Below are positions 1 to 58,626 of a stretch of DNA of 58,626 nt, piece by piece. The position numbers and the translations under genes were made by a program. How positions within the stretch are numbered: the stretch's first letter is position 1; each line of letters opens with the position of its first letter. The stretch covers positions 1 through 58,626 of the forward strand of contig NZ_JAUAOA010000023.1 in NCBI RefSeq assembly GCF_030542965.1. The letters run 5' to 3'. The stretch is from Azotosporobacter soli (GTDB lineage Bacteria > Bacillota > Negativicutes > SG130). Under the pieces are notes generated by a model. That model was not told where the DNA came from. It saw only the letters and a program-made list of their open reading frames with translations, and made no database searches.

Positions 1-49
1 CTAGGCGTGTGGTTCCGGAAAGCTTATAGCTATAAGTAGAAAAGAAAAG

Positions 50-104
50 CCTCCTTTGCTAGAATAAATGCAGGTTTGCCGACCGCATAAACTAACAAAG
101 GAGG
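50..104 (+). promoter_or_regulatory. Stem sequestering the tnpA ribosome binding site
   Basis: Bases 50-62 are complementary to 92-104 at 12 of 13 positions. The 3' arm contains the complete Shine-Dalgarno sequence (98-104) of tnpA, whose ATG is at 115. In IS200 a 5' hairpin of this kind is known to block translation and keep transposition rare. Here the pairing is seen directly and the function is inferred by analogy. Confidence 0.7.
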
Positions 105-114
105 AGTATCCAAA

Positions 115-585
115 ATGGATAACAGCAGTTTAGCACACACAAAATGGAAATGCAAATACCATATAGTTTTCGCACCGAAATACAGAAGACAAATCATATA
201 TGGGAAAATAAAAAGTGATATCGGAGTTATACTGAGAAAGCTATGCGAACATAAAGGTGTTGAAATTATAGAAGCAAGTGCTTGCCCGGATCACGTTCAC
301 ATGTTGGTAAGCATACCGCCGAAAATAAGCGTGTCAAGTTTTGTGGGGTATCTAAAAGGAAAGAGTTCATTAATGATATTTGATAGGCATGCGAACTTGA
401 AATATCGATATGGCAATCGACAGTTTTGGTGTAAAGGATACTATGTAGATACAGTAGGTCGAAATAAAAAAGCAATTGAAGAGTATATCAAAAATCAGTT
501 AAAAGACGATGTGATCGCCGAGCAACTTACTTTGAAAGAGCTAGTTGACCCGTTCACGGGTGAGCCAGCAAAAAAGTCGAAATAA
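115..585 (+). CDS. tnpA: IS200-type Y1 transposase TnpA
   Basis: This 156-residue protein is a HUH-superfamily single-strand transposase that cuts and rejoins single-stranded element ends through a tyrosine-DNA intermediate. The HUH metal motif is H60-V-H62 (within DHVHM), and the nucleophile is probably Y124 in the C-terminal helix (EEYIKNQ). The length is typical for IS200 TnpA and the frame is intact, so the element may still be active. A strong ribosome binding site lies 10 bases upstream but is buried in a stem. The gene is followed directly by the right-end hairpins of the element. Confidence 0.93.
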   Translation: MDNSSLAHTKWKCKYHIVFAPKYRRQIIYGKIKSDIGVILRKLCEHKGVEIIEASACPDHVHMLVSIPPKISVSSFVGYLKGKSSLMIFDRHANLKYRYGNRQFWCKGYYVDTVGRNKKAIEEYIKNQLKDDVIAEQLTLKELVDPFTGEPAKKSK

Positions 586-785
586 GACCCCTTTAGGGGT
601 AGACTGAAAAGGCTATGCGGTTGGCGGACTATTCAGCGAGTCTTGAGACTCAGCCAGTATTATGCCCTTATAGGGCTAAAGCAAACCACCCGTTAGACGG
701 GTGGTCCTGATTTGCAGAAGGGAGGCGGATAAAAGAAAAAAAGTACTGACAAACGCGATGGAATGAGCGATGAGGGGGAATCAAG

Positions 786-2765
786 ATGAAATTACGCGGC
801 AAACTTACGTTGATCTTTTCGGTACTGACACTGCTCGTGTTGCTGATTACATCGATTGTCGGTTATAAATTTGCCGAACAACAAGTGACGAGCGGAATTG
901 AAAGGGAACTGAATGAAAGCATCAATGCGCATGCGAACAAGTTGGACGGTTGGTTGATCAGTAAAGCGAAGATGCTGGAAATTACAGTGGGAACGCTGAA
1001 AAGTACGGTCGGAGACGGTGAAATTACGGTGCCGATGCTGGCCGGATACAAGACGGTGGACAAGGAATTATCGGATGTGTATTTCGGTTCGGCGGAAGGG
1101 AAAATGATTGACGGCAGCGGCTGGACGCCGCCGGCGGATTATGACCCGCGCGCTCGTTCCTGGTATAAGGATGTAAAAGCGCAGGATAAGTTGATCTTTA
1201 CCGATCCGTATCTGGATATGGTTACGAAGAAGATGGCGGTGTCGGTCGCGCTGCCGGTGAAAAACGCGGCAGGCCAATTGCGCGGCGTGGCGGCGGAAGA
1301 TATTTTGATGCAGACGCTTGTCGATAGCATCAAAGATATCACTCTGAACGGTGAGGGGTATGCGTATCTGCTTGACGCAAAGGGCGTGATGCTGGCGCAT
1401 CCGGTAGCCGAGCTGGTGAACAAGAATGTATTGAATGATGAAAGCGACAAAGCATCTGCGGCGCGAACCAAAGAAATGCTAAGCAATGAACGGGGCTTCA
1501 TCAAGTACAGCTTTAATGACAAGGACGTCATGGTCGTATACAAGAAAGTGCCTGCAACGGGCTGGGTCTTGGCGATTGCGGTGCCGCAAGAGGTCGTGTA
1601 CAAGCCGTTGGCGGCGCTGAAGTGGCTCTATGGGGCGCTTACGTTGGGCGCGATGCTCCTAGTGCTTTTGGTCACGTTCATCACCGCGAAGCGGATGACG
1701 AAGCCGATGGAAATTCTGGCTTCACAGGTGAATGTCGTAGCGAACGGCGATTTGACGGTACAGGCGACCGTTAATGGTCAGGATGAGATTGCTTCTCTGG
1801 CAACGGATTTCAACAAGATGGTAAGGAATTTGCGCAAGCTGATCCTTGAGGTGAATCATAGCGCCGAGCAGGTGGCGGCATCTTCGGAAGAGTTGACGGC
1901 CAGCGCGGAGGAATCGGCCAAGGCGTCGAGCCAGGTGGCCGGTTCGATTACCGATATCGCGCAAGGTACGGACGAACAATTGCGCGCGGTTGAGCAGGCG
2001 GAAGACGTGGTCAAAGCGATATCGGACGGAATTGAGCGTATGACGGTCGATGCTGACAAAGCGGTGCAAAAATCGGCGCAGGCGGCCGAACGCGCTAAGG
2101 CGAGCGGTCTTTCAATCGACAAGGCGGTGCATCAAATGCAGTTGATCGAAGAGACGGTCAACACGTCGGCGCAGGTCGTTGCGAATCTTGGCGAACGTTC
2201 GAAGGAAATCGGCCAGATTGTTGAGACGATTTCCGGCATTGCCGGGCAGACGAATTTGCTGGCGCTCAATGCGGCGATTGAAGCGGCGCGCGCCGGAGAA
2301 CAAGGGCGGGGGTTTGCCGTAGTGGCCGATGAGGTTCGTAAACTAGCAGAGCAGTCGCAGGAAGCCGCCAAGCAAATTGCCGCGTTGATTGGTGAAATTC
2401 AAAGTGAGACTGCGAAGGCGGTTGCAGCGATGGACAGCGGCACACATGAGGTCAGCGTTGGGACACAGGTCGTCAATGAAGCGGGCGGCGCGTTCACTGA
2501 AATCGACGGATTGGTGCGGCAGGTAGTGGAACAAATCGAAGGCTTCTCGTCTGCGATGCAACAGATCGACAATGGAAGCCGAAGCATCGTTTCATCGATG
2601 AAAACGATTGATGCGTTGAGCAAGAAGGCGGCTGGGGAAACGCAGACGGTATCGGCTGCGACCGAAGAACAGTCGGCGTCGATGCAGGAAATCGCGTCGG
2701 CGAGCCAAAATCTGGCCGAAATGGCGCAAAAACTGCAGGAAACGGTGAAGCAATTCGAGGTGTGA
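786..2765 (+). CDS. Methyl-accepting chemotaxis protein, dCache type
   Basis: This 659-residue chemoreceptor has an N-terminal membrane segment (about 7-29), a periplasmic dCache ligand domain (about 35-275, with an RSWYKD-type motif common in Cache domains), a second membrane segment (about 280-302), HAMP, and a long cytoplasmic coiled coil. The signalling tip is canonical ([18 protein letters not shown]) and would contact CheW/CheA. The C-terminus shows no CheR-binding pentapeptide. The ATG is preceded by a GA-rich ribosome binding site. Only about 75 bases separate the start from the IS200 right end, so the native promoter may have been displaced. The ligand is unknown; dCache receptors often bind amino acids or carboxylates. 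Confidence 0.93.
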
Positions 2766-2803
2766 AGTTTGTTGTAAAAAGCAGGCCGATAAAAGCATAA
2801 CGC

Positions 2804-2845
2804 AAGTTAAAACAGCAGCCGATGGCTGCTGTTTTAACTTGTTCT
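2804..2845 (+). terminator. Rho-independent terminator after the chemoreceptor
   Basis: A perfect 17-bp stem (2804-2820 with 2824-2840) closes a 3-base loop and is followed by a T-rich run. Confidence 0.85.
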
Positions 2846-2895
2846 TTCTACGCTGATTCGTGGTAAAATAAAAAGCGAAGCAGAGGAGGGAGAGA

Positions 2896-3180
2896 ATGAA
2901 GTCATTACAAAAAGCGGCCGCGTTTCTGGTAATGATCGGTTTGGAACGGGGGCGTAGTGTTCTTGATCTGATGGATAGTGATGAAATAAAAACGGTGGTG
3001 GACGCGATCGGCAAGTTGCCGGCGTTAACGCCCGAGATGCAGCAGCTGGTGTGGCGTGAGTTTGCCGCTTTGGGCTATAAGGAAGATATGAATCCCTCGG
3101 ATACGCTGAATGCGATACGGGGACTGTTTAACGGCAGCAAGATCAGCGAAAGGGCGGCTGCCGGCTGGTTCCAGAAGTAG
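2896..3180 (+). CDS. Free-standing FliG N-domain-like protein
   Basis: This is a 94-residue soluble protein with a good GAGGAGG-type ribosome binding site. Residues 5-60 follow the pattern of the FliG N-terminal domain: a KAAAFLVMIG helix, then ExxxxVLxxMDxDEI, then LTPE and a final EFAALG helix. In flagellar motors that domain binds FliF. The middle and C-terminal FliG domains that contact FliM and MotA are absent, and the last 30 residues match nothing I recognise. It lies between a chemoreceptor and MTA/SAH nucleosidase, not in a flagellar operon. It could be a regulator or decoy for motor assembly, or a diverged helical domain with another role. The family assignment is from pattern only. 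Confidence 0.6.
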   Translation: MKSLQKAAAFLVMIGLERGRSVLDLMDSDEIKTVVDAIGKLPALTPEMQQLVWREFAALGYKEDMNPSDTLNAIRGLFNGSKISERAAAGWFQK

Positions 3181-3255
3181 CGGCAGGAAGTTTTGCGTCG
3201 GGACAGAATATTAGCGAAGTATGGTTTTGTTGGTCAGCGTAAAAAGGAAAGGATG

Positions 3256-3969
3256 ATGAATGAAATGATATTGGGAATTATTGGCGCGATGCAGGAAGAA
3301 ATCGAACTGTTATTGACGAAGGTGAAGACCGAAAAGACCGTTGAAAAGGCCGGGCTGAAATTCTTCGTCGCAACCTATAAGGGAGTAAAAGTCGTCATTG
3401 TCAAAAGCGGCATCGGCAAGGTCAATGCGGCGCTGTGTGCGCAAATCCTGATTTCGGAATTTGCCGTGACCGGAGTTGTCAATGTCGGCTGCGCGGGCGG
3501 CGTAATCCCGAGTTTGGAAATTGGCGACGTTGTCGTAGCGGATGAGGTTGTTGAACACGATTATGATTTGAGTACGGTATGGCCATCGTTCAAGGTGGGG
3601 CAATTGCCGGAGATCGGCCAGTTCATGCAAACCGATGCGACGTACCGCCAAGCGGCGATTAAAGCGGCGCAGTCCATTACGGATATCGGCGTATCAACCG
3701 GAAGAGTGGCGAGCGGCGACACTTTCGTCAGCGATTCGGCGCTGCGTCAGCGGATCGTCGATGCGGTCGCACCGGCCGCGGTGGAAATGGAAGGCGCGGC
3801 AATCGGTCATGTCTGCGTTTTGAACAAAGTTCCGTTCGTCGTAATCCGTTCGATCTCTGATAACGCATCGACCGGCGCGCATAGCTCGTTCGAGGAATTC
3901 CTGCCCAAGGCGGCTGCGAATGCGGCGGCCATCCTGCTGGCGATGCTGGACGGCTTTGCAGCGCAATAA
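3256..3969 (+). CDS. mtnN: 5'-methylthioadenosine/S-adenosylhomocysteine nucleosidase
   Basis: This cytoplasmic enzyme cleaves MTA and SAH to adenine plus methylthioribose or S-ribosylhomocysteine, recycling methylation by-products and feeding AI-2 and methionine salvage. It shows the family start (LGIIGAMQEEIELL), the glycine-rich VNVGCAGG segment, and the VEMEGAAI substrate-binding motif, with the catalytic aspartate in SISDNA. The length (about 237) fits the family. ATG codons at 3253, 3256 and 3265 compete. 3256 is chosen because AAAGGA lies about 7 bases upstream, but 3265 would match the E. coli N-terminus equally well. A 13-bp terminator follows. Confidence 0.93.
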   Translation: MNEMILGIIGAMQEEIELLLTKVKTEKTVEKAGLKFFVATYKGVKVVIVKSGIGKVNAALCAQILISEFAVTGVVNVGCAGGVIPSLEIGDVVVADEVVEHDYDLSTVWPSFKVGQLPEIGQFMQTDATYRQAAIKAAQSITDIGVSTGRVASGDTFVSDSALRQRIVDAVAPAAVEMEGAAIGHVCVLNKVPFVVIRSISDNASTGAHSSFEEFLPKAAANAAAILLAMLDGFAAQ

Positions 3970-3984
3970 TAAAACGGATAAAAT

Positions 3985-4022
3985 AAGACCTCCGGCCAAT
4001 TGTTTTAGGCTGGAGGTCTTTT
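3985..4022. terminator. Convergent bidirectional terminator
   Basis: A 13-bp stem (3985-3997 with 4008-4020, one G-T pair) has T runs on both strands. It ends mtnN on the plus strand and the response regulator gene on the minus strand. Confidence 0.8.
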
Positions 4023-4027
4023 GTCGT

Positions 4028-4711
4028 TTAAGCGTTGAAGCGGTAGCCTGCACCCCAAAGCGTTTCGATGTATTCCGGTGCGGCTGGGTCGGTTTCAATT
4101 TTTTTGCGTATTTTTTGAATGTGAACCGCGACAGTCGCCGTATCTCCGCAGAAGTCATCGTCCCACAGCGTGTCGAACAAATGAGACTTGCTGAATACGA
4201 TGTTTGGATTGGAAGCCAGAAAAAACAGCAAATCATATTCTTTGGCGGTAAAGGTGACGGGGTTGCCGTTGACGCTGACTTTGCGCGAGGCCGGAGTGAT
4301 TTCGAGTCCACGATGTTGCAGGACGGTGGAGGCAATAGGGCCTTTGAGGCGTTCATAGCGTTTGATATGTGATTTGATTCGCGCGACCAATTCGGCGGGA
4401 CTGAATGGTTTTGTCAGATAATCGTCTGCACCGAAGTCGAGGCCTCTTATTTTGTCGATGTCATCGCTGCGCGCCGAGACGATAAGAATCGGCACTTCGA
4501 GGTTCCGGCGAATTTCCTTGATGATTTCAAAACCGTCTTTTTTCGGCAGCATCAGATCGACGACGATCAAATGATAGACGCCGGACAGTGCATGGCTGAG
4601 TCCGAGCAGACCATCGGATACGATGTCGGCCTGATAGCCGTTTAGTTGCAGATAATCGCGTTCGAGCTCGGCGATGTCGCGGTCGTCTTCAATGAGCAAG
4701 ATTCGTTTCAT
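4028..4711 (-). CDS. OmpR/PhoB-family response regulator
   Basis: This 227-residue regulator has a receiver domain (about 1-115, acidic pair EDD, phospho-acceptor in VVDLMLP, KPF motif) and a C-terminal winged-helix DNA-binding domain of the OmpR type (VHIQKIRKKIE, GAGYRF). The start at 4711 is set by an AGGAGG site. Its ATG overlaps the TGA of the upstream kinase by four bases, so the two are translationally coupled. Targets are unknown. The locus context suggests it responds to whatever the His-rich kinase and the Cys/His-rich protein sense. Confidence 0.93.
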   Translation of the reverse strand: MKRILLIEDDRDIAELERDYLQLNGYQADIVSDGLLGLSHALSGVYHLIVVDLMLPKKDGFEIIKEIRRNLEVPILIVSARSDDIDKIRGLDFGADDYLTKPFSPAELVARIKSHIKRYERLKGPIASTVLQHRGLEITPASRKVSVNGNPVTFTAKEYDLLFFLASNPNIVFSKSHLFDTLWDDDFCGDTATVAVHIQKIRKKIETDPAAPEYIETLWGAGYRFNA

Positions 4712-5880
4712 AAAGGAGCCTCCTGTTCCAGCGCGTCTGAGAGCGGCAGACGGAGCGAAAAGCAGCATCCCTGACCAAGCTCGCTGACGACGCTGATCGT
4801 GCCGCCATGCGCTTCAATCAATTCTTTGGCGATTGCAAGGCCCAGACCGGTACTGGCGTAGTCTTTTTTGCGTTCGCTGTCGACGCGGAAAAAACGGTCG
4901 AAGATAAACGGCAATTGATCGGCGGGAATGCCGGGGCCGTTGTCGGAAACGGCCAGCGTAAGCCAGTTGTCCGCTGCCGATACGGTCACGCGGATTGCGA
5001 GCTGGCCGTCAGTGCTGTGTGTTACCGCATTGCTGATCAGATTGTTAAAGGCTTGATGAAAGCGCTTGCCGTCGATTTTTATCTGATAGTCTTGCGTCAA
5101 TGCGTCGCAATACTGAAAGGAAACGCCTTTTTCGCGCAGGTCAAATTCATATTCTTCCATAAAATCGCTGAGAAATGGGCGGATCGAGACGGGGGCATAG
5201 CAAAACTCAAGCTTGGCCATGTCCAGCTTGGAGAAGAGGAATAAGTCGTCAATCAGATTATTAATGTATATGGCGTTGGAATGGATCGTGCGTAAATATT
5301 TTTCTTGCGCAGTCGGCGGCGTCTGTGCGTCGCACAGCGCTTCGATATAACCTTGGATAGCGGTGATCGGCGTTTTCAAATCGTGCGAGATGTTGGCGAT
5401 TAATTCTTTGCGATTGGCTTCGTACTCAGCCTGCATTTGCTCGCTTTCGGCCAATTTTTGCGCCATTTCGTTGAACGAAAGAATCAGCAAGCTGAGATCG
5501 TTTGGCTCGGCGCAATTTACTTTCACGTTGTAATTTCCGTTGGCAATTTCATCGATACCTAACTTAAGGTTTTCGAGCGGGACAAAAATTCTTTTTTCAA
5601 AACGTTCGAGAAAGAAAAAATGCGCGACTTCTTTTATAATAATCAAAGCGGCGAGAAAAAGAGCGACTCCTTCAAAACCAAGCCAAGTGAATAACAAATA
5701 TAAGAGCAACAGGTTAAAAAGTAAAAGGATCGGGCGAAGCCGGCGAAAATTGCGATGATGACGATGAAAGTCGCGATGGTGATGTCCGTGAATCATGCGC
5801 AGACGCATGAGAAAAGGATCGCTGCAGCAACTGTTTGGCTGCGTGTCCGGCTGAGAGCGCGAGGCGCGACATTTAAACAT
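4708..5880 (-). CDS. Sensor histidine kinase with His-rich N-terminus (intramembrane-sensing type)
   Basis: With the ATG at 5880 this is a 390-residue kinase. Residues 31-42 form a histidine cluster (HGHHHRDFHRHH) ahead of two membrane helices (about 50-66 and 70-90). Only a few residues separate the helices, so there is no real extracytoplasmic sensor domain. HAMP, HisKA (NISHDLKTP, H166) and a complete HATPase (N box NNLISNAV, DNGPGIP, GLGLAIA) follow. The cluster lies on the positively charged, probably cytoplasmic side. The gene is coupled to the downstream response regulator by an ATGA overlap and follows the Cys/His-rich gene. A longer start at 5961 is in frame but would run through the likely promoter. 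Confidence 0.88.
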   Translation of the reverse strand: MFKCRASRSQPDTQPNSCCSDPFLMRLRMIHGHHHRDFHRHHRNFRRLRPILLLFNLLLLYLLFTWLGFEGVALFLAALIIIKEVAHFFFLERFEKRIFVPLENLKLGIDEIANGNYNVKVNCAEPNDLSLLILSFNEMAQKLAESEQMQAEYEANRKELIANISHDLKTPITAIQGYIEALCDAQTPPTAQEKYLRTIHSNAIYINNLIDDLFLFSKLDMAKLEFCYAPVSIRPFLSDFMEEYEFDLREKGVSFQYCDALTQDYQIKIDGKRFHQAFNNLISNAVTHSTDGQLAIRVTVSAADNWLTLAVSDNGPGIPADQLPFIFDRFFRVDSERKKDYASTGLGLAIAKELIEAHGGTISVVSELGQGCCFSLRLPLSDALEQEAPL

Positions 5881-5914
5881 AATCAAATCACCTGCCGTTT
5901 TTCCGTATAGCCGC

Positions 5915-5944
5915 ATTATAGTGCAAATGACCGAAAGGGTGCAA
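5915..5944 (-). promoter_or_regulatory. Sigma-A promoter for the kinase-regulator pair
   Basis: On the minus strand, TTGCAC (5939-5944) and TATAAT (5915-5920) are 18 bases apart. The promoter overlaps the hairpin that follows the upstream gene and sits about 35 bases before the kinase ATG. Confidence 0.5.
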
Positions 5945-5963
5945 ACCATTTTTGGCTGCACCC
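5937..5963 (-). terminator. Hairpin between the Cys/His-rich gene and the kinase
   Basis: An inverted repeat of 7 bp (5937-5943 with 5957-5963) with further internal pairing follows the stop of the upstream gene. No strong T run follows on the minus strand, so it may be a weak terminator or attenuator that permits read-through. Confidence 0.4.
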
Positions 5964-5984
5964 GTGACGATTCTGCTTGGCGGC

Positions 5985-6623
5985 TTATTTTTTAAACTGT
6001 AGATCGCCGGAGAATTGGAGCGTGTGATTGCCTTTTTCTTCGCTGCGCTGCACGCCGTCGAAGGCGAGCGTCGCCGTTTGAATATCGCTCTTTTCGCTGA
6101 CGAGAACGGTTAGCGAAAATTTTCCTTCCGTCAAAGCGGCGAGTTCTTTTCTGACGCAGCAATCGTCGCCTTCACCATGTTGTTCTTTGGCCATTTCCAA
6201 GAGTTCTTTGAGTTCTTCGGGCAGTTTTGTCAGGTTCAATGTCAGTCGAATCGTATGATCGGCCTGCTCTTCAGCCTGCAACTCCTGTAGAAGATGGAAG
6301 GCCAATGCCAGTTTGCTTAGTTTGGCCTTAAAGCCGCAGCAGCGGCCCATGTGGCGGTGATGATGGCCGAAAGCGTGCCCGCGACTATGGCAACAATTGC
6401 TGAATTCGGTCGTGCTTTGATGCTGGACTTGTTTTCCTTCGTAGTCGAGCGTGGTGTGAATAATGGATTTGCTTTGTTTGGTGAGTAAATTTTTTTCGAA
6501 TTCATTTTGCAGCGTAAAAATTGTGTTTTGATCTTTTTTGATTTCCAGTTTGACAATTCCGGCGGCGCGCTCTTTGGCACGCAAATTTTTTACCACATCA
6601 TAAATTACTTTTAGCTTGTTCAT
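5985..6623 (-). CDS. Uncharacterised duplicated protein with a Cys/His cluster
   Basis: I do not recognise this 212-residue soluble protein. It has no signal peptide or membrane segment. Two related halves can be seen. Residues 3-28 and 103-128 share the pattern KL-x3-[YF]-x-L-L-x-x-L-x-A-x-E-x-A-x-x-I-x-L, and a later stretch (IHTTLDYEGKQ against IQTATLAFDGVQ) also repeats. The linker between them carries CC at 77-78, five or more histidines (83-91) and CC at 95-96; a further CC lies at 155-156. This looks like a metal or redox centre. The start at 6623 has an AGGAGG site. It precedes, in the same direction, a kinase that also carries a His cluster, so a joint metal-related role is plausible. 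Confidence 0.75.
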   Translation of the reverse strand: MNKLKVIYDVVKNLRAKERAAGIVKLEIKKDQNTIFTLQNEFEKNLLTKQSKSIIHTTLDYEGKQVQHQSTTEFSNCCHSRGHAFGHHHRHMGRCCGFKAKLSKLALAFHLLQELQAEEQADHTIRLTLNLTKLPEELKELLEMAKEQHGEGDDCCVRKELAALTEGKFSLTVLVSEKSDIQTATLAFDGVQRSEEKGNHTLQFSGDLQFKK

Positions 6624-6763
6624 GTTATAGCCTCCTGATTTCTTTGTATTGGTTTCTCTGGCTTTAGTATAAAAAATGAAAATAAATGGCTGATAACCAA
6701 AAGATAAAAGTTTTATAAAATCAGTTAAAAGTTTTACGACAGAAGACGGCGGTCTGCTGATCA

Positions 6764-6792
6764 TTGACAGAGCAGAATGGATTCGGTACAAT
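6764..6792 (+). promoter_or_regulatory. Strong sigma-A promoter of the tRNA gene
   Basis: TTGACA (6764-6769) and TACAAT (6787-6792) are separated by 17 bases. The tRNA begins 18 bases downstream. Confidence 0.85.
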
Positions 6793-6809
6793 AATAGCGG
6801 TGAACCAAT

Positions 6810-6886
6810 GGCTCCGTAGCTCAGCTGGATAGAGCACTTGACTTCGAATCAATAGGTCGGGGGTTCGAATCCCTCCGGGGTCACCA
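6810..6886 (+). tRNA. tRNA-Arg (anticodon TCG)
   Basis: The cloverleaf is complete: a 7-bp acceptor stem with two G-T wobbles, a D arm (GCTC...GAGC), an anticodon loop CTTCGAA with TCG at 6844-6846, a T arm with GTTCGAATC and an encoded CCA end. The closing pair of the anticodon stem is a C-T mismatch. It reads CGA and possibly other CGN codons. It has its own promoter and terminator and is monocistronic. Confidence 0.95.
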
Positions 6887-6898
6887 TTTAAAACAAGG

Positions 6899-6928
6899 CG
6901 TCCCAAGCTTAGGCTTGGGACGTTTTTT
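6899..6928 (+). terminator. tRNA-Arg terminator
   Basis: A perfect 10-bp stem (6899-6908 with 6913-6922), a 4-base loop and a run of six T. Confidence 0.92.
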
Positions 6929-7014
6929 CTATCTTTCAAACAAAAGAAGGTAAAAAATGGAATGACAGGGAAGTGCTAATAGCAGAGCGATAAAAGAACA
7001 AGGAGCTGGAAAAA

Positions 7015-8346
7015 ATGGAGCGGAAAACTGCTGCAACGAATTTTCTTGCTGAGCGGTCAGATGCAGCGGATAAAATGAAAATTTTATTTCAGGCGGTGCA
7101 GCAAAGTACGAACGTTGTGATTATTACGAATCGCCAAGGGAGCATTGAATATGTGAATCCGCAATTTTGCCGTGTTACCGGCTATACGGAACAGGAAGCG
7201 ATTGGCGAGAATCCGCGGATTTTGAGATCGGGTAGTCAGCCGGACGCGGTATATAAAAGTCTTTGGCAGACGGTGTTGCGGGGCGAAAGCTGGAGCGGCG
7301 AGTTTTACAATCGTACGAAGAGCGGCGGTTATTATTGGGCAAATGCCGTGATTTCACCGGTAAAGAATGAAGCGGGGGAAATCATCCATCTGATGGGCAT
7401 TCAAGAGGATATAACTCAACGCAAATTAGTCGATCAGGAGCTACAGCATAAGACGGCCGAATTGGAAGAGATGCTGCGAAAACTGCAGCAGACGCAAGGC
7501 GTGTTGATTCAACAGGAAAAAATGGCGGGTCTCGGACAATTGGCGGCCGGGGTGGCGCATGAAATCAATAATCCGCTCGGTTTCATCATGAGCAATTTGA
7601 ACACATTGCAGAGCTATGTGGCTAAGATCAGTGAAATGCTGGAACTTGGACGGCAGCTGCGCAGTCAGGTGTTGAAAAGCGATGTCCGCGAAGCGCGTCT
7701 CTTGGCGGAGCGCATTGAACAGCAGGCGCAGGCGGCGCAGCTCGCGTTCATCTTGGATGACCTGCCGGCGTTGTTTAAAGAATCCGGCGAAGGCATGGAA
7801 AGGGTCGGCAAGATCGTGAAAAGTTTGCGGGCGTTTGCCCGGATTGATCAGCTTGGCGAAAAGGAACAGTACAATTTGCTGGAAGGCATACGCAACACTC
7901 TGTTGATCGCTAACAGTGAGTTGAAATATGTTGCCGATGTTGTCACGCAGCTAGAGCCGGTTCAAGAGATTGAAGCATTGGGCGGCGAAGTCAATCAAGT
8001 GTTGCTGAATATCATCATGAATGCAGTGCAAGCGATCAAAAAACGTCAGTCAGGAAGCGGCTTGGGACGAATCACGCTGAAAAGCTGGCAAGAAGCGGAG
8101 TATGTCTGCTGCAGCATTGCCGATAGCGGCGGGGGAATCAGTGAGGAGCATTTGACGCGAATTTTCAATCCGTTTTTCACAACAAAACCGGTTGGCGAGG
8201 GAACGGGGCTGGGACTTAGTATTTCGTATGATATTATCGTCAAGCGGCATGGCGGGAAGTTGTGGGCGGAAAACAAAGAGGACGGTGCGGTTTTTTATAT
8301 AAAATTGCCGATTGTTTGCATGCAGAATTCGGAAATCATTTCGTGA
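7015..8346 (+). CDS. Orphan PAS-domain sensor histidine kinase
   Basis: This 443-residue cytoplasmic kinase has no membrane segments. A PAS domain with PAC extension covers about 25-140 (ITNRQGSIEYVNPQF, MGIQEDITQRK). A coiled-coil linker leads to HisKA (GQLAAGVAHEINNPL) and a HATPase domain with intact DSGGGISE and GTGLGLSIS motifs. The HisKA variant with INNP is typical of orphan kinases feeding phosphorelays. No response regulator is adjacent. An AAGGAG site precedes the ATG. The signal is unknown; PAS domains of this kind often bind haem, flavin or small ligands. Confidence 0.9.
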   Translation: MERKTAATNFLAERSDAADKMKILFQAVQQSTNVVIITNRQGSIEYVNPQFCRVTGYTEQEAIGENPRILRSGSQPDAVYKSLWQTVLRGESWSGEFYNRTKSGGYYWANAVISPVKNEAGEIIHLMGIQEDITQRKLVDQELQHKTAELEEMLRKLQQTQGVLIQQEKMAGLGQLAAGVAHEINNPLGFIMSNLNTLQSYVAKISEMLELGRQLRSQVLKSDVREARLLAERIEQQAQAAQLAFILDDLPALFKESGEGMERVGKIVKSLRAFARIDQLGEKEQYNLLEGIRNTLLIANSELKYVADVVTQLEPVQEIEALGGEVNQVLLNIIMNAVQAIKKRQSGSGLGRITLKSWQEAEYVCCSIADSGGGISEEHLTRIFNPFFTTKPVGEGTGLGLSISYDIIVKRHGGKLWAENKEDGAVFYIKLPIVCMQNSEIIS

Positions 8347-8350
8347 TAAA

Positions 8351-8379
8351 TGGACAATTTATCCGGCATCGTGTATAGT
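8351..8379 (+). promoter_or_regulatory. Sigma-A promoter for the HelD-like helicase
   Basis: TGGACA (8351-8356) and TATAGT (8374-8379) are 17 bases apart. This places transcription start near 8386 and leaves a leader of about 90 bases before the ATG at 8476. The leader has short complementary segments but no strong terminator. Confidence 0.6.
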
Positions 8380-8475
8380 GTAAGTGACGATACCTGCCAC
8401 GCTGCGGTATGGCTTTTGCCCGTACTGCGAACTTGGCGGGTTGTCTCTTTTTCTATTTACAATGAAGGAGCATAC

Positions 8476-10740
8476 ATGAACGAACAAGAACAACGACAAG
8501 AAATAGAACGTCTGGCGATTACGATGCAGCAACTGGAATGCCAGTTGGCGATCAGTGAAGATCTGTGCAGCGAGAAACATTCGGAAACGCGCGATACGCT
8601 GCTTGATTACTGGGGCTTATGCGGCGGCAACATTGCTGACGAGGCGCAGCTGGTGGAGACGGCAAACCGGCAACGAGCGCTTTCGACGATCGTGCACGAG
8701 CTGCCGCGCAACTTGCGCAAGATGCTCGATGCGCCTTATTTTGGCCGAATTGATTTTGCGGAATCTGAAGGTGTTGTCCTGGGAACGCCGGAAGCGATAT
8801 ATGTCGGCTTGGCGTCGCTGAGCGATGGGGAAAGCGGTGAATTCCTCGTTTATGACTGGCGTGCACCAGTCGCGGGCATGTTTTATGATTTTGGTCTGGG
8901 CAAGGCCGGATACGAATGCCCCGGCGGCCGGATCGATGGAATGATCAGTTTGAAGCGGCAGTATAAGATCAAACAGGGACGGATGCAGTTCATGTTTGAC
9001 GCCGATTTGAAAATAGACGACGAAGTATTGCAGGAGATTCTCGGTAAGAGCGTCGACGACAAGATGCATACGATTGTAAACAGCATCCAGCGCGAACAAA
9101 ATCAAATCATTCGCGACGGAAAGTATCGGGCGCTCTTTGTTGAGGGGCCGGCAGGCAGCGGTAAGACCTCGGTTGCGCTGCACCGGATCGCTTTCTTGCT
9201 CTACCGCGATCGCGCAAGCATCAATGAGAAAAATGTGCTGATCCTTTCGCCGAACCATGTGTTTAGCGATTATATATCCAATGTCTTGCCGGAAATGGGC
9301 GAAAAAAACGTCTTGCAAATGACGTTTCAGGATTATGCCGCGGAGGTGATGGCCGAGCAGCCGATTCGCTTTGAAACTCGTACCGCGCACTTGGAAGTCG
9401 TTCTTTCCCCTGTCGGCGGTGATGCACAAGCCGTACGGGCGGCCAATATCCGCTTCAAGTCGTCCGCTGCATGGGAAAAGATCCTGCAGGCGTATCTGGG
9501 CTGGCTGGAAAAAGATTTGGTCGACGATTATCCGGATATCATGCTGCGCGACAAAGTGGTTTTCAGTAAAGAGAAATGGCGCAGTTACTATAAAGACATG
9601 TTTGCAGCGATGCCGCCGCATGTCCGCTTGGACAAAATCAGGCGACTGGTTCACGATGCATTACGTCCGTTGATTTATGAAATCCGTACAGAACAGGAAA
9701 AAAAGATTCTGGCGACGACGAATGAAGTGAACAAGAAGACGATTAAGGCGATGGCTCGCATGGCGGCGCAAAATGAATTGCGCCCGGTTTTTGAACGGAT
9801 TGACAAACTGACGCGCCTGACGCCGCTCGCGGCGTATCGCAAATTGTTCAAAGGAAATTGGCTGGCGGCAAAGTTTTCTCGCGTTGCAGCGTTTCCGTCG
9901 GAATGGACAGCCATTCAGCGGCAAACATTGGCGTTTTTGAACAACGGCATCCTGACGAATGAAGATTTGGCGCCGTTTTTGTATTTTCAAGGCATGTGGC
10001 AGGGCTTTCCGGTGCGACGCGACGTCAAACATCTGATTATCGATGAGGCGCAAGATTATACGACGCTGCAGTTTAAGATTTTGAGCCGCATGTTTCCCGA
10101 GTGTACTTGGACGGTGGTCGGCGATACGGCACAGGCGATTCACCCGTTTTTGCGCACAGCTAGCTTTGCCGAAATGAGTGAAATTGTTGCGTTGCCCGAT
10201 GCGCATACCTTTCAACTGAGTCGAAGTTATCGTTCGACGCGCGAAATACAGGCGTTTTGCCAGGCGCTGCTGCGTCAGACGATGCCGACCGACTCGGTCA
10301 ATCGCAGCGGTGTGCTTCCGGCATTGACAAAGCTCTCCAGTCCGCAGGCGTTAGCGCCGACGCTGCTGGCGGCCATCGAAGAAATCCGACAGGCTGGCTG
10401 GAACTCGATCGGCATCATCGGCAAGAACATCGAAACTTGTCGACGGATTTTCCTTGCGCTAAAAGGAAAATTGAACGTCAATCTGGCGGTGGAAGAAGAT
10501 GGCGGTTTTTATCGCGGTATTGTTATCATTCCGTCGTACTTGGCGAAAGGGTTGGAATTTGATGCGGTGCTGGTGGTCGATGCCGACGCAAGCCATTATC
10601 GACGCGAAGAAGAGCGCAATCTCCTTTATACGATTTGCACGCGGACGTTACACGAACTGCGTCTCTTTTATCGTAACCAGCCGTCGCCGTTTTTGGCCGG
10701 ACTGGACGAAACATTATATCGTCGTCTGCCAGGCGCATGA
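8476..10740 (+). CDS. helD: HelD-type UvrD-like helicase / RNA polymerase recycling factor
   Basis: This 754-residue superfamily-1 ATPase has an N-terminal coiled coil (about 1-45) and split helicase domains, the HelD layout. Walker A is GPAGSGKTS (about 224-232). Walker B is LIIDEAQDY, followed by VVGDTAQAI, the arginine-finger region SRSYRSTREI, and KGLEFDAVLVVDA near the C-terminus. In Gram-positive bacteria HelD binds RNA polymerase and uses ATP to free stalled enzyme from nucleic acid. The start at 8476 is fixed by AAGGAG 6 bases upstream; an upstream in-frame ATG at 8350 would overlap the promoter. A strong terminator follows. Confidence 0.9.
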   Translation: MNEQEQRQEIERLAITMQQLECQLAISEDLCSEKHSETRDTLLDYWGLCGGNIADEAQLVETANRQRALSTIVHELPRNLRKMLDAPYFGRIDFAESEGVVLGTPEAIYVGLASLSDGESGEFLVYDWRAPVAGMFYDFGLGKAGYECPGGRIDGMISLKRQYKIKQGRMQFMFDADLKIDDEVLQEILGKSVDDKMHTIVNSIQREQNQIIRDGKYRALFVEGPAGSGKTSVALHRIAFLLYRDRASINEKNVLILSPNHVFSDYISNVLPEMGEKNVLQMTFQDYAAEVMAEQPIRFETRTAHLEVVLSPVGGDAQAVRAANIRFKSSAAWEKILQAYLGWLEKDLVDDYPDIMLRDKVVFSKEKWRSYYKDMFAAMPPHVRLDKIRRLVHDALRPLIYEIRTEQEKKILATTNEVNKKTIKAMARMAAQNELRPVFERIDKLTRLTPLAAYRKLFKGNWLAAKFSRVAAFPSEWTAIQRQTLAFLNNGILTNEDLAPFLYFQGMWQGFPVRRDVKHLIIDEAQDYTTLQFKILSRMFPECTWTVVGDTAQAIHPFLRTASFAEMSEIVALPDAHTFQLSRSYRSTREIQAFCQALLRQTMPTDSVNRSGVLPALTKLSSPQALAPTLLAAIEEIRQAGWNSIGIIGKNIETCRRIFLALKGKLNVNLAVEEDGGFYRGIVIIPSYLAKGLEFDAVLVVDADASHYRREEERNLLYTICTRTLHELRLFYRNQPSPFLAGLDETLYRRLPGA

Positions 10741-10745
10741 AAAAA

Positions 10746-10787
10746 GAAGTCCCGTATTGCTTGTAAGCAATGCGGGACTTCTTTTTT
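10746..10787 (+). terminator. Terminator after helD
   Basis: A near-perfect stem (10746-10762 with 10765-10781, one wobble) is followed by six T. Confidence 0.9.
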
Positions 10788-11036
10788 ACGAGACCTGCAG
10801 GGGGAAAGTATACATGTTTCTAAAGAAATAGAAACAGGAGAAAAACTGAAAAAAAAAGAATATTGGATCATAAGGAGAGATATAAATAAGATAGGATTTT
10901 GGAATTACTTTAGTTACACAATACTTAGAAAATGTGCGAAAAGAGAACGGACACAGGGGAACGATTGTTAAGTGGAGAAGTGTAACTTAATTATGTGTAT
11001 TAGAAGAAGGGTTATAACTAAAAAGGAGGTTTCATT

Positions 11037-13082
11037 ATGGAGAAGAAAATTGCGATTGGCGGAATACGGGGGAAGCTGCTAAGCGTCATGCTCTCGTTGT
11101 TGGTACTGTCACTGGGCGTCTCGGCGCTGCTCAGTTATTATTTCGCCAATCAGTATTTGAAAAAAAGCATTGATGATACGGCGATGGCGGTGGCATCGGA
11201 TTATTCGCAGCGAATTCAAGGTGATATTGACAATCTGAGAATACAGTTGGAAGAGTTAGCGAACAGTCCAACAATTGAGATGGGCAAGGAACCGGCTGCG
11301 ATACGCTCTTTGCTGGCAGATTTACAAAAGCGGCAGTCTCGTTTCGATAATGTGAACTTCATTCAACCGGACGGCAATGGTTTTCGTAATGACGGAAGCG
11401 TGACAAATGTCAGCGACCGTGATTATTATAAGAAGGTCGTAGAAACGAAAAAACCGTATGTCTCCGATCCGCTGCTTTCGCGCTCAACTGGCAAACTGGC
11501 CGTGATTATCGGCGTGCCGGTGCTTAACAGCCAAAACCAGCTGATCGGGATGATCAGCGGCAATTTATCACTCGACAGAGCCAGTGAAATGCTGAAAGAT
11601 CTGAAATTCAAAGAGACCGGCTATGGTTTTCTGGTCGATGACGGCGGCCTGGTCATTGCACATCCAAAGCGGGCGGAGTTGATCGGCAAGCTTGATTTGA
11701 GCAAAAAGGAAATCGATCCGGTTGTCAAGGCCGCTACGAAAGAAATGGATGAACGTTTGATGAAGAATTTTGCCGCCGCGAAAAGCGGCAAGGCGGTACT
11801 TGGCGAATATGCCGCCACCGACGGAGTCAATCGTTTGGGAATCTTTGCACCGTTTCAAGTGTCGGAGGGGCAGCAGTGGATAATGGTCGTATCGGCGCCG
11901 ATGGAAGAGGCGACGCGTGAAGTAAACAATCTGACGAAGATCATGCTGGGCGTCGCGATTGGCGCGGTACTGCTCGCTTCGCTTGTCATTTGGATCGTCA
12001 GCGGCAAACTGGCGATGCCGATCAGCCGGATGCGAGACGAAGCAATGCTTCTGGCCGAAGGAAATTTGCGGCGGCGTGATATTCTGATTGATTCCAACGA
12101 TGAGATCGGGCAGCTGTCGAGGGCGTTTGATGTGATGACCCGGAATCTTAGGGAATTGATCACCAAGGTGCAGTCGCAGTCGGATACGGTTGCCGCATCG
12201 AGCGAAGAATTGACCGCGAATGCGCAGCAATCGGCCGATGCCGCGAGCCAGGTTGCCGATTCGATTACGACGATTGCCGGCGGCATCGACAGCCAGGCTA
12301 CGGCGGTCACAAACATGTCGGCCGTGGTGGAAGAGATGTCGGGCAGTATCGAGCAAATCGCCGCGACCGGAAAACTGATCTCGGACATTGCCGCACAGGC
12401 TGCGCAAAATACCAGCCAAGGCGGCCGCGTCATCAGTCAGGCGCTTGAACAGATGAAAGAAATCGGCAATGGTTCACAGGCGGTGGAACACGCTATCGGC
12501 GAACTGGCAAAAGGATCGCAGGAAATCAGCGAGATTGTCAATCTGATTTCTTCGATTGCGGGACAGACGAATTTACTGGCGCTGAATGCTGCGATTGAAG
12601 CGGCGCGCGCCGGGGAACAGGGTCGCGGTTTTGCCGTGGTAGCCGAAGAGGTGCGTAAGCTGGCCGAGGATTCCAATCAGGCGGCGCAGCGTATCGCCGG
12701 ATTGATACAAAAGAATGAAACGGATATGGCGGAAGCGATCCAAGCGACCCAGTCCAGCAGCAAAGGCGTTGTCGCCGGTGTTACGATGGTCGGCGAAGCC
12801 GGTGAAACGTTCAAAACGATTGCAGGCGCGGTCGAGACTCTATCGATTCAGATCAAGGAAGTCTCTGATGCAATCGATCAGATTGCGGTCGGCAGTCAGG
12901 ATCTGGTCGGCTCGGTGCAGCATATCGACAGCATCAGCAAGACCAACGCCGATGAAGCGCATACGGTTTCGGCCGCGACGGAAGAACAGTCGGCCAGCAT
13001 GGACGAAGTCGCTTCGGCCAGCCTAGCCTTGGCGACGACCGCTGGCGAACTGCAGTCGGCAGTGGCAAAATTCGAGGTCTGA
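11037..13082 (+). CDS. Methyl-accepting chemotaxis protein, Cache type
   Basis: This 681-residue chemoreceptor has an N-terminal membrane helix (about 13-32), a dCache-like sensor region (about 38-300, including [19 protein letters not shown]), a second membrane helix (about 300-322), HAMP and a methyl-accepting signalling domain with the invariant tip ([18 protein letters not shown]). An AAGGAGG site precedes the ATG. It is monocistronic, with a terminator immediately after. The roughly 295 bases upstream are AT-rich and contain a small hairpin (about 10814-10833) but no promoter I can assign firmly. Organisation and C-terminus resemble the receptor at 786, but the sensor domains differ. Confidence 0.93.
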
Positions 13083-13093
13083 GTTAGAACAAG

Positions 13094-13127
13094 AAAAACC
13101 TGTCTCTCAAAAGAGACGGGTTTTTCT
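13094..13127 (+). terminator. Terminator after the second chemoreceptor
   Basis: A 14-bp stem (one wobble, 4-base loop) is followed by TTTTTCTTT. Confidence 0.88.
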
Positions 13128-13161
13128 TTGCCCAGAGCTTGATTGACGCAAAATAACGGGA

Positions 13162-14922
13162 GTGATAAAATTATATTTCGAGTATACGATGGGGGATGAA
13201 GAGATAGTGAGTATCGATAAAGGATCCGAAGAGGTTCAACCTTTGACAAAGGAAAACTGGTTTGCCTGGGGCATGCTTGGGGCAGTATTTGCCTATATGC
13301 TGACCCTGAACATATGGATGCCGCTACATCGCGATGATTATGAGTATGCGTTGATCTGGGGCACGCTTGATAAGATTGCGAGTTGGTCGGATGTCTATCA
13401 GTCGCTGCAGCTGCATTATCTGACGCATGGAGGCCGGATGGTCGCTTTTGCCGTTTTAGACAGTTTTCTGCTGCTCGGGAAACAATGGTTCAATCCGCTC
13501 AACGCGTTTTTGTTTGTCGCACTGATTGTTTTAGTTTACTGGCATTCGCAGCGAACGCTGACCAATCGCTTCAACCCGTATATTTTGGGTCTGATCACCT
13601 TGTTTTGCTGGTTGTGCTTTCCGCAATTCGGTTCCGTCAACATCTGGATGACGGGCGCGTGCGTATATTTGCTGACGGCAGTCTTGATTTTTTCTTTTTT
13701 ATTGCCGTATCATCTGGCGTTTTGGAAAAGGTCGCCGCTGCAGGATACTTGGCTGAATGCGGTGCTCTTTTTTCCGGCTGGCATTATCGCGGGCTGGACG
13801 GTCGAAAATACGGCGGTGACGATGATTTTTGCGGTGCTTTGTTTGATATGGGATGCTTATCGAAAAAAATACCTTGAAAAGTGGATGTGCTCCGGTTTTG
13901 CAGGGGCTGTCCTTGGCGGTGCGCTATTGACAGGCGCTCCGGGCAACTATGTTCGCTACGCCGAACAAAGCGCCAAACCGATCGTACACGTTACGAATAT
14001 CCTTGCCGCTAGCGGTGAAATGCTGCTTTATATGCTGCCGCTTGTTCTATTCGGCGTTTTGCTGTGGCGCGCCGTTCGCGTGGAATATGCCGTGACGCAT
14101 CAGGGCCTGCAAATGCCAAAACCGATGCTTGCCGGTCGTGGTGTTGCCGCCGCATTAAACTGGTCGGTGATTGCGCTTATCGTGATATCCTATTGTAACG
14201 GCAAATTTCTTTCGCTTTGGTTGGGTCAGCTTTTATTCAATAAAGTGGCGGTGCCGCTGGGGATTGCTACCGGCCATTTGCAGGTGCAGCTTTCGAATAC
14301 ATTGGCAGGCCTGGAGGAAATGGCTTTGTACCTGCTTGTGATAACGCAGATATATAAACAGCTCGCGAAAAAAATGACGCTGCGCAAATGCGACGTCAAA
14401 GGTTTGGAGCCAAAGGTCGGCTGGCGAAAACTGGCGGCGGTATACCCGGAAGTCGGTGCGGCTGCTCTGGCTCTCTCTTTGGCGCTGCTAAACAATTTCG
14501 TTATGATCGGGTCGCCGCGTTTTCCGGGGCGCGCGACATTCGGCACGGTGGTGTTCTGCATCATTGGCGTGATGGCGCTCTTATCCGTAGCGCAGGTCAA
14601 AGAACGTTTTCTTGGCGCTGCAAGTAAAAAATATGCAGCAGCAGCGCTCATCGGATTGCTGCTTTTGCCGCTGGCGACAGTAACGCTGCAGCAGTATGCG
14701 ATTGTCGACCGGGTGGATCAGGAGCGAATTGTCTATATCCGGCAAATGGTGCAACAAGGCAAAACCGATTTGGAACTGAGTCCCGTGCCAATTACGAATC
14801 GGGCGCTGCTCCATGTTTATTATATTGAATGGAACAATCCGGTATCTAAGTATGGCCTCTGCCGCTATTATGGCTTAAAAGATGTAAAAGTGATTGATCA
14901 GAATGGTTCGTTAGCGAAATAA
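13162..14922 (+). CDS. Polytopic membrane protein, DUF6056-like
   Basis: This is a membrane protein of up to 586 residues with about 11-12 predicted helices. The first extracytoplasmic loop carries HRDDYEY followed by HYLTHGGRM, the hallmark of DUF6056/GtrII-like proteins and reminiscent of the acidic motif of GT-C glycosyltransferases. A role in modifying surface polysaccharide is therefore possible, but not shown. The start is uncertain: GTG 13162 gives the longest frame, while GTG 13207 has a GGGGGA element about 10 bases upstream and is the better-placed alternative. comB follows after 30 bases without a terminator, so the two are probably co-transcribed. Confidence 0.75.
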   Translation: MIKLYFEYTMGDEEIVSIDKGSEEVQPLTKENWFAWGMLGAVFAYMLTLNIWMPLHRDDYEYALIWGTLDKIASWSDVYQSLQLHYLTHGGRMVAFAVLDSFLLLGKQWFNPLNAFLFVALIVLVYWHSQRTLTNRFNPYILGLITLFCWLCFPQFGSVNIWMTGACVYLLTAVLIFSFLLPYHLAFWKRSPLQDTWLNAVLFFPAGIIAGWTVENTAVTMIFAVLCLIWDAYRKKYLEKWMCSGFAGAVLGGALLTGAPGNYVRYAEQSAKPIVHVTNILAASGEMLLYMLPLVLFGVLLWRAVRVEYAVTHQGLQMPKPMLAGRGVAAALNWSVIALIVISYCNGKFLSLWLGQLLFNKVAVPLGIATGHLQVQLSNTLAGLEEMALYLLVITQIYKQLAKKMTLRKCDVKGLEPKVGWRKLAAVYPEVGAAALALSLALLNNFVMIGSPRFPGRATFGTVVFCIIGVMALLSVAQVKERFLGAASKKYAAAALIGLLLLPLATVTLQQYAIVDRVDQERIVYIRQMVQQGKTDLELSPVPITNRALLHVYYIEWNNPVSKYGLCRYYGLKDVKVIDQNGSLAK

Positions 14923-14952
14923 GCAAGAACGAGTTGGAAAGGAAAGAATCGC

Positions 14953-15657
14953 ATGAAAATTGATGTTGCATTATTGCCTGGTACTGTCAAAGAAAGAGAG
15001 CTAACGTCTACGGTCTGCATCGTGCTCGATATATTCCGCGCGACGTCTTCGATTGTCACCGCGCTTACCAATGGGTGCGCAGCGATTTTACCCGCCCTTT
15101 CGGTCGAACACGCGCAAGAGCTGGCGAAACAAAGCGGTGCGACGTTGTTTGCCGGTGAGCGAAAGTCGATACGGATCGAAGGGTATGATTTCGGCAATTC
15201 GCCTTTGGAATTTTCGTCCGCGAAGGTGAAGGGCAAGCAGATCGTGATGACGACGACGAACGGTACAAGCGCGATCAAATCGACGGAAGGCGCGTATCGC
15301 ACGTTGATCGGTTCGTTTTTGAATGCGGCCGCCGTTTGCGCCGACGCCGCTGCAAGCGGCAAGGATATCCTGATCGTTTGCGCCGGAACGGACGGTCTGT
15401 TTTCGCTCGAAGACAGCCTGTGCGCGGGTCTGCTGACGGAAAAGCTGGCGGCATTGGCCGAAACGGAACTGACCGATGCGGCGCAGGGCGTACTCTTGAT
15501 GTATCGGGCAGCGCAAGCGAACTTGGTGGCGAGCGCGGTGACCAGCCGCAACGGCAAGCGCCTGCAGGATCTCGACCTGATGGACGATGTCCGGTACTGC
15601 CTGCGGCAAGATGCGTTGACAGTTGTTCCCTGCTATGCGCAGGGAGTAATACGTTAA
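14953..15657 (+). CDS. comB: 2-phosphosulfolactate phosphatase family protein
   Basis: This 234-residue protein has the ComB pattern: VCIVLDIFRATSS near the N-terminus, FGNSPLE, MTTTNGT, and VCAGTDGLFSLEDSLCAG. ComB removes phosphate from 2-phosphosulfolactate in a Mg-dependent step known from coenzyme M and sulfolactate synthesis. No comA, comC or sulfolactate-degrading gene is nearby, so the physiological substrate here is open. It has an AAAGGAAAG ribosome binding site and probably shares a transcript with the upstream membrane protein. Confidence 0.88.
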   Translation: MKIDVALLPGTVKERELTSTVCIVLDIFRATSSIVTALTNGCAAILPALSVEHAQELAKQSGATLFAGERKSIRIEGYDFGNSPLEFSSAKVKGKQIVMTTTNGTSAIKSTEGAYRTLIGSFLNAAAVCADAAASGKDILIVCAGTDGLFSLEDSLCAGLLTEKLAALAETELTDAAQGVLLMYRAAQANLVASAVTSRNGKRLQDLDLMDDVRYCLRQDALTVVPCYAQGVIR

Positions 15658-15663
15658 AAAAAG

Positions 15664-15697
15664 AGAGGCTGTCTCAGTTGAGACAGCCTCTTGTTCT
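15664..15697. terminator. Convergent terminator between comB and map
   Basis: A 12-bp stem (15665-15676 with 15679-15690) followed by a T-rich run. It lies between the stops of comB (plus) and map (minus). Confidence 0.8.
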
Positions 15698-15699
15698 CT

Positions 15700-16452
15700 T
15701 TATTCATCTTGTGCGGTCAGAATCAGGGGGCCTTCTTCTGTGATCGCCAGGGTATGTTCATATTGTGCGGAGCGGCTGCCGTCGACAGTGCGCGCGGTCC
15801 AGCCGTTCTGATCCATCTTACACTGCCAGGCGCCGACGTTGACCATCGGCTCGATCGTGATGACCATGCCGGCCTTCAGTTTTGCGCCCTTACCCGGTGC
15901 GCCAAAATGCGGTACGGCCGGGTCTTCGTGCAGGTCGCGTCCGAGACCGTGACCGGTGAAGTCGCGCACGACCGAGTAGCCTTCTGCTTCGACGTAAGTT
16001 TGGATCGCGTGACCGATATCGCCGATGCGATTGCCGACAACGGCTTTTTCGATGCCTTTATACAGCGCCGTCTTTGTGATCTCAAAGAGGCGTTTGGTTT
16101 CGGAGGAAGCGGTGCCGACCGCGTAACTCCAAGCCGAATCAGCCAGTGCGCCGTTCAGGTTCACGACCATATCGATTGTCACGATATCGCCGTTGCGCAA
16201 CGGCTTCTTGCTTGGAAAGCCATGGCAGATCTCATCGTTGACGGAAGCGCAGGTTGCGTAGGGGTAGCCGTGATAGCCTTTTTGCTCAGGCGTTGCGCCA
16301 TGTTTGCTCAGATAGCTTTCGACGAAGGCGTCGATCGCCAACGTGGTGATGCCCGGACGGATCAACTGCGCTATTTCCTTATGGCAATCGGCCAGCAGTT
16401 TTCCGGCCTCCTGCATCAATTTAATTTCCCGTTCACTCTTTAAGATGATCAT
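15700..16452 (-). CDS. map: Methionine aminopeptidase, type I
   Basis: This 250-residue metalloenzyme removes initiator methionine from nascent proteins. Type I features are present: HGYPYATCASVNDEICHG, the metal-binding aspartates in VTIDMVVNLNGALAD, the histidine in FTGHGLGRDLHE and the glutamate in TIEPM. The ATG at 16452 is chosen because it follows GAGGT about 12 bases upstream and gives the usual family length. The gene stands alone, not beside adk/secY, and has its own extended -10 promoter, so it may be a second copy in the genome. Confidence 0.93.
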   Translation of the reverse strand: MIILKSEREIKLMQEAGKLLADCHKEIAQLIRPGITTLAIDAFVESYLSKHGATPEQKGYHGYPYATCASVNDEICHGFPSKKPLRNGDIVTIDMVVNLNGALADSAWSYAVGTASSETKRLFEITKTALYKGIEKAVVGNRIGDIGHAIQTYVEAEGYSVVRDFTGHGLGRDLHEDPAVPHFGAPGKGAKLKAGMVITIEPMVNVGAWQCKMDQNGWTARTVDGSRSAQYEHTLAITEEGPLILTAQDE

Positions 16453-16495
16453 GAAAAACAGTACCTCGATTTCTATAAAAATCCATCTGACTTTC

Positions 16496-16504
16496 ATTAT
16501 AGCA
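16496..16504 (-). promoter_or_regulatory. Extended -10 promoter for map
   Basis: On the minus strand TGC immediately precedes TATAAT, an extended -10 element. I see no good -35. It lies between the permease terminator and map. Confidence 0.45.
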
Positions 16505-16563
16505 CCGATCGGCGAACAATATGGCGACGCTTTTAAAAAAATCCTAAGGCGGCTTAACGCAAG

Positions 16564-16606
16564 AAAAAGTCCGTGCCGACAAAACGTGCGACACGGACGG
16601 AAAAAA
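16564..16606 (-). terminator. Terminator after the YjeM-like permease
   Basis: Arms 16569-16575 and 16592-16598 pair perfectly with partial pairing inside. On the minus strand the stem is followed by five T. Confidence 0.7.
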
Positions 16607-16611
16607 TAGTC

Positions 16612-18132
16612 TTAAGCAATGTTTTCGCTGTCGGAAGAATTCGCTTTGCCCTGGCGTCCATAGAGGACGAGCGCAATGATTGAAAAGACGGCCGGACCGG
16701 CGATCATCCAGATCGTGTCGTCGATTTCGCCGTTCATCGCCGGTTCGATAATCGTGAAGAAATTAGCGAAACCGACGGTCAGCGTCACGATGACGCTCGC
16801 GATCAAGGCGCTGCGGTAGCTTTTGAAGACTTCAAACGGTTTGTGGATTTCCTGTTTCTTTTTAAAGGAAGCGAAGGCGCCGGAGAGGAACATGTACGGG
16901 AGCGTCATCGCGACATTGGTCATCAACACTAACTTATTAAAGAACTTCGAAGCGCCTTCGCCGCCGAAGGTAATCATCAGGATAAAGGCGATGATAATGC
17001 CGCACTGCGCCCACATCGCATTTGCCGGCATGCCGGTCGTCTTGTGCAGGAGCGTCAGTTTTTTCGGCCACAATTGGGCGGGCGTTCCTTCGATCATCTG
17101 CTTGAGCGGTGCATAGCAGAGCGTGAAGAAAGCGCCGCTTAGGCAGAGGAACATGGAAAGGCCGACGAAACGAGCCATCCAGATGCCGAGGAGAAGCGAA
17201 GTCGGCTCAGCGGCGCCGAAGCTGTGGCCAAGCTGATAACCGAGGTTTTTCATCAGGACATAAGCGACATTGCCCATATGGACGTTTTTCGCAGACAGTA
17301 CGTCAGCCCAGTTGGTGAACAGGCCGCAGAGGAATACGCCAAGCGAGTAAGCGATGGAGATGATGAAAGCGGAAATGGCGACGCCGCGCGGGAAGGTTTT
17401 TTCCGCTTTTTCCGTTTGGTCGACCAGACCGCCGACGGCCTCAATGCCGCCGTAAGCAAAGAGGGCAAAAACGAGGAAGGAAAGAATGGAAAGACCGGAT
17501 TGATATTTGGGGTTCGGGGCATGGAAGAATCCGTTGCCCGCATCACTGAGTACCGGTTCGGCGAAATGACCGCCGTTTGCCAGCAGTACCGCGGCAGCGC
17601 CAATCAGCAATACAATGTTGAGCAGCGCGACAAAGGTGCCGCCGATCGAAGTGACCTTTGTGATGTTCTTTAAACCTTTATTGGCAATATAAGTGACGCT
17701 TAGAATCCAGCAGATGCCGAGAATGCCTAAGACCTGCGTTGATTTTAAGCCCATGACGCCCCAACTGGCTGTAATGTCGGAACCGAACAGCGCGTTAGAG
17801 AATGGAATCCAGATCGCGGAACAGATATTGACCATCCAAACGACATAAGAAGCATACCACATAAAAGTACCAATAAATGCATATTTAGGGCCGACGGATT
17901 TTTCCATCCAGGAATAGATGCCGCCGCGTTCGTTTTTAAAAGCGGCGCCGTATTCGGCCATCATGAAGGCGAACGGCAAAAAGAAAGTGAACGCCGACAA
18001 GATATACCAGGGAATTGCGGCGTAACCCATCAGATAAAAGGAACGCGGCATGTTGGCAAAGCCGAAGACGGAAGTGAAAATCATAAGGACGAGTGGGACC
18101 AGGGTCAGTTTGTTCTGTGTTTGTTCAGACAT
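16612..18132 (-). CDS. APC-family amino-acid permease, YjeM-like
   Basis: This 506-residue integral membrane transporter has about 12 helices. The N-terminal LVLMIFTSVFGFAN, the GGIYSWM motif, SVGPKYAFIGTFMWY, FAYGGIEAVGGLVD and GIWMARFVGLSMFL follow E. coli YjeM closely by recall. YjeM is a member of the glutamate:GABA antiporter branch whose substrate is not established. The gene has an AGGAGG site and a good promoter. It is divergent from a CitA/DcuS-like two-component system, which makes it a likely regulatory target. Substrate is inferred only as an amino acid or related acid. Confidence 0.88.
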   Translation of the reverse strand: MSEQTQNKLTLVPLVLMIFTSVFGFANMPRSFYLMGYAAIPWYILSAFTFFLPFAFMMAEYGAAFKNERGGIYSWMEKSVGPKYAFIGTFMWYASYVVWMVNICSAIWIPFSNALFGSDITASWGVMGLKSTQVLGILGICWILSVTYIANKGLKNITKVTSIGGTFVALLNIVLLIGAAAVLLANGGHFAEPVLSDAGNGFFHAPNPKYQSGLSILSFLVFALFAYGGIEAVGGLVDQTEKAEKTFPRGVAISAFIISIAYSLGVFLCGLFTNWADVLSAKNVHMGNVAYVLMKNLGYQLGHSFGAAEPTSLLLGIWMARFVGLSMFLCLSGAFFTLCYAPLKQMIEGTPAQLWPKKLTLLHKTTGMPANAMWAQCGIIIAFILMITFGGEGASKFFNKLVLMTNVAMTLPYMFLSGAFASFKKKQEIHKPFEVFKSYRSALIASVIVTLTVGFANFFTIIEPAMNGEIDDTIWMIAGPAVFSIIALVLYGRQGKANSSDSENIA

Positions 18133-18150
18133 AGTTTACCTCCTGTAGTT

Positions 18151-18172
18151 TATAGTAGTTATGATTACTATA
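18151..18172. promoter_or_regulatory. Inverted repeat near the permease transcription start
   Basis: Arms TATAGTA and TACTATA are separated by 8 bases. The repeat lies just downstream of the -10 element of the YjeM-like gene, between the expected start of transcription and the ribosome binding site, a position suited to an operator. The function is inferred from position. Confidence 0.4.
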
Positions 18173-18175
18173 AGT

Positions 18176-18204
18176 ATTATATGTAACAAAAATGTTGTTC
18201 GCAA
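18176..18204 (-). promoter_or_regulatory. Sigma-A promoter of the YjeM-like permease
   Basis: On the minus strand TTGCGA (18199-18204) and a perfect TATAAT (18176-18181) are separated by 17 bases. Confidence 0.7.
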
Positions 18205-18665
18205 TAGTGCGAAAATTAATGCGGAGGCGAGAAAAGAAGCGGCTTTGAATAACTATAAGACGTGCTAAAAGTGCGGCATCCTGTGGTAAATAATAGTTGT
18301 CCTGTTAAAAAGTACAAATCAAAGCAAAAGGCGTGGCGAATTGTAAGGAAAGGATTTAAAAAAGCGAGCGTGCAGGATGGAGGTTGCTGAAAAAAATAAC
18401 AGATATTCTGCTTGAAGGTATGCGGCAGGCAAAGTATTATGAGAAAAGGAATTTTTGAATGTCTCGTGGTGGTGGAAAAAGTCCGCGGAAAATGAAGTGC
18501 AGTTCAAAGTGTAATCCTGACAGGCGTAAAAAAGGAGTGAAAGCAGAGAAACAGAGGGCTGCGCCATTTTATAGCGCGAAAAAAGGAAATCTTATTTACG
18601 TAAAAATACGTACAATTAAATTTATATGCGCCATAAAAACGTTTGCTTTTTGTGCACGACTGAGC
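18205..18665. other. Long AT-rich intergenic region between divergent units
   Basis: This 461-base stretch separates the permease promoter from the kinase promoter. I find no convincing gene. A 74-codon frame at 18459-18683 is lysine/arginine-rich, lacks a ribosome binding site and runs into the promoter at 18666. There is no tRNA, riboswitch or terminator I can support. The length leaves room for binding sites of the adjacent response regulator. Confidence 0.5.
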
Positions 18666-18694
18666 TTGCACAGCGCAAAGTGATACAGTATGAT
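18666..18694 (+). promoter_or_regulatory. Sigma-A promoter of the CitA/DcuS-like two-component operon
   Basis: TTGCAC (18666-18671) and TATGAT (18689-18694) are spaced by 17 bases and lie about 33 bases before the kinase start codon. Confidence 0.65.
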
Positions 18695-18726
18695 GCAAAT
18701 AGTGGATGGTTCGAAGGAGTAAAGAC

Positions 18727-20355
18727 GTGAAGAAGAGTTTGGATTTGCAAAGCAAGATTATTTTGCTGGGCTGTAGCGTGGTGGCGATTGCGCTATTGGT
18801 TTGCAATCTCCTGGTGTCCCAACTTGTGGCGGATGAAAAGGAAAACGATCTGTGGCGGCAGACGGTCAGCGTCGCACGGATGGTTGCCAAAGCGCCGGTC
18901 GTGGTGCAAAGTTTGAGCCACAGCGACGATGATGGCGAGATACAGGCCTATGCCAGTCAAAGCATGGTGGACACGAATGTCCAGTTCATTACGGTGTTTG
19001 ATATGGAAGGGAAGCGGCGTTCGCATCCGAATCCCGAACTGATCGGTCAGCGCATTGCCGGTGGTGATGAAAAAGAGTCCCTTCTCGGCAAAGAATATCG
19101 TTCGATCGCGCAGGGAACGCTCGGTTATTCGCTGCGCGCGTTTACGCCGGTCATCGACGCGGAGGGACGGCAGATCGGCGTTGTGTTGGTCGGACTTTTG
19201 ATGGACGATGTGAAGGTGGCGACGCGGCGAATGCAGGTGCTGCTCTTGGTGGCCAGCCTGCTTGGTCTGGCGGTCGGCATTACCGGCGCTGTGATGCTGG
19301 CGCGCAATATCAAAAAGACGCTGTTCGGTTTGGAACCGGAAGAAATCGCGTCGATGCTGGAAGAGCGCAACGGAATTTTGCAATCGGTGCGGGAAGGCAT
19401 CATTGCAATCGGTAGCGACGGGCGGATCACATTGATCAATGAAGAGGCCAAGCGTCTTTTGAGTCTCTATGGCGTCGCAGGTGAACCGGTCGGTCAGCCG
19501 GTCAATCGTTTCGTGCCGAATAGCCGTTTGCTGGAAGTGGTGCGGACCGGGATGACGGAATTGAATCAGGAGCAGGATTTTTGCGGCGTTTCGGTGTTGA
19601 CGAACCGGGTGCCGTTATTGGTAGAGGGAAAGATTGTCGGAGCGATCGCTTCCTTTAAAGACAAGACGGAAATCAACCAATTGGCGGAAGAATTGACCGG
19701 CGTACGTGAATATATGGAAGCGCTGCGCTCGCAGTCGCATGAATTTATGAACCAGTTCCATGTCGTCTTGGGCTTGGTTCGATTGGAGAGTTACGAGCTA
19801 TTGGCGGACTATGTCAACAAAGTGGTCAAAGAGCATCGTACGGAAGTCGACTTTGTCAGACGCCGGATTAAGGATACGGTGATGGCGGGCTTCATTCTCA
19901 GCAAGCTGAGTGCGGCGCGCGAGAAAGACGTCGTGATGCGCTTGGCGGAGGAGAGCTGGCTGCCGAAATTAAAGCCGGACACGGTGGTGCATGAGTTGGT
20001 GACGATTATCGGCAATCTGCTGGAAAATGCGTTTGACGCCGTAAAGGACGCCGCCGAAAAGGAAGTTGAACTGAGCATTCGCCTGGTGGAAGATGGCTTA
20101 AGCATCCTGGTGCGCGACACCGGAACGGGAATCCCTTTTGAGCTGGGGGCGGCGATTTTTCAGCGCGGCGTTTCTGGAAAAGGACCGGAGCGGGGCATCG
20201 GTCTTTATTTGGTGAAACGAAGTCTGGAACGTTTGCATGGCGTGCTCGATTATGACAGTGCTCCGGAAGACGGCACGGAATTTAGAATCATCATTCCGTA
20301 TGAGGACGCGCCGGGCATAAGCGGGCCGGAAAGTAAGGGGGAAGTAAATGATTAA
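18727..20355 (+). CDS. CitA/DcuS-family sensor histidine kinase
   Basis: This 542-residue membrane kinase has an N-terminal helix (about 8-32), an extracytoplasmic PAS-like (PDC) sensor of about 130 residues typical of citrate and C4-dicarboxylate sensors, a second helix (about 170-192), a cytoplasmic PAS domain, and the short SPOB-type dimerisation segment with the phosphorylated histidine in RSQSHEFMNQFH. The HATPase follows (NLLENAFDAV, DTGTGIP, GIGLYLV). GTG at 18727 is preferred because AAGGAG sits 7 bases upstream. The gene overlaps its response regulator by 8 bases. Ligand class is inferred from the family; the actual ligand is unknown. Confidence 0.92.
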   Translation: MKKSLDLQSKIILLGCSVVAIALLVCNLLVSQLVADEKENDLWRQTVSVARMVAKAPVVVQSLSHSDDDGEIQAYASQSMVDTNVQFITVFDMEGKRRSHPNPELIGQRIAGGDEKESLLGKEYRSIAQGTLGYSLRAFTPVIDAEGRQIGVVLVGLLMDDVKVATRRMQVLLLVASLLGLAVGITGAVMLARNIKKTLFGLEPEEIASMLEERNGILQSVREGIIAIGSDGRITLINEEAKRLLSLYGVAGEPVGQPVNRFVPNSRLLEVVRTGMTELNQEQDFCGVSVLTNRVPLLVEGKIVGAIASFKDKTEINQLAEELTGVREYMEALRSQSHEFMNQFHVVLGLVRLESYELLADYVNKVVKEHRTEVDFVRRRIKDTVMAGFILSKLSAAREKDVVMRLAEESWLPKLKPDTVVHELVTIIGNLLENAFDAVKDAAEKEVELSIRLVEDGLSILVRDTGTGIPFELGAAIFQRGVSGKGPERGIGLYLVKRSLERLHGVLDYDSAPEDGTEFRIIIPYEDAPGISGPESKGEVND

Positions 20356-21043
20356 GGTGTTAATTGTAGAAGATGATCCGATGGTTGCCGAGCTGAACCG
20401 GCGTTATCTGGAACGTGTGCCCGGTTTTGCGGCGGCGGGACTGGTGAAAACCGGCGGTGATGCGCTGGTCTTTCTTGAACGGCAGCCGGTTGATCTGATC
20501 TTGCTCGATATTTTTATGCCCGGGATGAATGGTTTGGATTTATTGGCTGCGATTCGCGGCAAAGGCTATAAGGTGGATGTCATTTTAGTGACAGCGGCCA
20601 GTGACCAGGACAGCATCGAAGCGGCGCTGCGCAGCGGCGCGGTGGATTATATGATCAAGCCGTTTGAGTACAGCCGTTTTCAAGCGGCGCTGGAAGCTTA
20701 TAAAAAGAGGCGTAAATTGATGAACAGTCAGCAGCGTCTCGATCAGCAGGAACTGGACGAATATGTTTTGCAGCGGCGCAGCGCTGTCGGTGATATGACG
20801 CTGCCGAAAGGCCTGGATCGCAATACGCTGCGACGGATCTGGGCGAAAATTTCTCAAAACGAAAGCGAATTTACCGCTGACGGCATGGCCGCGGAAGTCG
20901 GAATTTCACTGGGCTCGATGCGCAAGTATCTGAAATATCTGCAGCAGTTGGAGCTTCTCGCGGCGCAGGTCGGCTACGGCAGTGTGGGGCGCCCGGTATA
21001 TCGTTATCACCGTCTGGCGGGAAACTCCGACGTCGATCTCTAA
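20348..21043 (+). CDS. CitB/DcuR-family response regulator
   Basis: This 231-residue regulator has an N-terminal receiver (EDDPMVAE, phospho-acceptor in LILLDIFMPGMNG, KPFEYSRF) and a C-terminal helix-turn-helix (TADGMAAEVGISLGSMRKYL) of the type found in DcuR and CitB. The ATG overlaps the kinase gene by 8 bases. Proteins of this pair usually activate uptake or metabolism genes for carboxylates. The divergent YjeM-like permease is the nearest transporter and a plausible target. Confidence 0.92.
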   Translation: MIKVLIVEDDPMVAELNRRYLERVPGFAAAGLVKTGGDALVFLERQPVDLILLDIFMPGMNGLDLLAAIRGKGYKVDVILVTAASDQDSIEAALRSGAVDYMIKPFEYSRFQAALEAYKKRRKLMNSQQRLDQQELDEYVLQRRSAVGDMTLPKGLDRNTLRRIWAKISQNESEFTADGMAAEVGISLGSMRKYLKYLQQLELLAAQVGYGSVGRPVYRYHRLAGNSDVDL

Positions 21044-21123
21044 GAGGGGATAAGGCAGGGAAATGAAAGGCTGTACCGAAAGATATCAGTAGATGTTTTT
21101 CGCCGTAAAGGAGGGGAAGCAAA

Positions 21124-22710
21124 GTGGAGACAAGAATTTTCTGGAGCGTGTTGCTGCTTGCGTTTGGCACAGTCGCGGCCAGTATTGGCTTTGTTTGGCT
21201 TTCCCGCCGTCGTATGATGCAGTCGCTTACAGAAATTAACGCTGCGGCTAAAGCCATGGCCTGCGGAGAACTGGAGCGACGGATCGATACGACTTGCAGC
21301 CCGGAGCTGGCAGAAGTGGCGCAAAGTCTCAATGCGATGGCGGAAAGTCTCGCGCTTGCCGGCAAAGAACGGGACGCTGCCAGTGAAGCGCTGCTGTTGG
21401 CGTATCGTGAAATGGAAGAGAACAATCGGACGCTGGAACAGGAAATATTTGCGCATATGCACGCGGAGCGGTCGATGACGGAATCGAAGGATAAATTTGC
21501 TACGGCCTTTCGCTGCAGCGCCGATGTGATCGGTATTGTTCGGGCGACGGATATGAGCAATCTTGAACTGAGCGATGCTTTTTTTGAAAAGTTCGGTTAT
21601 GAAGAAAGTGAAGTGTTTGGGCGCTCGTCGGCAGAATTCGGCCTATGGCTGCATCCGCGCGAGCGGGCCGAATATTGGCGGCAACTGTTTGACAAGAAGA
21701 TGGTGCGCGATCTGGAGGCGCATTGGCGGACGAAGAGCGGTGAAGTGCGGATCGGTACGATGGCGGGCGATTTGATTGAACTGGGCGGCAACCGTTGCGT
21801 GCTGTTTACCTGGCATGACATCACGGAGCGAAAAAAAGCGGAAGATGATTTGCGTGAGGCCAATGAACAACTGGAGCGTAAAGTGAATCTGCGTACGCAA
21901 GAACTGCTGGGGAAAAATGAAGAGCTGGCGCAATTGCTGGAAGAACTGCGCCGTACGCAGGAGTTTCTCCTGCAGTCGGAAAAAATGGTGGCCATGACGA
22001 ATATGGTGGTCGGCGTTTCACATGAACTCAATACGCCGCTCGGCGTGGCGATCACGCTGGCTTCGCATTTGGAAGAAAGCGCGAAACAGCTGCAACGCTG
22101 CGCGCAACAGGAAAGGATGCGTAAATCAGAAGTGCTGCGTCTGATTCTAGAGGAACAAGAGGCGGCGCAAATGCTGCTGAAAAATCTCAATCGTTTGGCG
22201 CGCTTGATCGGAACGTTCAAGCAGGTGTCGGTCGATCAGATGAAGGAGATGCGGCGTCCGTTTAATTTGCGCTTGCATCTGGCGGAGATCCTGCAAAACA
22301 TGGCGCCGCTTTTGCATAAAGGCAGGCATCAGGTGACGGTGGAATGTGCGGAAGAAGAAGAAATGGATGGCTTTCCAACCGCTTTTTCACAGGTCATCGT
22401 AAATTTGATCAACAATTCGATTTTACATGCCTACGAAGCGGAACAGGTTGGGCATATCGAAATTCGCGTACGACGTGAAAAGAAGCGACTCGATGTGATA
22501 TATCAAGACGATGGTAAAGGCGTCAGTGAAGAGGTGCTGGGCAAGATGTTCAATCCCTTTTTCACGACGCGGCGCGGGCAAGGTGCGCTTGGCCTTGGCC
22601 TTTGCATCGTCTACAATCTTGTCACGCAACAGTTTGGCGGTACGATCGAATGTTGGAGCCAGCCGGGTGAGGGCATGAAAATCAGGATGAGTTTTCCTGA
22701 TGCGATATAG
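21124..22710 (+). CDS. HAMP-PAS sensor histidine kinase (orphan)
   Basis: This 528-residue kinase begins at GTG 21124 behind an AAAGGAGGGG site. A single N-terminal membrane helix (about 5-24) leads straight into a HAMP-like segment (about 30-80). A PAS domain follows (about 125-240, ending TWHDITERKKAEDDL), then a coiled coil, HisKA (VVGVSHELNTPLG) and a HATPase (NLINNSILHAYEA, DDGKGVSEE, LGLGLCIV). It lies 80 bases after the response regulator in the same direction. It has no regulator of its own, so it could add a second input to the same pathway or feed another relay. Confidence 0.9.
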   Translation: METRIFWSVLLLAFGTVAASIGFVWLSRRRMMQSLTEINAAAKAMACGELERRIDTTCSPELAEVAQSLNAMAESLALAGKERDAASEALLLAYREMEENNRTLEQEIFAHMHAERSMTESKDKFATAFRCSADVIGIVRATDMSNLELSDAFFEKFGYEESEVFGRSSAEFGLWLHPRERAEYWRQLFDKKMVRDLEAHWRTKSGEVRIGTMAGDLIELGGNRCVLFTWHDITERKKAEDDLREANEQLERKVNLRTQELLGKNEELAQLLEELRRTQEFLLQSEKMVAMTNMVVGVSHELNTPLGVAITLASHLEESAKQLQRCAQQERMRKSEVLRLILEEQEAAQMLLKNLNRLARLIGTFKQVSVDQMKEMRRPFNLRLHLAEILQNMAPLLHKGRHQVTVECAEEEEMDGFPTAFSQVIVNLINNSILHAYEAEQVGHIEIRVRREKKRLDVIYQDDGKGVSEEVLGKMFNPFFTTRRGQGALGLGLCIVYNLVTQQFGGTIECWSQPGEGMKIRMSFPDAI

Positions 22711-22783
22711 TGCATGAATGCGGCGATTTTGATATGATAGGGAATGTATACGATGCATTGTTGCAAAGAAATAGGTGATTGGA

Positions 22784-23593
22784 ATGAAGGATAGAAAAAT
22801 GACACATCTGCGCTTCGATTATGACATTGGGCGATTCAAACCCGTGACCGTGGTGGAGCGCGGCTTTCATTGCCCGTTTTGCGGCCGGGAGCAGCTGGAA
22901 AATATTTTGGCGCAAGAGGGTTCGATTGTTTGGCTGAAGAACAAATTCCCGGTGCTTGAAGATACGCTGCAAACGGTGCTGATCGAAACGGAGGATTGCC
23001 AAAGCGAACTGTCTGTTTATAATAAAGAACATTTGCACCGCGTGATCCGGTTTGGCGTGGAGAAATGGCAGGAACTGGTGCGAAGCGGCGAATATTCATC
23101 GGTGCTGTTTTTTAAGAATCACGGTCCTTATTCCGGCGGTACGATTCGTCACCCGCATATGCAGATCATCGGTTTGAAACATTTGGACTATGTGCCGAAA
23201 ATACCGCAGGAAAGTTTTAGCGGCGATGTGATTGTCAAGGAAGCAGGCATCGAGCTGAATCTGGCTACGTTGCCTAAAATCGGTTTTATCGAGTGCAACA
23301 TCCGTTTGCGCGATCCGGCGAAAATTGATGTGATGGCGGATTACATCCAGGCGGTGGCGCATTATCTTTTGCATCATTTCCATAAGAATTGCAACAGCTA
23401 TAATATCTTTTTTTATCACCTGGAAGAGGAAATCGCAGTCAAACTGGTGCCTCGTTTCGTAACGTCGCCGCTTTTTATCGGCTATTCCATACCTCAAATT
23501 TCGAGCAGGGGCGCGGAAGTGGTGCGTGAAATCCAGTTGCTGTATTTTGCGGAAGGCGGCGCTGCGTTGCGGGCAGAGGGGAAAAGTTCATAG
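22784..23593 (+). CDS. DUF4931 / GalT-like HIT-superfamily protein
   Basis: This 269-residue soluble protein has a CPFCG zinc-knuckle pair near the N-terminus and the HIT-type motif HPHMQI (about residues 124-129), as in galactose-1-phosphate uridylyltransferase relatives. The fold suggests a nucleotidyl transferase or hydrolase acting on a nucleotide-linked substrate; the substrate is unknown. The start at ATG 22784 fits an AGGTGA site 6 bases upstream. It ends in a terminator and is probably expressed with, or just downstream of, the preceding kinase. Confidence 0.75.
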   Translation: MKDRKMTHLRFDYDIGRFKPVTVVERGFHCPFCGREQLENILAQEGSIVWLKNKFPVLEDTLQTVLIETEDCQSELSVYNKEHLHRVIRFGVEKWQELVRSGEYSSVLFFKNHGPYSGGTIRHPHMQIIGLKHLDYVPKIPQESFSGDVIVKEAGIELNLATLPKIGFIECNIRLRDPAKIDVMADYIQAVAHYLLHHFHKNCNSYNIFFYHLEEEIAVKLVPRFVTSPLFIGYSIPQISSRGAEVVREIQLLYFAEGGAALRAEGKSS

Positions 23594-23598
23594 AAAAG

Positions 23599-23630
23599 AG
23601 GCGCCGTACTTGTTGAGTCGGCGCCTTTTA
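23599..23630 (+). terminator. Terminator after the DUF4931 gene
   Basis: An 8-bp GC-rich stem (23599-23606 with 23619-23626) is followed by TTTT. Confidence 0.8.
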
Positions 23631-23663
23631 TATAATGGGAAGGAATTATTATCCATAAACTTG

Positions 23664-23692
23664 TTAGAAAAATGGTATTTTTTTGTTATAAT
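23664..23692 (+). promoter_or_regulatory. Sigma-A promoter for the kinase-GNAT unit
   Basis: TTAGAA (23664-23669), a 17-base AT-rich spacer and a perfect TATAAT (23687-23692). Confidence 0.6.
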
Positions 23693-23779
23693 GAAGAAGA
23701 GTTTTGTCCTTTATGAAAAAGGAGGCGGCTGCAAAGCAAGTGTTTGGCTAGAAGAGGTGGGGAGTCTGGAGATGACGAT

Positions 23780-25963
23780 ATGTTGTTAAATGAACGGTCC
23801 GTACGCACGACCTTGATTGCCTGGGTGCTATTGGCAAGCGCTTTATTTTTTATGGCGGGCGCTTTGTATACATATAAGGTGGTTCGTGAACAGGTATATC
23901 AGGAGTTTACCCTGCAGTCGAAAGAAGCGATCAATCACATACATGCCCGAATTAAAGAGGGGATCACGGAGCCGGCGTTTGCTGACGTTAGGCAGATGGC
24001 GTTTGATTATCGAACCTATCAGCTGATGCAAGGCATCGGCTCGGATGCGATTAGCGAAAAGTCGACGCTTGCGCCGCTTTTGTATCAGCCGCTGGATGCG
24101 TTTGTAAGAGCGCACAAACATACGCTTGGCGTCGGCGTTGGTACGCAAGAGGGCGGTTATTTTGAATACCCTCGTTTCTTTGCCGAACGCGGCTATGATC
24201 CGCGCGGTCGTTTTTGGTACAAGGAAGCGCTGCAGCAACCGGGACAGCCTTATATTACGAATCCATACGTTCGGGCGACAGGCGAGTTGACGGTCGCGGT
24301 GGCGCAGGCGGTGGAACAGGAAGGGCGAATCGCCGGTGTGGTCGTGTTCGGCTGGAACATTCAGGAATTGGCTAAAGAAGTGGAAAAAATGAAGATCGGC
24401 TCGAGCGGCTATATTACGGTACTCAGTCGTGATGATAGGATCGTTATTTATCCGCAGCATACGGATTGGTTGATGCTGACGCCGCAGGAGATCGGCGTGA
24501 CGGATTTAGCGAACCTAAATGAGGACAGCAAAGAATTCAAGTTGGTGCGCGTTGAAGACAAATGGGAATTGATGTGGGGCGTCGTGGACGAAAAAACAGG
24601 TTGGAAAGTCATCGCATTGCTTGAAGCGGTTGAGATTGAAGCGCAGGTGATGCGCTTGCTATGGCCCATTCTGGCCTTGTACTGCCTGACGCTGCTGTCG
24701 GCGTTGGCGCTGATCTTTGTCCTTGTCGAACGCCAAGTGATTGCGCCGATCCATCAACTAAAGCAGGGGGCGTTAAAAATCGCAGCGGGTATGTTGACGG
24801 CCAGGGTGAATATTTCTGCAAGAAATGAATTTGGCATGCTGGCTGCCACCTTCAATGAAATGGCCGGACAACTACAAAATAATTTTACGGCGATTAAAGA
24901 GGCCAACCAGGAACTGTTCAAGCGGGAGCGTGAATTCAAAACGCTGGTTGAAAATGCGCAGGATATTATCTTGCGCCTAGATAAAGAATGGAAGGTTGTC
25001 TATGTGAATCCGGCCATTGAGCCGTATGCGTCGCTGACGGCGCCGGAACTTGCTGGACGGCAGCTGGACGCGCGCGACGTGCCGGAACCGTTTTGGCAGG
25101 CGGTGAATGAGATTCTGGTGGAAGAGGAGTGCGGTCCGAAAACGAAGCGGCATCCGCTCGAATTTGAGATGATGCTTCGCGATGGCGCGGTCGTCTATTT
25201 TCAAGCCGATATCATTCCGGAGTATGCAGATGATGGACAGATCGAAACGGTTCTTTCGATCATTCGTAATGTGACGCAGCAGAAAATAATGGAAAAGCAG
25301 CTGCTGCGTTTGGATCGCCTCAATACGATCGGCGAAATGGCTGCCGGTATCGCGCACGAAGTGCGCAATCCGATGACGACTGTGCGCGGCTTTTTACAGA
25401 TGATGTCGCAAAAAGAAGCGGATGCGAAAAATGTTTCCTTTTATGAGCTGATGATTGAGGAATTGGATCGGGCGAACGGCATCATTTCCGAATTTTTGTC
25501 ATTGGCGAAGAATAGGCCGGTCAGTTTGGAACGGCGCAACATCAACGACATTATCAGGGCAATTACGCCGCTACTGCAGGCGGATGCTGCGGTCGCGGAC
25601 AAGTCGATCGAATTGCAGCTAGGAGAGGTTTCGGAGATGCTGCTCGATGAAAAAGAAATTCGCCAACTGGTTATCAATATGGCGCGCAATGGCCTCGAAG
25701 CGATGCAGAGCAAAGGGATATTGAAAATCAAGACCTACCGGGAGAAGGACGAGATTGTATTGGCGATCCGGGATGAAGGGGAAGGGATTTCACAGGAAAT
25801 CCTCGATAACATAGGGATTCCATTCTATACAACAAAAGCCAACGGCACAGGCCTCGGCCTGGCTGTTTGCTATAGCATCGCGGCGCGGCATCGTGCTAAA
25901 ATCAATGTGGAAACGGGCAAAGAGGGAACGGTGTTTCAAATTCGATTTTGTCTGGATGATTGA
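23780..25963 (+). CDS. Cache-HAMP-PAS sensor histidine kinase (KinA-like core)
   Basis: This 727-residue membrane kinase has an N-terminal helix (about 9-30), a large extracytoplasmic Cache sensor (about 35-290, with GYDPRGRFWYKEA), a second helix (about 292-316), HAMP, a PAS domain (about 385-510), HisKA and HATPase. The HisKA box GEMAAGIAHEVRNPMTT with GFLQMM is the form found in kinases that feed the Spo0F phosphorelay. No response regulator is adjacent, which supports an orphan, possibly sporulation-linked, role. The start at 23780 follows GGAG by 8 bases. A GNAT gene begins 22 bases after the stop. Confidence 0.9.
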   Translation: MLLNERSVRTTLIAWVLLASALFFMAGALYTYKVVREQVYQEFTLQSKEAINHIHARIKEGITEPAFADVRQMAFDYRTYQLMQGIGSDAISEKSTLAPLLYQPLDAFVRAHKHTLGVGVGTQEGGYFEYPRFFAERGYDPRGRFWYKEALQQPGQPYITNPYVRATGELTVAVAQAVEQEGRIAGVVVFGWNIQELAKEVEKMKIGSSGYITVLSRDDRIVIYPQHTDWLMLTPQEIGVTDLANLNEDSKEFKLVRVEDKWELMWGVVDEKTGWKVIALLEAVEIEAQVMRLLWPILALYCLTLLSALALIFVLVERQVIAPIHQLKQGALKIAAGMLTARVNISARNEFGMLAATFNEMAGQLQNNFTAIKEANQELFKREREFKTLVENAQDIILRLDKEWKVVYVNPAIEPYASLTAPELAGRQLDARDVPEPFWQAVNEILVEEECGPKTKRHPLEFEMMLRDGAVVYFQADIIPEYADDGQIETVLSIIRNVTQQKIMEKQLLRLDRLNTIGEMAAGIAHEVRNPMTTVRGFLQMMSQKEADAKNVSFYELMIEELDRANGIISEFLSLAKNRPVSLERRNINDIIRAITPLLQADAAVADKSIELQLGEVSEMLLDEKEIRQLVINMARNGLEAMQSKGILKIKTYREKDEIVLAIRDEGEGISQEILDNIGIPFYTTKANGTGLGLAVCYSIAARHRAKINVETGKEGTVFQIRFCLDD

Positions 25964-25985
25964 GAGAGCGGAAGGGAGCAGCAAA

Positions 25986-26663
25986 GTGGGGGAGAGAACA
26001 AGCTTGGAAGAAGCGGGCTATCAATGGCGGTTTTTGGGTGAGGAACATTTGCCGCAGGTCATGCGGCTGCAGCATCTGGCGGCAAAAGAAACAGAAGTGG
26101 CCGGCATGTTTCACCCGATGCCGGAAGACTATGTCATGAATCAACTGAAGACGGGGCGAAACGGCATTGGTGTATTTCAGGCAGGGGAGCTGGTCTGCCT
26201 GCATTTGATTTCTTTTCCGCGACGGCAGGAGGAGAATTTTGGCAAGGATGTAGGATTAGTGGGCGAGGAACTTAAGAATGTCGCTCATATGGGGGCCGTG
26301 GCGATTCATCCCGCACACCGCGGCAAAGGATTGCATCGGGAAGTGGGCGATTGTCATCTGCGTCTGATTAAGCGCAGCGGCTGCCACCACGTATGCGCTA
26401 CGGCATCGCCTTACAATTATCCGAGTCTGCGCTTTTTGACGACGCGCGGTTTTCGCATTCGCGAGATGCGGGAAAAATACCAGGGACAGTTGCGCTGTAT
26501 ATTGCATTTAGCGCTGCAAGAGGTCGTACCGGAGTGGAAAATGACGCAAGAGGTGGACAGTCGCGACATAGTGAAGCAAAAACAATTGCTGGAAGAAGGT
26601 TGGCAGGGATGCGGCGTGGAGCGGACGGCCGAGGGCTTTTCTCTCCGGTTCGTTAAAGAATGA
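25986..26663 (+). CDS. GNAT-family N-acetyltransferase
   Basis: This 225-residue acetyl-CoA-dependent transferase has the GNAT motif A AIHPAHRGKGLHREV (about 107-121) and a downstream SPYNYPSLRFLTTRGF segment typical of the fold. Start GTG at 25986 is chosen from AAGGGAG about 8 bases upstream and the 22-base gap after the kinase; earlier in-frame starts would overlap the kinase gene. The substrate is unknown. Its tight linkage to the kinase suggests co-transcription. Confidence 0.82.
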   Translation: MGERTSLEEAGYQWRFLGEEHLPQVMRLQHLAAKETEVAGMFHPMPEDYVMNQLKTGRNGIGVFQAGELVCLHLISFPRRQEENFGKDVGLVGEELKNVAHMGAVAIHPAHRGKGLHREVGDCHLRLIKRSGCHHVCATASPYNYPSLRFLTTRGFRIREMREKYQGQLRCILHLALQEVVPEWKMTQEVDSRDIVKQKQLLEEGWQGCGVERTAEGFSLRFVKE

Positions 26664-26759
26664 AGGCGAGAGCGCACACGCAGCAGGAGTTTTCCTAGGG
26701 CATCCAGTATTATTATATAAGAGCGATGTAACGGTTCTGAAAATTGGAGGGACTAACAG

Positions 26760-28319
26760 ATGGACAAGGATGTCGATATGCTGCAAAAAAATGCTGCACT
26801 TCAAGCGGAAATGACGGTCTTAAAGCGAAAACTTGAAGAAACAGAGGCGGAGCTTGCCCGTCAAATGGAGCGGCAACAGCGCTTGGGCGATATAACGGAC
26901 AATTATTTGATGCTGCATTATTTAAATAAGAATATACAAGAATGCCGGACATCACAAAAAGTATGGGAAACCTATCTGCATAATATCGGTGAACGTGGCT
27001 TTCGTTATGCGAATGCCAGCGTCCTGCTGCCGGATAAGCGCGGCGAGTTTCAGGTCAAGCTAAAGCTTGATGAAAAACAGGTGAGTGTGACGAAAGAACC
27101 GATTGGCGAGGAATTTCTGCAGGAACATATCCGGCAAGCGATTGTTCGCAAGGTGGTGCGCTTGTCGGCGGACAATCTGCGCGTTGCCATTCCGATGGTT
27201 AATAATCGAGGCACAATCTTGGCTCTCTTGTGTGCGGAAAAAGAACGCGGCATTTTTTTTGAGGACATTCAGCTGCTTGAAGTGTATGTGCAGCAGACGG
27301 TAGCAACGATCGAAAACATTATTCTCAACGAACGTTTGACGCATTATCAGGAACTGCTCGGCAAGCAAATGGATCAATTTGTCATGCTGCATTATATTGC
27401 CCAGGAAATAAACGGCGCCAACGATTACTTCGATTTGCTGGAGCGTTATTTGAAAACGCTTTGTTCCAAGATGGGTTTCAATTTTGTGAGCGGTTTTATG
27501 TATGTGCTTGACGACGGACAGGTCCAGCGGGCCAGTCTGGATGACGATAAACTGTTGCTGAGTGAAATGGCGGAAGTCGACAATGAGCTGGCGCGTTTAG
27601 CCTTGCAGGATAAACGGACGGTGCTCGATGAAGCGCGTTGCCAGCTGGCAATGCCGCTCAACTTGTTCGGTAAAGTCAACGCGGTGGTTCTGGTGATGAA
27701 CGAAACAGCAATCCCGCCCGATCAGGTGCAGGTGCTCGAAACGTTTGCGATTCAAACGTCGGCTACGTTGGAAAATACACGCTTGAACATGAATCTTGAG
27801 TATTTGAGCCAGCATGATCCATTGACGAAATTGCATAATCGATTCTTTTTTGAAAAAGAAATTCGCCGTGTCGAGGCGGAACAGTTATTTCCGGCCGGCC
27901 TTATCATTTGCGATATTGACGGCTTGAAAATGGTCAATGACAACCTGGGGCATGATGCAGGCGATCGCCTCTTATGCGAAGCGGCGCGTCTGATTGAAAA
28001 CGCCGTGCCGGATTGTGTGGTCTCTCGGATCGGCGGCGATGAATTTGCTGTGATTGCGCTGTTTGCTATAACAGCTGAAGTAAAGGCGGCTTTGCAAAGC
28101 ATCCAGGAAGCGCTGCTGCACTACAATCAGGCATCGCCCAAAGTGCCGCTATGGATATCGTTGGGTTGGGCGGCCAGTGAGCAGCCGATCGCGATGGCGG
28201 AATTAATCAAAGAAGCTGACCGACGAATGTATGAAGATAAAATGACGCATGGCGAAGAACGGCGCGGTGACGTGCTGCAGGCTGTTCGCCGCATCCAGGG
28301 TCGAAAAACGCTTGTTTAA
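26760..28319 (+). CDS. GAF-GGDEF diguanylate cyclase
   Basis: This 519-residue cytoplasmic protein starts with a coiled coil (about 5-45), followed by two GAF-like sensor domains (about 60-185 and 210-345) and a C-terminal GGDEF domain. The catalytic motif is intact (RIGGDEF) with DIDGLKMVNDNLGHDAGD upstream, so c-di-GMP synthesis from two GTP is expected. I do not see the RxxD inhibitory site at its usual place. An AATTGGAGGG ribosome binding site precedes the ATG. The GAF ligands are unknown. Confidence 0.92.
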   Translation: MDKDVDMLQKNAALQAEMTVLKRKLEETEAELARQMERQQRLGDITDNYLMLHYLNKNIQECRTSQKVWETYLHNIGERGFRYANASVLLPDKRGEFQVKLKLDEKQVSVTKEPIGEEFLQEHIRQAIVRKVVRLSADNLRVAIPMVNNRGTILALLCAEKERGIFFEDIQLLEVYVQQTVATIENIILNERLTHYQELLGKQMDQFVMLHYIAQEINGANDYFDLLERYLKTLCSKMGFNFVSGFMYVLDDGQVQRASLDDDKLLLSEMAEVDNELARLALQDKRTVLDEARCQLAMPLNLFGKVNAVVLVMNETAIPPDQVQVLETFAIQTSATLENTRLNMNLEYLSQHDPLTKLHNRFFFEKEIRRVEAEQLFPAGLIICDIDGLKMVNDNLGHDAGDRLLCEAARLIENAVPDCVVSRIGGDEFAVIALFAITAEVKAALQSIQEALLHYNQASPKVPLWISLGWAASEQPIAMAELIKEADRRMYEDKMTHGEERRGDVLQAVRRIQGRKTLV

Positions 28320-28372
28320 GCGGGTATGCGTTTTGAAAAAGAAGAAGGATCTTAGATAAAGGAATGGTTGTA

Positions 28373-29035
28373 ATGAAAAAATATATTGTTAGCGCTGTGA
28401 TTGCGGTAAGTATCGTGACGGGGCTAGCTTCTCAAGCGTCAGCAGAAAAAGTGGTGACGGCAAAAACGAGCGAAACGCCAAAACGTACACGGCAACTTGA
28501 CCGAATGGTTTTTCGGCAGATGGTGTATAGCGATATCTCGATCCAAGGCAATGCGGTAGCCAGTTTGGAACAGTGCATCCGTTACCTGCGCAAGCAAAAC
28601 CCGACGCCGTATTTGGAATGTACGATTCGTGAGCTGGTGGAAATTTACTATGAAGAAGGTGCAAAAGAAGGGATTCGTCCGGATTTGGCGTTTGCACAGG
28701 CTCTTTGGGAAACGGGGCATTTTCGCTATGGCGGTGATGTCGTGCCCTTTCAGAACAATTATTGCGGCTTAGGCACGACCGGCGGCGGAGCTAAAGGCGC
28801 TTGGTTTCCCACGCCTCGCATCGGCGTGCGTGCGCAGATTCAGCATTTGATGGCGTATGCGACAACGGAAGCACCGGTCAATGAAATTGTCGATCCGCGA
28901 TATGAACTGCTACGCGCTTCGGACCGCTTCGGCAAAAATAAACGCTGGACCGATCTCAACGGTAAGTGGGCCGTTCCGGGAAACAGCTATGGACAAAATA
29001 TCCTGATGATTCATGCGCGCATTCTTGAATCATAG
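28373..29035 (+). CDS. Secreted endo-beta-N-acetylglucosaminidase (GH73-type)
   Basis: This 220-residue exported protein has a signal peptide (about 1-24, ending near SQASAEK) and a glucosaminidase domain (about 80-220). The presumed catalytic glutamate is in WETGHF, followed by FQNNYCGLGTTGGG and the conserved GNSYGQNILMIH near the end. Such enzymes cut the glycan strands of peptidoglycan during growth, separation or sporulation. The ATG at 28373 is preferred over 28364 because AAAGGA lies 9 bases upstream. No cell-wall-binding repeats are present. A long terminator hairpin follows. Confidence 0.88.
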   Translation: MKKYIVSAVIAVSIVTGLASQASAEKVVTAKTSETPKRTRQLDRMVFRQMVYSDISIQGNAVASLEQCIRYLRKQNPTPYLECTIRELVEIYYEEGAKEGIRPDLAFAQALWETGHFRYGGDVVPFQNNYCGLGTTGGGAKGAWFPTPRIGVRAQIQHLMAYATTEAPVNEIVDPRYELLRASDRFGKNKRWTDLNGKWAVPGNSYGQNILMIHARILES

Positions 29036-29050
29036 CGGAATCGATAGCAT

Positions 29051-29117
29051 AAAAAACACCTCTTTATCTGGTAACGTCATTGCGAAATGATGTTAGCATA
29101 ATAAGAAGGTGTTTTTC
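29051..29117 (+). terminator. Long imperfect terminator hairpin
   Basis: An extended inverted repeat starts with AAAAACACCT and ends with AGGTGTTTTT, with an inner stem around 29073-29094. It follows the glucosaminidase stop and precedes the TyrR-like gene. Confidence 0.7.
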
Positions 29118-29223
29118 TATAGTTTTGAAAAGTGAAAGCAGTCTGTTGAAAAGAGCTACAATTGCTAATTACTTCGATTGTTTTGACGCTATCATAAAAG
29201 GATCGGGAAGGCGGGGAAAACGC

Positions 29224-30825
29224 ATGCAAGAATATGTCATTCGAATTGATTTTATCGATTGTTTGGGCCTTGGGTATGAGATCTTTAAAATTACGGAAAA
29301 AAACGGCATTGATAAAATAGCGATGGAGGTTATTCCGGGCCTTGGTATGGTCATTAAGTTTCGCTGCCCGCTGGAAAGCCTGGTTAAGAAATTCGTGGAA
29401 GAATTAAGAGCGGTGGCAGGGATTACGGCCGTTCGCTTTTTGGAGCAGATGCCATATGAGGATCGGGAATATAAATTGCGAACGATCTTGAATTCGGTGA
29501 GCGAAGGGATCATTGCGGTGGATGAAAAGGGTGATGTCACCCATATTAATGACGTTGCCTGCAATATCTTTCACTGTGACGCAAGTAAGGTCGTTGGTTT
29601 TGCGGCAGAGGCGCTTTTGGACGACTCTGCTTCCCAGATCGATACGCTGCATACGGGCAAGAGTTATAAACTGCAGGAACATCGAATTAAAAATGGTGAA
29701 AGAAAGATCCATGTATTGATCAGCTGCATCCCGGTTAAAAGTGATCACGGACAAATTATCGGAGCCGTATACACCGTTCAAGATTTTCACAAAGTGAAAA
29801 AAGTCATCGCGCAGGTGGATGAGAAAAAGCGCCTGACGACGTTTGAGGATATCATTTGCCAAAGCCAACAGATGACCGAGCTGATTGCATCGGCGCGCAC
29901 CGTTTCAAAAAGCAGCTCTACCGTTTTGTTACGCGGCGAAAGCGGGACGGGCAAAGAATTGTTTGCTCGCGCCATTCATGCGGATAGCCATAGATGCAAA
30001 GCCCCCTTTATCGCGATCAACTGCACTGCGCTGTCGGAAAATCTCTTAGAAAGCGAATTGTTCGGCTACGAGGAGGGCTCTTTTACCGGTGCGGTTAAGG
30101 GCGGGAAAAAAGGGCTGTTTGAACAGGCGCATGGCGGAACTTTGTTTTTGGATGAAATCGGTGAGATATCGCATAAGCTGCAGGTCCGTTTGCTGCGCGT
30201 ATTGCAGGAAGGGGTAATCCGGCGCGTTGGAGGAGAGGATGAAATTTCGGTTGATGTGCGGATTGTTGCTGCTACGCATCGTAACTTGGAAAAAATGATG
30301 CGTGCGGGAGAATTCAGGGAAGACTTGTATTATCGCTTAAATGTGATTCCGCTTACCATTTTTCCTTTGCGCGAGCGCCGCGCAGACATCCCTCTCCTGG
30401 CGCAACATTTGATTCGTAAAATTTGCAAAAAGTTGGCTAAGCCGGAAGTCCATTTATCGCATGGCAGTGTGGAATTCCTGATGAAGCAGGAATGGCCCGG
30501 CAATGTAAGGCAACTGGAAAATATGTTGGAACGCTTGATTAATCTGGTGGATACGCCGGAAATCAGCGTGCAGCATCTTCGCTTATGGGGCGATGTGGCA
30601 AACGGCACAAGAGCGGCGGATGCGCCCGTGTCAGACAATAAGCGGATACAGGTTGAAATTCCAAATGACGGTAAATGGCCGCAGCTCAAGGAAATCGTGG
30701 CGGATGTGGAGAAAAAAGTGATTCAGCAAGTTTTGGAGAAATATCCTTCTTCCCGAATGGCCGGACAAGCGCTTGGCGTCTCGAACACGACGATATTGAA
30801 CAAGATGAAGATATACGAGCTTTAA
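29224..30825 (+). CDS. TyrR-like sigma-54-dependent activator (ACT-PAS-AAA-Fis)
   Basis: This 533-residue regulator has an N-terminal ACT domain (about 3-70), PAS (about 80-190), a central AAA+ sigma-54 interaction domain and a Fis-type helix-turn-helix at the end (MAGQALGVSNTTILNKM). Walker A is GESGTGKE (about 238-245), and the sigma-54 loop is GSFTGA (285-290), one residue from the canonical GAFTGA. E. coli TyrR senses aromatic amino acids through the ACT/PAS region but has lost the loop; this protein keeps it, so activation of sigma-54 promoters is expected. The start at 29224 follows AAGGCGGGG. The next gene is tryptophanase behind a -24/-12 promoter, its obvious target. Confidence 0.9.
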   Translation: MQEYVIRIDFIDCLGLGYEIFKITEKNGIDKIAMEVIPGLGMVIKFRCPLESLVKKFVEELRAVAGITAVRFLEQMPYEDREYKLRTILNSVSEGIIAVDEKGDVTHINDVACNIFHCDASKVVGFAAEALLDDSASQIDTLHTGKSYKLQEHRIKNGERKIHVLISCIPVKSDHGQIIGAVYTVQDFHKVKKVIAQVDEKKRLTTFEDIICQSQQMTELIASARTVSKSSSTVLLRGESGTGKELFARAIHADSHRCKAPFIAINCTALSENLLESELFGYEEGSFTGAVKGGKKGLFEQAHGGTLFLDEIGEISHKLQVRLLRVLQEGVIRRVGGEDEISVDVRIVAATHRNLEKMMRAGEFREDLYYRLNVIPLTIFPLRERRADIPLLAQHLIRKICKKLAKPEVHLSHGSVEFLMKQEWPGNVRQLENMLERLINLVDTPEISVQHLRLWGDVANGTRAADAPVSDNKRIQVEIPNDGKWPQLKEIVADVEKKVIQQVLEKYPSSRMAGQALGVSNTTILNKMKIYEL

Positions 30826-30881
30826 AGGTGCATTTGCCGCTTTGCTTCTACTCACGTAGGTTGCTTTTAAAGGCAAGAAGT

Positions 30882-30930
30882 GATAACTTTTCTTGTTGAT
30901 TGATAAGAAAAATTGGCAAGGAAAGTTATC
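30882..30930. promoter_or_regulatory. Upstream activator palindrome for tnaA
   Basis: GATAACTTTTCTT (30882-30894) and AAGGAAAGTTATC (30918-30930) are inverted copies matching at 12 of 13 positions, with 23 bases between. The centre lies about 80-90 bases upstream of the start predicted by the -24/-12 promoter, the usual place for an enhancer-binding protein site. Binding by the adjacent TyrR-like protein is inferred. Confidence 0.6.
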
Positions 30931-30970
30931 AGAAGCGTTTGCAAGCGCCTTGCTGCAAGGTTTCTCTGGT

Positions 30971-30986
30971 TGGCATGAGAATTGCT
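30971..30986 (+). promoter_or_regulatory. Sigma-54 (-24/-12) promoter of tnaA
   Basis: TGGCAT, five bases, then TTGCT, preceded by T. This matches the TGGCAC-N5-TTGCA consensus with both invariant dinucleotides (GG and GC) at the correct spacing. The tnaA ATG is about 75 bases downstream. Confidence 0.82.
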
Positions 30987-31061
30987 ATAGTAAAAAGCAA
31001 GAATACTCATACGAATTAAAGTGAAGATGCACTTTAAAAAAATGTAACGGAGGAAATCAGC

Positions 31062-32450
31062 ATGGCAATCGAGTATGTAGCAGAACCGTTTCGAATCAAA
31101 ATGGTGGAAACGATCAAAATCCTAAGCGCGGAGGAAAGAGCGCAAAAAATTAAAGAGGCGAATTATAACTTGTTCAACCTTGCGGGAGAAGACGTCTATA
31201 TCGATCTTCTGACGGATTCCGGTACGAATGCGATGTCTGATAATATGTGGGCCGGCGTAATGAAAGGAGACGAATCGTATGCGGGATCGTCGAGTTACTA
31301 TAAATTAGTGGAAGCCGGCAAAGACATTTTCAATTATGGCTATATCCAGCCGGTTCATCAGGGGCGTGCGGCGGAAAAAGTTCTGTTCGGCACGATGCTC
31401 TCGGAAGGCAAGGTCGCGATTTCCAACATGTTCTTCGACACCACAAGAGCGCATGTGGAACTTTGCGGCGCGCGCGCCATCGATTGTGTGGTCGAGGAAG
31501 CGAAAGATCCTGCTAAACGGGTGCCGTTCAAAGGCAACATGAATGTTGAAAAGATGGAAAAAATTATTCTTGAACAGGGTCCTGAAAAAGTCGGCCTGGT
31601 CGTTATGACCATCACAAACAACTCTGCTGGCGGTCAGCCTGTATCAGTAAAGAATATTCGCGACGTAGCGGCTGTTTGTAAAAAATATAATATTCCGTTG
31701 AATATTGATGCTGCTCGCTATGCTGAAAATGCATACTTTATTAAGCAAAGGGAAGAAGAATTCAAAAACAAATCCATTAAAGAGATCATCAGAGCCGTCT
31801 TCGACTGCGCAGACATGTTCACCATGTCCGCCAAAAAAGACACGCTAGTGAACATGGGCGGGCTGATTGGCGTCAAAGATGCAAATTCGCCGTTAATCCT
31901 GCCGATTAAAGCACGCTGCATCTCCTATGAAGGTTTCACAACCTATGGCGGCCTTTCAGGGCGCGATTTAGAAGCGTTGGCGATTGGTCTGTACGAAGGA
32001 CTAAACGAAGACTTCTTGAAATATCGTATCGGTCAGATGGAGTATCTGGCGGCGCGCTTGGATGATGCAGGCATCACCTATCAATCTCCGGTCGGAGGCC
32101 ATGGCGTATTCGTCGATGCCAAAGCGATGTTTCCTCAAATACCATACTATGAATTTCCCGCTCAGGTCTTAGCTATTGAACTTTACAAAGAAGCAGGCAT
32201 TCGTACTTGCGATATCGGTTCCTACATGTTAGGAAATGATCCGGATAGCAAAGAACAGCTGCAGGCTGATTTCGAGTTTACACGCTTTGCGATTCCGCGC
32301 CGTGTATATACGCAAGCGCATGTTGACATTATGGCGAATGCTTTGATTAACATCAAAGAAAGAGCGCATGAAATCAAACGCGGCTATAAAATCACATGGG
32401 AGCCGCCAATCCTTCGTCACTTCCAAGCTTCGCTTGCACCCATTGAATAA
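31062..32450 (+). CDS. tnaA: Tryptophanase (tryptophan indole-lyase)
   Basis: This 462-residue PLP enzyme splits tryptophan into indole, pyruvate and ammonia. It shows the shared beta-eliminating-lyase features [26 protein letters not shown], and the PLP lysine in MSAKKD (about K259). The closest relatives are tryptophanase and tyrosine phenol-lyase. The MSAKKD context, TNNSAGGQ, and CDIGSYMLG where tyrosine phenol-lyase has the arginine-bearing MERG segment all favour tryptophanase. GGAGG precedes the ATG. It is controlled by a sigma-54 promoter next to a TyrR-like activator and is followed by a ridA gene, which would remove the 2-aminoacrylate produced by such lyases. The substrate call rests on remembered family motifs. 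Confidence 0.85.
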
Positions 32451-32561
32451 TTGCATTATGGTTGACTGGCGGAGCTGCTGTTGATAAACTAAGAAGGTGG
32501 CGTTGCCTGCGAAACCATGAACCGGATATGTTTGTCTGGAGTGGATTTCCTTTATCGAAAT

Positions 32562-32594
32562 GCGGGCAGTGGCTTTTGTTGCTGCCCGCTTTTG
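32562..32594 (+). terminator. Partial terminator or attenuator between tnaA and ridA
   Basis: An 8-bp GC-rich stem (32562-32569 with 32582-32589) followed by TTTTG. The short T run suggests incomplete termination, allowing some read-through into ridA. Confidence 0.5.
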
Positions 32595-32644
32595 TCGTTA
32601 GCTTCGCTGACATGAAGTTCAAGCAGAGAATTGGAGGAATGAAC

Positions 32645-33025
32645 ATGAACAAGAAATGTATCGTTACCACAGGAGCGCCTTCCGCTATCGGGCCTTATTC
32701 GCAAGGCGTGCGCACTGGCAATATGGTGTTTGCTTCCGGTCAATTGCCGCTCAATCCGGCGACGGGTGAACTGGTTGCCGATATCAAGGCTGCAACGAAG
32801 CAATCGCTGGAAAATGTGAAGGCGATCCTCGAAGCAGGCGGCGCATCGATGGCTGGCGTTATTAAGACAACCGTCTTTTTGCGCGACATGAATGATTTTG
32901 TCGCAATGAACGAAGTATATGCGACGTATTTTCCGGAAAATCCTCCGGCACGTGCTGCGGTTCAAGTCGCCCGTTTGCCGAAGGATGCGATCGTGGAAAT
33001 CGAAGCGATTGCGATTGCTGAATAA
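32645..33025 (+). CDS. ridA: RidA enamine/imine deaminase
   Basis: This 126-residue RidA-family protein hydrolyses reactive enamines and imines such as 2-aminoacrylate to the keto acid plus ammonia. The start is [12 protein letters not shown]; the active-site arginine lies in PPARAAVQV (about R103), and the C-terminal EIEAIAIA is conserved, so it is a bona fide RidA. The ATG at 32645 is 7 bases from GGAGG; an ATG two codons earlier is too close. Its position after tryptophanase fits a housekeeping role for the aminoacrylate intermediate of that enzyme. Confidence 0.92.
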
Positions 33026-33041
33026 TAGCAGCGTGAATGCG

Positions 33042-33070
33042 AAAAAGCCGCCAATTTGGCGGCTTTTTTA
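33042..33070. terminator. Bidirectional terminator after ridA
   Basis: A stem of about 12 bp around GCCGCC/GGCGGC with A and T runs on the two sides. It serves ridA (plus) and the small acidic protein gene (minus). Confidence 0.9.
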
Positions 33071-33081
33071 TGTTCGATTGA

Positions 33082-33423
33082 TTATTCGGCGTCTTTACGG
33101 AATTGACGGGCTGCTGCGAATTTTTCCGCGAGTGTTGCCGGGGCAGACCAGACTGATTTAAAGAGTTCGGCTGTTTTAAACGTACTGCTCCACTGGAATG
33201 CGCCTTCGGCGCTGTAACAGGCAAAGACGAGCGGTTGCGTAAGACTTGACGGCACTCTGCCCTCGGTGTCGCTAAGCAGACCATATTCACTGTCTTCGTC
33301 GATTTCAGCAAACAGGGCGGTCAGGTTGTCTTCCACTTCAACTTCTTCAAAATCCAGATCTTCAAAAAAATCCAGAATCTCATTATGAATATCATTTTCT
33401 TTCATGCAATCATCTCCATTCAT
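33082..33423 (-). CDS. Small acidic protein of unknown function
   Basis: This 113-residue soluble protein has a strongly acidic first half (many Asp/Glu between residues 8 and 50) and a more neutral second half (LVFACYSAEGAFQW, then a helical, lysine-containing end). I do not recognise the family. Two starts are possible: ATG 33423 with AGAGGG 8 bases upstream, and ATG 33405 with GGAG 8 bases upstream. The gene is monocistronic and convergent with ridA. Confidence 0.7.
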   Translation of the reverse strand: MNGDDCMKENDIHNEILDFFEDLDFEEVEVEDNLTALFAEIDEDSEYGLLSDTEGRVPSSLTQPLVFACYSAEGAFQWSSTFKTAELFKSVWSAPATLAEKFAAARQFRKDAE

Positions 33424-33498
33424 TTTAAAATCCCTCTTTCTTTAGAATAGCATAAAAAGGGGGGGAGAGGCTAGTCCAGTCTGGCTTTTACCTCTGCT

Positions 33499-33527
33499 TT
33501 GACAATTCGAGCCTCGTACACTACAAT
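33499..33527 (+). promoter_or_regulatory. Strong sigma-A promoter of the SSS transporter
   Basis: TTGACA (33499-33504) and TACAAT (33522-33527) with a 17-base spacer. Confidence 0.8.
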
Positions 33528-33570
33528 ATGAATGCTATACGATTCTTAGGATGAAGAGAGGCAAGGAAGA

Positions 33571-34992
33571 ATGAACGGTTATGTGTGGGCGATTTTGCTG
33601 TATGCATTGCTCTTGATTGTTGTTGGTCTGTTTATTACCAAAAAAGTAAAAGGTGCGGCCGATTTTTTTGTCGGCGGGCGAAAATTTGGCCCGGCGCTGT
33701 TATTCATTACGTTGGTCGCGCCAAACATCGGCGCCGGATCGACGGTCGGCGTGGCTGGACTCGGTTATAAAGTCGGCATTTCGGCGGCGTGGTGGATTGC
33801 GGCATCCGCATTAGGCACTTTTTTTCTGGCTTTCTTTATTGGCCCGGCGATTTGGCGCCTGGCCAATAAGCATGATTTTTATACTTTGGGCGATTATCTG
33901 GAGTACCGTTACAATCGAAACTTCAGAGGTTTGGTCTCACTACTGATGGCGGTGGGCACGATTGCTATCTTTTCCGGACAACTGATGGGCATTGCCTGGA
34001 TCCTTTCTGCGGTGGCGGGCATATCAAAGACGATGGGTGTTTTGATCGGCGCTGTCGTGGTGGTACTGTATTTTGGCGCAGGCGGCTTATTGACCGCCGC
34101 GTACGTCAACATCATCGAAGCGGCGGTCAAACTGATCGGATTCATGATTGCGGTGCCGTTCGTCTTGCATTTCGTCGGCGGATGGGACGGACTACAGGCA
34201 AAGCTTGCCGCCAATGTCGGCGCGGAAGCGGCGCAGGCTTATTTCAGCGTCGATGGCGCAGGTGTTTCGACGATCATCGGTTTTTTCCTGATGCTGACGC
34301 CGTCGTTTTTTATCTCTCCCGGCCTGATCGGAAAAATATATAGCGCCAAGGATGAGAGGACGGTGAAGTGGGGGACGACGCTGTGCGCACTTGTTATGCT
34401 GGGGTTCGCGGTGATTCCCGCCTTCCTGGGCATGGCAGCGGCGACGTTGGTTCCGAATCTGTCGGAGCGCGAGATGGCGCTGCCCTTAGTCATGAAAGAA
34501 TGCATGCCGTTTTGGGCTTCGGCGCTGGCTTTGGCGGCCATCTTTTCCGCGGAAGTCAGTGCAGCCGATGCGGTGTTGTACATGATCACCTCGTCCTTCT
34601 CCAAAGATTTGTATAAAGGGTTTTGGCGACCGGATACGTCCGATGCCAAGCTGTTGAAAGTGAGCCGAATTGTGGCGGCCGCAGCGGGCATCTTGGGCGT
34701 GAGCCTGGCGATTTTACTGCCTAATATCATAACCGCGCTGTCCATCTTTTATTCGCTGATGTCGGTATGTCTCACCGCGCCTTTGCTGTTTGGTCTTTTC
34801 TCGCGCCGTCCTACCACGTCGGCTGCGTTTACTTCGGCGCTTGCCGGCGTTGCTGCAATGATATATTTTCAGTTTTTCAACAACGGCAAGGGTTTGGGCC
34901 TGCTGAATGGCCAATCGACAGCGATCCTTTTAACGCTTCTTTTGATGCTGGCTTTGATGTATCTTCGTCCGGCGAAGGGGAAAGAAAAATAA
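33571..34992 (+). CDS. Sodium:solute symporter (SSS family)
   Basis: This 473-residue membrane protein has about 13 helices of the LeuT-like fold. The N-terminus is extracytoplasmic-facing, GGRKFGP and GAGSTVGVAGLGY follow in the second helix region, and a sodium-site helix lies near EVSAADAVLYMITSSFSKDLYK. It imports an organic solute with sodium. The substrate cannot be read from sequence; amino acids, pantothenate and carboxylates are all known in the family. The unit is separate from tnaA-ridA, with its own promoter. AAGGAAG precedes the ATG. Confidence 0.9.
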   Translation: MNGYVWAILLYALLLIVVGLFITKKVKGAADFFVGGRKFGPALLFITLVAPNIGAGSTVGVAGLGYKVGISAAWWIAASALGTFFLAFFIGPAIWRLANKHDFYTLGDYLEYRYNRNFRGLVSLLMAVGTIAIFSGQLMGIAWILSAVAGISKTMGVLIGAVVVVLYFGAGGLLTAAYVNIIEAAVKLIGFMIAVPFVLHFVGGWDGLQAKLAANVGAEAAQAYFSVDGAGVSTIIGFFLMLTPSFFISPGLIGKIYSAKDERTVKWGTTLCALVMLGFAVIPAFLGMAAATLVPNLSEREMALPLVMKECMPFWASALALAAIFSAEVSAADAVLYMITSSFSKDLYKGFWRPDTSDAKLLKVSRIVAAAAGILGVSLAILLPNIITALSIFYSLMSVCLTAPLLFGLFSRRPTTSAAFTSALAGVAAMIYFQFFNNGKGLGLLNGQSTAILLTLLLMLALMYLRPAKGKEK

Positions 34993-35008
34993 GCGCATCT
35001 CATGAACA

Positions 35009-35035
35009 TCCCGGATTTTTGCCGGGAAGTTTTGT
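35009..35035 (+). terminator. Weak terminator after the symporter
   Basis: A 6-bp stem (TCCCGG with CCGGGA) followed by AGTTTTGTTG. Confidence 0.45.
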
Positions 35036-35056
35036 TGTAAAAAAAAGGAAAACAAA

Positions 35057-35084
35057 TTGACTCTATGGCGCCAAATGTTATAAT
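35057..35084 (+). promoter_or_regulatory. Sigma-A promoter of the small membrane peptide
   Basis: TTGACT (35057-35062), a 16-base spacer and a perfect TATAAT (35079-35084). Confidence 0.72.
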
Positions 35085-35103
35085 TAAAGTAATAGAAGAC
35101 GCG

Positions 35104-35150
35104 ATGCTGCCTGTGACATTAGGCAGCATTTCGTATATTTTCTTCGGCTT
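35104..35150 (+). promoter_or_regulatory. Structured leader before the small membrane peptide
   Basis: About 140 bases separate the predicted transcription start from the start codon. The leader contains a perfect 9-bp hairpin (35104-35112 with 35121-35129) followed by a T-rich stretch, which could act as an attenuator. Confidence 0.4.
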
Positions 35151-35229
35151 CCCGGTTCAATACGTTGTTACCGGAAACGGCAGAATGCAAAATGGTGTGG
35201 GGAAAAAAGAAAGCAGGAGGGTGAACGTC

Positions 35230-35304
35230 ATGTCGAAATGGAACGTTGCGTTGCTGATTCTCTTTATCGCCTCATTTATCGTAGGCGTAATCCTATGCGG
35301 CTAA
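35230..35304 (+). CDS. 24-residue single-span membrane peptide
   Basis: The peptide reads MSKW followed by a hydrophobic helix (about 5-23) ending in CG. AGGAGGG sits 8 bases before the ATG. A GTG at 35221 would add three residues but abuts the ribosome binding site. A promoter with perfect -10, a structured leader and a strong terminator directly after the stop frame this peptide as a dedicated transcription unit. I do not recognise it. Single-span peptides of this size often modulate a membrane kinase, transporter or respiratory complex. It resembles no toxin family strongly enough to call one. Confidence 0.68.
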   Translation: MSKWNVALLILFIASFIVGVILCG

Positions 35305-35310
35305 ATGACG

Positions 35311-35340
35311 AAAAAACTCCGGTTTGAACCGGAGTTTTTT
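35311..35340 (+). terminator. Terminator of the small membrane peptide gene
   Basis: A 14-bp perfect stem (35311-35324 with 35327-35340) ending in six T. Confidence 0.92.
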
Positions 35341-35447
35341 CGTTAGCATGCTTAAATAAACAATACTGTAATTACAATTCATATGATTTAATGTGAAAGC
35401 TTGCTTCGCATAAGCGGAGGGCCGCAGGAAAGAGAGGGAGAGAAGAG

Positions 35448-36947
35448 ATGTTGGAAAAAGTGGATTTGAAAAAAAGTCTGAGTAAAGAAGAATACAAGGC
35501 GATGATCGGGCCGCTGCAAGAGCGGTTGGGTGAGTTGCAACGCTGGGCCAAACAGCGTGATATCCCGGTGCTGATCGTATTTGCCGGCTGGGAAGCGGCC
35601 GGCAAGGGGACGCTGATTAACGACTTGATTCAAGCGCTCGATCCGCGGGGCTTTGATGTCCATACCGGTGGCGACGAGAAAGAGGAAGCGGCGCATCGTC
35701 CTTACTTCTGGCGCTTTTGGATAAGAACGCCGCGCAAAGGCCGGATTACGATCTTTGATCGCAGTTGGTATGCGCCAGTCTTGTCGCGTTTGGCGAAGCA
35801 GGAAGAGAAAGAAGTGCATCTGCATGAGCTGTTCAAAGACGCATTGTCTTTTGAACAGCAATTGGCGGATGCGGGAACGCTGGTCATTAAGTTCTTCTTA
35901 CATATCAGCAAACGGGAACAGAAAGAGCGCATGGAGAAATTGGAAAAAAATCCGGCGACTGCATGGCGGGTGAAAACGGACGATTGGAAACAAAACCTCC
36001 ATTATGAAAAATACCAGACGGCAGTAGAGGAAATGCTGCGTCAAACCGATACGGAGCATGCGCCGTGGACGATTGTGGAAGCGCATGATCGGCGTTTTGC
36101 AGCGGCGAAGATAGCGGGAAACGTGGTGCAGCGCTTAGAAAGGGTTGTGCGCGCAAAAGCCGAAGAGATGAAGGCAGCGGAAACGAAGCGCAGCGAGCCT
36201 GCGCTGGCGAAAGTCTTTACCTCTTCGGTGCTGAGCGATGTCGATTTGACGCGGGACCTGAGTGAGGCGGAGTATCAAGAACGTTTGAAAAAAAGCCAGA
36301 AACGTTTGCGCGAACTGGAATACATCTGTTATAGCGAACGGCTGCCGGTCGTCATCGCGTTCGAAGGCTGGGACGCCGCCGGAAAAGGAGGCTGCATCCG
36401 CCGTCTGACGGAAAACATGGATCCGCGTGGTTACAGCGTCATACCGGTTGCGGCGCCAACGGAGGAAGAAAGAGCGCAGCATTACTTATGGCGCTTTTGG
36501 CGGCAGATGCCGAAAGCGGGGCATATCGCGATTTTTGATCGGACCTGGTACGGGCGCGTGCTGGTGGAACGGGTGGAAGGCTTTTGTCAGCCTGCGGACT
36601 GGCGGCGCGCCTACCGCGAAATCAATGAAATGGAAGAGCAGTGGAGTGAATATGGCGCGGTGCTGGCAAAGTTTTGGCTGCATATCGATCAGGCGGAACA
36701 GAAGCAGCGTTTTGAAGCAAGGATGGCCGCGCCGGAAAAGCAATGGAAAATCACCGAAGAAGATTGGCGAAATCGGGAAAAATGGACGGAGTATGAAGAG
36801 GCCGTCAATGAGATGTTCTTTCGCACCAGTACGATTCACGCACCTTGGACGATTGTCGAAGCGAATTCGAAGCTCCATGCCAGAATAAAAGTGATTGAAA
36901 CGGTCATTACGGCGATTGAGAAAAAATTGCAGAATAACGGGAAATAG
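35448..36947 (+). CDS. pap: Polyphosphate:AMP phosphotransferase (two-domain PPK2, class II)
   Basis: This 499-residue enzyme has two PPK2 domains in tandem (about 1-235 and 260-499). Each has a Walker A (GWEAAGKGT near 49; GWDAAGKGG near 310) and a catalytic FDRSWY or FDRTWY motif. Class II PPK2 proteins of this length transfer phosphate from polyphosphate to AMP, making ADP; in characterised members the C-terminal half is the more active. It would let the cell recover energy from polyphosphate. GGGAGAGAAGAG precedes the ATG. It is monocistronic with a shared terminator. Confidence 0.9.
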   Translation: MLEKVDLKKSLSKEEYKAMIGPLQERLGELQRWAKQRDIPVLIVFAGWEAAGKGTLINDLIQALDPRGFDVHTGGDEKEEAAHRPYFWRFWIRTPRKGRITIFDRSWYAPVLSRLAKQEEKEVHLHELFKDALSFEQQLADAGTLVIKFFLHISKREQKERMEKLEKNPATAWRVKTDDWKQNLHYEKYQTAVEEMLRQTDTEHAPWTIVEAHDRRFAAAKIAGNVVQRLERVVRAKAEEMKAAETKRSEPALAKVFTSSVLSDVDLTRDLSEAEYQERLKKSQKRLRELEYICYSERLPVVIAFEGWDAAGKGGCIRRLTENMDPRGYSVIPVAAPTEEERAQHYLWRFWRQMPKAGHIAIFDRTWYGRVLVERVEGFCQPADWRRAYREINEMEEQWSEYGAVLAKFWLHIDQAEQKQRFEARMAAPEKQWKITEEDWRNREKWTEYEEAVNEMFFRTSTIHAPWTIVEANSKLHARIKVIETVITAIEKKLQNNGK

Positions 36948-36970
36948 TTTTAAATAGGGAAATGAAGAGA

Positions 36971-37019
36971 AAAGTGGCTGTCTCAAAATAGCTTTTGCTA
37001 TAACGAGACAGCCACTTTT
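36971..37019. terminator. Bidirectional terminator between pap and glsA
   Basis: A 14-bp stem (36971-36984 with 37005-37018) with A and T runs at its ends, between convergent genes. Confidence 0.85.
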
Positions 37020-37050
37020 CGATTTCTTCCTGTTAAAAGCGGGTGGGCTT

Positions 37051-37968
37051 TTAATAAATACTCAAATCCAAGCGCTTAGACAAGTCTTCCAGTACTTTGA
37101 TTCCGGCAAGACTGTTGCCTTTTTCGTCAAGTGCGGGGCCCATGACTCCGATGCCCATGCGGTTGGGCGAGACGGCCAAGATGCCGCCGCCGACGCCGCT
37201 TTTGGCAGGCAGGCCGACGGAGGTGGCGAAGAGACCGGAACCGTTGTACATGCCGCAAGTAGCCATCACGGCTTTGACGATGCGGCAGATGTCTTTCGGA
37301 ATGACGCGTGTCTCTGAACCGGGCAGCAGGCCATTGCCGGCGAGAACCGCACCGATGCGGGCGATATCGTGACAGGTGACTTGCAGCGAGCAAAGTCTGA
37401 AATAGGCGTCGACCAATTCTTCGACATCATCGTGGATGATATCGGTGCTTTTCATATAATAAGCCAGCGCCCGGTTACGATGCCCGGTGCGCGATTCGGA
37501 GGCATAGACGTCCTGATTCAAAGGTAGCGCTTCATTACCGGTCAGTAACTTGGCGAAGGAAAAAACCCGCTGGAAGCGTTCGGCGTATGAGTCTCCTTTA
37601 ACCAGACTGAGTGTGGCGATGGCGCCGGAGTTGATCATCGGATTAAGAGGCTTATGGGTATTCTTGATTTCAAGGCTGGAAATTGAATTGAATTCATCGG
37701 ACGTCGGCTCTAAGCTGATGATTTTTGAGAGTTCGGCGAACGGCGTATCCATAAGTGCGCAGGTAAAGGTCAGGATCTTTGAAATGCTTTGGATCGTGAA
37801 GGGGGTTTCATGACTGCCGGCGGCGTAACTTTGATTGTCGGTGGTGATGAGGACAATGCCGAGCGCCTCTGGATTTGCTTTGGCCAGTCCGGGAATATAA
37901 TTCGCCACTTTGCCCTGGCGCGTCCAGGAGCGATTGGCTTCAATGATGGAATATAACAGTGATTGCAC
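37051..37968 (-). CDS. glsA: Glutaminase A
   Basis: This 305-residue serine-dependent glutaminase converts glutamine to glutamate and ammonia. The catalytic Ser-Lys pair is in TIQSISK, with KPLNPMINSGAI, the catalytic tyrosine region, and KSGVGGGI near the C-terminus. GTG at 37968 is chosen because AAAGGA lies about 9 bases upstream and the length then fits the family. The ATG at 38004 has no ribosome binding site. The ammonia released can buffer acid, and glutamate may exchange through the APC permeases of this region, though these are not linked to the gene. Confidence 0.92.
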   Translation of the reverse strand: MQSLLYSIIEANRSWTRQGKVANYIPGLAKANPEALGIVLITTDNQSYAAGSHETPFTIQSISKILTFTCALMDTPFAELSKIISLEPTSDEFNSISSLEIKNTHKPLNPMINSGAIATLSLVKGDSYAERFQRVFSFAKLLTGNEALPLNQDVYASESRTGHRNRALAYYMKSTDIIHDDVEELVDAYFRLCSLQVTCHDIARIGAVLAGNGLLPGSETRVIPKDICRIVKAVMATCGMYNGSGLFATSVGLPAKSGVGGGILAVSPNRMGIGVMGPALDEKGNSLAGIKVLEDLSKRLDLSIY

Positions 37969-38062
37969 GCAAGCACATCCTTTCTCTGATGCAAAGCTGA
38001 ACATAATGTTATTCTATCAGGCAAAAAGAAAACTGTAAATATGAGGAAAGTGAGTGGTGCGT

Positions 38063-38479
38063 TCAATCTTTTTCCTGTGCTTCAGACCAACGCAGCATGC
38101 CTTCTTTCATGCTGGCAGTGTTCTGAAAACCCAGCTGCTGCAGGAGCAGATTCGCTTGGGCACTGCGTCTTGCGCTGCGACAGACCAGGATGACCGGGCG
38201 ATCTTTGGGGATTTCGGCGAAGCGGCTTTCCAACAAGGGCAGCGGCAGCAACTTTGCGCCGGGAATGTGTCCCTCGCTAAATTCCTCTGCGCTGCGGACG
38301 TCGATAAAAACGGCGCTTTTATTTTGCCAGGCCGCGACCGCATCAGACAGGCTGATTTCGCAAATCGTCAAGGAGCCAGCTTGCGAAGTGGTTCCGACGC
38401 CCGCAGGGACTTGCGAGCAACCGGCGGCAAGGATAAGAGAAAGGTACAGGGCGGCAACCGTTAAAAAGCGTTGCAGCAT
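38063..38479 (-). CDS. Rhodanese-like lipoprotein
   Basis: This 138-residue protein has a lipoprotein signal peptide with the lipobox LAAGC (cysteine near residue 21) and one rhodanese domain (about 45-138). The active-site loop is VCRSARRS with an intact cysteine, so sulfur transfer or persulfide carriage outside the cytoplasmic membrane is expected. The ATG at 38479 has an AAAGGAGG site. It is single-domain and monocistronic; its sulfur donor and acceptor are unknown. Confidence 0.9.
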   Translation of the reverse strand: MLQRFLTVAALYLSLILAAGCSQVPAGVGTTSQAGSLTICEISLSDAVAAWQNKSAVFIDVRSAEEFSEGHIPGAKLLPLPLLESRFAEIPKDRPVILVCRSARRSAQANLLLQQLGFQNTASMKEGMLRWSEAQEKD

Positions 38480-38652
38480 GAACAGACCTCCTTTTGCCGT
38501 AAACAAATATAGTGCCCTGATTCGACAGTGAGCGAGATAAATCCTTTGACGCGAGGCGGCTTAAATTTTTCCGCTGATAGGAATTTGCCGTTAGGGAGCG
38601 AATACTAACAAAGTGGTTTCGTAAAGAAAAGTAACGAAGAGGAGGACTGAAT

Positions 38653-39282
38653 ATGGAGGAACGAATAAACGCACTGACGCATGGCGTGGGGACGGCATTG
38701 TCCGTAGTCGGTCTGATCACACTGGCCGTCGCCGCTTACCACTATCATAGCGTTTGGCATCAAATGAGCGTCTTCATTTACGGAGGTTCGCTGGTACTTT
38801 TGTATTTGGCATCGACGCTGTATCATAGCTTTAAGGATGAAAAGATCAAATATCGTTTGAAAATCTTTGATCATTCGGCGATCTACCTGCTGATTGCCGG
38901 TACGTATACGCCGTTTACGCTGATCCCTTTGCATGGAACGCTGGGCTGGTCGATCTTCGGCATTGTTTGGACGGTGGCCTGCATCGGGATCGTACTGAAA
39001 CTGTTTTATGCCAGGCGTTTTAAACTGTTGTCTACGCTTTGCTATCTGGCAATGGGCTGGTTTATCGTTTTGGCGATCAAGCCGCTGGCGGCAGCGCTGC
39101 CGGATGGCGGTATGAGCTGGTTGGTGGCTGGAGGCGTCTTTTATACGGTTGGCGCCGTCTTTTATCTGTGGCGGCGGATGCCCTACAATCATGCGGTCTG
39201 GCATCTGTTCGTGATGGCTGGAAGCGCGGCGCATTTTGTTGCAGTGCTCTATTACGTGCTGCCGTTGCCGGTTGCGGTATAA
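38653..39282 (+). CDS. Hemolysin III / PAQR-family membrane protein
   Basis: This 209-residue protein has seven predicted helices and the conserved family residues NALTHGVG, SSxxYH-like STLYHSF, FDHSAIYLLIAGTYTP and the C-terminal NHAVWHLFVMAGSAAHF, whose histidines bind zinc in the superfamily. Bacterial members are called hemolysin III but their normal role is membrane-lipid or zinc-related and not settled. AGGAGG precedes the ATG. The Nudix gene begins 4 bases after the stop. Confidence 0.9.
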   Translation: MEERINALTHGVGTALSVVGLITLAVAAYHYHSVWHQMSVFIYGGSLVLLYLASTLYHSFKDEKIKYRLKIFDHSAIYLLIAGTYTPFTLIPLHGTLGWSIFGIVWTVACIGIVLKLFYARRFKLLSTLCYLAMGWFIVLAIKPLAAALPDGGMSWLVAGGVFYTVGAVFYLWRRMPYNHAVWHLFVMAGSAAHFVAVLYYVLPLPVAV

Positions 39283-39286
39283 AGAG

Positions 39287-39694
39287 ATGCTGCAAGTAAC
39301 GGCGGGCCTGATCATTTTTGCCGGACGCATCTTACTCGCACAGCGTCCGCAGGGAAAGAGGCTAGGCGGCCAATGGGAGTTTCCCGGCGGTAAGGTCGAA
39401 GCAGGCGAGGCACTGACGGCTTGCTTACGGCGCGAGTTGCAGGAGGAGCTGGAGCTTAGCGGAACGGTTGGCGTCAAATACGCAGAGTCGGTTTACCGCT
39501 ATCCGTTCGGCGACATTTGCCTGCATGCGTATTGGTTTGCGAGCGAAAGCGAGCATGTGACGCTGCATGAACATCAGGCGGTCGTTTGGCTTACGCCGGA
39601 AGAACTGAGCGATTATGAAATGGTCGCAGCCGATCGTGAAATCGCAGCGCGCTTAAAAAAACAATTTCATGGGCAATTCATTGCGCAAATGTAG
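39287..39694 (+). CDS. MutT-like Nudix hydrolase
   Basis: This 135-residue enzyme has the full Nudix box (GGKVEAGE then RELQEEL, about residues 34-56) and the MutT-type FPGGKVE context. It likely removes oxidised nucleotides such as 8-oxo-dGTP or a related (deoxy)nucleoside triphosphate. The ATG at 39287 lies 4 bases after the hemolysin III stop, so translation is coupled; the ribosome binding site is weak (AAAGAG). A very strong terminator follows. Confidence 0.88.
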   Translation: MLQVTAGLIIFAGRILLAQRPQGKRLGGQWEFPGGKVEAGEALTACLRRELQEELELSGTVGVKYAESVYRYPFGDICLHAYWFASESEHVTLHEHQAVVWLTPEELSDYEMVAADREIAARLKKQFHGQFIAQM

Positions 39695-39706
39695 TGCAAA
39701 GTGAGA

Positions 39707-39748
39707 AGCAAAAAGGAAGCGGAGAAGTATCTCCGCTTCCTTTTTGCT
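39707..39748 (+). terminator. Terminator after the Nudix gene
   Basis: A perfect 19-bp stem (39707-39725 with 39730-39748) with a 4-base loop and a T-rich descending arm. Confidence 0.92.
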
Positions 39749-39819
39749 TTCTCGCTTCAGAGTGCAGACAATTGAAAAAAAGAATGGACACAAAAGAATG
39801 GAAGGACGAAAAGAAACGA

Positions 39820-39922
39820 TAACACGAAGAAGCGAAGCGGGCCGATCGTATTGGCCCGGTGGAAAGAAAGGAAGAATAATTTTTAAAATCTTCCTGCCTT
39901 CCCTTCTTCGCCTCTTCGTGTA
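39820..39922. repeat. Nested-hairpin intergenic repeat, copy 1
   Basis: Outer arms 39822-39837 and 39906-39921 are inverted copies matching at 15 of 16 bases and contain ACACGAAGA. Inside are a 6-bp GC hairpin (39838-39858) and a GGAAG/CTTCC pair. The same design recurs at 50464-50553. Confidence 0.65.
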
Positions 39923-39953
39923 AAAAACGTCCCGCTTGATTTCCTTTTGTCGC

Positions 39954-41222
39954 TTAACTTTTGATTTGTTTTTCGATGTTGGGCATGATGGCGCGCACGC
40001 CGCGCTCGTAGAAAAAATATTCCCAGGCCCAGTTTAAGAGAACCATCAGGCGGTTGCGAAAACCGACCAGACGGAGTACGTGGATGCCGAGCCAAAGAAT
40101 CCAGGCAAAGAAACCTTGAAATTCCATGTTGCCCATTTTGGCGACGGCGGCATTGCGGCCGATCGTTGCCAAGATGCCGGGATCTTTGTATAAGAAGGGG
40201 CGCAGCGGTTGGCCTTGCAGAATGTTTCGAATGTTTTGCGCCGCGATGACCGCGCCCTGGTTGGCTACCGGCGCAATCATCGGCAGAGGGCGACCGTCCT
40301 GTTCAAAGTGTGCGGCATCACCAATCACGAAGATTTCCGGGTGCTCCGGTACCTGGAGAAACTGATTGACGATAATCCGTCGCATGCTGCCGAGTGCGAG
40401 GCCGCTGGTGGCCGCGAAACTGGCGGCCTGAACGCCGGCCGCCCAAATCAGCGTGCGCGCGGGAATCACTTCATCGCCGCGCAGCGTTACTTTTTCTCCG
40501 TCGAAATCGGTCACGGTAGCGCAAAAACGAACCTCGACCATTTTTGCCAGCAGCGTGTGGTAGGTAATGTCCTGCAATCGCTCCGGCATGGCGGCCAAGA
40601 GGTGAGCGGAGGCTTCCAGCAGGATGATGCGAACTTCCTTGATGTTGAGACGCGGATAATCTTTTACCAGCACCAGGCGAACAAGCTCGGACAGAGCGCC
40701 TGCACTTTCAACGCCGGTGGGGCCGCCGCCGACGACGACAAAGGTCAGCATCGCACGCCGCAGGTCAGGGTCCGGTTCCTGCATCGCCCGTTCTACCATG
40801 CTGAGAATCTGGTTGCGCAGGCCGACGGCATCTTCGATATCTTTCAGACCGAAACCGTTGGCCGCGACCGAATCGAGCCCGAAGAAATTGGTTGAGCCTC
40901 CGACCGCGACAATCAGATAGTCGTAGGGGATATCACCGGCACGCGTCAAGACGAGTCTTTTGTCGACATCGACGCCGGTCGCACGCGTCATGCGAAAGTC
41001 AAGATTCTTCTGCTTGCGCAGAATCGTTCGAACCGGATAGGCGATGTCGCCTGGTTGTACGCCAGCCGTAGCCACTTGATAGAGGAGTGGCTGAAACAGG
41101 TGATAGTTCCGTTTGTCGATCAACGTCACGTCAGCCTCTGCGGCGTGAAGTTCCTGTGCGGCATTGAGACCGCCAAAACCGGCGCCGATGATGACGACAT
41201 GGGGGCGCGTCTTGCTTTCCAT
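39954..41222 (-). CDS. ndh: Type II NADH dehydrogenase (NDH-2-like)
   Basis: This 422-residue FAD enzyme oxidises NADH and passes electrons to quinone without pumping protons. The FAD-binding GAGFGGLNAA is at the N-terminus, the NAD-binding GGGPTGVESAGALSEL is central (about 168-183), and GDAAHF is the second FAD contact. A hydrophobic, basic C-terminal region anchors it to the inner face of the membrane. The ATG at 41222 has AAGGAGG. It lies 55 bases downstream of spoVR in the same direction and may belong to that transcript. Confidence 0.9.
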   Translation of the reverse strand: MESKTRPHVVIIGAGFGGLNAAQELHAAEADVTLIDKRNYHLFQPLLYQVATAGVQPGDIAYPVRTILRKQKNLDFRMTRATGVDVDKRLVLTRAGDIPYDYLIVAVGGSTNFFGLDSVAANGFGLKDIEDAVGLRNQILSMVERAMQEPDPDLRRAMLTFVVVGGGPTGVESAGALSELVRLVLVKDYPRLNIKEVRIILLEASAHLLAAMPERLQDITYHTLLAKMVEVRFCATVTDFDGEKVTLRGDEVIPARTLIWAAGVQAASFAATSGLALGSMRRIIVNQFLQVPEHPEIFVIGDAAHFEQDGRPLPMIAPVANQGAVIAAQNIRNILQGQPLRPFLYKDPGILATIGRNAAVAKMGNMEFQGFFAWILWLGIHVLRLVGFRNRLMVLLNWAWEYFFYERGVRAIMPNIEKQIKS

Positions 41223-41277
41223 GCTCGTTCCTCCTTGACGGGATGTAGTCGGAGTCTTGGATTTGCCAGCCGCGATG

Positions 41278-42600
41278 CTAAAAAGTGAAGCTGGTTGGAA
41301 TCTCTTCCGTGGCAACAGTACGTTCTTCCTGCTTTTCGGAGCTGAGACGCTTTTCCTGACCGGCGATCGTCGTTTGCAAAGTAGCCGGTCCGCCCCAAAG
41401 CGTTGCGACATACTTCAACGTTTCCGCGGCGTAGGTTAGTTCCAGTTCGCGACCGTCAAATTCGTGCTGCAGCTGAAGGCAGCCGTTTTCGACCGCGCTG
41501 ACGCGAATCACCGGAATTCCGGCCATGCCGACCGACGAGGCCAGAACATCGCGAACCGATTTCCAACCGGCTTCGTCGGACACGTCGCTGACGACAATAG
41601 CCATTCCGTTAGACTCATAGGCAAACAGGTGCATCGCTTCGCATAACTCACGGTTCAGATAGCGACGCAGAAACGATTCGTCACGCTCTTCGGAGCGGAT
41701 GGCGAGCGCTTTTTCCAAGCCGTGTTCGCGGATCAGGTAATCGAACATTTTGTAACCGACAAAATAAGGATTGATTTTGCCGTCGAACGGTCGTACAACC
41801 AGGTTATGGCGCTGGAGAAATTCGAGATGCAACTGTTGCGGCAAACCGAGGCGCTGCAGAAAAGTATAGTGCCAGTAACTGGCCCAGCCTTCATTCATGA
41901 TTTTTGTCTCGATTTGCGGCAAGAAATAGTAGGCCTCCGCTCGCACGATCTCGACCAGATCGCGTTCCCAGTCCAGCAAATTTCCTTTTTCGGCCAGGAA
42001 GCCGAGCAAGTCCTCTTGCAAGCGTTCCGGTACAGGCTTTTGTCGTTCTTCGCTCTCCAGTTTGCGATCGGCCAGTTTGGGCGCGCCGCGCCGCCGGATA
42101 TGTAATTTGAGACCATGCGCGGCGTCGAGGATTCGTTCCACTTTTTCTGGTCCGATGCTGGGATCCTGAACGTAAGTGCGCACCCGGTCGGCGTGGGCTT
42201 TGAATGTCTCGACCGTGAGCTCGGCCCGCGTCTCATTGCGAAAGAGACGGTTGTTTTTAAAAAAGTCATTGTGTCCATATACATGGGCGATCGTTAAAAT
42301 TTGCAGCAGCAGTGTGTTGTCGCGCATCAGATAGGCCAGACAGGGATTGGAGTTGATCACCAGCTCATACGGCAGGCCGCTCAAATTGTACTGGTAAAAG
42401 GTGCGCTGGCGCTCATAGGACTTGCCGAAACTCCAGTGCGGGTAGTGCGACGGCATGCCGATATAGGCTTCGTAGCAAAGCATGTCTTCATAGCTGACGA
42501 TTTCAAATTGCTGTTCGTAGCAATCGAGGCCGGAGGTGGCGACAAGCGCTTCGATCCGCTCGTTCCAGCTTTGCAGATCACTTAGGTTATAATCGGTCAC
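41278..42600 (-). CDS. spoVR: SpoVR-family protein
   Basis: This 440-residue cytoplasmic protein matches SpoVR/YcgB (YEDMLCYEAY, MPSHYPHWSFGK, INSNPCLAYL, AHVYGHNDFFKNN, NEGWASYWHY). In Bacillus it affects spore cortex formation; in enterics the ortholog belongs to a stress group with PrkA. The biochemical activity is not established. GTG at 42600 follows GGAGGTGAG and overlaps the yhbH stop by four bases, showing translational coupling. It is the third gene of the prkA-yhbH-spoVR operon. Confidence 0.93.
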   Translation of the reverse strand: MTDYNLSDLQSWNERIEALVATSGLDCYEQQFEIVSYEDMLCYEAYIGMPSHYPHWSFGKSYERQRTFYQYNLSGLPYELVINSNPCLAYLMRDNTLLLQILTIAHVYGHNDFFKNNRLFRNETRAELTVETFKAHADRVRTYVQDPSIGPEKVERILDAAHGLKLHIRRRGAPKLADRKLESEERQKPVPERLQEDLLGFLAEKGNLLDWERDLVEIVRAEAYYFLPQIETKIMNEGWASYWHYTFLQRLGLPQQLHLEFLQRHNLVVRPFDGKINPYFVGYKMFDYLIREHGLEKALAIRSEERDESFLRRYLNRELCEAMHLFAYESNGMAIVVSDVSDEAGWKSVRDVLASSVGMAGIPVIRVSAVENGCLQLQHEFDGRELELTYAAETLKYVATLWGGPATLQTTIAGQEKRLSSEKQEERTVATEEIPTSFTF

Positions 42601-43805
42601 GGCAACTCACCTCCTGCGGCATCGCCCTCTTTTTCCAGAATGCGCCGGAAACTGGTCCAAATGTCTTCCTTGCGGTTGATATTGACCATGACGAAATTTT
42701 CGGCTTTGACCTCTTTGGCCAACAGTTCGCGAATGCCATAATTGTAAGCGGCCAGAACCTGACCATAACCGAACAGATTGCAAATTTCGCACAGCTCCCT
42801 GGCGAGTGCGACGGTCTTTGGATTATCCTCGGTCCAATTGTCGCCGTCGGTGCAATGAAAGGCATAAATGTTCCAGACGCTGGGGTTATAGCGTTCTTCA
42901 ATGATTTCGAGCGCCTTGGCGTAACCGCTGCTGATATAAGTGCCGCCGGATTCGCCGTGGTGGAAGAACTGACTTTCATTGACTTCCTTGGCTACCGTGG
43001 AGTGTGAGATGAACACGACTTCGACCTGTTCGTATTTCCAGCGCAGAAATTGATGCAGCAGAAAATAAAAACTGCGGGCCAAATATTTCTTTGTCTGGTC
43101 CATCGAACCGGATGTGTCCATGATGCAGATGGCCACGGCGTTGGAATGGCGACGGACGTCTTCTTTAACGCGGAAATAGCGCAGGTCGTCAATGCGAAAC
43201 GGAATGCGCTGCGTCTCTTCTTCCTCAGTTGGCGCAGGAGAAACATCCTCTTCTTCGGCCGCGCGGCGATGCATGACTTTGCTGCGTTTGATCTTTTCCA
43301 CCATCGTACGTTTCTTGGCCAGACGCGGTGCGATGCCCTTCTTTTGATAACCGGCGCGACGAAAGAGCGCTTCTTGTTCGAGCGCGGCGAAGCGTTTGCG
43401 CTCGAGATCAGGCAGTTTCAGATCGTCGAACAGATAACCGATCAGCTGATCAAGTGTGATTTCCGTTTCATAGACATCTTCGCCGGGCTCGCTGCCGGCG
43501 CCTTGGCCGACGCCTTGGCCGCGCGCAGGGTCAGAGCCGATCTTGTCGATGACCTGGCCGCGTTTCTCGCCGCCTTGCCCGCCTGCGACGCCGGGGGAGT
43601 TTGTGCCGTACATGAAGCGGTATTCTTTGATGCCCTTGATCGGAACTTTGATTTTTTTATCTTTGCTTTGGCCGATGATGCTTTCTTCGGCTACAATGTC
43701 GCCGAGATTTCTGCGAATGGCGTCTTCGACCAATTCACGGTGACGCTTGCGATCCCCTTGCGAGCGGTCGGAGTGACTGGCGCCGCCGTCTTTGAAAATA
43801 GCCAT
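42597..43805 (-). CDS. yhbH: YhbH/YeaH-family VWA-domain protein (DUF444)
   Basis: This 402-residue protein has an N-terminal basic region, a glycine-rich low-complexity middle (about 75-105) and a C-terminal von Willebrand A-like fold with the metal-site motif MDTSGSMD (about 230-237). It is the invariant partner of PrkA and SpoVR in sporulation and starvation responses; its molecular role is unknown. It follows prkA by 27 bases and overlaps spoVR by four bases. Confidence 0.93.
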   Translation of the reverse strand: MAIFKDGGASHSDRSQGDRKRHRELVEDAIRRNLGDIVAEESIIGQSKDKKIKVPIKGIKEYRFMYGTNSPGVAGGQGGEKRGQVIDKIGSDPARGQGVGQGAGSEPGEDVYETEITLDQLIGYLFDDLKLPDLERKRFAALEQEALFRRAGYQKKGIAPRLAKKRTMVEKIKRSKVMHRRAAEEEDVSPAPTEEEETQRIPFRIDDLRYFRVKEDVRRHSNAVAICIMDTSGSMDQTKKYLARSFYFLLHQFLRWKYEQVEVVFISHSTVAKEVNESQFFHHGESGGTYISSGYAKALEIIEERYNPSVWNIYAFHCTDGDNWTEDNPKTVALARELCEICNLFGYGQVLAAYNYGIRELLAKEVKAENFVMVNINRKEDIWTSFRRILEKEGDAAGGELP

Positions 43806-43832
43806 CGCTGATGCCCCCTTTTCGCGCGTCGC

Positions 43833-45767
43833 TCAATCCTTCCATAAATTATTGGCCGCATATTTTAGTACGACATTGCAGCAGTGGTCGCAGTAACCGT
43901 TGCGACTCATTTCCTCGACCATTGCATTGTATTTGGTGTCTTGCTCCTGGTCGCGGACCCTGGCCTTGGTGATAACGCGCGACAATTCTTTGACCGAGAC
44001 GGTCAGTTTCTTTTCAATCGCTTCTTTTAACGGTTCATAGCAGCAATAGTCGATCTTGCCGCCGGTACGCATCACGGAGAACATATACGATGTGACATCC
44101 TGACGGAAGCCGCTGGCTGCACTGCCGCTGATGCCGATCTGTTCTTCGATCGACTGCAGGAACTTGACGTCCGGCTCCAGTTCTTCGCCGGTGTTACGGT
44201 CTTTGATCTTGGTAGAATTGGCAAACGCTTCGGCGTGGTCAAGATAACTGTTGAAGAGGCTTTCCGCCTGATCACGGTAACCGTGGATAAAGGCGCGTGT
44301 GACTTCTTTCTCCAAAATGAGATTGTATTCTTTTTTGATGTCGTCCTGTAAAAAAGCCAGATAGCGTTTGCGTTCGTCTTCGCCGATCGCCATTTCTTTC
44401 ACGGCGCGGACCAGCGTGTCGATGATGGCGATCGGATTGATGCAATTGGTTTCCGATTCGGAGAGGGCCGTGTCAATCGCCTTCATGATGAAGCGGGTCG
44501 AAATGCCGGACATTCCTTCGCGCACCGCTTCGTCGCGCAGTTCCATGATGTCGAGTTTTTTCGTCGTACCCTGTTCGACAATTTCTTCGCCGTTGTAGAT
44601 TTTTAATTTGGTCATCGGCGATACTTTGGCGGACGGAGAGAGGCGGGAGAGAATCGCAAAGCGTGAAGCGACTTCAATCGTGTGCGGCGCGATGTGCGCG
44701 TCAAAATTGCTCTGTGCGAGAATCTTGCGGTAGATCTTGACCTCTTCATCCAGTTCGAGACAATAAGGAACTTCCACTTTTACGATGCGGTCGAGAATCG
44801 CTTCGTTGGTATGGTCGGCTTTGAACTTGTTCCACTCCGATTCATTGGAGTGAGCAAGGATTACGCCGTCAAAATACAGCATCGAACCTTTACCGGGTGA
44901 AGGGACTGACTTTTCCTGCGTCGCGGTGATCATCGCGTGCAGATATTCGACGTCATTTTTAAACACTTCGATAAATTCGACGATGCCGCGGTTGCCGACG
45001 TTGAACGCGCCGTTTAAGGATAAAACGCGGGGGTCGTCTTCCGGGTAAAGATCGAGCTTTGAGATATCGACCGAACCGCATAATACGGAGGTATCTTGGT
45101 TGTTGGGGTCGACCGGAGGCACGACGCCGATGCCTTTGCGCGAACGGATGGAAAAATCGGCGGTCGTGATCGGGAAGCGCTCGTATTCGCCTTTGAATTC
45201 GTTTTTCAAGCGATAGCGGCAGACGGGGCATAAATCGCCTTCGATCTTGACGCCAAGCAGTTCTTCGAAGCGTGGACGCAGGTGTTTCGGAATCAAATGC
45301 AGCGGTTCTTCACGGATCGGGCAGCCTTCAATCACGTAAATGGGCGGACTCATTTCGAGCGCCTTTTTTAGCGCCTCGACGATTGACGATTTGCCTGCGC
45401 CGACCGGGCCGACGAGGTAGAGGACCTGGCGCGATTCCTCGCCGCGCATCGCAGCGGAGTGGAAGTAACGCATGATTTTCATGATGCTCTTGTCAATGCC
45501 GAAGAAGTCGCGGTTGAAATAATGATAGCGCTTTAACGTTTCGTTGCCGTAAATTCGTTTTAAGCGCGGCGTTTCCTCGGCTTTTACCAATTCCATTCCG
45601 TCGGCGATCAAAAGTTCATAGAGCCGTTGATGCGCCAGGTCGACCAATTTCGGGTTTTTCTTGACGAGTTCGAGATAATCGAGCAGCTTGCCGGTAAAAT
45701 GTTGATAGGTGCGTTCTTCACGATCCTTCAAAATCAAATCACAAAACTTGGTATCTGCTTTAGCCAT
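43833..45767 (-). CDS. prkA: PrkA AAA+ serine kinase
   Basis: This 644-residue protein has an N-terminal AAA+ domain (Walker A VGPVGAGKSS near 114-123; a four-cysteine-like insert including CPVCRYR) and a C-terminal kinase-like domain, as in PrkA/YeaG. PrkA acts in sporulation in Bacillus and in stress adaptation in enterics; kinase and protease activities have both been proposed. An AGGTGT site precedes the ATG. It heads a three-gene operon. The upstream region has no clear sigma-A promoter, in keeping with control by an alternative sigma factor, but I cannot assign one. Confidence 0.94.
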   Translation of the reverse strand: MAKADTKFCDLILKDREERTYQHFTGKLLDYLELVKKNPKLVDLAHQRLYELLIADGMELVKAEETPRLKRIYGNETLKRYHYFNRDFFGIDKSIMKIMRYFHSAAMRGEESRQVLYLVGPVGAGKSSIVEALKKALEMSPPIYVIEGCPIREEPLHLIPKHLRPRFEELLGVKIEGDLCPVCRYRLKNEFKGEYERFPITTADFSIRSRKGIGVVPPVDPNNQDTSVLCGSVDISKLDLYPEDDPRVLSLNGAFNVGNRGIVEFIEVFKNDVEYLHAMITATQEKSVPSPGKGSMLYFDGVILAHSNESEWNKFKADHTNEAILDRIVKVEVPYCLELDEEVKIYRKILAQSNFDAHIAPHTIEVASRFAILSRLSPSAKVSPMTKLKIYNGEEIVEQGTTKKLDIMELRDEAVREGMSGISTRFIMKAIDTALSESETNCINPIAIIDTLVRAVKEMAIGEDERKRYLAFLQDDIKKEYNLILEKEVTRAFIHGYRDQAESLFNSYLDHAEAFANSTKIKDRNTGEELEPDVKFLQSIEEQIGISGSAASGFRQDVTSYMFSVMRTGGKIDYCCYEPLKEAIEKKLTVSVKELSRVITKARVRDQEQDTKYNAMVEEMSRNGYCDHCCNVVLKYAANNLWKD

Positions 45768-45880
45768 GTCGACACCTCCATTGGAATATGAATACCGTCA
45801 CTCTAATTATCGGTAAAAAATGGAAAAAGAGCAAGAGAAAAAGCGCACGCGGGGCAGACTTTTTCATCGGACGTTCTAAT

Positions 45881-45909
45881 TTGACACTCTAAAGGATACA
45901 GTCTAAAAT
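45881..45909 (+). promoter_or_regulatory. Sigma-A promoter of the HD-GYP gene
   Basis: TTGACA (45881-45886) and TAAAAT (45904-45909), 17-base spacer. A hairpin with 11-bp arms (about 45926-45961) lies in the leader between this promoter and the start codon. Confidence 0.7.
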
Positions 45910-45996
45910 ATAGAAAAAGAAACGCAAAGGGCAGACCTAGGAGCGGGGCTGCCTTTTGCGCTTTAGAAATGCGTTAGCCAGGGAGGGCGGCTCTGA

Positions 45997-47265
45997 ATGT
46001 TCAAAAAACCAATGATCTCGATCTTCAGCATCGCAGTTACGTTGTCGAGCACACTTAATTTAGTGATGCCGAAAATGGCCAATCATAACCGACAGGTTGC
46101 GTTTATCGCTTATTTATTAGGCGCGGAATTGAACTTTCCACTGGAAAAACGCAAGGAACTCTTTCTTGCCGCTGTGATGCACGATATCGGCGCTATTTCG
46201 CAGCAGGAAAAAATGGACAATATGGCGTTTGAAGTCTTGAATCCGCATCGGCATAGCGAGATCGGCTACCGATTACTCTGCCAATTCCCGCCCTTTGCCG
46301 CGATTGCGGACATTGTGCGTTTTCATCATGTTCGCTGGGCGGATGGCGAGGGCATACGCTTCAACGGACATGATGTCAGCGAAGCAAGCCATATTATCCA
46401 TTTTGCCGATCGAATCGCCGTTATGCTGCCGGAACAGTCGCGTGTGTTGGGTGCGGCAAAAAGAATCGTCGAAGAGATAGACAAATATCGCGGAAGCTGG
46501 TTTAAGCCTGAATTTGTCGATGCTTTCACCAATCTGGCAGGCCGGGAACATTTTTGGCTGGATGCGACGGCGGCTTCGCCGACGGAGACCTTGCTCGATA
46601 TCGTAAACAGCGACAGCGTGGAATTTGACATTGCACTGCTGCAGGGGCTCAGTCGGATTTTTGCCCAAATCATAGACTTTCGCAGTTCTTTCACCGCCAC
46701 GCATTCGGCTGGCGTTGCTGCATCGGCGGAAATTCTGGCTCAACTGGCCGGATTTAGCGAAAACGAACTGCTGATGATGCGAATGGCAGGCCATTTGCAT
46801 GATCTAGGAAAAGTTACTGTGCCGACGTCCATTCTGGAGAAGCCTGGCAAACTTTCGACGGAAGAATGGGATATTATGCGCGCGCATACTTATCATGGTT
46901 TTCGTACGTTGCAAAAGATTCCCATTTTGGAAACTGTTAACACCTGGGGGTCTTTGCATCATGAAAAATTGAACGGCAGCGGTTATCCGTTCCATTTGAC
47001 CGCGGACGAATTGCCGCTCGGTTCGCGCATCATGGCGGTGGCCGATATTTTTGCCGCACTTACGGAAAATCGTCCATACCGTGAAGGGATGCAGCCAAAG
47101 CAAGCGCTGCAGATCATTTCCGGCATGGCTAAGGCCGGAGAAATCGACACGCATCTTGTCGCTCTGCTGCAGGAAAATTTAAAGGAAATTGATGCATGCC
47201 GTCAAGCGGCAGTCGGCCAGGCAACAACCGATTATTGGGAACTGTTTCGCGTCTCGAATTTTTAG
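45997..47265 (+). CDS. Tandem HD / HD-GYP phosphodiesterase
   Basis: This 422-residue protein has a short hydrophobic N-terminus and two HD-type domains. The first (about 28-165) has MHDIGA, HSEIGY and FHHVRWADG. The second (about 215-400) has GHLHDLGKVTVP, HTYHGF and HHEKLNGSGYP, the HD-GYP signature with N in place of the usual D. HD-GYP domains hydrolyse c-di-GMP. Both domains keep HD metal ligands, so both may be active or one may be regulatory. GGAGGGCGG precedes the ATG, and a strong terminator follows. Confidence 0.9.
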   Translation: MFKKPMISIFSIAVTLSSTLNLVMPKMANHNRQVAFIAYLLGAELNFPLEKRKELFLAAVMHDIGAISQQEKMDNMAFEVLNPHRHSEIGYRLLCQFPPFAAIADIVRFHHVRWADGEGIRFNGHDVSEASHIIHFADRIAVMLPEQSRVLGAAKRIVEEIDKYRGSWFKPEFVDAFTNLAGREHFWLDATAASPTETLLDIVNSDSVEFDIALLQGLSRIFAQIIDFRSSFTATHSAGVAASAEILAQLAGFSENELLMMRMAGHLHDLGKVTVPTSILEKPGKLSTEEWDIMRAHTYHGFRTLQKIPILETVNTWGSLHHEKLNGSGYPFHLTADELPLGSRIMAVADIFAALTENRPYREGMQPKQALQIISGMAKAGEIDTHLVALLQENLKEIDACRQAAVGQATTDYWELFRVSNF

Positions 47266-47272
47266 CTGGAAT

Positions 47273-47320
47273 AAAGAAGAAACCGGATCACCGTTACGGG
47301 CGATCCGGTTTCTTCTTTGC
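47273..47320. terminator. Bidirectional terminator between the HD-GYP gene and eamA
   Basis: A 17-bp stem (47273-47289 with 47302-47318) with a 12-base loop, between convergent genes. Confidence 0.85.
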
Positions 47321-47341
47321 TCGACAACGGCAACGACGCTT

Positions 47342-48226
47342 TTATGCAGCTGGTTTAAACCAACGCTGGCCAAAGACATGCATAACCAGGCCGGACATAA
47401 CGAGCAACGCACCGACACATTGCCAGATAGAGAGATGTTCCTGCAAAAGCAGAGCCGAACTGCTCAGACCGACGACCGGAACGAGCAGCGCAAACGGCGC
47501 GACGACGCCGGCGGGATAGCGGGCCAACAGCTTGCCCCAGAGTCCGTAACCGACCAACGTAGCCAGATAGGAAAGATAAAGGATGGAAGCGGCGCTGTTT
47601 AGGCTGGGATGGAGGAAAGCAGCCTGCCAGGCGGAAGGGCCTTCGATGAACCAGGAAAGCAGCGCAAGCGGAAGGATGGCGACGGCTCCGGCCCAAACAA
47701 TTAAAGAGAGAATAGAAAAAGGCGGCACGCCTTGTGTGGCGCGGCGCATGACGACATTGCCGGTGCCCCAGCTTGCGGCGGCGCAGATGGTCAACCAGAA
47801 ACCGATCGCAGTCATGCTGCCTCCCTGCTGCGCGCCGATCACACTCATGCCTGCGGCGGCGATCACGAGTCCGAGGATGTGATGCCAGAGCCAGCGTTCA
47901 TGCAGGAGTAAGACGGCGACAGCGAGTGTGAAGAAAGCCTGCGCCTGCAGAACCAGTGAGGCGAGACCGGCCGGCATGCCGAGTTTCATGCCGAGAAAGA
48001 GAAAGGCGAACTGCCCGACATTGATCGATAAACCAAGTGCGATCAGCCAGCGCCAGGCAACCGGCGGACGCGGCAGAAAAAAAATAACCGGAAAAGTGGC
48101 GAAGAAGAAGCGCAGCGCGCCAAGGAGCAGCGGCGGCACGTCTTGCAAGCCTACTTTAATCGCGATAAAATTCAAACCCCAGATCACGATAACGACGAGT
48201 CCAAGTAGAATGTCTTTTGCTTTCAT
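47342..48226 (-). CDS. eamA: EamA-type drug/metabolite exporter
   Basis: This 294-residue membrane protein has ten helices in two EamA repeats. The segments VIWGLNFIAIKVGL, MPAGLASLVLQAQAFF, GYGLWGKLLARYP and LLVPVVGLSSSALLLQE follow E. coli EamA, an exporter of O-acetylserine and cysteine. Orthology is suggested by this similarity but the substrate is not proven. The ATG at 48226 has AAAGGAG. Confidence 0.87.
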   Translation of the reverse strand: MKAKDILLGLVVIVIWGLNFIAIKVGLQDVPPLLLGALRFFFATFPVIFFLPRPPVAWRWLIALGLSINVGQFAFLFLGMKLGMPAGLASLVLQAQAFFTLAVAVLLLHERWLWHHILGLVIAAAGMSVIGAQQGGSMTAIGFWLTICAAASWGTGNVVMRRATQGVPPFSILSLIVWAGAVAILPLALLSWFIEGPSAWQAAFLHPSLNSAASILYLSYLATLVGYGLWGKLLARYPAGVVAPFALLVPVVGLSSSALLLQEHLSIWQCVGALLVMSGLVMHVFGQRWFKPAA

Positions 48227-48310
48227 AATAAGAGCTCCTTTGCAGTCAAAAATGGTCATGAGTATTCCTATTCGTGAAACGGCGAATGAATCCTGCCGCA
48301 GTCGCGGTCA

Positions 48311-48339
48311 TTGCCAAGCGCGGCAATGCTTGTTATAGT
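48311..48339 (+). promoter_or_regulatory. Sigma-A promoter of topB
   Basis: TTGCCA (48311-48316), a 17-base spacer and TATAGT (48334-48339). Confidence 0.65.
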
Positions 48340-48405
48340 AATAAGCTAAGGGGTTTAGCCAAATTTTATTTTAAGTGCAAAGCGAAGGAAGTGCGAGGAC
48401 GCTAA

Positions 48406-50421
48406 ATGAAGCTGTTTATAGCCGAAAAACCAAGCATGGCGGCGGAAGTCGCCAAATGCCTGCCCGGTCCGCTGCAGCGCAAGGACGGGTATATCGAAAC
48501 CGGCGCGGGAATCGTGACCTGGGGTTATGGCCATATTTTAAGGCAGGCAGAGCCTGGTGAATACGATGAAAAATATCAAAAATGGCGGGTGGAAGATCTG
48601 CCGATCATACCGGAGCAGTGGAAACTGCTGATTTCTGAATCGGCGCGCAAGCAGTTTGCGATCGTCAAAGGTTTGATCGAAAAGGCGACGGAGATCGTCC
48701 ATGCTGGTGACCCGGATCGCGAAGGACAACTATTGGTTGACGAAGTGCTCGATTATCTGGGCAACGAAAAACCGGTAAGCCGTTTACTCTTAAATGCGCT
48801 TGATGAAAAGAGCATTAAGAAGGCGCTGGCATCGACGCGCAACAATCAGGAGTTTCAAAATCTAAAATTTTCTGCGCTGGGACGGCAACGCGCCGACTGG
48901 CTGGTGGGTATGAATCTGTCTCGTGCCTATACGCTGGCCGCGCAGCGGGCCGGGCATCGGGTCGTATTGCCGGTTGGCCGTGTTAAGACGCCGACGCTGG
49001 CGCTTGTCGTGCGGCGTGAACGGGAAATCGCCGATTTTAAACCGGCCGATTATTACCTGATAAAGGCGGAATTCCGTCATGCAAACGGTTCCTTTAAAGC
49101 GGCTTGGCGCGCAAAAGATGAACAGCGCGGAATGGATAGCGAAGGCCGTTTGGTTGATGCCGCGATTGCCGATGCATTGCTGCAAAAACTGACGAACCAT
49201 CAGCAAGCGGCGCGAATCGTCAGTTGTGAGACGGCGGAAAAGAAAGAGGCGCAGCGCCTGCCGTTCTCGCTTTCGGCGCTTCAGGTGCTGGCAGGCAAAA
49301 AGTTTGGCTATGATCCGCAAACGGTGCTTGATACTGCACAAGGCTTGTATGAAAAAAAACTGACCACTTATCCGCGTTCCGACTGTGACTTCCTGCCGGA
49401 ATCGCAGCATGGCGACGGTGAAGCTATACTTGCCAATTTAAAAGCGATTGCACAACCGGAACTGGCCAATTGGGCGGCGAAAGCCGACAACTCAATCAAG
49501 AGCCGGGCCTGGAACGATAAAAAAATCACGGCGCATCATGCGATCATTCCGACCGGAGAGCCGTGCAATTTTGCCGCGCTGCGCGATACGGAGCGCAATC
49601 TCTATTTTCTGATCGCGCAGGCTTATATCGCGCAATTTTATCCGCTGCATGTGTATCAACAGACAAAAGTCGAAGTCGAATATGCGGCGGAAGATTTTGT
49701 CGCTAACGGACGCGTCATCGTCAAAGCAGGCTGGAAAGAATTATATGGTGTTGAAGCGGAAGAAAAAGAAGATAAGGACGGCAAAGAAAAAGAGGACGAC
49801 GACAGCGCGAATGGAACGCTGCCTGCAATGAAAAAAGAAGATCCGGCCGATTTTATTAACGCTGCCGTCGATAAAAAGACAACCAAACCGCCGGTGCGCT
49901 TTACCACCAGCACACTCTTGCAGGCGATGAAGGAAATTCATAAATACGTTAAGAACCCGGAATTGAAAAAAAAGCTGAAAGATGTTTCGGGCATCGGTAC
50001 GGAAGCGACGCGGGCGACGATCATCAAGGAACTGGTCGATCGCGCGTTTATGCAGGAGAAGAAAAAATATCTCTATCCGACAGCGGTTGGCAATATGTTG
50101 ATCGATGCGCTGCCGGAAGAAATGAAATATCCGGATTCGACCGCGGTCTGGGAAGAAATTCTCCATCGCATGGCGGGCGGCAGCGAAAGTCTGGATGCGT
50201 TTCTCGCGCAGCAGATCCGCTTTGTGAAATCGTTATGTGCAAAAGCGAGAGGCGAAGCGCGCATTCCGCCGTCGCAAGACGGCATTCCCTGCCCGCGTTG
50301 CAAACGGGGCGTGATGAAACCGCGAACCGGCAAGAACGGAAACTTTTGGGGCTGTTCGCGCTATCCCGATTGCCGTTCCTCCTGCGATGATAAAGACGGC
50401 AAGCCGGACTGGAAGAAATGA
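48406..50421 (+). CDS. topB: DNA topoisomerase III
   Basis: This 671-residue type IA topoisomerase nicks and passes single strands, decatenating replication intermediates. The TOPRIM domain starts at the N-terminus (FIAEKPSMA; DPDREGQ near 104). The catalytic tyrosine is in LTTYPRSDC, and a C-terminal zinc ribbon (CPRCK ... WGCSRYPDC) is present. A charged, lysine/glutamate/aspartate-rich insert at about 450-480 is unusual for the family and probably a flexible loop. The length is otherwise normal. Confidence 0.94.
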   Translation: MKLFIAEKPSMAAEVAKCLPGPLQRKDGYIETGAGIVTWGYGHILRQAEPGEYDEKYQKWRVEDLPIIPEQWKLLISESARKQFAIVKGLIEKATEIVHAGDPDREGQLLVDEVLDYLGNEKPVSRLLLNALDEKSIKKALASTRNNQEFQNLKFSALGRQRADWLVGMNLSRAYTLAAQRAGHRVVLPVGRVKTPTLALVVRREREIADFKPADYYLIKAEFRHANGSFKAAWRAKDEQRGMDSEGRLVDAAIADALLQKLTNHQQAARIVSCETAEKKEAQRLPFSLSALQVLAGKKFGYDPQTVLDTAQGLYEKKLTTYPRSDCDFLPESQHGDGEAILANLKAIAQPELANWAAKADNSIKSRAWNDKKITAHHAIIPTGEPCNFAALRDTERNLYFLIAQAYIAQFYPLHVYQQTKVEVEYAAEDFVANGRVIVKAGWKELYGVEAEEKEDKDGKEKEDDDSANGTLPAMKKEDPADFINAAVDKKTTKPPVRFTTSTLLQAMKEIHKYVKNPELKKKLKDVSGIGTEATRATIIKELVDRAFMQEKKKYLYPTAVGNMLIDALPEEMKYPDSTAVWEEILHRMAGGSESLDAFLAQQIRFVKSLCAKARGEARIPPSQDGIPCPRCKRGVMKPRTGKNGNFWGCSRYPDCRSSCDDKDGKPDWKK

Positions 50422-50463
50422 CGACATGCCATGCTAAAGTCTGAAAGTAAAGGCAAAGGCGTT

Positions 50464-50553
50464 TAACACGAAGACACGAAGAAAAAACAGAGATAGGAAG
50501 GTGCGTTCGTTGGAATATCCTTCCCTCTTTACAGTCTTCGTGTCTTTGTGTTA
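50464..50553. repeat. Nested-hairpin intergenic repeat, copy 2
   Basis: Outer arms 50464-50482 and 50535-50553 are inverted copies matching at 18 of 19 bases, and contain ACACGAAGA as in copy 1. A GGAAGG/CCTTCC pair forms an inner stem. It lies just after topB and ahead of the MFS gene. Confidence 0.65.
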
Positions 50554-50588
50554 GAAAATACGGCTGTCTTTAAAAATGAGGTGATACT

Positions 50589-51752
50589 TTGCTGGGTTTG
50601 CAGGGATATGATAAGACATTCAAGCAAATGATCGTGGTCGATATGGGCTTCTGGCTCAGCGTATATCTATTTTTGCCGGTGTTGCCGCTTGCTTATCGCT
50701 CGATGGGGCTGCCGGATCAGTCGGTTGGACTGGCGGTAGGCGGTTATGCGCTGGGTGCGCTTGCAGTGCGCCTGCCAGTCGGACGCTTGATCGACCGCTT
50801 CGGTTGTCTGCCTGTGATCCGATTCGGCCTACTGCTTTGCATTCTTACGGTGGCCGCCTATCCGTTTGCGCAAACGGCGCTCGGTACGACGCTGCTTCGT
50901 TTTTTACACGGCGTTGGCGGCGCTTCTTACAGCACGGCGGCGATTACCTGGGTGACGCTGCAATATGGCGACGGACGACTCAAAGAGTCGATTGCGCTTT
51001 ATACTTTGTGCATCATGCTCGGCGTTGGTGCAGCAACCGCGGGCGGCAGCTGGCTCTATCAGTATGGCGGCTTTAACGGCATCGTACTGCTCAGTCTATT
51101 TGGCGCGGCGGCTGCGCTGCTCGGCTTTCCACAGCAGGGCGTGCGTCCTCGGATCAGAAGGATCGCTGCTCCTTCGATCCGCAGCGTCTTGCGCCAACCG
51201 TTGGTTTGGCTGCCGACGCTGAATCAGTTTGTCGTGTATGCCTGTTATGGAACGATGACGACGTTTCTGCCGCTGCAACTGGCGACGACTGCGGATGCGG
51301 TGCTGTGGCCATTTTATCTTGCCTATGCGGCGGCTGTTTTAGTAAGTCGCTTATTTGCGCTACGCCTAGGACAGCTGCTCGGGCGTTATGCACCCGGCAC
51401 ACTCTTGCTCTTGGGCGGCGGCACTTGTCTATGCCCGCTCTTCGTCAAAGGCGAGCTGCTCTTGTGGTTAAGCGGTATCGGAGCGGGATGCGCTGTGGGA
51501 CTGGCCACGCCGATCCTGACCGGACTGGTCGCAGCGAATACGGAAAGCAACGTAAGGGGCACCGCGCTGGGCTTGTTTGGTATTGCGATGGATTTGGGCT
51601 TGGGTTTAGGAGCGATCGTTATGGGCGTCGTAGCGACGCATGCGGGATACTCCGGCGTATTTAGCGCAATGACTGGAATTTGCGCCATCGTTTTGCTGAT
51701 CAATTTTTTTCCAATAAAGCGAAAGGAAACGCTTGTCAGAAGTGACAAATAG
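50589..51752 (+). CDS. MFS-family transporter
   Basis: This 387-residue membrane protein has about 12 helices. Between helices 2 and 3 it has GRLIDRFGC, the MFS motif A pattern, and a GxGxxxG-rich helix 5 typical of exporters. Small-molecule efflux is likely; the substrate is unknown. The start is a TTG at 50589 with GAGGTGAT 6 bases upstream, an unusual but well-supported start. Confidence 0.85.
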   Translation: MLGLQGYDKTFKQMIVVDMGFWLSVYLFLPVLPLAYRSMGLPDQSVGLAVGGYALGALAVRLPVGRLIDRFGCLPVIRFGLLLCILTVAAYPFAQTALGTTLLRFLHGVGGASYSTAAITWVTLQYGDGRLKESIALYTLCIMLGVGAATAGGSWLYQYGGFNGIVLLSLFGAAAALLGFPQQGVRPRIRRIAAPSIRSVLRQPLVWLPTLNQFVVYACYGTMTTFLPLQLATTADAVLWPFYLAYAAAVLVSRLFALRLGQLLGRYAPGTLLLLGGGTCLCPLFVKGELLLWLSGIGAGCAVGLATPILTGLVAANTESNVRGTALGLFGIAMDLGLGLGAIVMGVVATHAGYSGVFSAMTGICAIVLLINFFPIKRKETLVRSDK

Positions 51753-51862
51753 AAAGCGGTATTTTTGTGCAAAGGTGACATGACCGCTGTGCGGCTTGGA
51801 ATCGGAGGTCGATTAACAAAAAGCGTCCAATAAACCAAGCGTTATTTGCTGATGTTGCTTGA

Positions 51863-51891
51863 TTGTGTAAACTGCATGGTAATGTTACAAT
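51863..51891 (+). promoter_or_regulatory. Sigma-A promoter of the APC permease
   Basis: TTGTGT (51863-51868), a 17-base spacer and TACAAT (51886-51891). Confidence 0.6.
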
Positions 51892-51936
51892 AACAATCGA
51901 CAAATGTCTGAAAATAAACGCAGATGGAGGGTATGT

Positions 51937-53397
51937 ATGGGCGCTGAAGAAGCAAAAAAACTCAGATGGTATAACCTGACCCTGATGTCGTTCGTCATGG
52001 TTTGGGGCTTTGGCAATGTAGTCAACAACTACGCCAACCAAGGTCTTACCGTCATCGTTTCCTGGATTTTGATTATCGGACTTTATTTTATTCCATATGC
52101 ACTAATGGTAGGCGAAATGGGCTCGACCTTTAAGGACGGCAAAGCTGGCGTCAGCACCTGGATTCGCTCTACGATGGGCGCTACGATGGCGTATATGGCC
52201 GGCTGGACTTATTGGGCCGTTCATGTACCGTATCTGGCGCAAAAGCCGCAGTCGGTTTTGATTGCGCTTGGTTGGGGCGTGTCGCAGAACGGCAGTTTCA
52301 TTAAGGCTTTCAGCCCAATGGTGCTGCAGTCGGTTATTTTGGTGTTGTTCTTGTTTTTCCTTTGGCTGGCTTCGCGCGGCATGACGTCGTTGAAGCGGAT
52401 CGGCGCGATTGCCGGTATCTCTTCGCTGATCATGGGCTTCATGTATGTGCTGCTGATGTTGGCGGCGCCGGTTTTGCGCGGCACGACGCCTGCGGCGATT
52501 GATTTCAGCCTCAGCACGTTTATGCCGAACTTTGATTTCACTTATTTCACGACGATTTCGATGCTGGTGTTTGCGGTCGGCGGTTGTGAAAAAATTTCTC
52601 CTTACGTAAACAATACGAACAATCCGACGAAGGAATTTCCGCGCGGCATGATCGTGATGGCGATTTTGGTTGCGCTCTCGGCCTTGCTCGGTTCGATTGC
52701 AATGGGCATGATGTTTGATTCGCACAACATTCCTAAAGATTTGAAAATGAATGGTCAATATTACGCGTTCAAGATGCTCGGCGAGTATTACGGAGTCGGC
52801 AACTTGCTGCTCGTTCTCTACGCGTTCACGAATTTTGCCGGTCAGATTGCGGCACTGATGTTTTCGATTGATGCGCCGCTTAAAGTGTTATTGGCTGAGG
52901 CGCAAAGCGAATCACAATTCATACCGAAAGCGCTGGGCAAGACCAATGAATTTGGCGCACCGATCAATGGCTACAAGATGACTGCGATCTTGGTCGGCAT
53001 CCTGATCATCGTTCCGGCGCTCGGCATCGGTAATATGAACGATTTGTTCAACTGGCTGCTGGATCTAAATTCCATCGTCATGCCGATGCGTTACATGTGG
53101 GTTTTCATCGCGTATATGGCGGTTCGTAAAGCTGCGGGGAAATATTTTTCCGAGTACCGCTTCGTACAAAGCCGCATGTTCGGCATGATTGTCGGCGGCT
53201 GGTGCTTTGCGTTCACCGCGTTTGCCTGCGTGATGGGCATGTTCCCGAAAGGCGTTGCGCTCTACACGTCGCAATGGTACTTCCAATTGTCGATGAATCT
53301 GGCGACGCCGATTGTATTGATCGGTTTGGGGTTGATCATGCCGATGATTGCCAAGATTACCAACAAAGGCGAAGAAAATACAGAAAAGATTGGTTAA
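51937..53397 (+). CDS. APC-family amino-acid permease
   Basis: This 486-residue membrane protein has about 12 helices. The helix 1 region WGFGNVVNNYANQG and the helix 3 region GWTYWAVHVPYLAQKP place it in the amino acid/polyamine/organocation superfamily, probably the glutamate/GABA-antiporter-like branch. It differs clearly from the YjeM-like permease at 16612. The ATG at 51937 has GGAGGG 6 bases upstream. The substrate is unknown. Confidence 0.87.
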   Translation: MGAEEAKKLRWYNLTLMSFVMVWGFGNVVNNYANQGLTVIVSWILIIGLYFIPYALMVGEMGSTFKDGKAGVSTWIRSTMGATMAYMAGWTYWAVHVPYLAQKPQSVLIALGWGVSQNGSFIKAFSPMVLQSVILVLFLFFLWLASRGMTSLKRIGAIAGISSLIMGFMYVLLMLAAPVLRGTTPAAIDFSLSTFMPNFDFTYFTTISMLVFAVGGCEKISPYVNNTNNPTKEFPRGMIVMAILVALSALLGSIAMGMMFDSHNIPKDLKMNGQYYAFKMLGEYYGVGNLLLVLYAFTNFAGQIAALMFSIDAPLKVLLAEAQSESQFIPKALGKTNEFGAPINGYKMTAILVGILIIVPALGIGNMNDLFNWLLDLNSIVMPMRYMWVFIAYMAVRKAAGKYFSEYRFVQSRMFGMIVGGWCFAFTAFACVMGMFPKGVALYTSQWYFQLSMNLATPIVLIGLGLIMPMIAKITNKGEENTEKIG

Positions 53398-53410
53398 CGT
53401 TTGATTTCCA

Positions 53411-53455
53411 AGCACCCGCATCCGGCAATTGTCGCAGTGCGGGTGCTTTTTATTA
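53411..53455 (+). terminator. Terminator after the APC permease
   Basis: An 11-bp stem (53411-53421 with 53439-53449) followed by a T-rich run. Confidence 0.85.
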
Positions 53456-53529
53456 TTGCCAGGTAGGAATCTGCTAAAGGACAGCGAACCATTAAGGTAG
53501 AGAATGGATGCGAAAAGAGGTGGCAGGCG

Positions 53530-54480
53530 ATGAAACTGGTGATTGTTGATCGTGATCCTCTGCATTTGGCCGAGCTTGAGGAGAGCCTGAAGCACTGGGA
53601 ATATGAAATTATCACGACGGGCGATAGTTTGGAGGCTTGGGAAATCCTGCAGAATGATCCGGAGCCGGTCATGGTGCTGCTTGATTGGCAGAGTCCGATG
53701 ATGAACGGAGAGTCCTTCTGTACGACGTTGAAAACCAAGCGGCCGAATCGTTTGTGCCATGTGATCATGATTGCCGACTGCGGCGATAAGGAACAAATTG
53801 CAACGGGTCTTGCTGCCGGAGCCGACGCCTGGGTCAGTCGGCCGATTCATCCTCAGGAATTGAAAAGCGCATTGGCGCTCGGCAAACGCGTCTTGGAATA
53901 TCAATATATGATTGAAAAACTCAATGAGGAATCGCTACAGGAAAAACGAAAACTGGAAACGATGACCGGCGTTGATGCATTGACCGGTACTGCAAACCGG
54001 AAGCTGTTCGATGAACGTTACCTCGAAGAGTGGCGGCGCGCCGAACGCGACGGACTGTTGCTTTCGTTGATTTTGCTCGATATCGATGATTTTCGCCAAT
54101 ACAATGAAACATATGGCTATATGACGGGCGACGAATGCTTAAAAAAAGTCGCCGAAGCGATTGAGGCCACCGCGATTCGCGCCGGTGATCTGGTGGCGCG
54201 TTATGCGGCCGACGAATTTGCGATTCTGCTGCCAAACACCGATGCTGTCGGCGCGACCGTCGTTGCCGAATCGTTGGGCGCTGCGATTTTACATTTGAAT
54301 ATTGAACACCGTCAGTCGCCGCGTCAAATCGTATCGGTCAGCATCGGGCATGCGACCGTTTGGCCGCATAAAGAAGCTAATGGCTCGCAAAGCTTGTTGG
54401 ACAAAAGCACGCATATGTTGACGTTGACCAAGGCGGCCAATCGGACGCGGAACCGGGAACTGAAAGTCAATAAGAAATGA
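53530..54480 (+). CDS. Receiver-GGDEF protein with degenerate active site
   Basis: This 316-residue protein has an N-terminal receiver (about 1-120) and a C-terminal GGDEF domain (about 140-310). In the receiver the phospho-acceptor D52 is present, but the conserved lysine is replaced by R104 (SRP). In the cyclase domain GGDEF reads AADEF (226-230), while the upstream inhibitory site RAGD (217-220) keeps the RxxD pattern and the correct 5-residue distance. The protein may therefore bind c-di-GMP rather than make it. AGGTGGCAGGCG precedes the ATG. No kinase is adjacent. Confidence 0.9.
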   Translation: MKLVIVDRDPLHLAELEESLKHWEYEIITTGDSLEAWEILQNDPEPVMVLLDWQSPMMNGESFCTTLKTKRPNRLCHVIMIADCGDKEQIATGLAAGADAWVSRPIHPQELKSALALGKRVLEYQYMIEKLNEESLQEKRKLETMTGVDALTGTANRKLFDERYLEEWRRAERDGLLLSLILLDIDDFRQYNETYGYMTGDECLKKVAEAIEATAIRAGDLVARYAADEFAILLPNTDAVGATVVAESLGAAILHLNIEHRQSPRQIVSVSIGHATVWPHKEANGSQSLLDKSTHMLTLTKAANRTRNRELKVNKK

Positions 54481-54520
54481 AAGCTTCCCCCCACGGCCTT
54501 CCCGGCTGTGGGGGAACTTA
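54481..54520 (+). terminator. GC-rich hairpin after the receiver-GGDEF gene
   Basis: C-rich and G-rich arms around TTCCCCCCACGGCC and GGCTGTGGGGGAA form a strong stem, but no T run follows, so terminator function is uncertain. Confidence 0.45.
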
Positions 54521-54539
54521 TCTATAAGGGGGAAAGAAT

Positions 54540-55520
54540 ATGATTCGCTTTGGCATCATTGGAACCAGTTGGATCAGTGAAGCGTTTTTAACTGCGCTTT
54601 GTCAGGTGGAAGGCGCATGCGTAACAGCCGTTTATTCGCGCACACTGGAAAAAGCGCGTGAATTTGCCGCACGGCATGGCGCGGAACATTCGTTTTGCGA
54701 GTTGGCGGATTTGGCTGCGAGTGATGCACTTGATGCGGTCTATATTGCCAGTCCTAATTCGTTGCATGCGGCGCAGGCGATTTTTTTATTGGAGCGCGGC
54801 AAGCATGTGCTGTGCGAAAAACCGATCGCTGCAAACAGCAGAGAACTGCAGGCAATGATTGATGCGGCACAGGCCTCGGGGACGCTGTTGATGGAAGCGA
54901 TGAAAAGCAGTTTTCTACCTAACTGGCAGGCGGTGCGCGACAACATCGGCCGAATTGGCCAAGTGAGACGCTTTGTCAGCGTCAAATGTCAGTATTCATC
55001 GCGCTATGACCTCTTTAAGGCCGGCAAACCGACCAATACCTTTGAGCCGGCGTTTGCTAATGGTTCGTTAATGGATATCGGCGTCTATGCGTTGTATCCG
55101 ATCCTCAGCCTGTTCGGCGAACCACAGACAATACAGGCGGATGGGATGTTGCTTTCGTCCGGCGTTGATGGACAGGGAAGCGTCACGTTACGTTATCCGG
55201 AAATGGATGCCATGGCTCTTCATTCCAAAGTGGCGGATTCAAAGTTGCCGAGTGAGATACAGGGTGAAGAGGGGACAATTATCATCGATAAAATTTCGAC
55301 GCCAGGCAAAGTCACCCTACTGTTGCGCGATGGAAGGAGCGAAGATCTTTCGCGTACGCAGGAAAAACATCTGATGGCCTATGAGATTGAAGAATTTTGC
55401 GCATTGCTGCGCGCCGGGCGGACGGAGTCGTCAGTTAACAGCCACGCCTTGGCATTGCAGGTGATGCGCGTATTGGATGAAGCAAGGCGACAAGTCGGGG
55501 TAGTTTTTCCTGCTGATTAG
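54540..55520 (+). CDS. Gfo/Idh/MocA-family oxidoreductase
   Basis: This 326-residue NAD(P)-dependent dehydrogenase has an N-terminal Rossmann fold (RFGIIGTSWIS; YIASPNSLH; the catalytic-lysine motif CEKPI at about 93-97) and a C-terminal alpha/beta domain. Substrates in the family are sugars, inositols and related polyols; this one is unknown. AAGGGGGAAAG precedes the ATG. It is monocistronic with a terminator. Confidence 0.88.
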   Translation: MIRFGIIGTSWISEAFLTALCQVEGACVTAVYSRTLEKAREFAARHGAEHSFCELADLAASDALDAVYIASPNSLHAAQAIFLLERGKHVLCEKPIAANSRELQAMIDAAQASGTLLMEAMKSSFLPNWQAVRDNIGRIGQVRRFVSVKCQYSSRYDLFKAGKPTNTFEPAFANGSLMDIGVYALYPILSLFGEPQTIQADGMLLSSGVDGQGSVTLRYPEMDAMALHSKVADSKLPSEIQGEEGTIIIDKISTPGKVTLLLRDGRSEDLSRTQEKHLMAYEIEEFCALLRAGRTESSVNSHALALQVMRVLDEARRQVGVVFPAD

Positions 55521-55558
55521 AACAAACATGACGGGCGGAGCATTGTTCAACAGCAAAT

Positions 55559-55590
55559 GAAAAAATCCTGCTTACCGGCAGGCTTTTTTC
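55559..55590 (+). terminator. Terminator after the oxidoreductase
   Basis: A 5-bp GC core with flanking A/T pairs (55560-55571 with 55578-55589) ending in six T. Confidence 0.75.
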
Positions 55591-55609
55591 ATTTTTACCC
55601 GGCTATTTC

Positions 55610-55638
55610 TGGACTTATCCTGACAGATATGCTAAACT
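55610..55638 (+). promoter_or_regulatory. Sigma-A promoter of the ABC-F gene
   Basis: TGGACT (55610-55615) and TAAACT (55633-55638), 17 bases apart. The leader of about 70 bases contains short inverted segments, including CTACC near its start and GGTAG at the ribosome binding site (55702-55706). Confidence 0.5.
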
Positions 55639-55712
55639 TCTACCTTGTGGAGTCTGCTCAGAAAACCCCTAAGCAGCCTCAATCAATATACGAAAAAGGC
55701 TGGTAGATGTGA

Positions 55713-57320
<1,608 letters not shown>

Positions 57321-57404
57321 AAAAAAGTCCCGGCAATTAAATTTGAACTGCACCCCCAAAGTTAGACAGTATAGTATACTGAAAATAACTTTGGGGGTGA
57401 TTTT

Positions 57405-57752
57405 ATGCCAAAAGGGATACCGAATCAAAAATACACTGGGGAATTTAAACTAAATGTTGTAGAAACAATGCATCGAGAGAAATTAAGTTATCGCGAGATA
57501 GCACTGCAATTTGGTATAAGTAGTCACAAGCGTGTCTCCAACTGGGAACGAATCTATCTGGAAGAGGGACCTGAGGGACTTTTCATAGAACGTCGAGGGC
57601 GTGGAAGCAAAGGTCGTCCTATCGGGTTACCAAAAAAAACAGAAGAAGACTTACTTGCTGAAGTCCAACGGCTGCGAGCGGAGAATGCCTATTTAAAAAA
57701 GTTGAAGGCCTTGGTTCTAGAAGAGGAACGCCAAAGCAAAAGGCGCAAGTGA
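57405..57752 (+). CDS. IS3-family transposase OrfA
   Basis: This 115-residue DNA-binding subunit has an N-terminal helix-turn-helix (YREIALQFGISSHKRVSNW) and a C-terminal leucine-zipper-like coil (LLAEVQRLRAENAYLKKLKAL). GGGGGTG precedes the ATG. It recognises the terminal repeats and is joined to OrfB by frameshifting at the A-AAA-AAG run (57695-57701). The frame is intact. Confidence 0.93.
   Translation: MPKGIPNQKYTGEFKLNVVETMHREKLSYREIALQFGISSHKRVSNWERIYLEEGPEGLFIERRGRGSKGRPIGLPKKTEEDLLAEVQRLRAENAYLKKLKALVLEEERQSKRRK
57695..57701 (+). promoter_or_regulatory. Programmed -1 frameshift heptamer
   Basis: A-AAA-AAG lies in the orfA frame (AAA at 57696, AAG at 57699). From 57695 the -1 frame stays open into orfB, so slippage yields an OrfAB fusion, the active transposase in this family. 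Confidence 0.85.
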
Positions 57753-58591
57753 TTTGGGAACTGAGGCATGAACATAAGATTTCTCTGCTGCTTGAAGTAT
57801 CCAGTCTGCCGCGCGCTACCTATTACTATTATGCGAAAAAAAGTACGGCAGTTGATAAGTATAGCGCGGTTAAAGAACAGATTACTGCAATCTACACGGA
57901 AAACAAAGGTCGCTATGGCTATCGACGTATCACGAATGAACTGCACAATCGCGGATATGTCATTAACCATAAGACAGTACAACGGTTGATGAAAGAACAG
58001 GGTATCGTCTGTCGGGTTCGGATGAAAAGATATTGCTCCTACAAGGGCGAGGTTGGCAAAATAGCTTTCAATCTTCTCGAACGGAATTTCGAGGCTGCAA
58101 AACCGAATCAGAAGTGGGTTACTGACGTTACAGAGTTCAAGTTATTTGGGCAGAAGCTGTATCTGTCACCGATACTGGATCTATGCAGTCGTGACATTGT
58201 CAGCTATGTTATTTCAGATCGCCCGGCACTCTCTATGGCACTGCGTATGCTGGATAAAGCATTTGCCAAGATTCCAAACAACTCGAATCTCATTCTTCAC
58301 TCAGATCAAGGCTGGCAATACCAACACAAACGCTATCGGCACGCACTCAAAGAAAAGGGCATTTCCCAAAGTATGAGCCGAAAAGGGAACTGTCTGGATA
58401 ATGCCGTTATGGAAAACTTCTTCGGAATACTAAAGAGTGAACTTCTGTATCTACAGGAGTTTGACTCAGTTGAACATTTCAAGTCGGAGTTGATCGATTA
58501 TCTCGACTACTACAACAACCGACGCATCAAGACAAAGTTAAAGGGTTTGCCACCCGCTCTACACAGGCAGCAAACCCTTATGGCTGCTTAA
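57749..58591 (+). CDS. IS3-family transposase OrfB (DDE integrase core)
   Basis: This 280-residue region holds the DDE catalytic domain. D126 is in WVTDVTEF, D187 in LHSDQGWQY and E223 in AVMENFFG, giving the D-D-35-E spacing of retroviral-type integrases. An HTH_21-like segment (GRYGYRRITNEL) precedes it. The GTG at 57749 overlaps the orfA stop, but the functional product is probably the frameshifted OrfAB. No inactivating change is visible. Confidence 0.93.
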   Translation: MIWELRHEHKISLLLEVSSLPRATYYYYAKKSTAVDKYSAVKEQITAIYTENKGRYGYRRITNELHNRGYVINHKTVQRLMKEQGIVCRVRMKRYCSYKGEVGKIAFNLLERNFEAAKPNQKWVTDVTEFKLFGQKLYLSPILDLCSRDIVSYVISDRPALSMALRMLDKAFAKIPNNSNLILHSDQGWQYQHKRYRHALKEKGISQSMSRKGNCLDNAVMENFFGILKSELLYLQEFDSVEHFKSELIDYLDYYNNRRIKTKLKGLPPALHRQQTLMAA

Positions 58592-58626
58592 AATAAATAG
58601 TTGTCTAACTTTTTGGGGTCACTTCA

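Follow-up and report, generated by a model that had tools for sequence, protein, structure and literature searches.

A conserved free-standing protein related to the N-terminal domain of FliG in Spo0A-bearing Negativicutes

Introduction

Why should a bacterium encode the N-terminal domain of FliG (FliG_N) as a protein of its own, outside its flagellar operon? The question is raised by a gene of Azotosporobacter soli located at positions 2896-3180 (+) of a contig of 58,626 nucleotides (NZ_JAUAOA010000023.1, assembly GCF_030542965.1), the whole of which is referred to here as the window. An earlier note, made from the nucleotide sequence alone, had described its product as a 94-residue protein with the helical pattern of FliG_N but lacking the rest of FliG, encoded just after a chemoreceptor and away from the flagellar genes. 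This free-standing FliG_N-like protein is referred to below as FGN. No stand-alone FliG_N protein was found in the searchable literature. FGN is a new stand-alone form of a known domain and not a new kind of system.

Results

The gene and its surroundings

The open reading frame lies exactly at 2896-3180 (+), starting with ATG behind a ribosome-binding site, GGAGG, read from the sequence at 2885-2889 (+). It does follow a chemoreceptor gene, at 786-2765 (+), in which Pfam recognises dCache_1, HAMP and MCPsignal domains, and the gap between the two genes contains a terminator-like hairpin of 19 pairs at 2802-2842 (+), found by a pattern scan in which the minus strand also scored. Downstream, at 3193-3969 (+) and with a likely ATG at 3253, is a gene of the PNP_UDP_1 family (Pfam E 5.6e-53), presumably coding for an MTA/SAH nucleosidase of the nucleoside-phosphorylase superfamily. 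FGN has no flagellar neighbours in the window. The fliF-fliG pair and flhA are on another contig of the genome, C7, where a complete FliG of 336 residues directly follows FliF and precedes an open reading frame that we take to be FliH-like, with FlhA nearby. FGN is therefore an additional, free-standing FliG_N-like protein encoded outside the flagellar operon, and the search for a full FliG elsewhere, which the earlier note had proposed, is answered by the protein on C7.

Upstream of the chemoreceptor gene, an IS200-like transposase (Y1_Tnp, E 1.1e-40) is encoded at 115-585. Further along the window, 5985-6791 (-) holds a 267-residue open reading frame with many charged residues and a His/Gly stretch that has no Pfam match at E 0.01, and an open reading frame at 13162-14500 matches DUF6056 (E 7.3e-80). 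Rfam gave only a tRNA, in the window, and a cobalamin riboswitch downstream of the gene in locus L061, and a permissive search of part of locus L062 returned chance matches only. A riboswitch or other RNA element upstream of FGN was rejected.

FGN contains the FliG N-terminal domain

Against Pfam, FGN matches FliG_N (PF14842) over residues 1-80 with an E value of 1.4e-9 and 38.9 bits (cut-off 25), and no other family in a search up to E 10. Each of the 20 aligned family members matches FliG_N (E up to 1), and a search of the PDB with the family profile gave FliG entries only, the best being 5tdy (E 3.6e-9). With the model for full-length FliG (TIGR00207) FGN scores 24.7 bits, far below the cut-off of 226.7, showing that the rest of FliG is missing, as had been claimed. 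The two proteins have the N-terminal domain in common but differ in length, 336 residues compared with about 94, FGN being a separate protein without the helix NM, middle and C-terminal domains of FliG.

Alignment of the FGN family with FliG_N using hhalign is gap-free over 61 columns (probability 97.4, E 1.2e-11) and ends there. Of these 61 positions 27 are hydrophobic in FGN and 24 in FliG_N, with 20 common to both (Fisher P 8.6e-7), and Lys6, Ala8, Gly15 and Phe56 are the same residue, at least 90% conserved, in both families. Several invariant or near-invariant FliG_N residues, at positions Ile12, Pro16, Lys24, Thr35 and Ala39, are altered in FGN and Lys49 is replaced by glutamine, while Phe10, Glu17, Gly19, Met26, Asp27, Gly60 and Tyr61 are newly fixed, which could mean that the partner has changed.

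From the single sequence AlphaFold gave a poor model (pLDDT 51.6). With a 13-row alignment the best model reached a pLDDT of 87.4 and a pTM of 0.79, two of the five models being high and three low (57, 52 and 47). Using VIA-align, residues 2-60 of this model superpose on FliG_N of the intact motor (8wo5_B5) with a Z-score of 9.0 and 0.9 Å over 59 residues, and residues 1-62 on FliG_N co-folded with FliF (5tdy_B) with a Z-score of 9.0 and 1.7 Å over 62 residues. Z-scores below about 13 can be common among helical folds; the match is nevertheless safe because of the gap to the next rows, with the next unrelated chain at 2.4, and because of the match in sequence. Foldseek alone gave a best match of E 0.06, on which the VIA re-alignment was stronger. 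The structural match covers 59-66 residues, so that the FliG_N pattern, which the earlier note had seen over the whole protein, holds for the four helices of residues 1-61 (2896-3078, +) and stops near there; by both hhalign and structure the C-terminal third is a separate extension.

This family-specific extension, residues 62-94 (3079-3177, +), replaces the region of helix NM in FliG. It comprises a fifth helix, residues 67-76, and a motif of its own, NPSDTLNAIRGLFNGSKI (GY..M.P.E.L..IR.LFNGSKI), with conserved columns at Met65, Pro67, Leu71, Arg75, Leu77, Phe78, Gly80 and Ile83. It has no profile match to α5 of FliG, the helix that follows the N-domain, for which 371 of 500 shuffles were as good. 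Taking sequence and predicted structure together, we conclude with a probability of about 0.95 that FGN is a conserved free-standing protein made up of the FliG N-terminal domain, residues 1-61, and a new conserved C-terminal helix.

The helix at residues 67-76 has a pattern resembling P-x-E/D-x-x-x-x-I-R/K that recalls KPEDVAQLIR in the C-terminal tail of FliF, a tail conserved in all 20 FliF sequences compared (the genome's own and 19 others from the set of carriers). Proline aligns with proline in 18 of 20 rows and only 4 of 500 column shuffles were as good, with hhalign giving a probability of 1.6% (P 0.03). Measured against ordinary protein segments, 5 of the 20 rows pass at 5% and 15 do not, so that on the fairest null the similarity is not significant, and since it was noticed first and tested afterwards it is treated here as a lead.

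Distribution and phylogeny

In a first set of 100 genomes, consisting of the window's own and others of the same class, matches to FGN were found in 25, of which 21 (the window's own included) have a stand-alone copy and four have full FliG only; in G073, one of the 21, the copy is truncated at the end of a contig. Among 380 genomes of the class, stand-alone copies, defined as frames well under 160 residues or cut, are present in at least 31 among the matches listed, the weaker matches being full FliG. In 398 genomes of the phylum FGN was found outside the class in one only, G651, whose locus (L100) is identical to L062 (Peptococcaceae bacterium UBA5318, MAG) over 3264 bp. Named carriers include Sporomusa ovata, S. 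malonica, S. silvacetica, Sporomusa sp. KB1 and Lucifera butyrica. The 20 complete proteins, that of the window and 19 stand-alone relatives, align over nearly their full length with 13 invariant columns, and the relatives are 44-58% identical to the protein from the window.

In a tree of 57 rows a single branch (100/100) has 28 FGN sequences on one side and 23 FliG sequences from the class with six other FliG on the other, the alignment having few columns (about 100) and the bootstrap being not fully settled. This branch, separating FGN from all FliG, is very long. Rows L106 and L107, FliG sequences with wrongly set boundaries, were omitted, and the FliG-like protein L122 was left out of all FliG sets. 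L122, from a carrier genome (G041, contig C98), is a second, divergent protein bearing FliG_C (353-residue frame, FliG_C E 1.7e-25) and is 28% identical to FliG of the window's genome over the matched part.

Relatives of FGN are absent from viral contigs, phages, plasmids and PHROGs, and an origin in phage or mobile defence was rejected; PADLOC gave only two weak single-member matches (E 0.0014 and 0.009).

Genomic neighbourhoods

When the genes around FGN were clustered over 20 neighbourhoods, those of the window and of 19 relatives, none was widely recurrent. A chemoreceptor gene is the immediate neighbour in only two, the window and L047, and is not a conserved partner. The other carriers have unrelated neighbours such as lactate permease, superoxide dismutase, radical SAM and ArsC genes, and among the neighbourhoods whose neighbours were identified FGN is nowhere beside flagellar genes. 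A DUF1294 gene directly follows FGN in eight loci (L034, L036, L045, L058, L060, L062, L067 and L068), its family confirmed by Pfam in two of the eight. A conserved operon was rejected. DUF1294 and two small open reading frames recur in a subset. A search with a 67-residue open reading frame gave only one weak match in the window's own genome (E 0.0017), which falls within a 501-residue frame, by eye presumably lysyl-tRNA synthetase, and was rejected as chance. A conserved 59-residue open reading frame (MKNIEMSLNGDILTIKVDVSKTFGKSSSGKST...) lies upstream of FGN at L062:5773-5949, L064:5774-5947 and L036:524-697, with no Pfam family over the cut-off, and the sequence running up to it occurs again, 90% identical, at L062:3167-3336.

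Co-occurrence with FliG and Spo0A

FliG was found in 61 of the 100 genomes, in 20 of the 21 carriers of FGN compared with 41 of the 79 non-carriers (Fisher P 1.3e-4, phylogeny ignored). The remaining carrier, G060, has neither FliG nor FliF; a missing contig is likely, given its two copies of FlhA and completeness of 89%. Spo0A, present in 45 of the 100, is found in all 21 carriers compared with 24 of the 79 non-carriers. Within the Spo0A-bearing genomes the link to FliG is gone (20/21 carriers against 20/24 others, P 0.22), while within the FliG-bearing genomes the link to Spo0A holds (20/20 against 20/41, P 2.2e-5). Shared ancestry may explain both links. FGN represents an ancient line of descent, distinct from FliG and retained alongside a complete FliG by flagellated Negativicutes that have Spo0A. 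Its co-occurrence with FliG agrees with a role in the motor, though not independently of phylogeny.

The link to Spo0A could point away from the motor. It is possible, if somewhat less than probable, that the FliG_N fold has been co-opted outside the flagellum, was made self-sufficient by the additional C-terminal helix and now serves another complex, perhaps one linked to sporulation or to the DUF1294 membrane protein. The very long branch between FGN and all FliG, the invariant residues specific to the family and the eight loci with DUF1294 are all consistent with this. Spo0A, on the other hand, marks part of the class, so that the link may be one of ancestry alone, and FGN is missing from 24 of the 45 Spo0A-bearing genomes; DUF1294 is absent from most neighbourhoods, including that of the window, and there is no tie between FGN and any sporulation gene.

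The same counts bear on whether FGN is a normal rotor subunit, consisting of FliG_N only, that fills FliF tails left over by a symmetry mismatch between the MS-ring and the C-ring. The predicted fold would fit the site, and the numbers of FliF and FliG can differ: PMC11087270 reports that 58% of C-rings with 34 subunits had MS-rings with 33. In that example it is the C-ring subunits and not FliF that are in excess, and 41 of the 61 FliG-bearing genomes are without FGN, which therefore cannot be a required part of the rotor. We regard this explanation as improbable.

Repeated copies and selection

S. ovata has five copies of FGN, four intact and one disrupted (L067), and disrupted copies are also present in Sporomusa KB1 (L068) and S. 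silvacetica (L066). The S. ovata copies at L056, L058, L059 and L067 are in repeated DNA units, in some of which DUF1294 is downstream; the units contain a conserved 68-residue open reading frame (TEDVIKEEQ...SNEIL) upstream of FGN with no Pfam family over the cut-off. Three of the S. ovata copies are within about 14 kb of one another.

The median pN/pS for 378 pairs of 28 FGN genes is 0.38, and pairs with the gene in the window give 0.27-0.50, values that are rough because synonymous sites are near-saturated. The recent Sporomusa pair L056-L058 has a pN/pS of 0.97 and differs in its last residues. The start codons chosen in 20 genes are 12 TTG, five ATG, two GTG and one ATA, which is unsettled, and most are preceded by good ribosome-binding sites. 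The family is under purifying selection, and FGN is a real conserved protein, no fragment or fluke. That it is a decaying or selfish passenger of little function, a duplicated gene piece travelling with mobile repeats, as the multiple, disrupted and repeat-borne copies in Sporomusa might suggest, is disfavoured and quite unlikely given the low pN/pS, the residues invariant across deep divergence, the ribosome-binding sites and the single intact copy in most genomes.

Discussion

What might such a protein do beside a complete FliG? Tentatively, and at somewhat less than an even chance, we infer that FGN is a soluble mimic of FliG_N that binds the FliF tail or FliG_N itself and modulates C-ring assembly or switching. 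It would act in trans at the base of the motor, either occupying the C-terminal tail of FliF or pairing with the FliG_N domains in the C-ring's inner lobe and, as it supplies neither FliG_M nor FliG_C and has no torque or FliM-binding parts, would cap, limit or loosen the joint between the MS-ring and the C-ring. Its location away from the flagellar operon would allow it to be expressed at a different time from the flagellar genes, at a guess when cells leave the swimming state. The flagellar clutch EpsE and the brake YcgR are likewise small, trans-acting regulators of the rotor. These proteins are unrelated to FGN and act on the motor face of FliG, whereas the site proposed for FGN is the FliF-FliG_N joint. 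According to PMC6079021, PMC6445934 and PMC11528121, FliG_N folds together with the tail of FliF and makes up the C-ring's inner lobe, and PMC6445934 describes a motor from which FliF_C and FliG_N had been removed as biased to clockwise rotation but still swimming, which makes this joint a workable control point.

A more specific form, in which FGN is a self-complemented version of the FliG_N:FliF_C split domain within one chain, its FliG_N body being joined to a helix like the FliF tail, and exchange of its last helix with FliF or FliG opens the joint between the rings, would seem unlikely. The invariant tryptophan and glutamine of FliF in the split domain (5TDY) are missing from FGN. If it were true, FGN would be a rotor-base clutch used by flagellated spore-formers.

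All of the torque of the motor passes through the FliF-FliG_N joint, for which no natural regulator is known to us. FGN would be an example from nature of a half-domain, normally co-folded with its partner, evolving alone. If its function is not flagellar, the FliG_N fold has been taken into another machine. As a conserved single-domain protein occurring beside a full FliG, FGN would offer a ready tool for asking whether capping or loosening of the FliF-FliG_N joint is possible in vivo.
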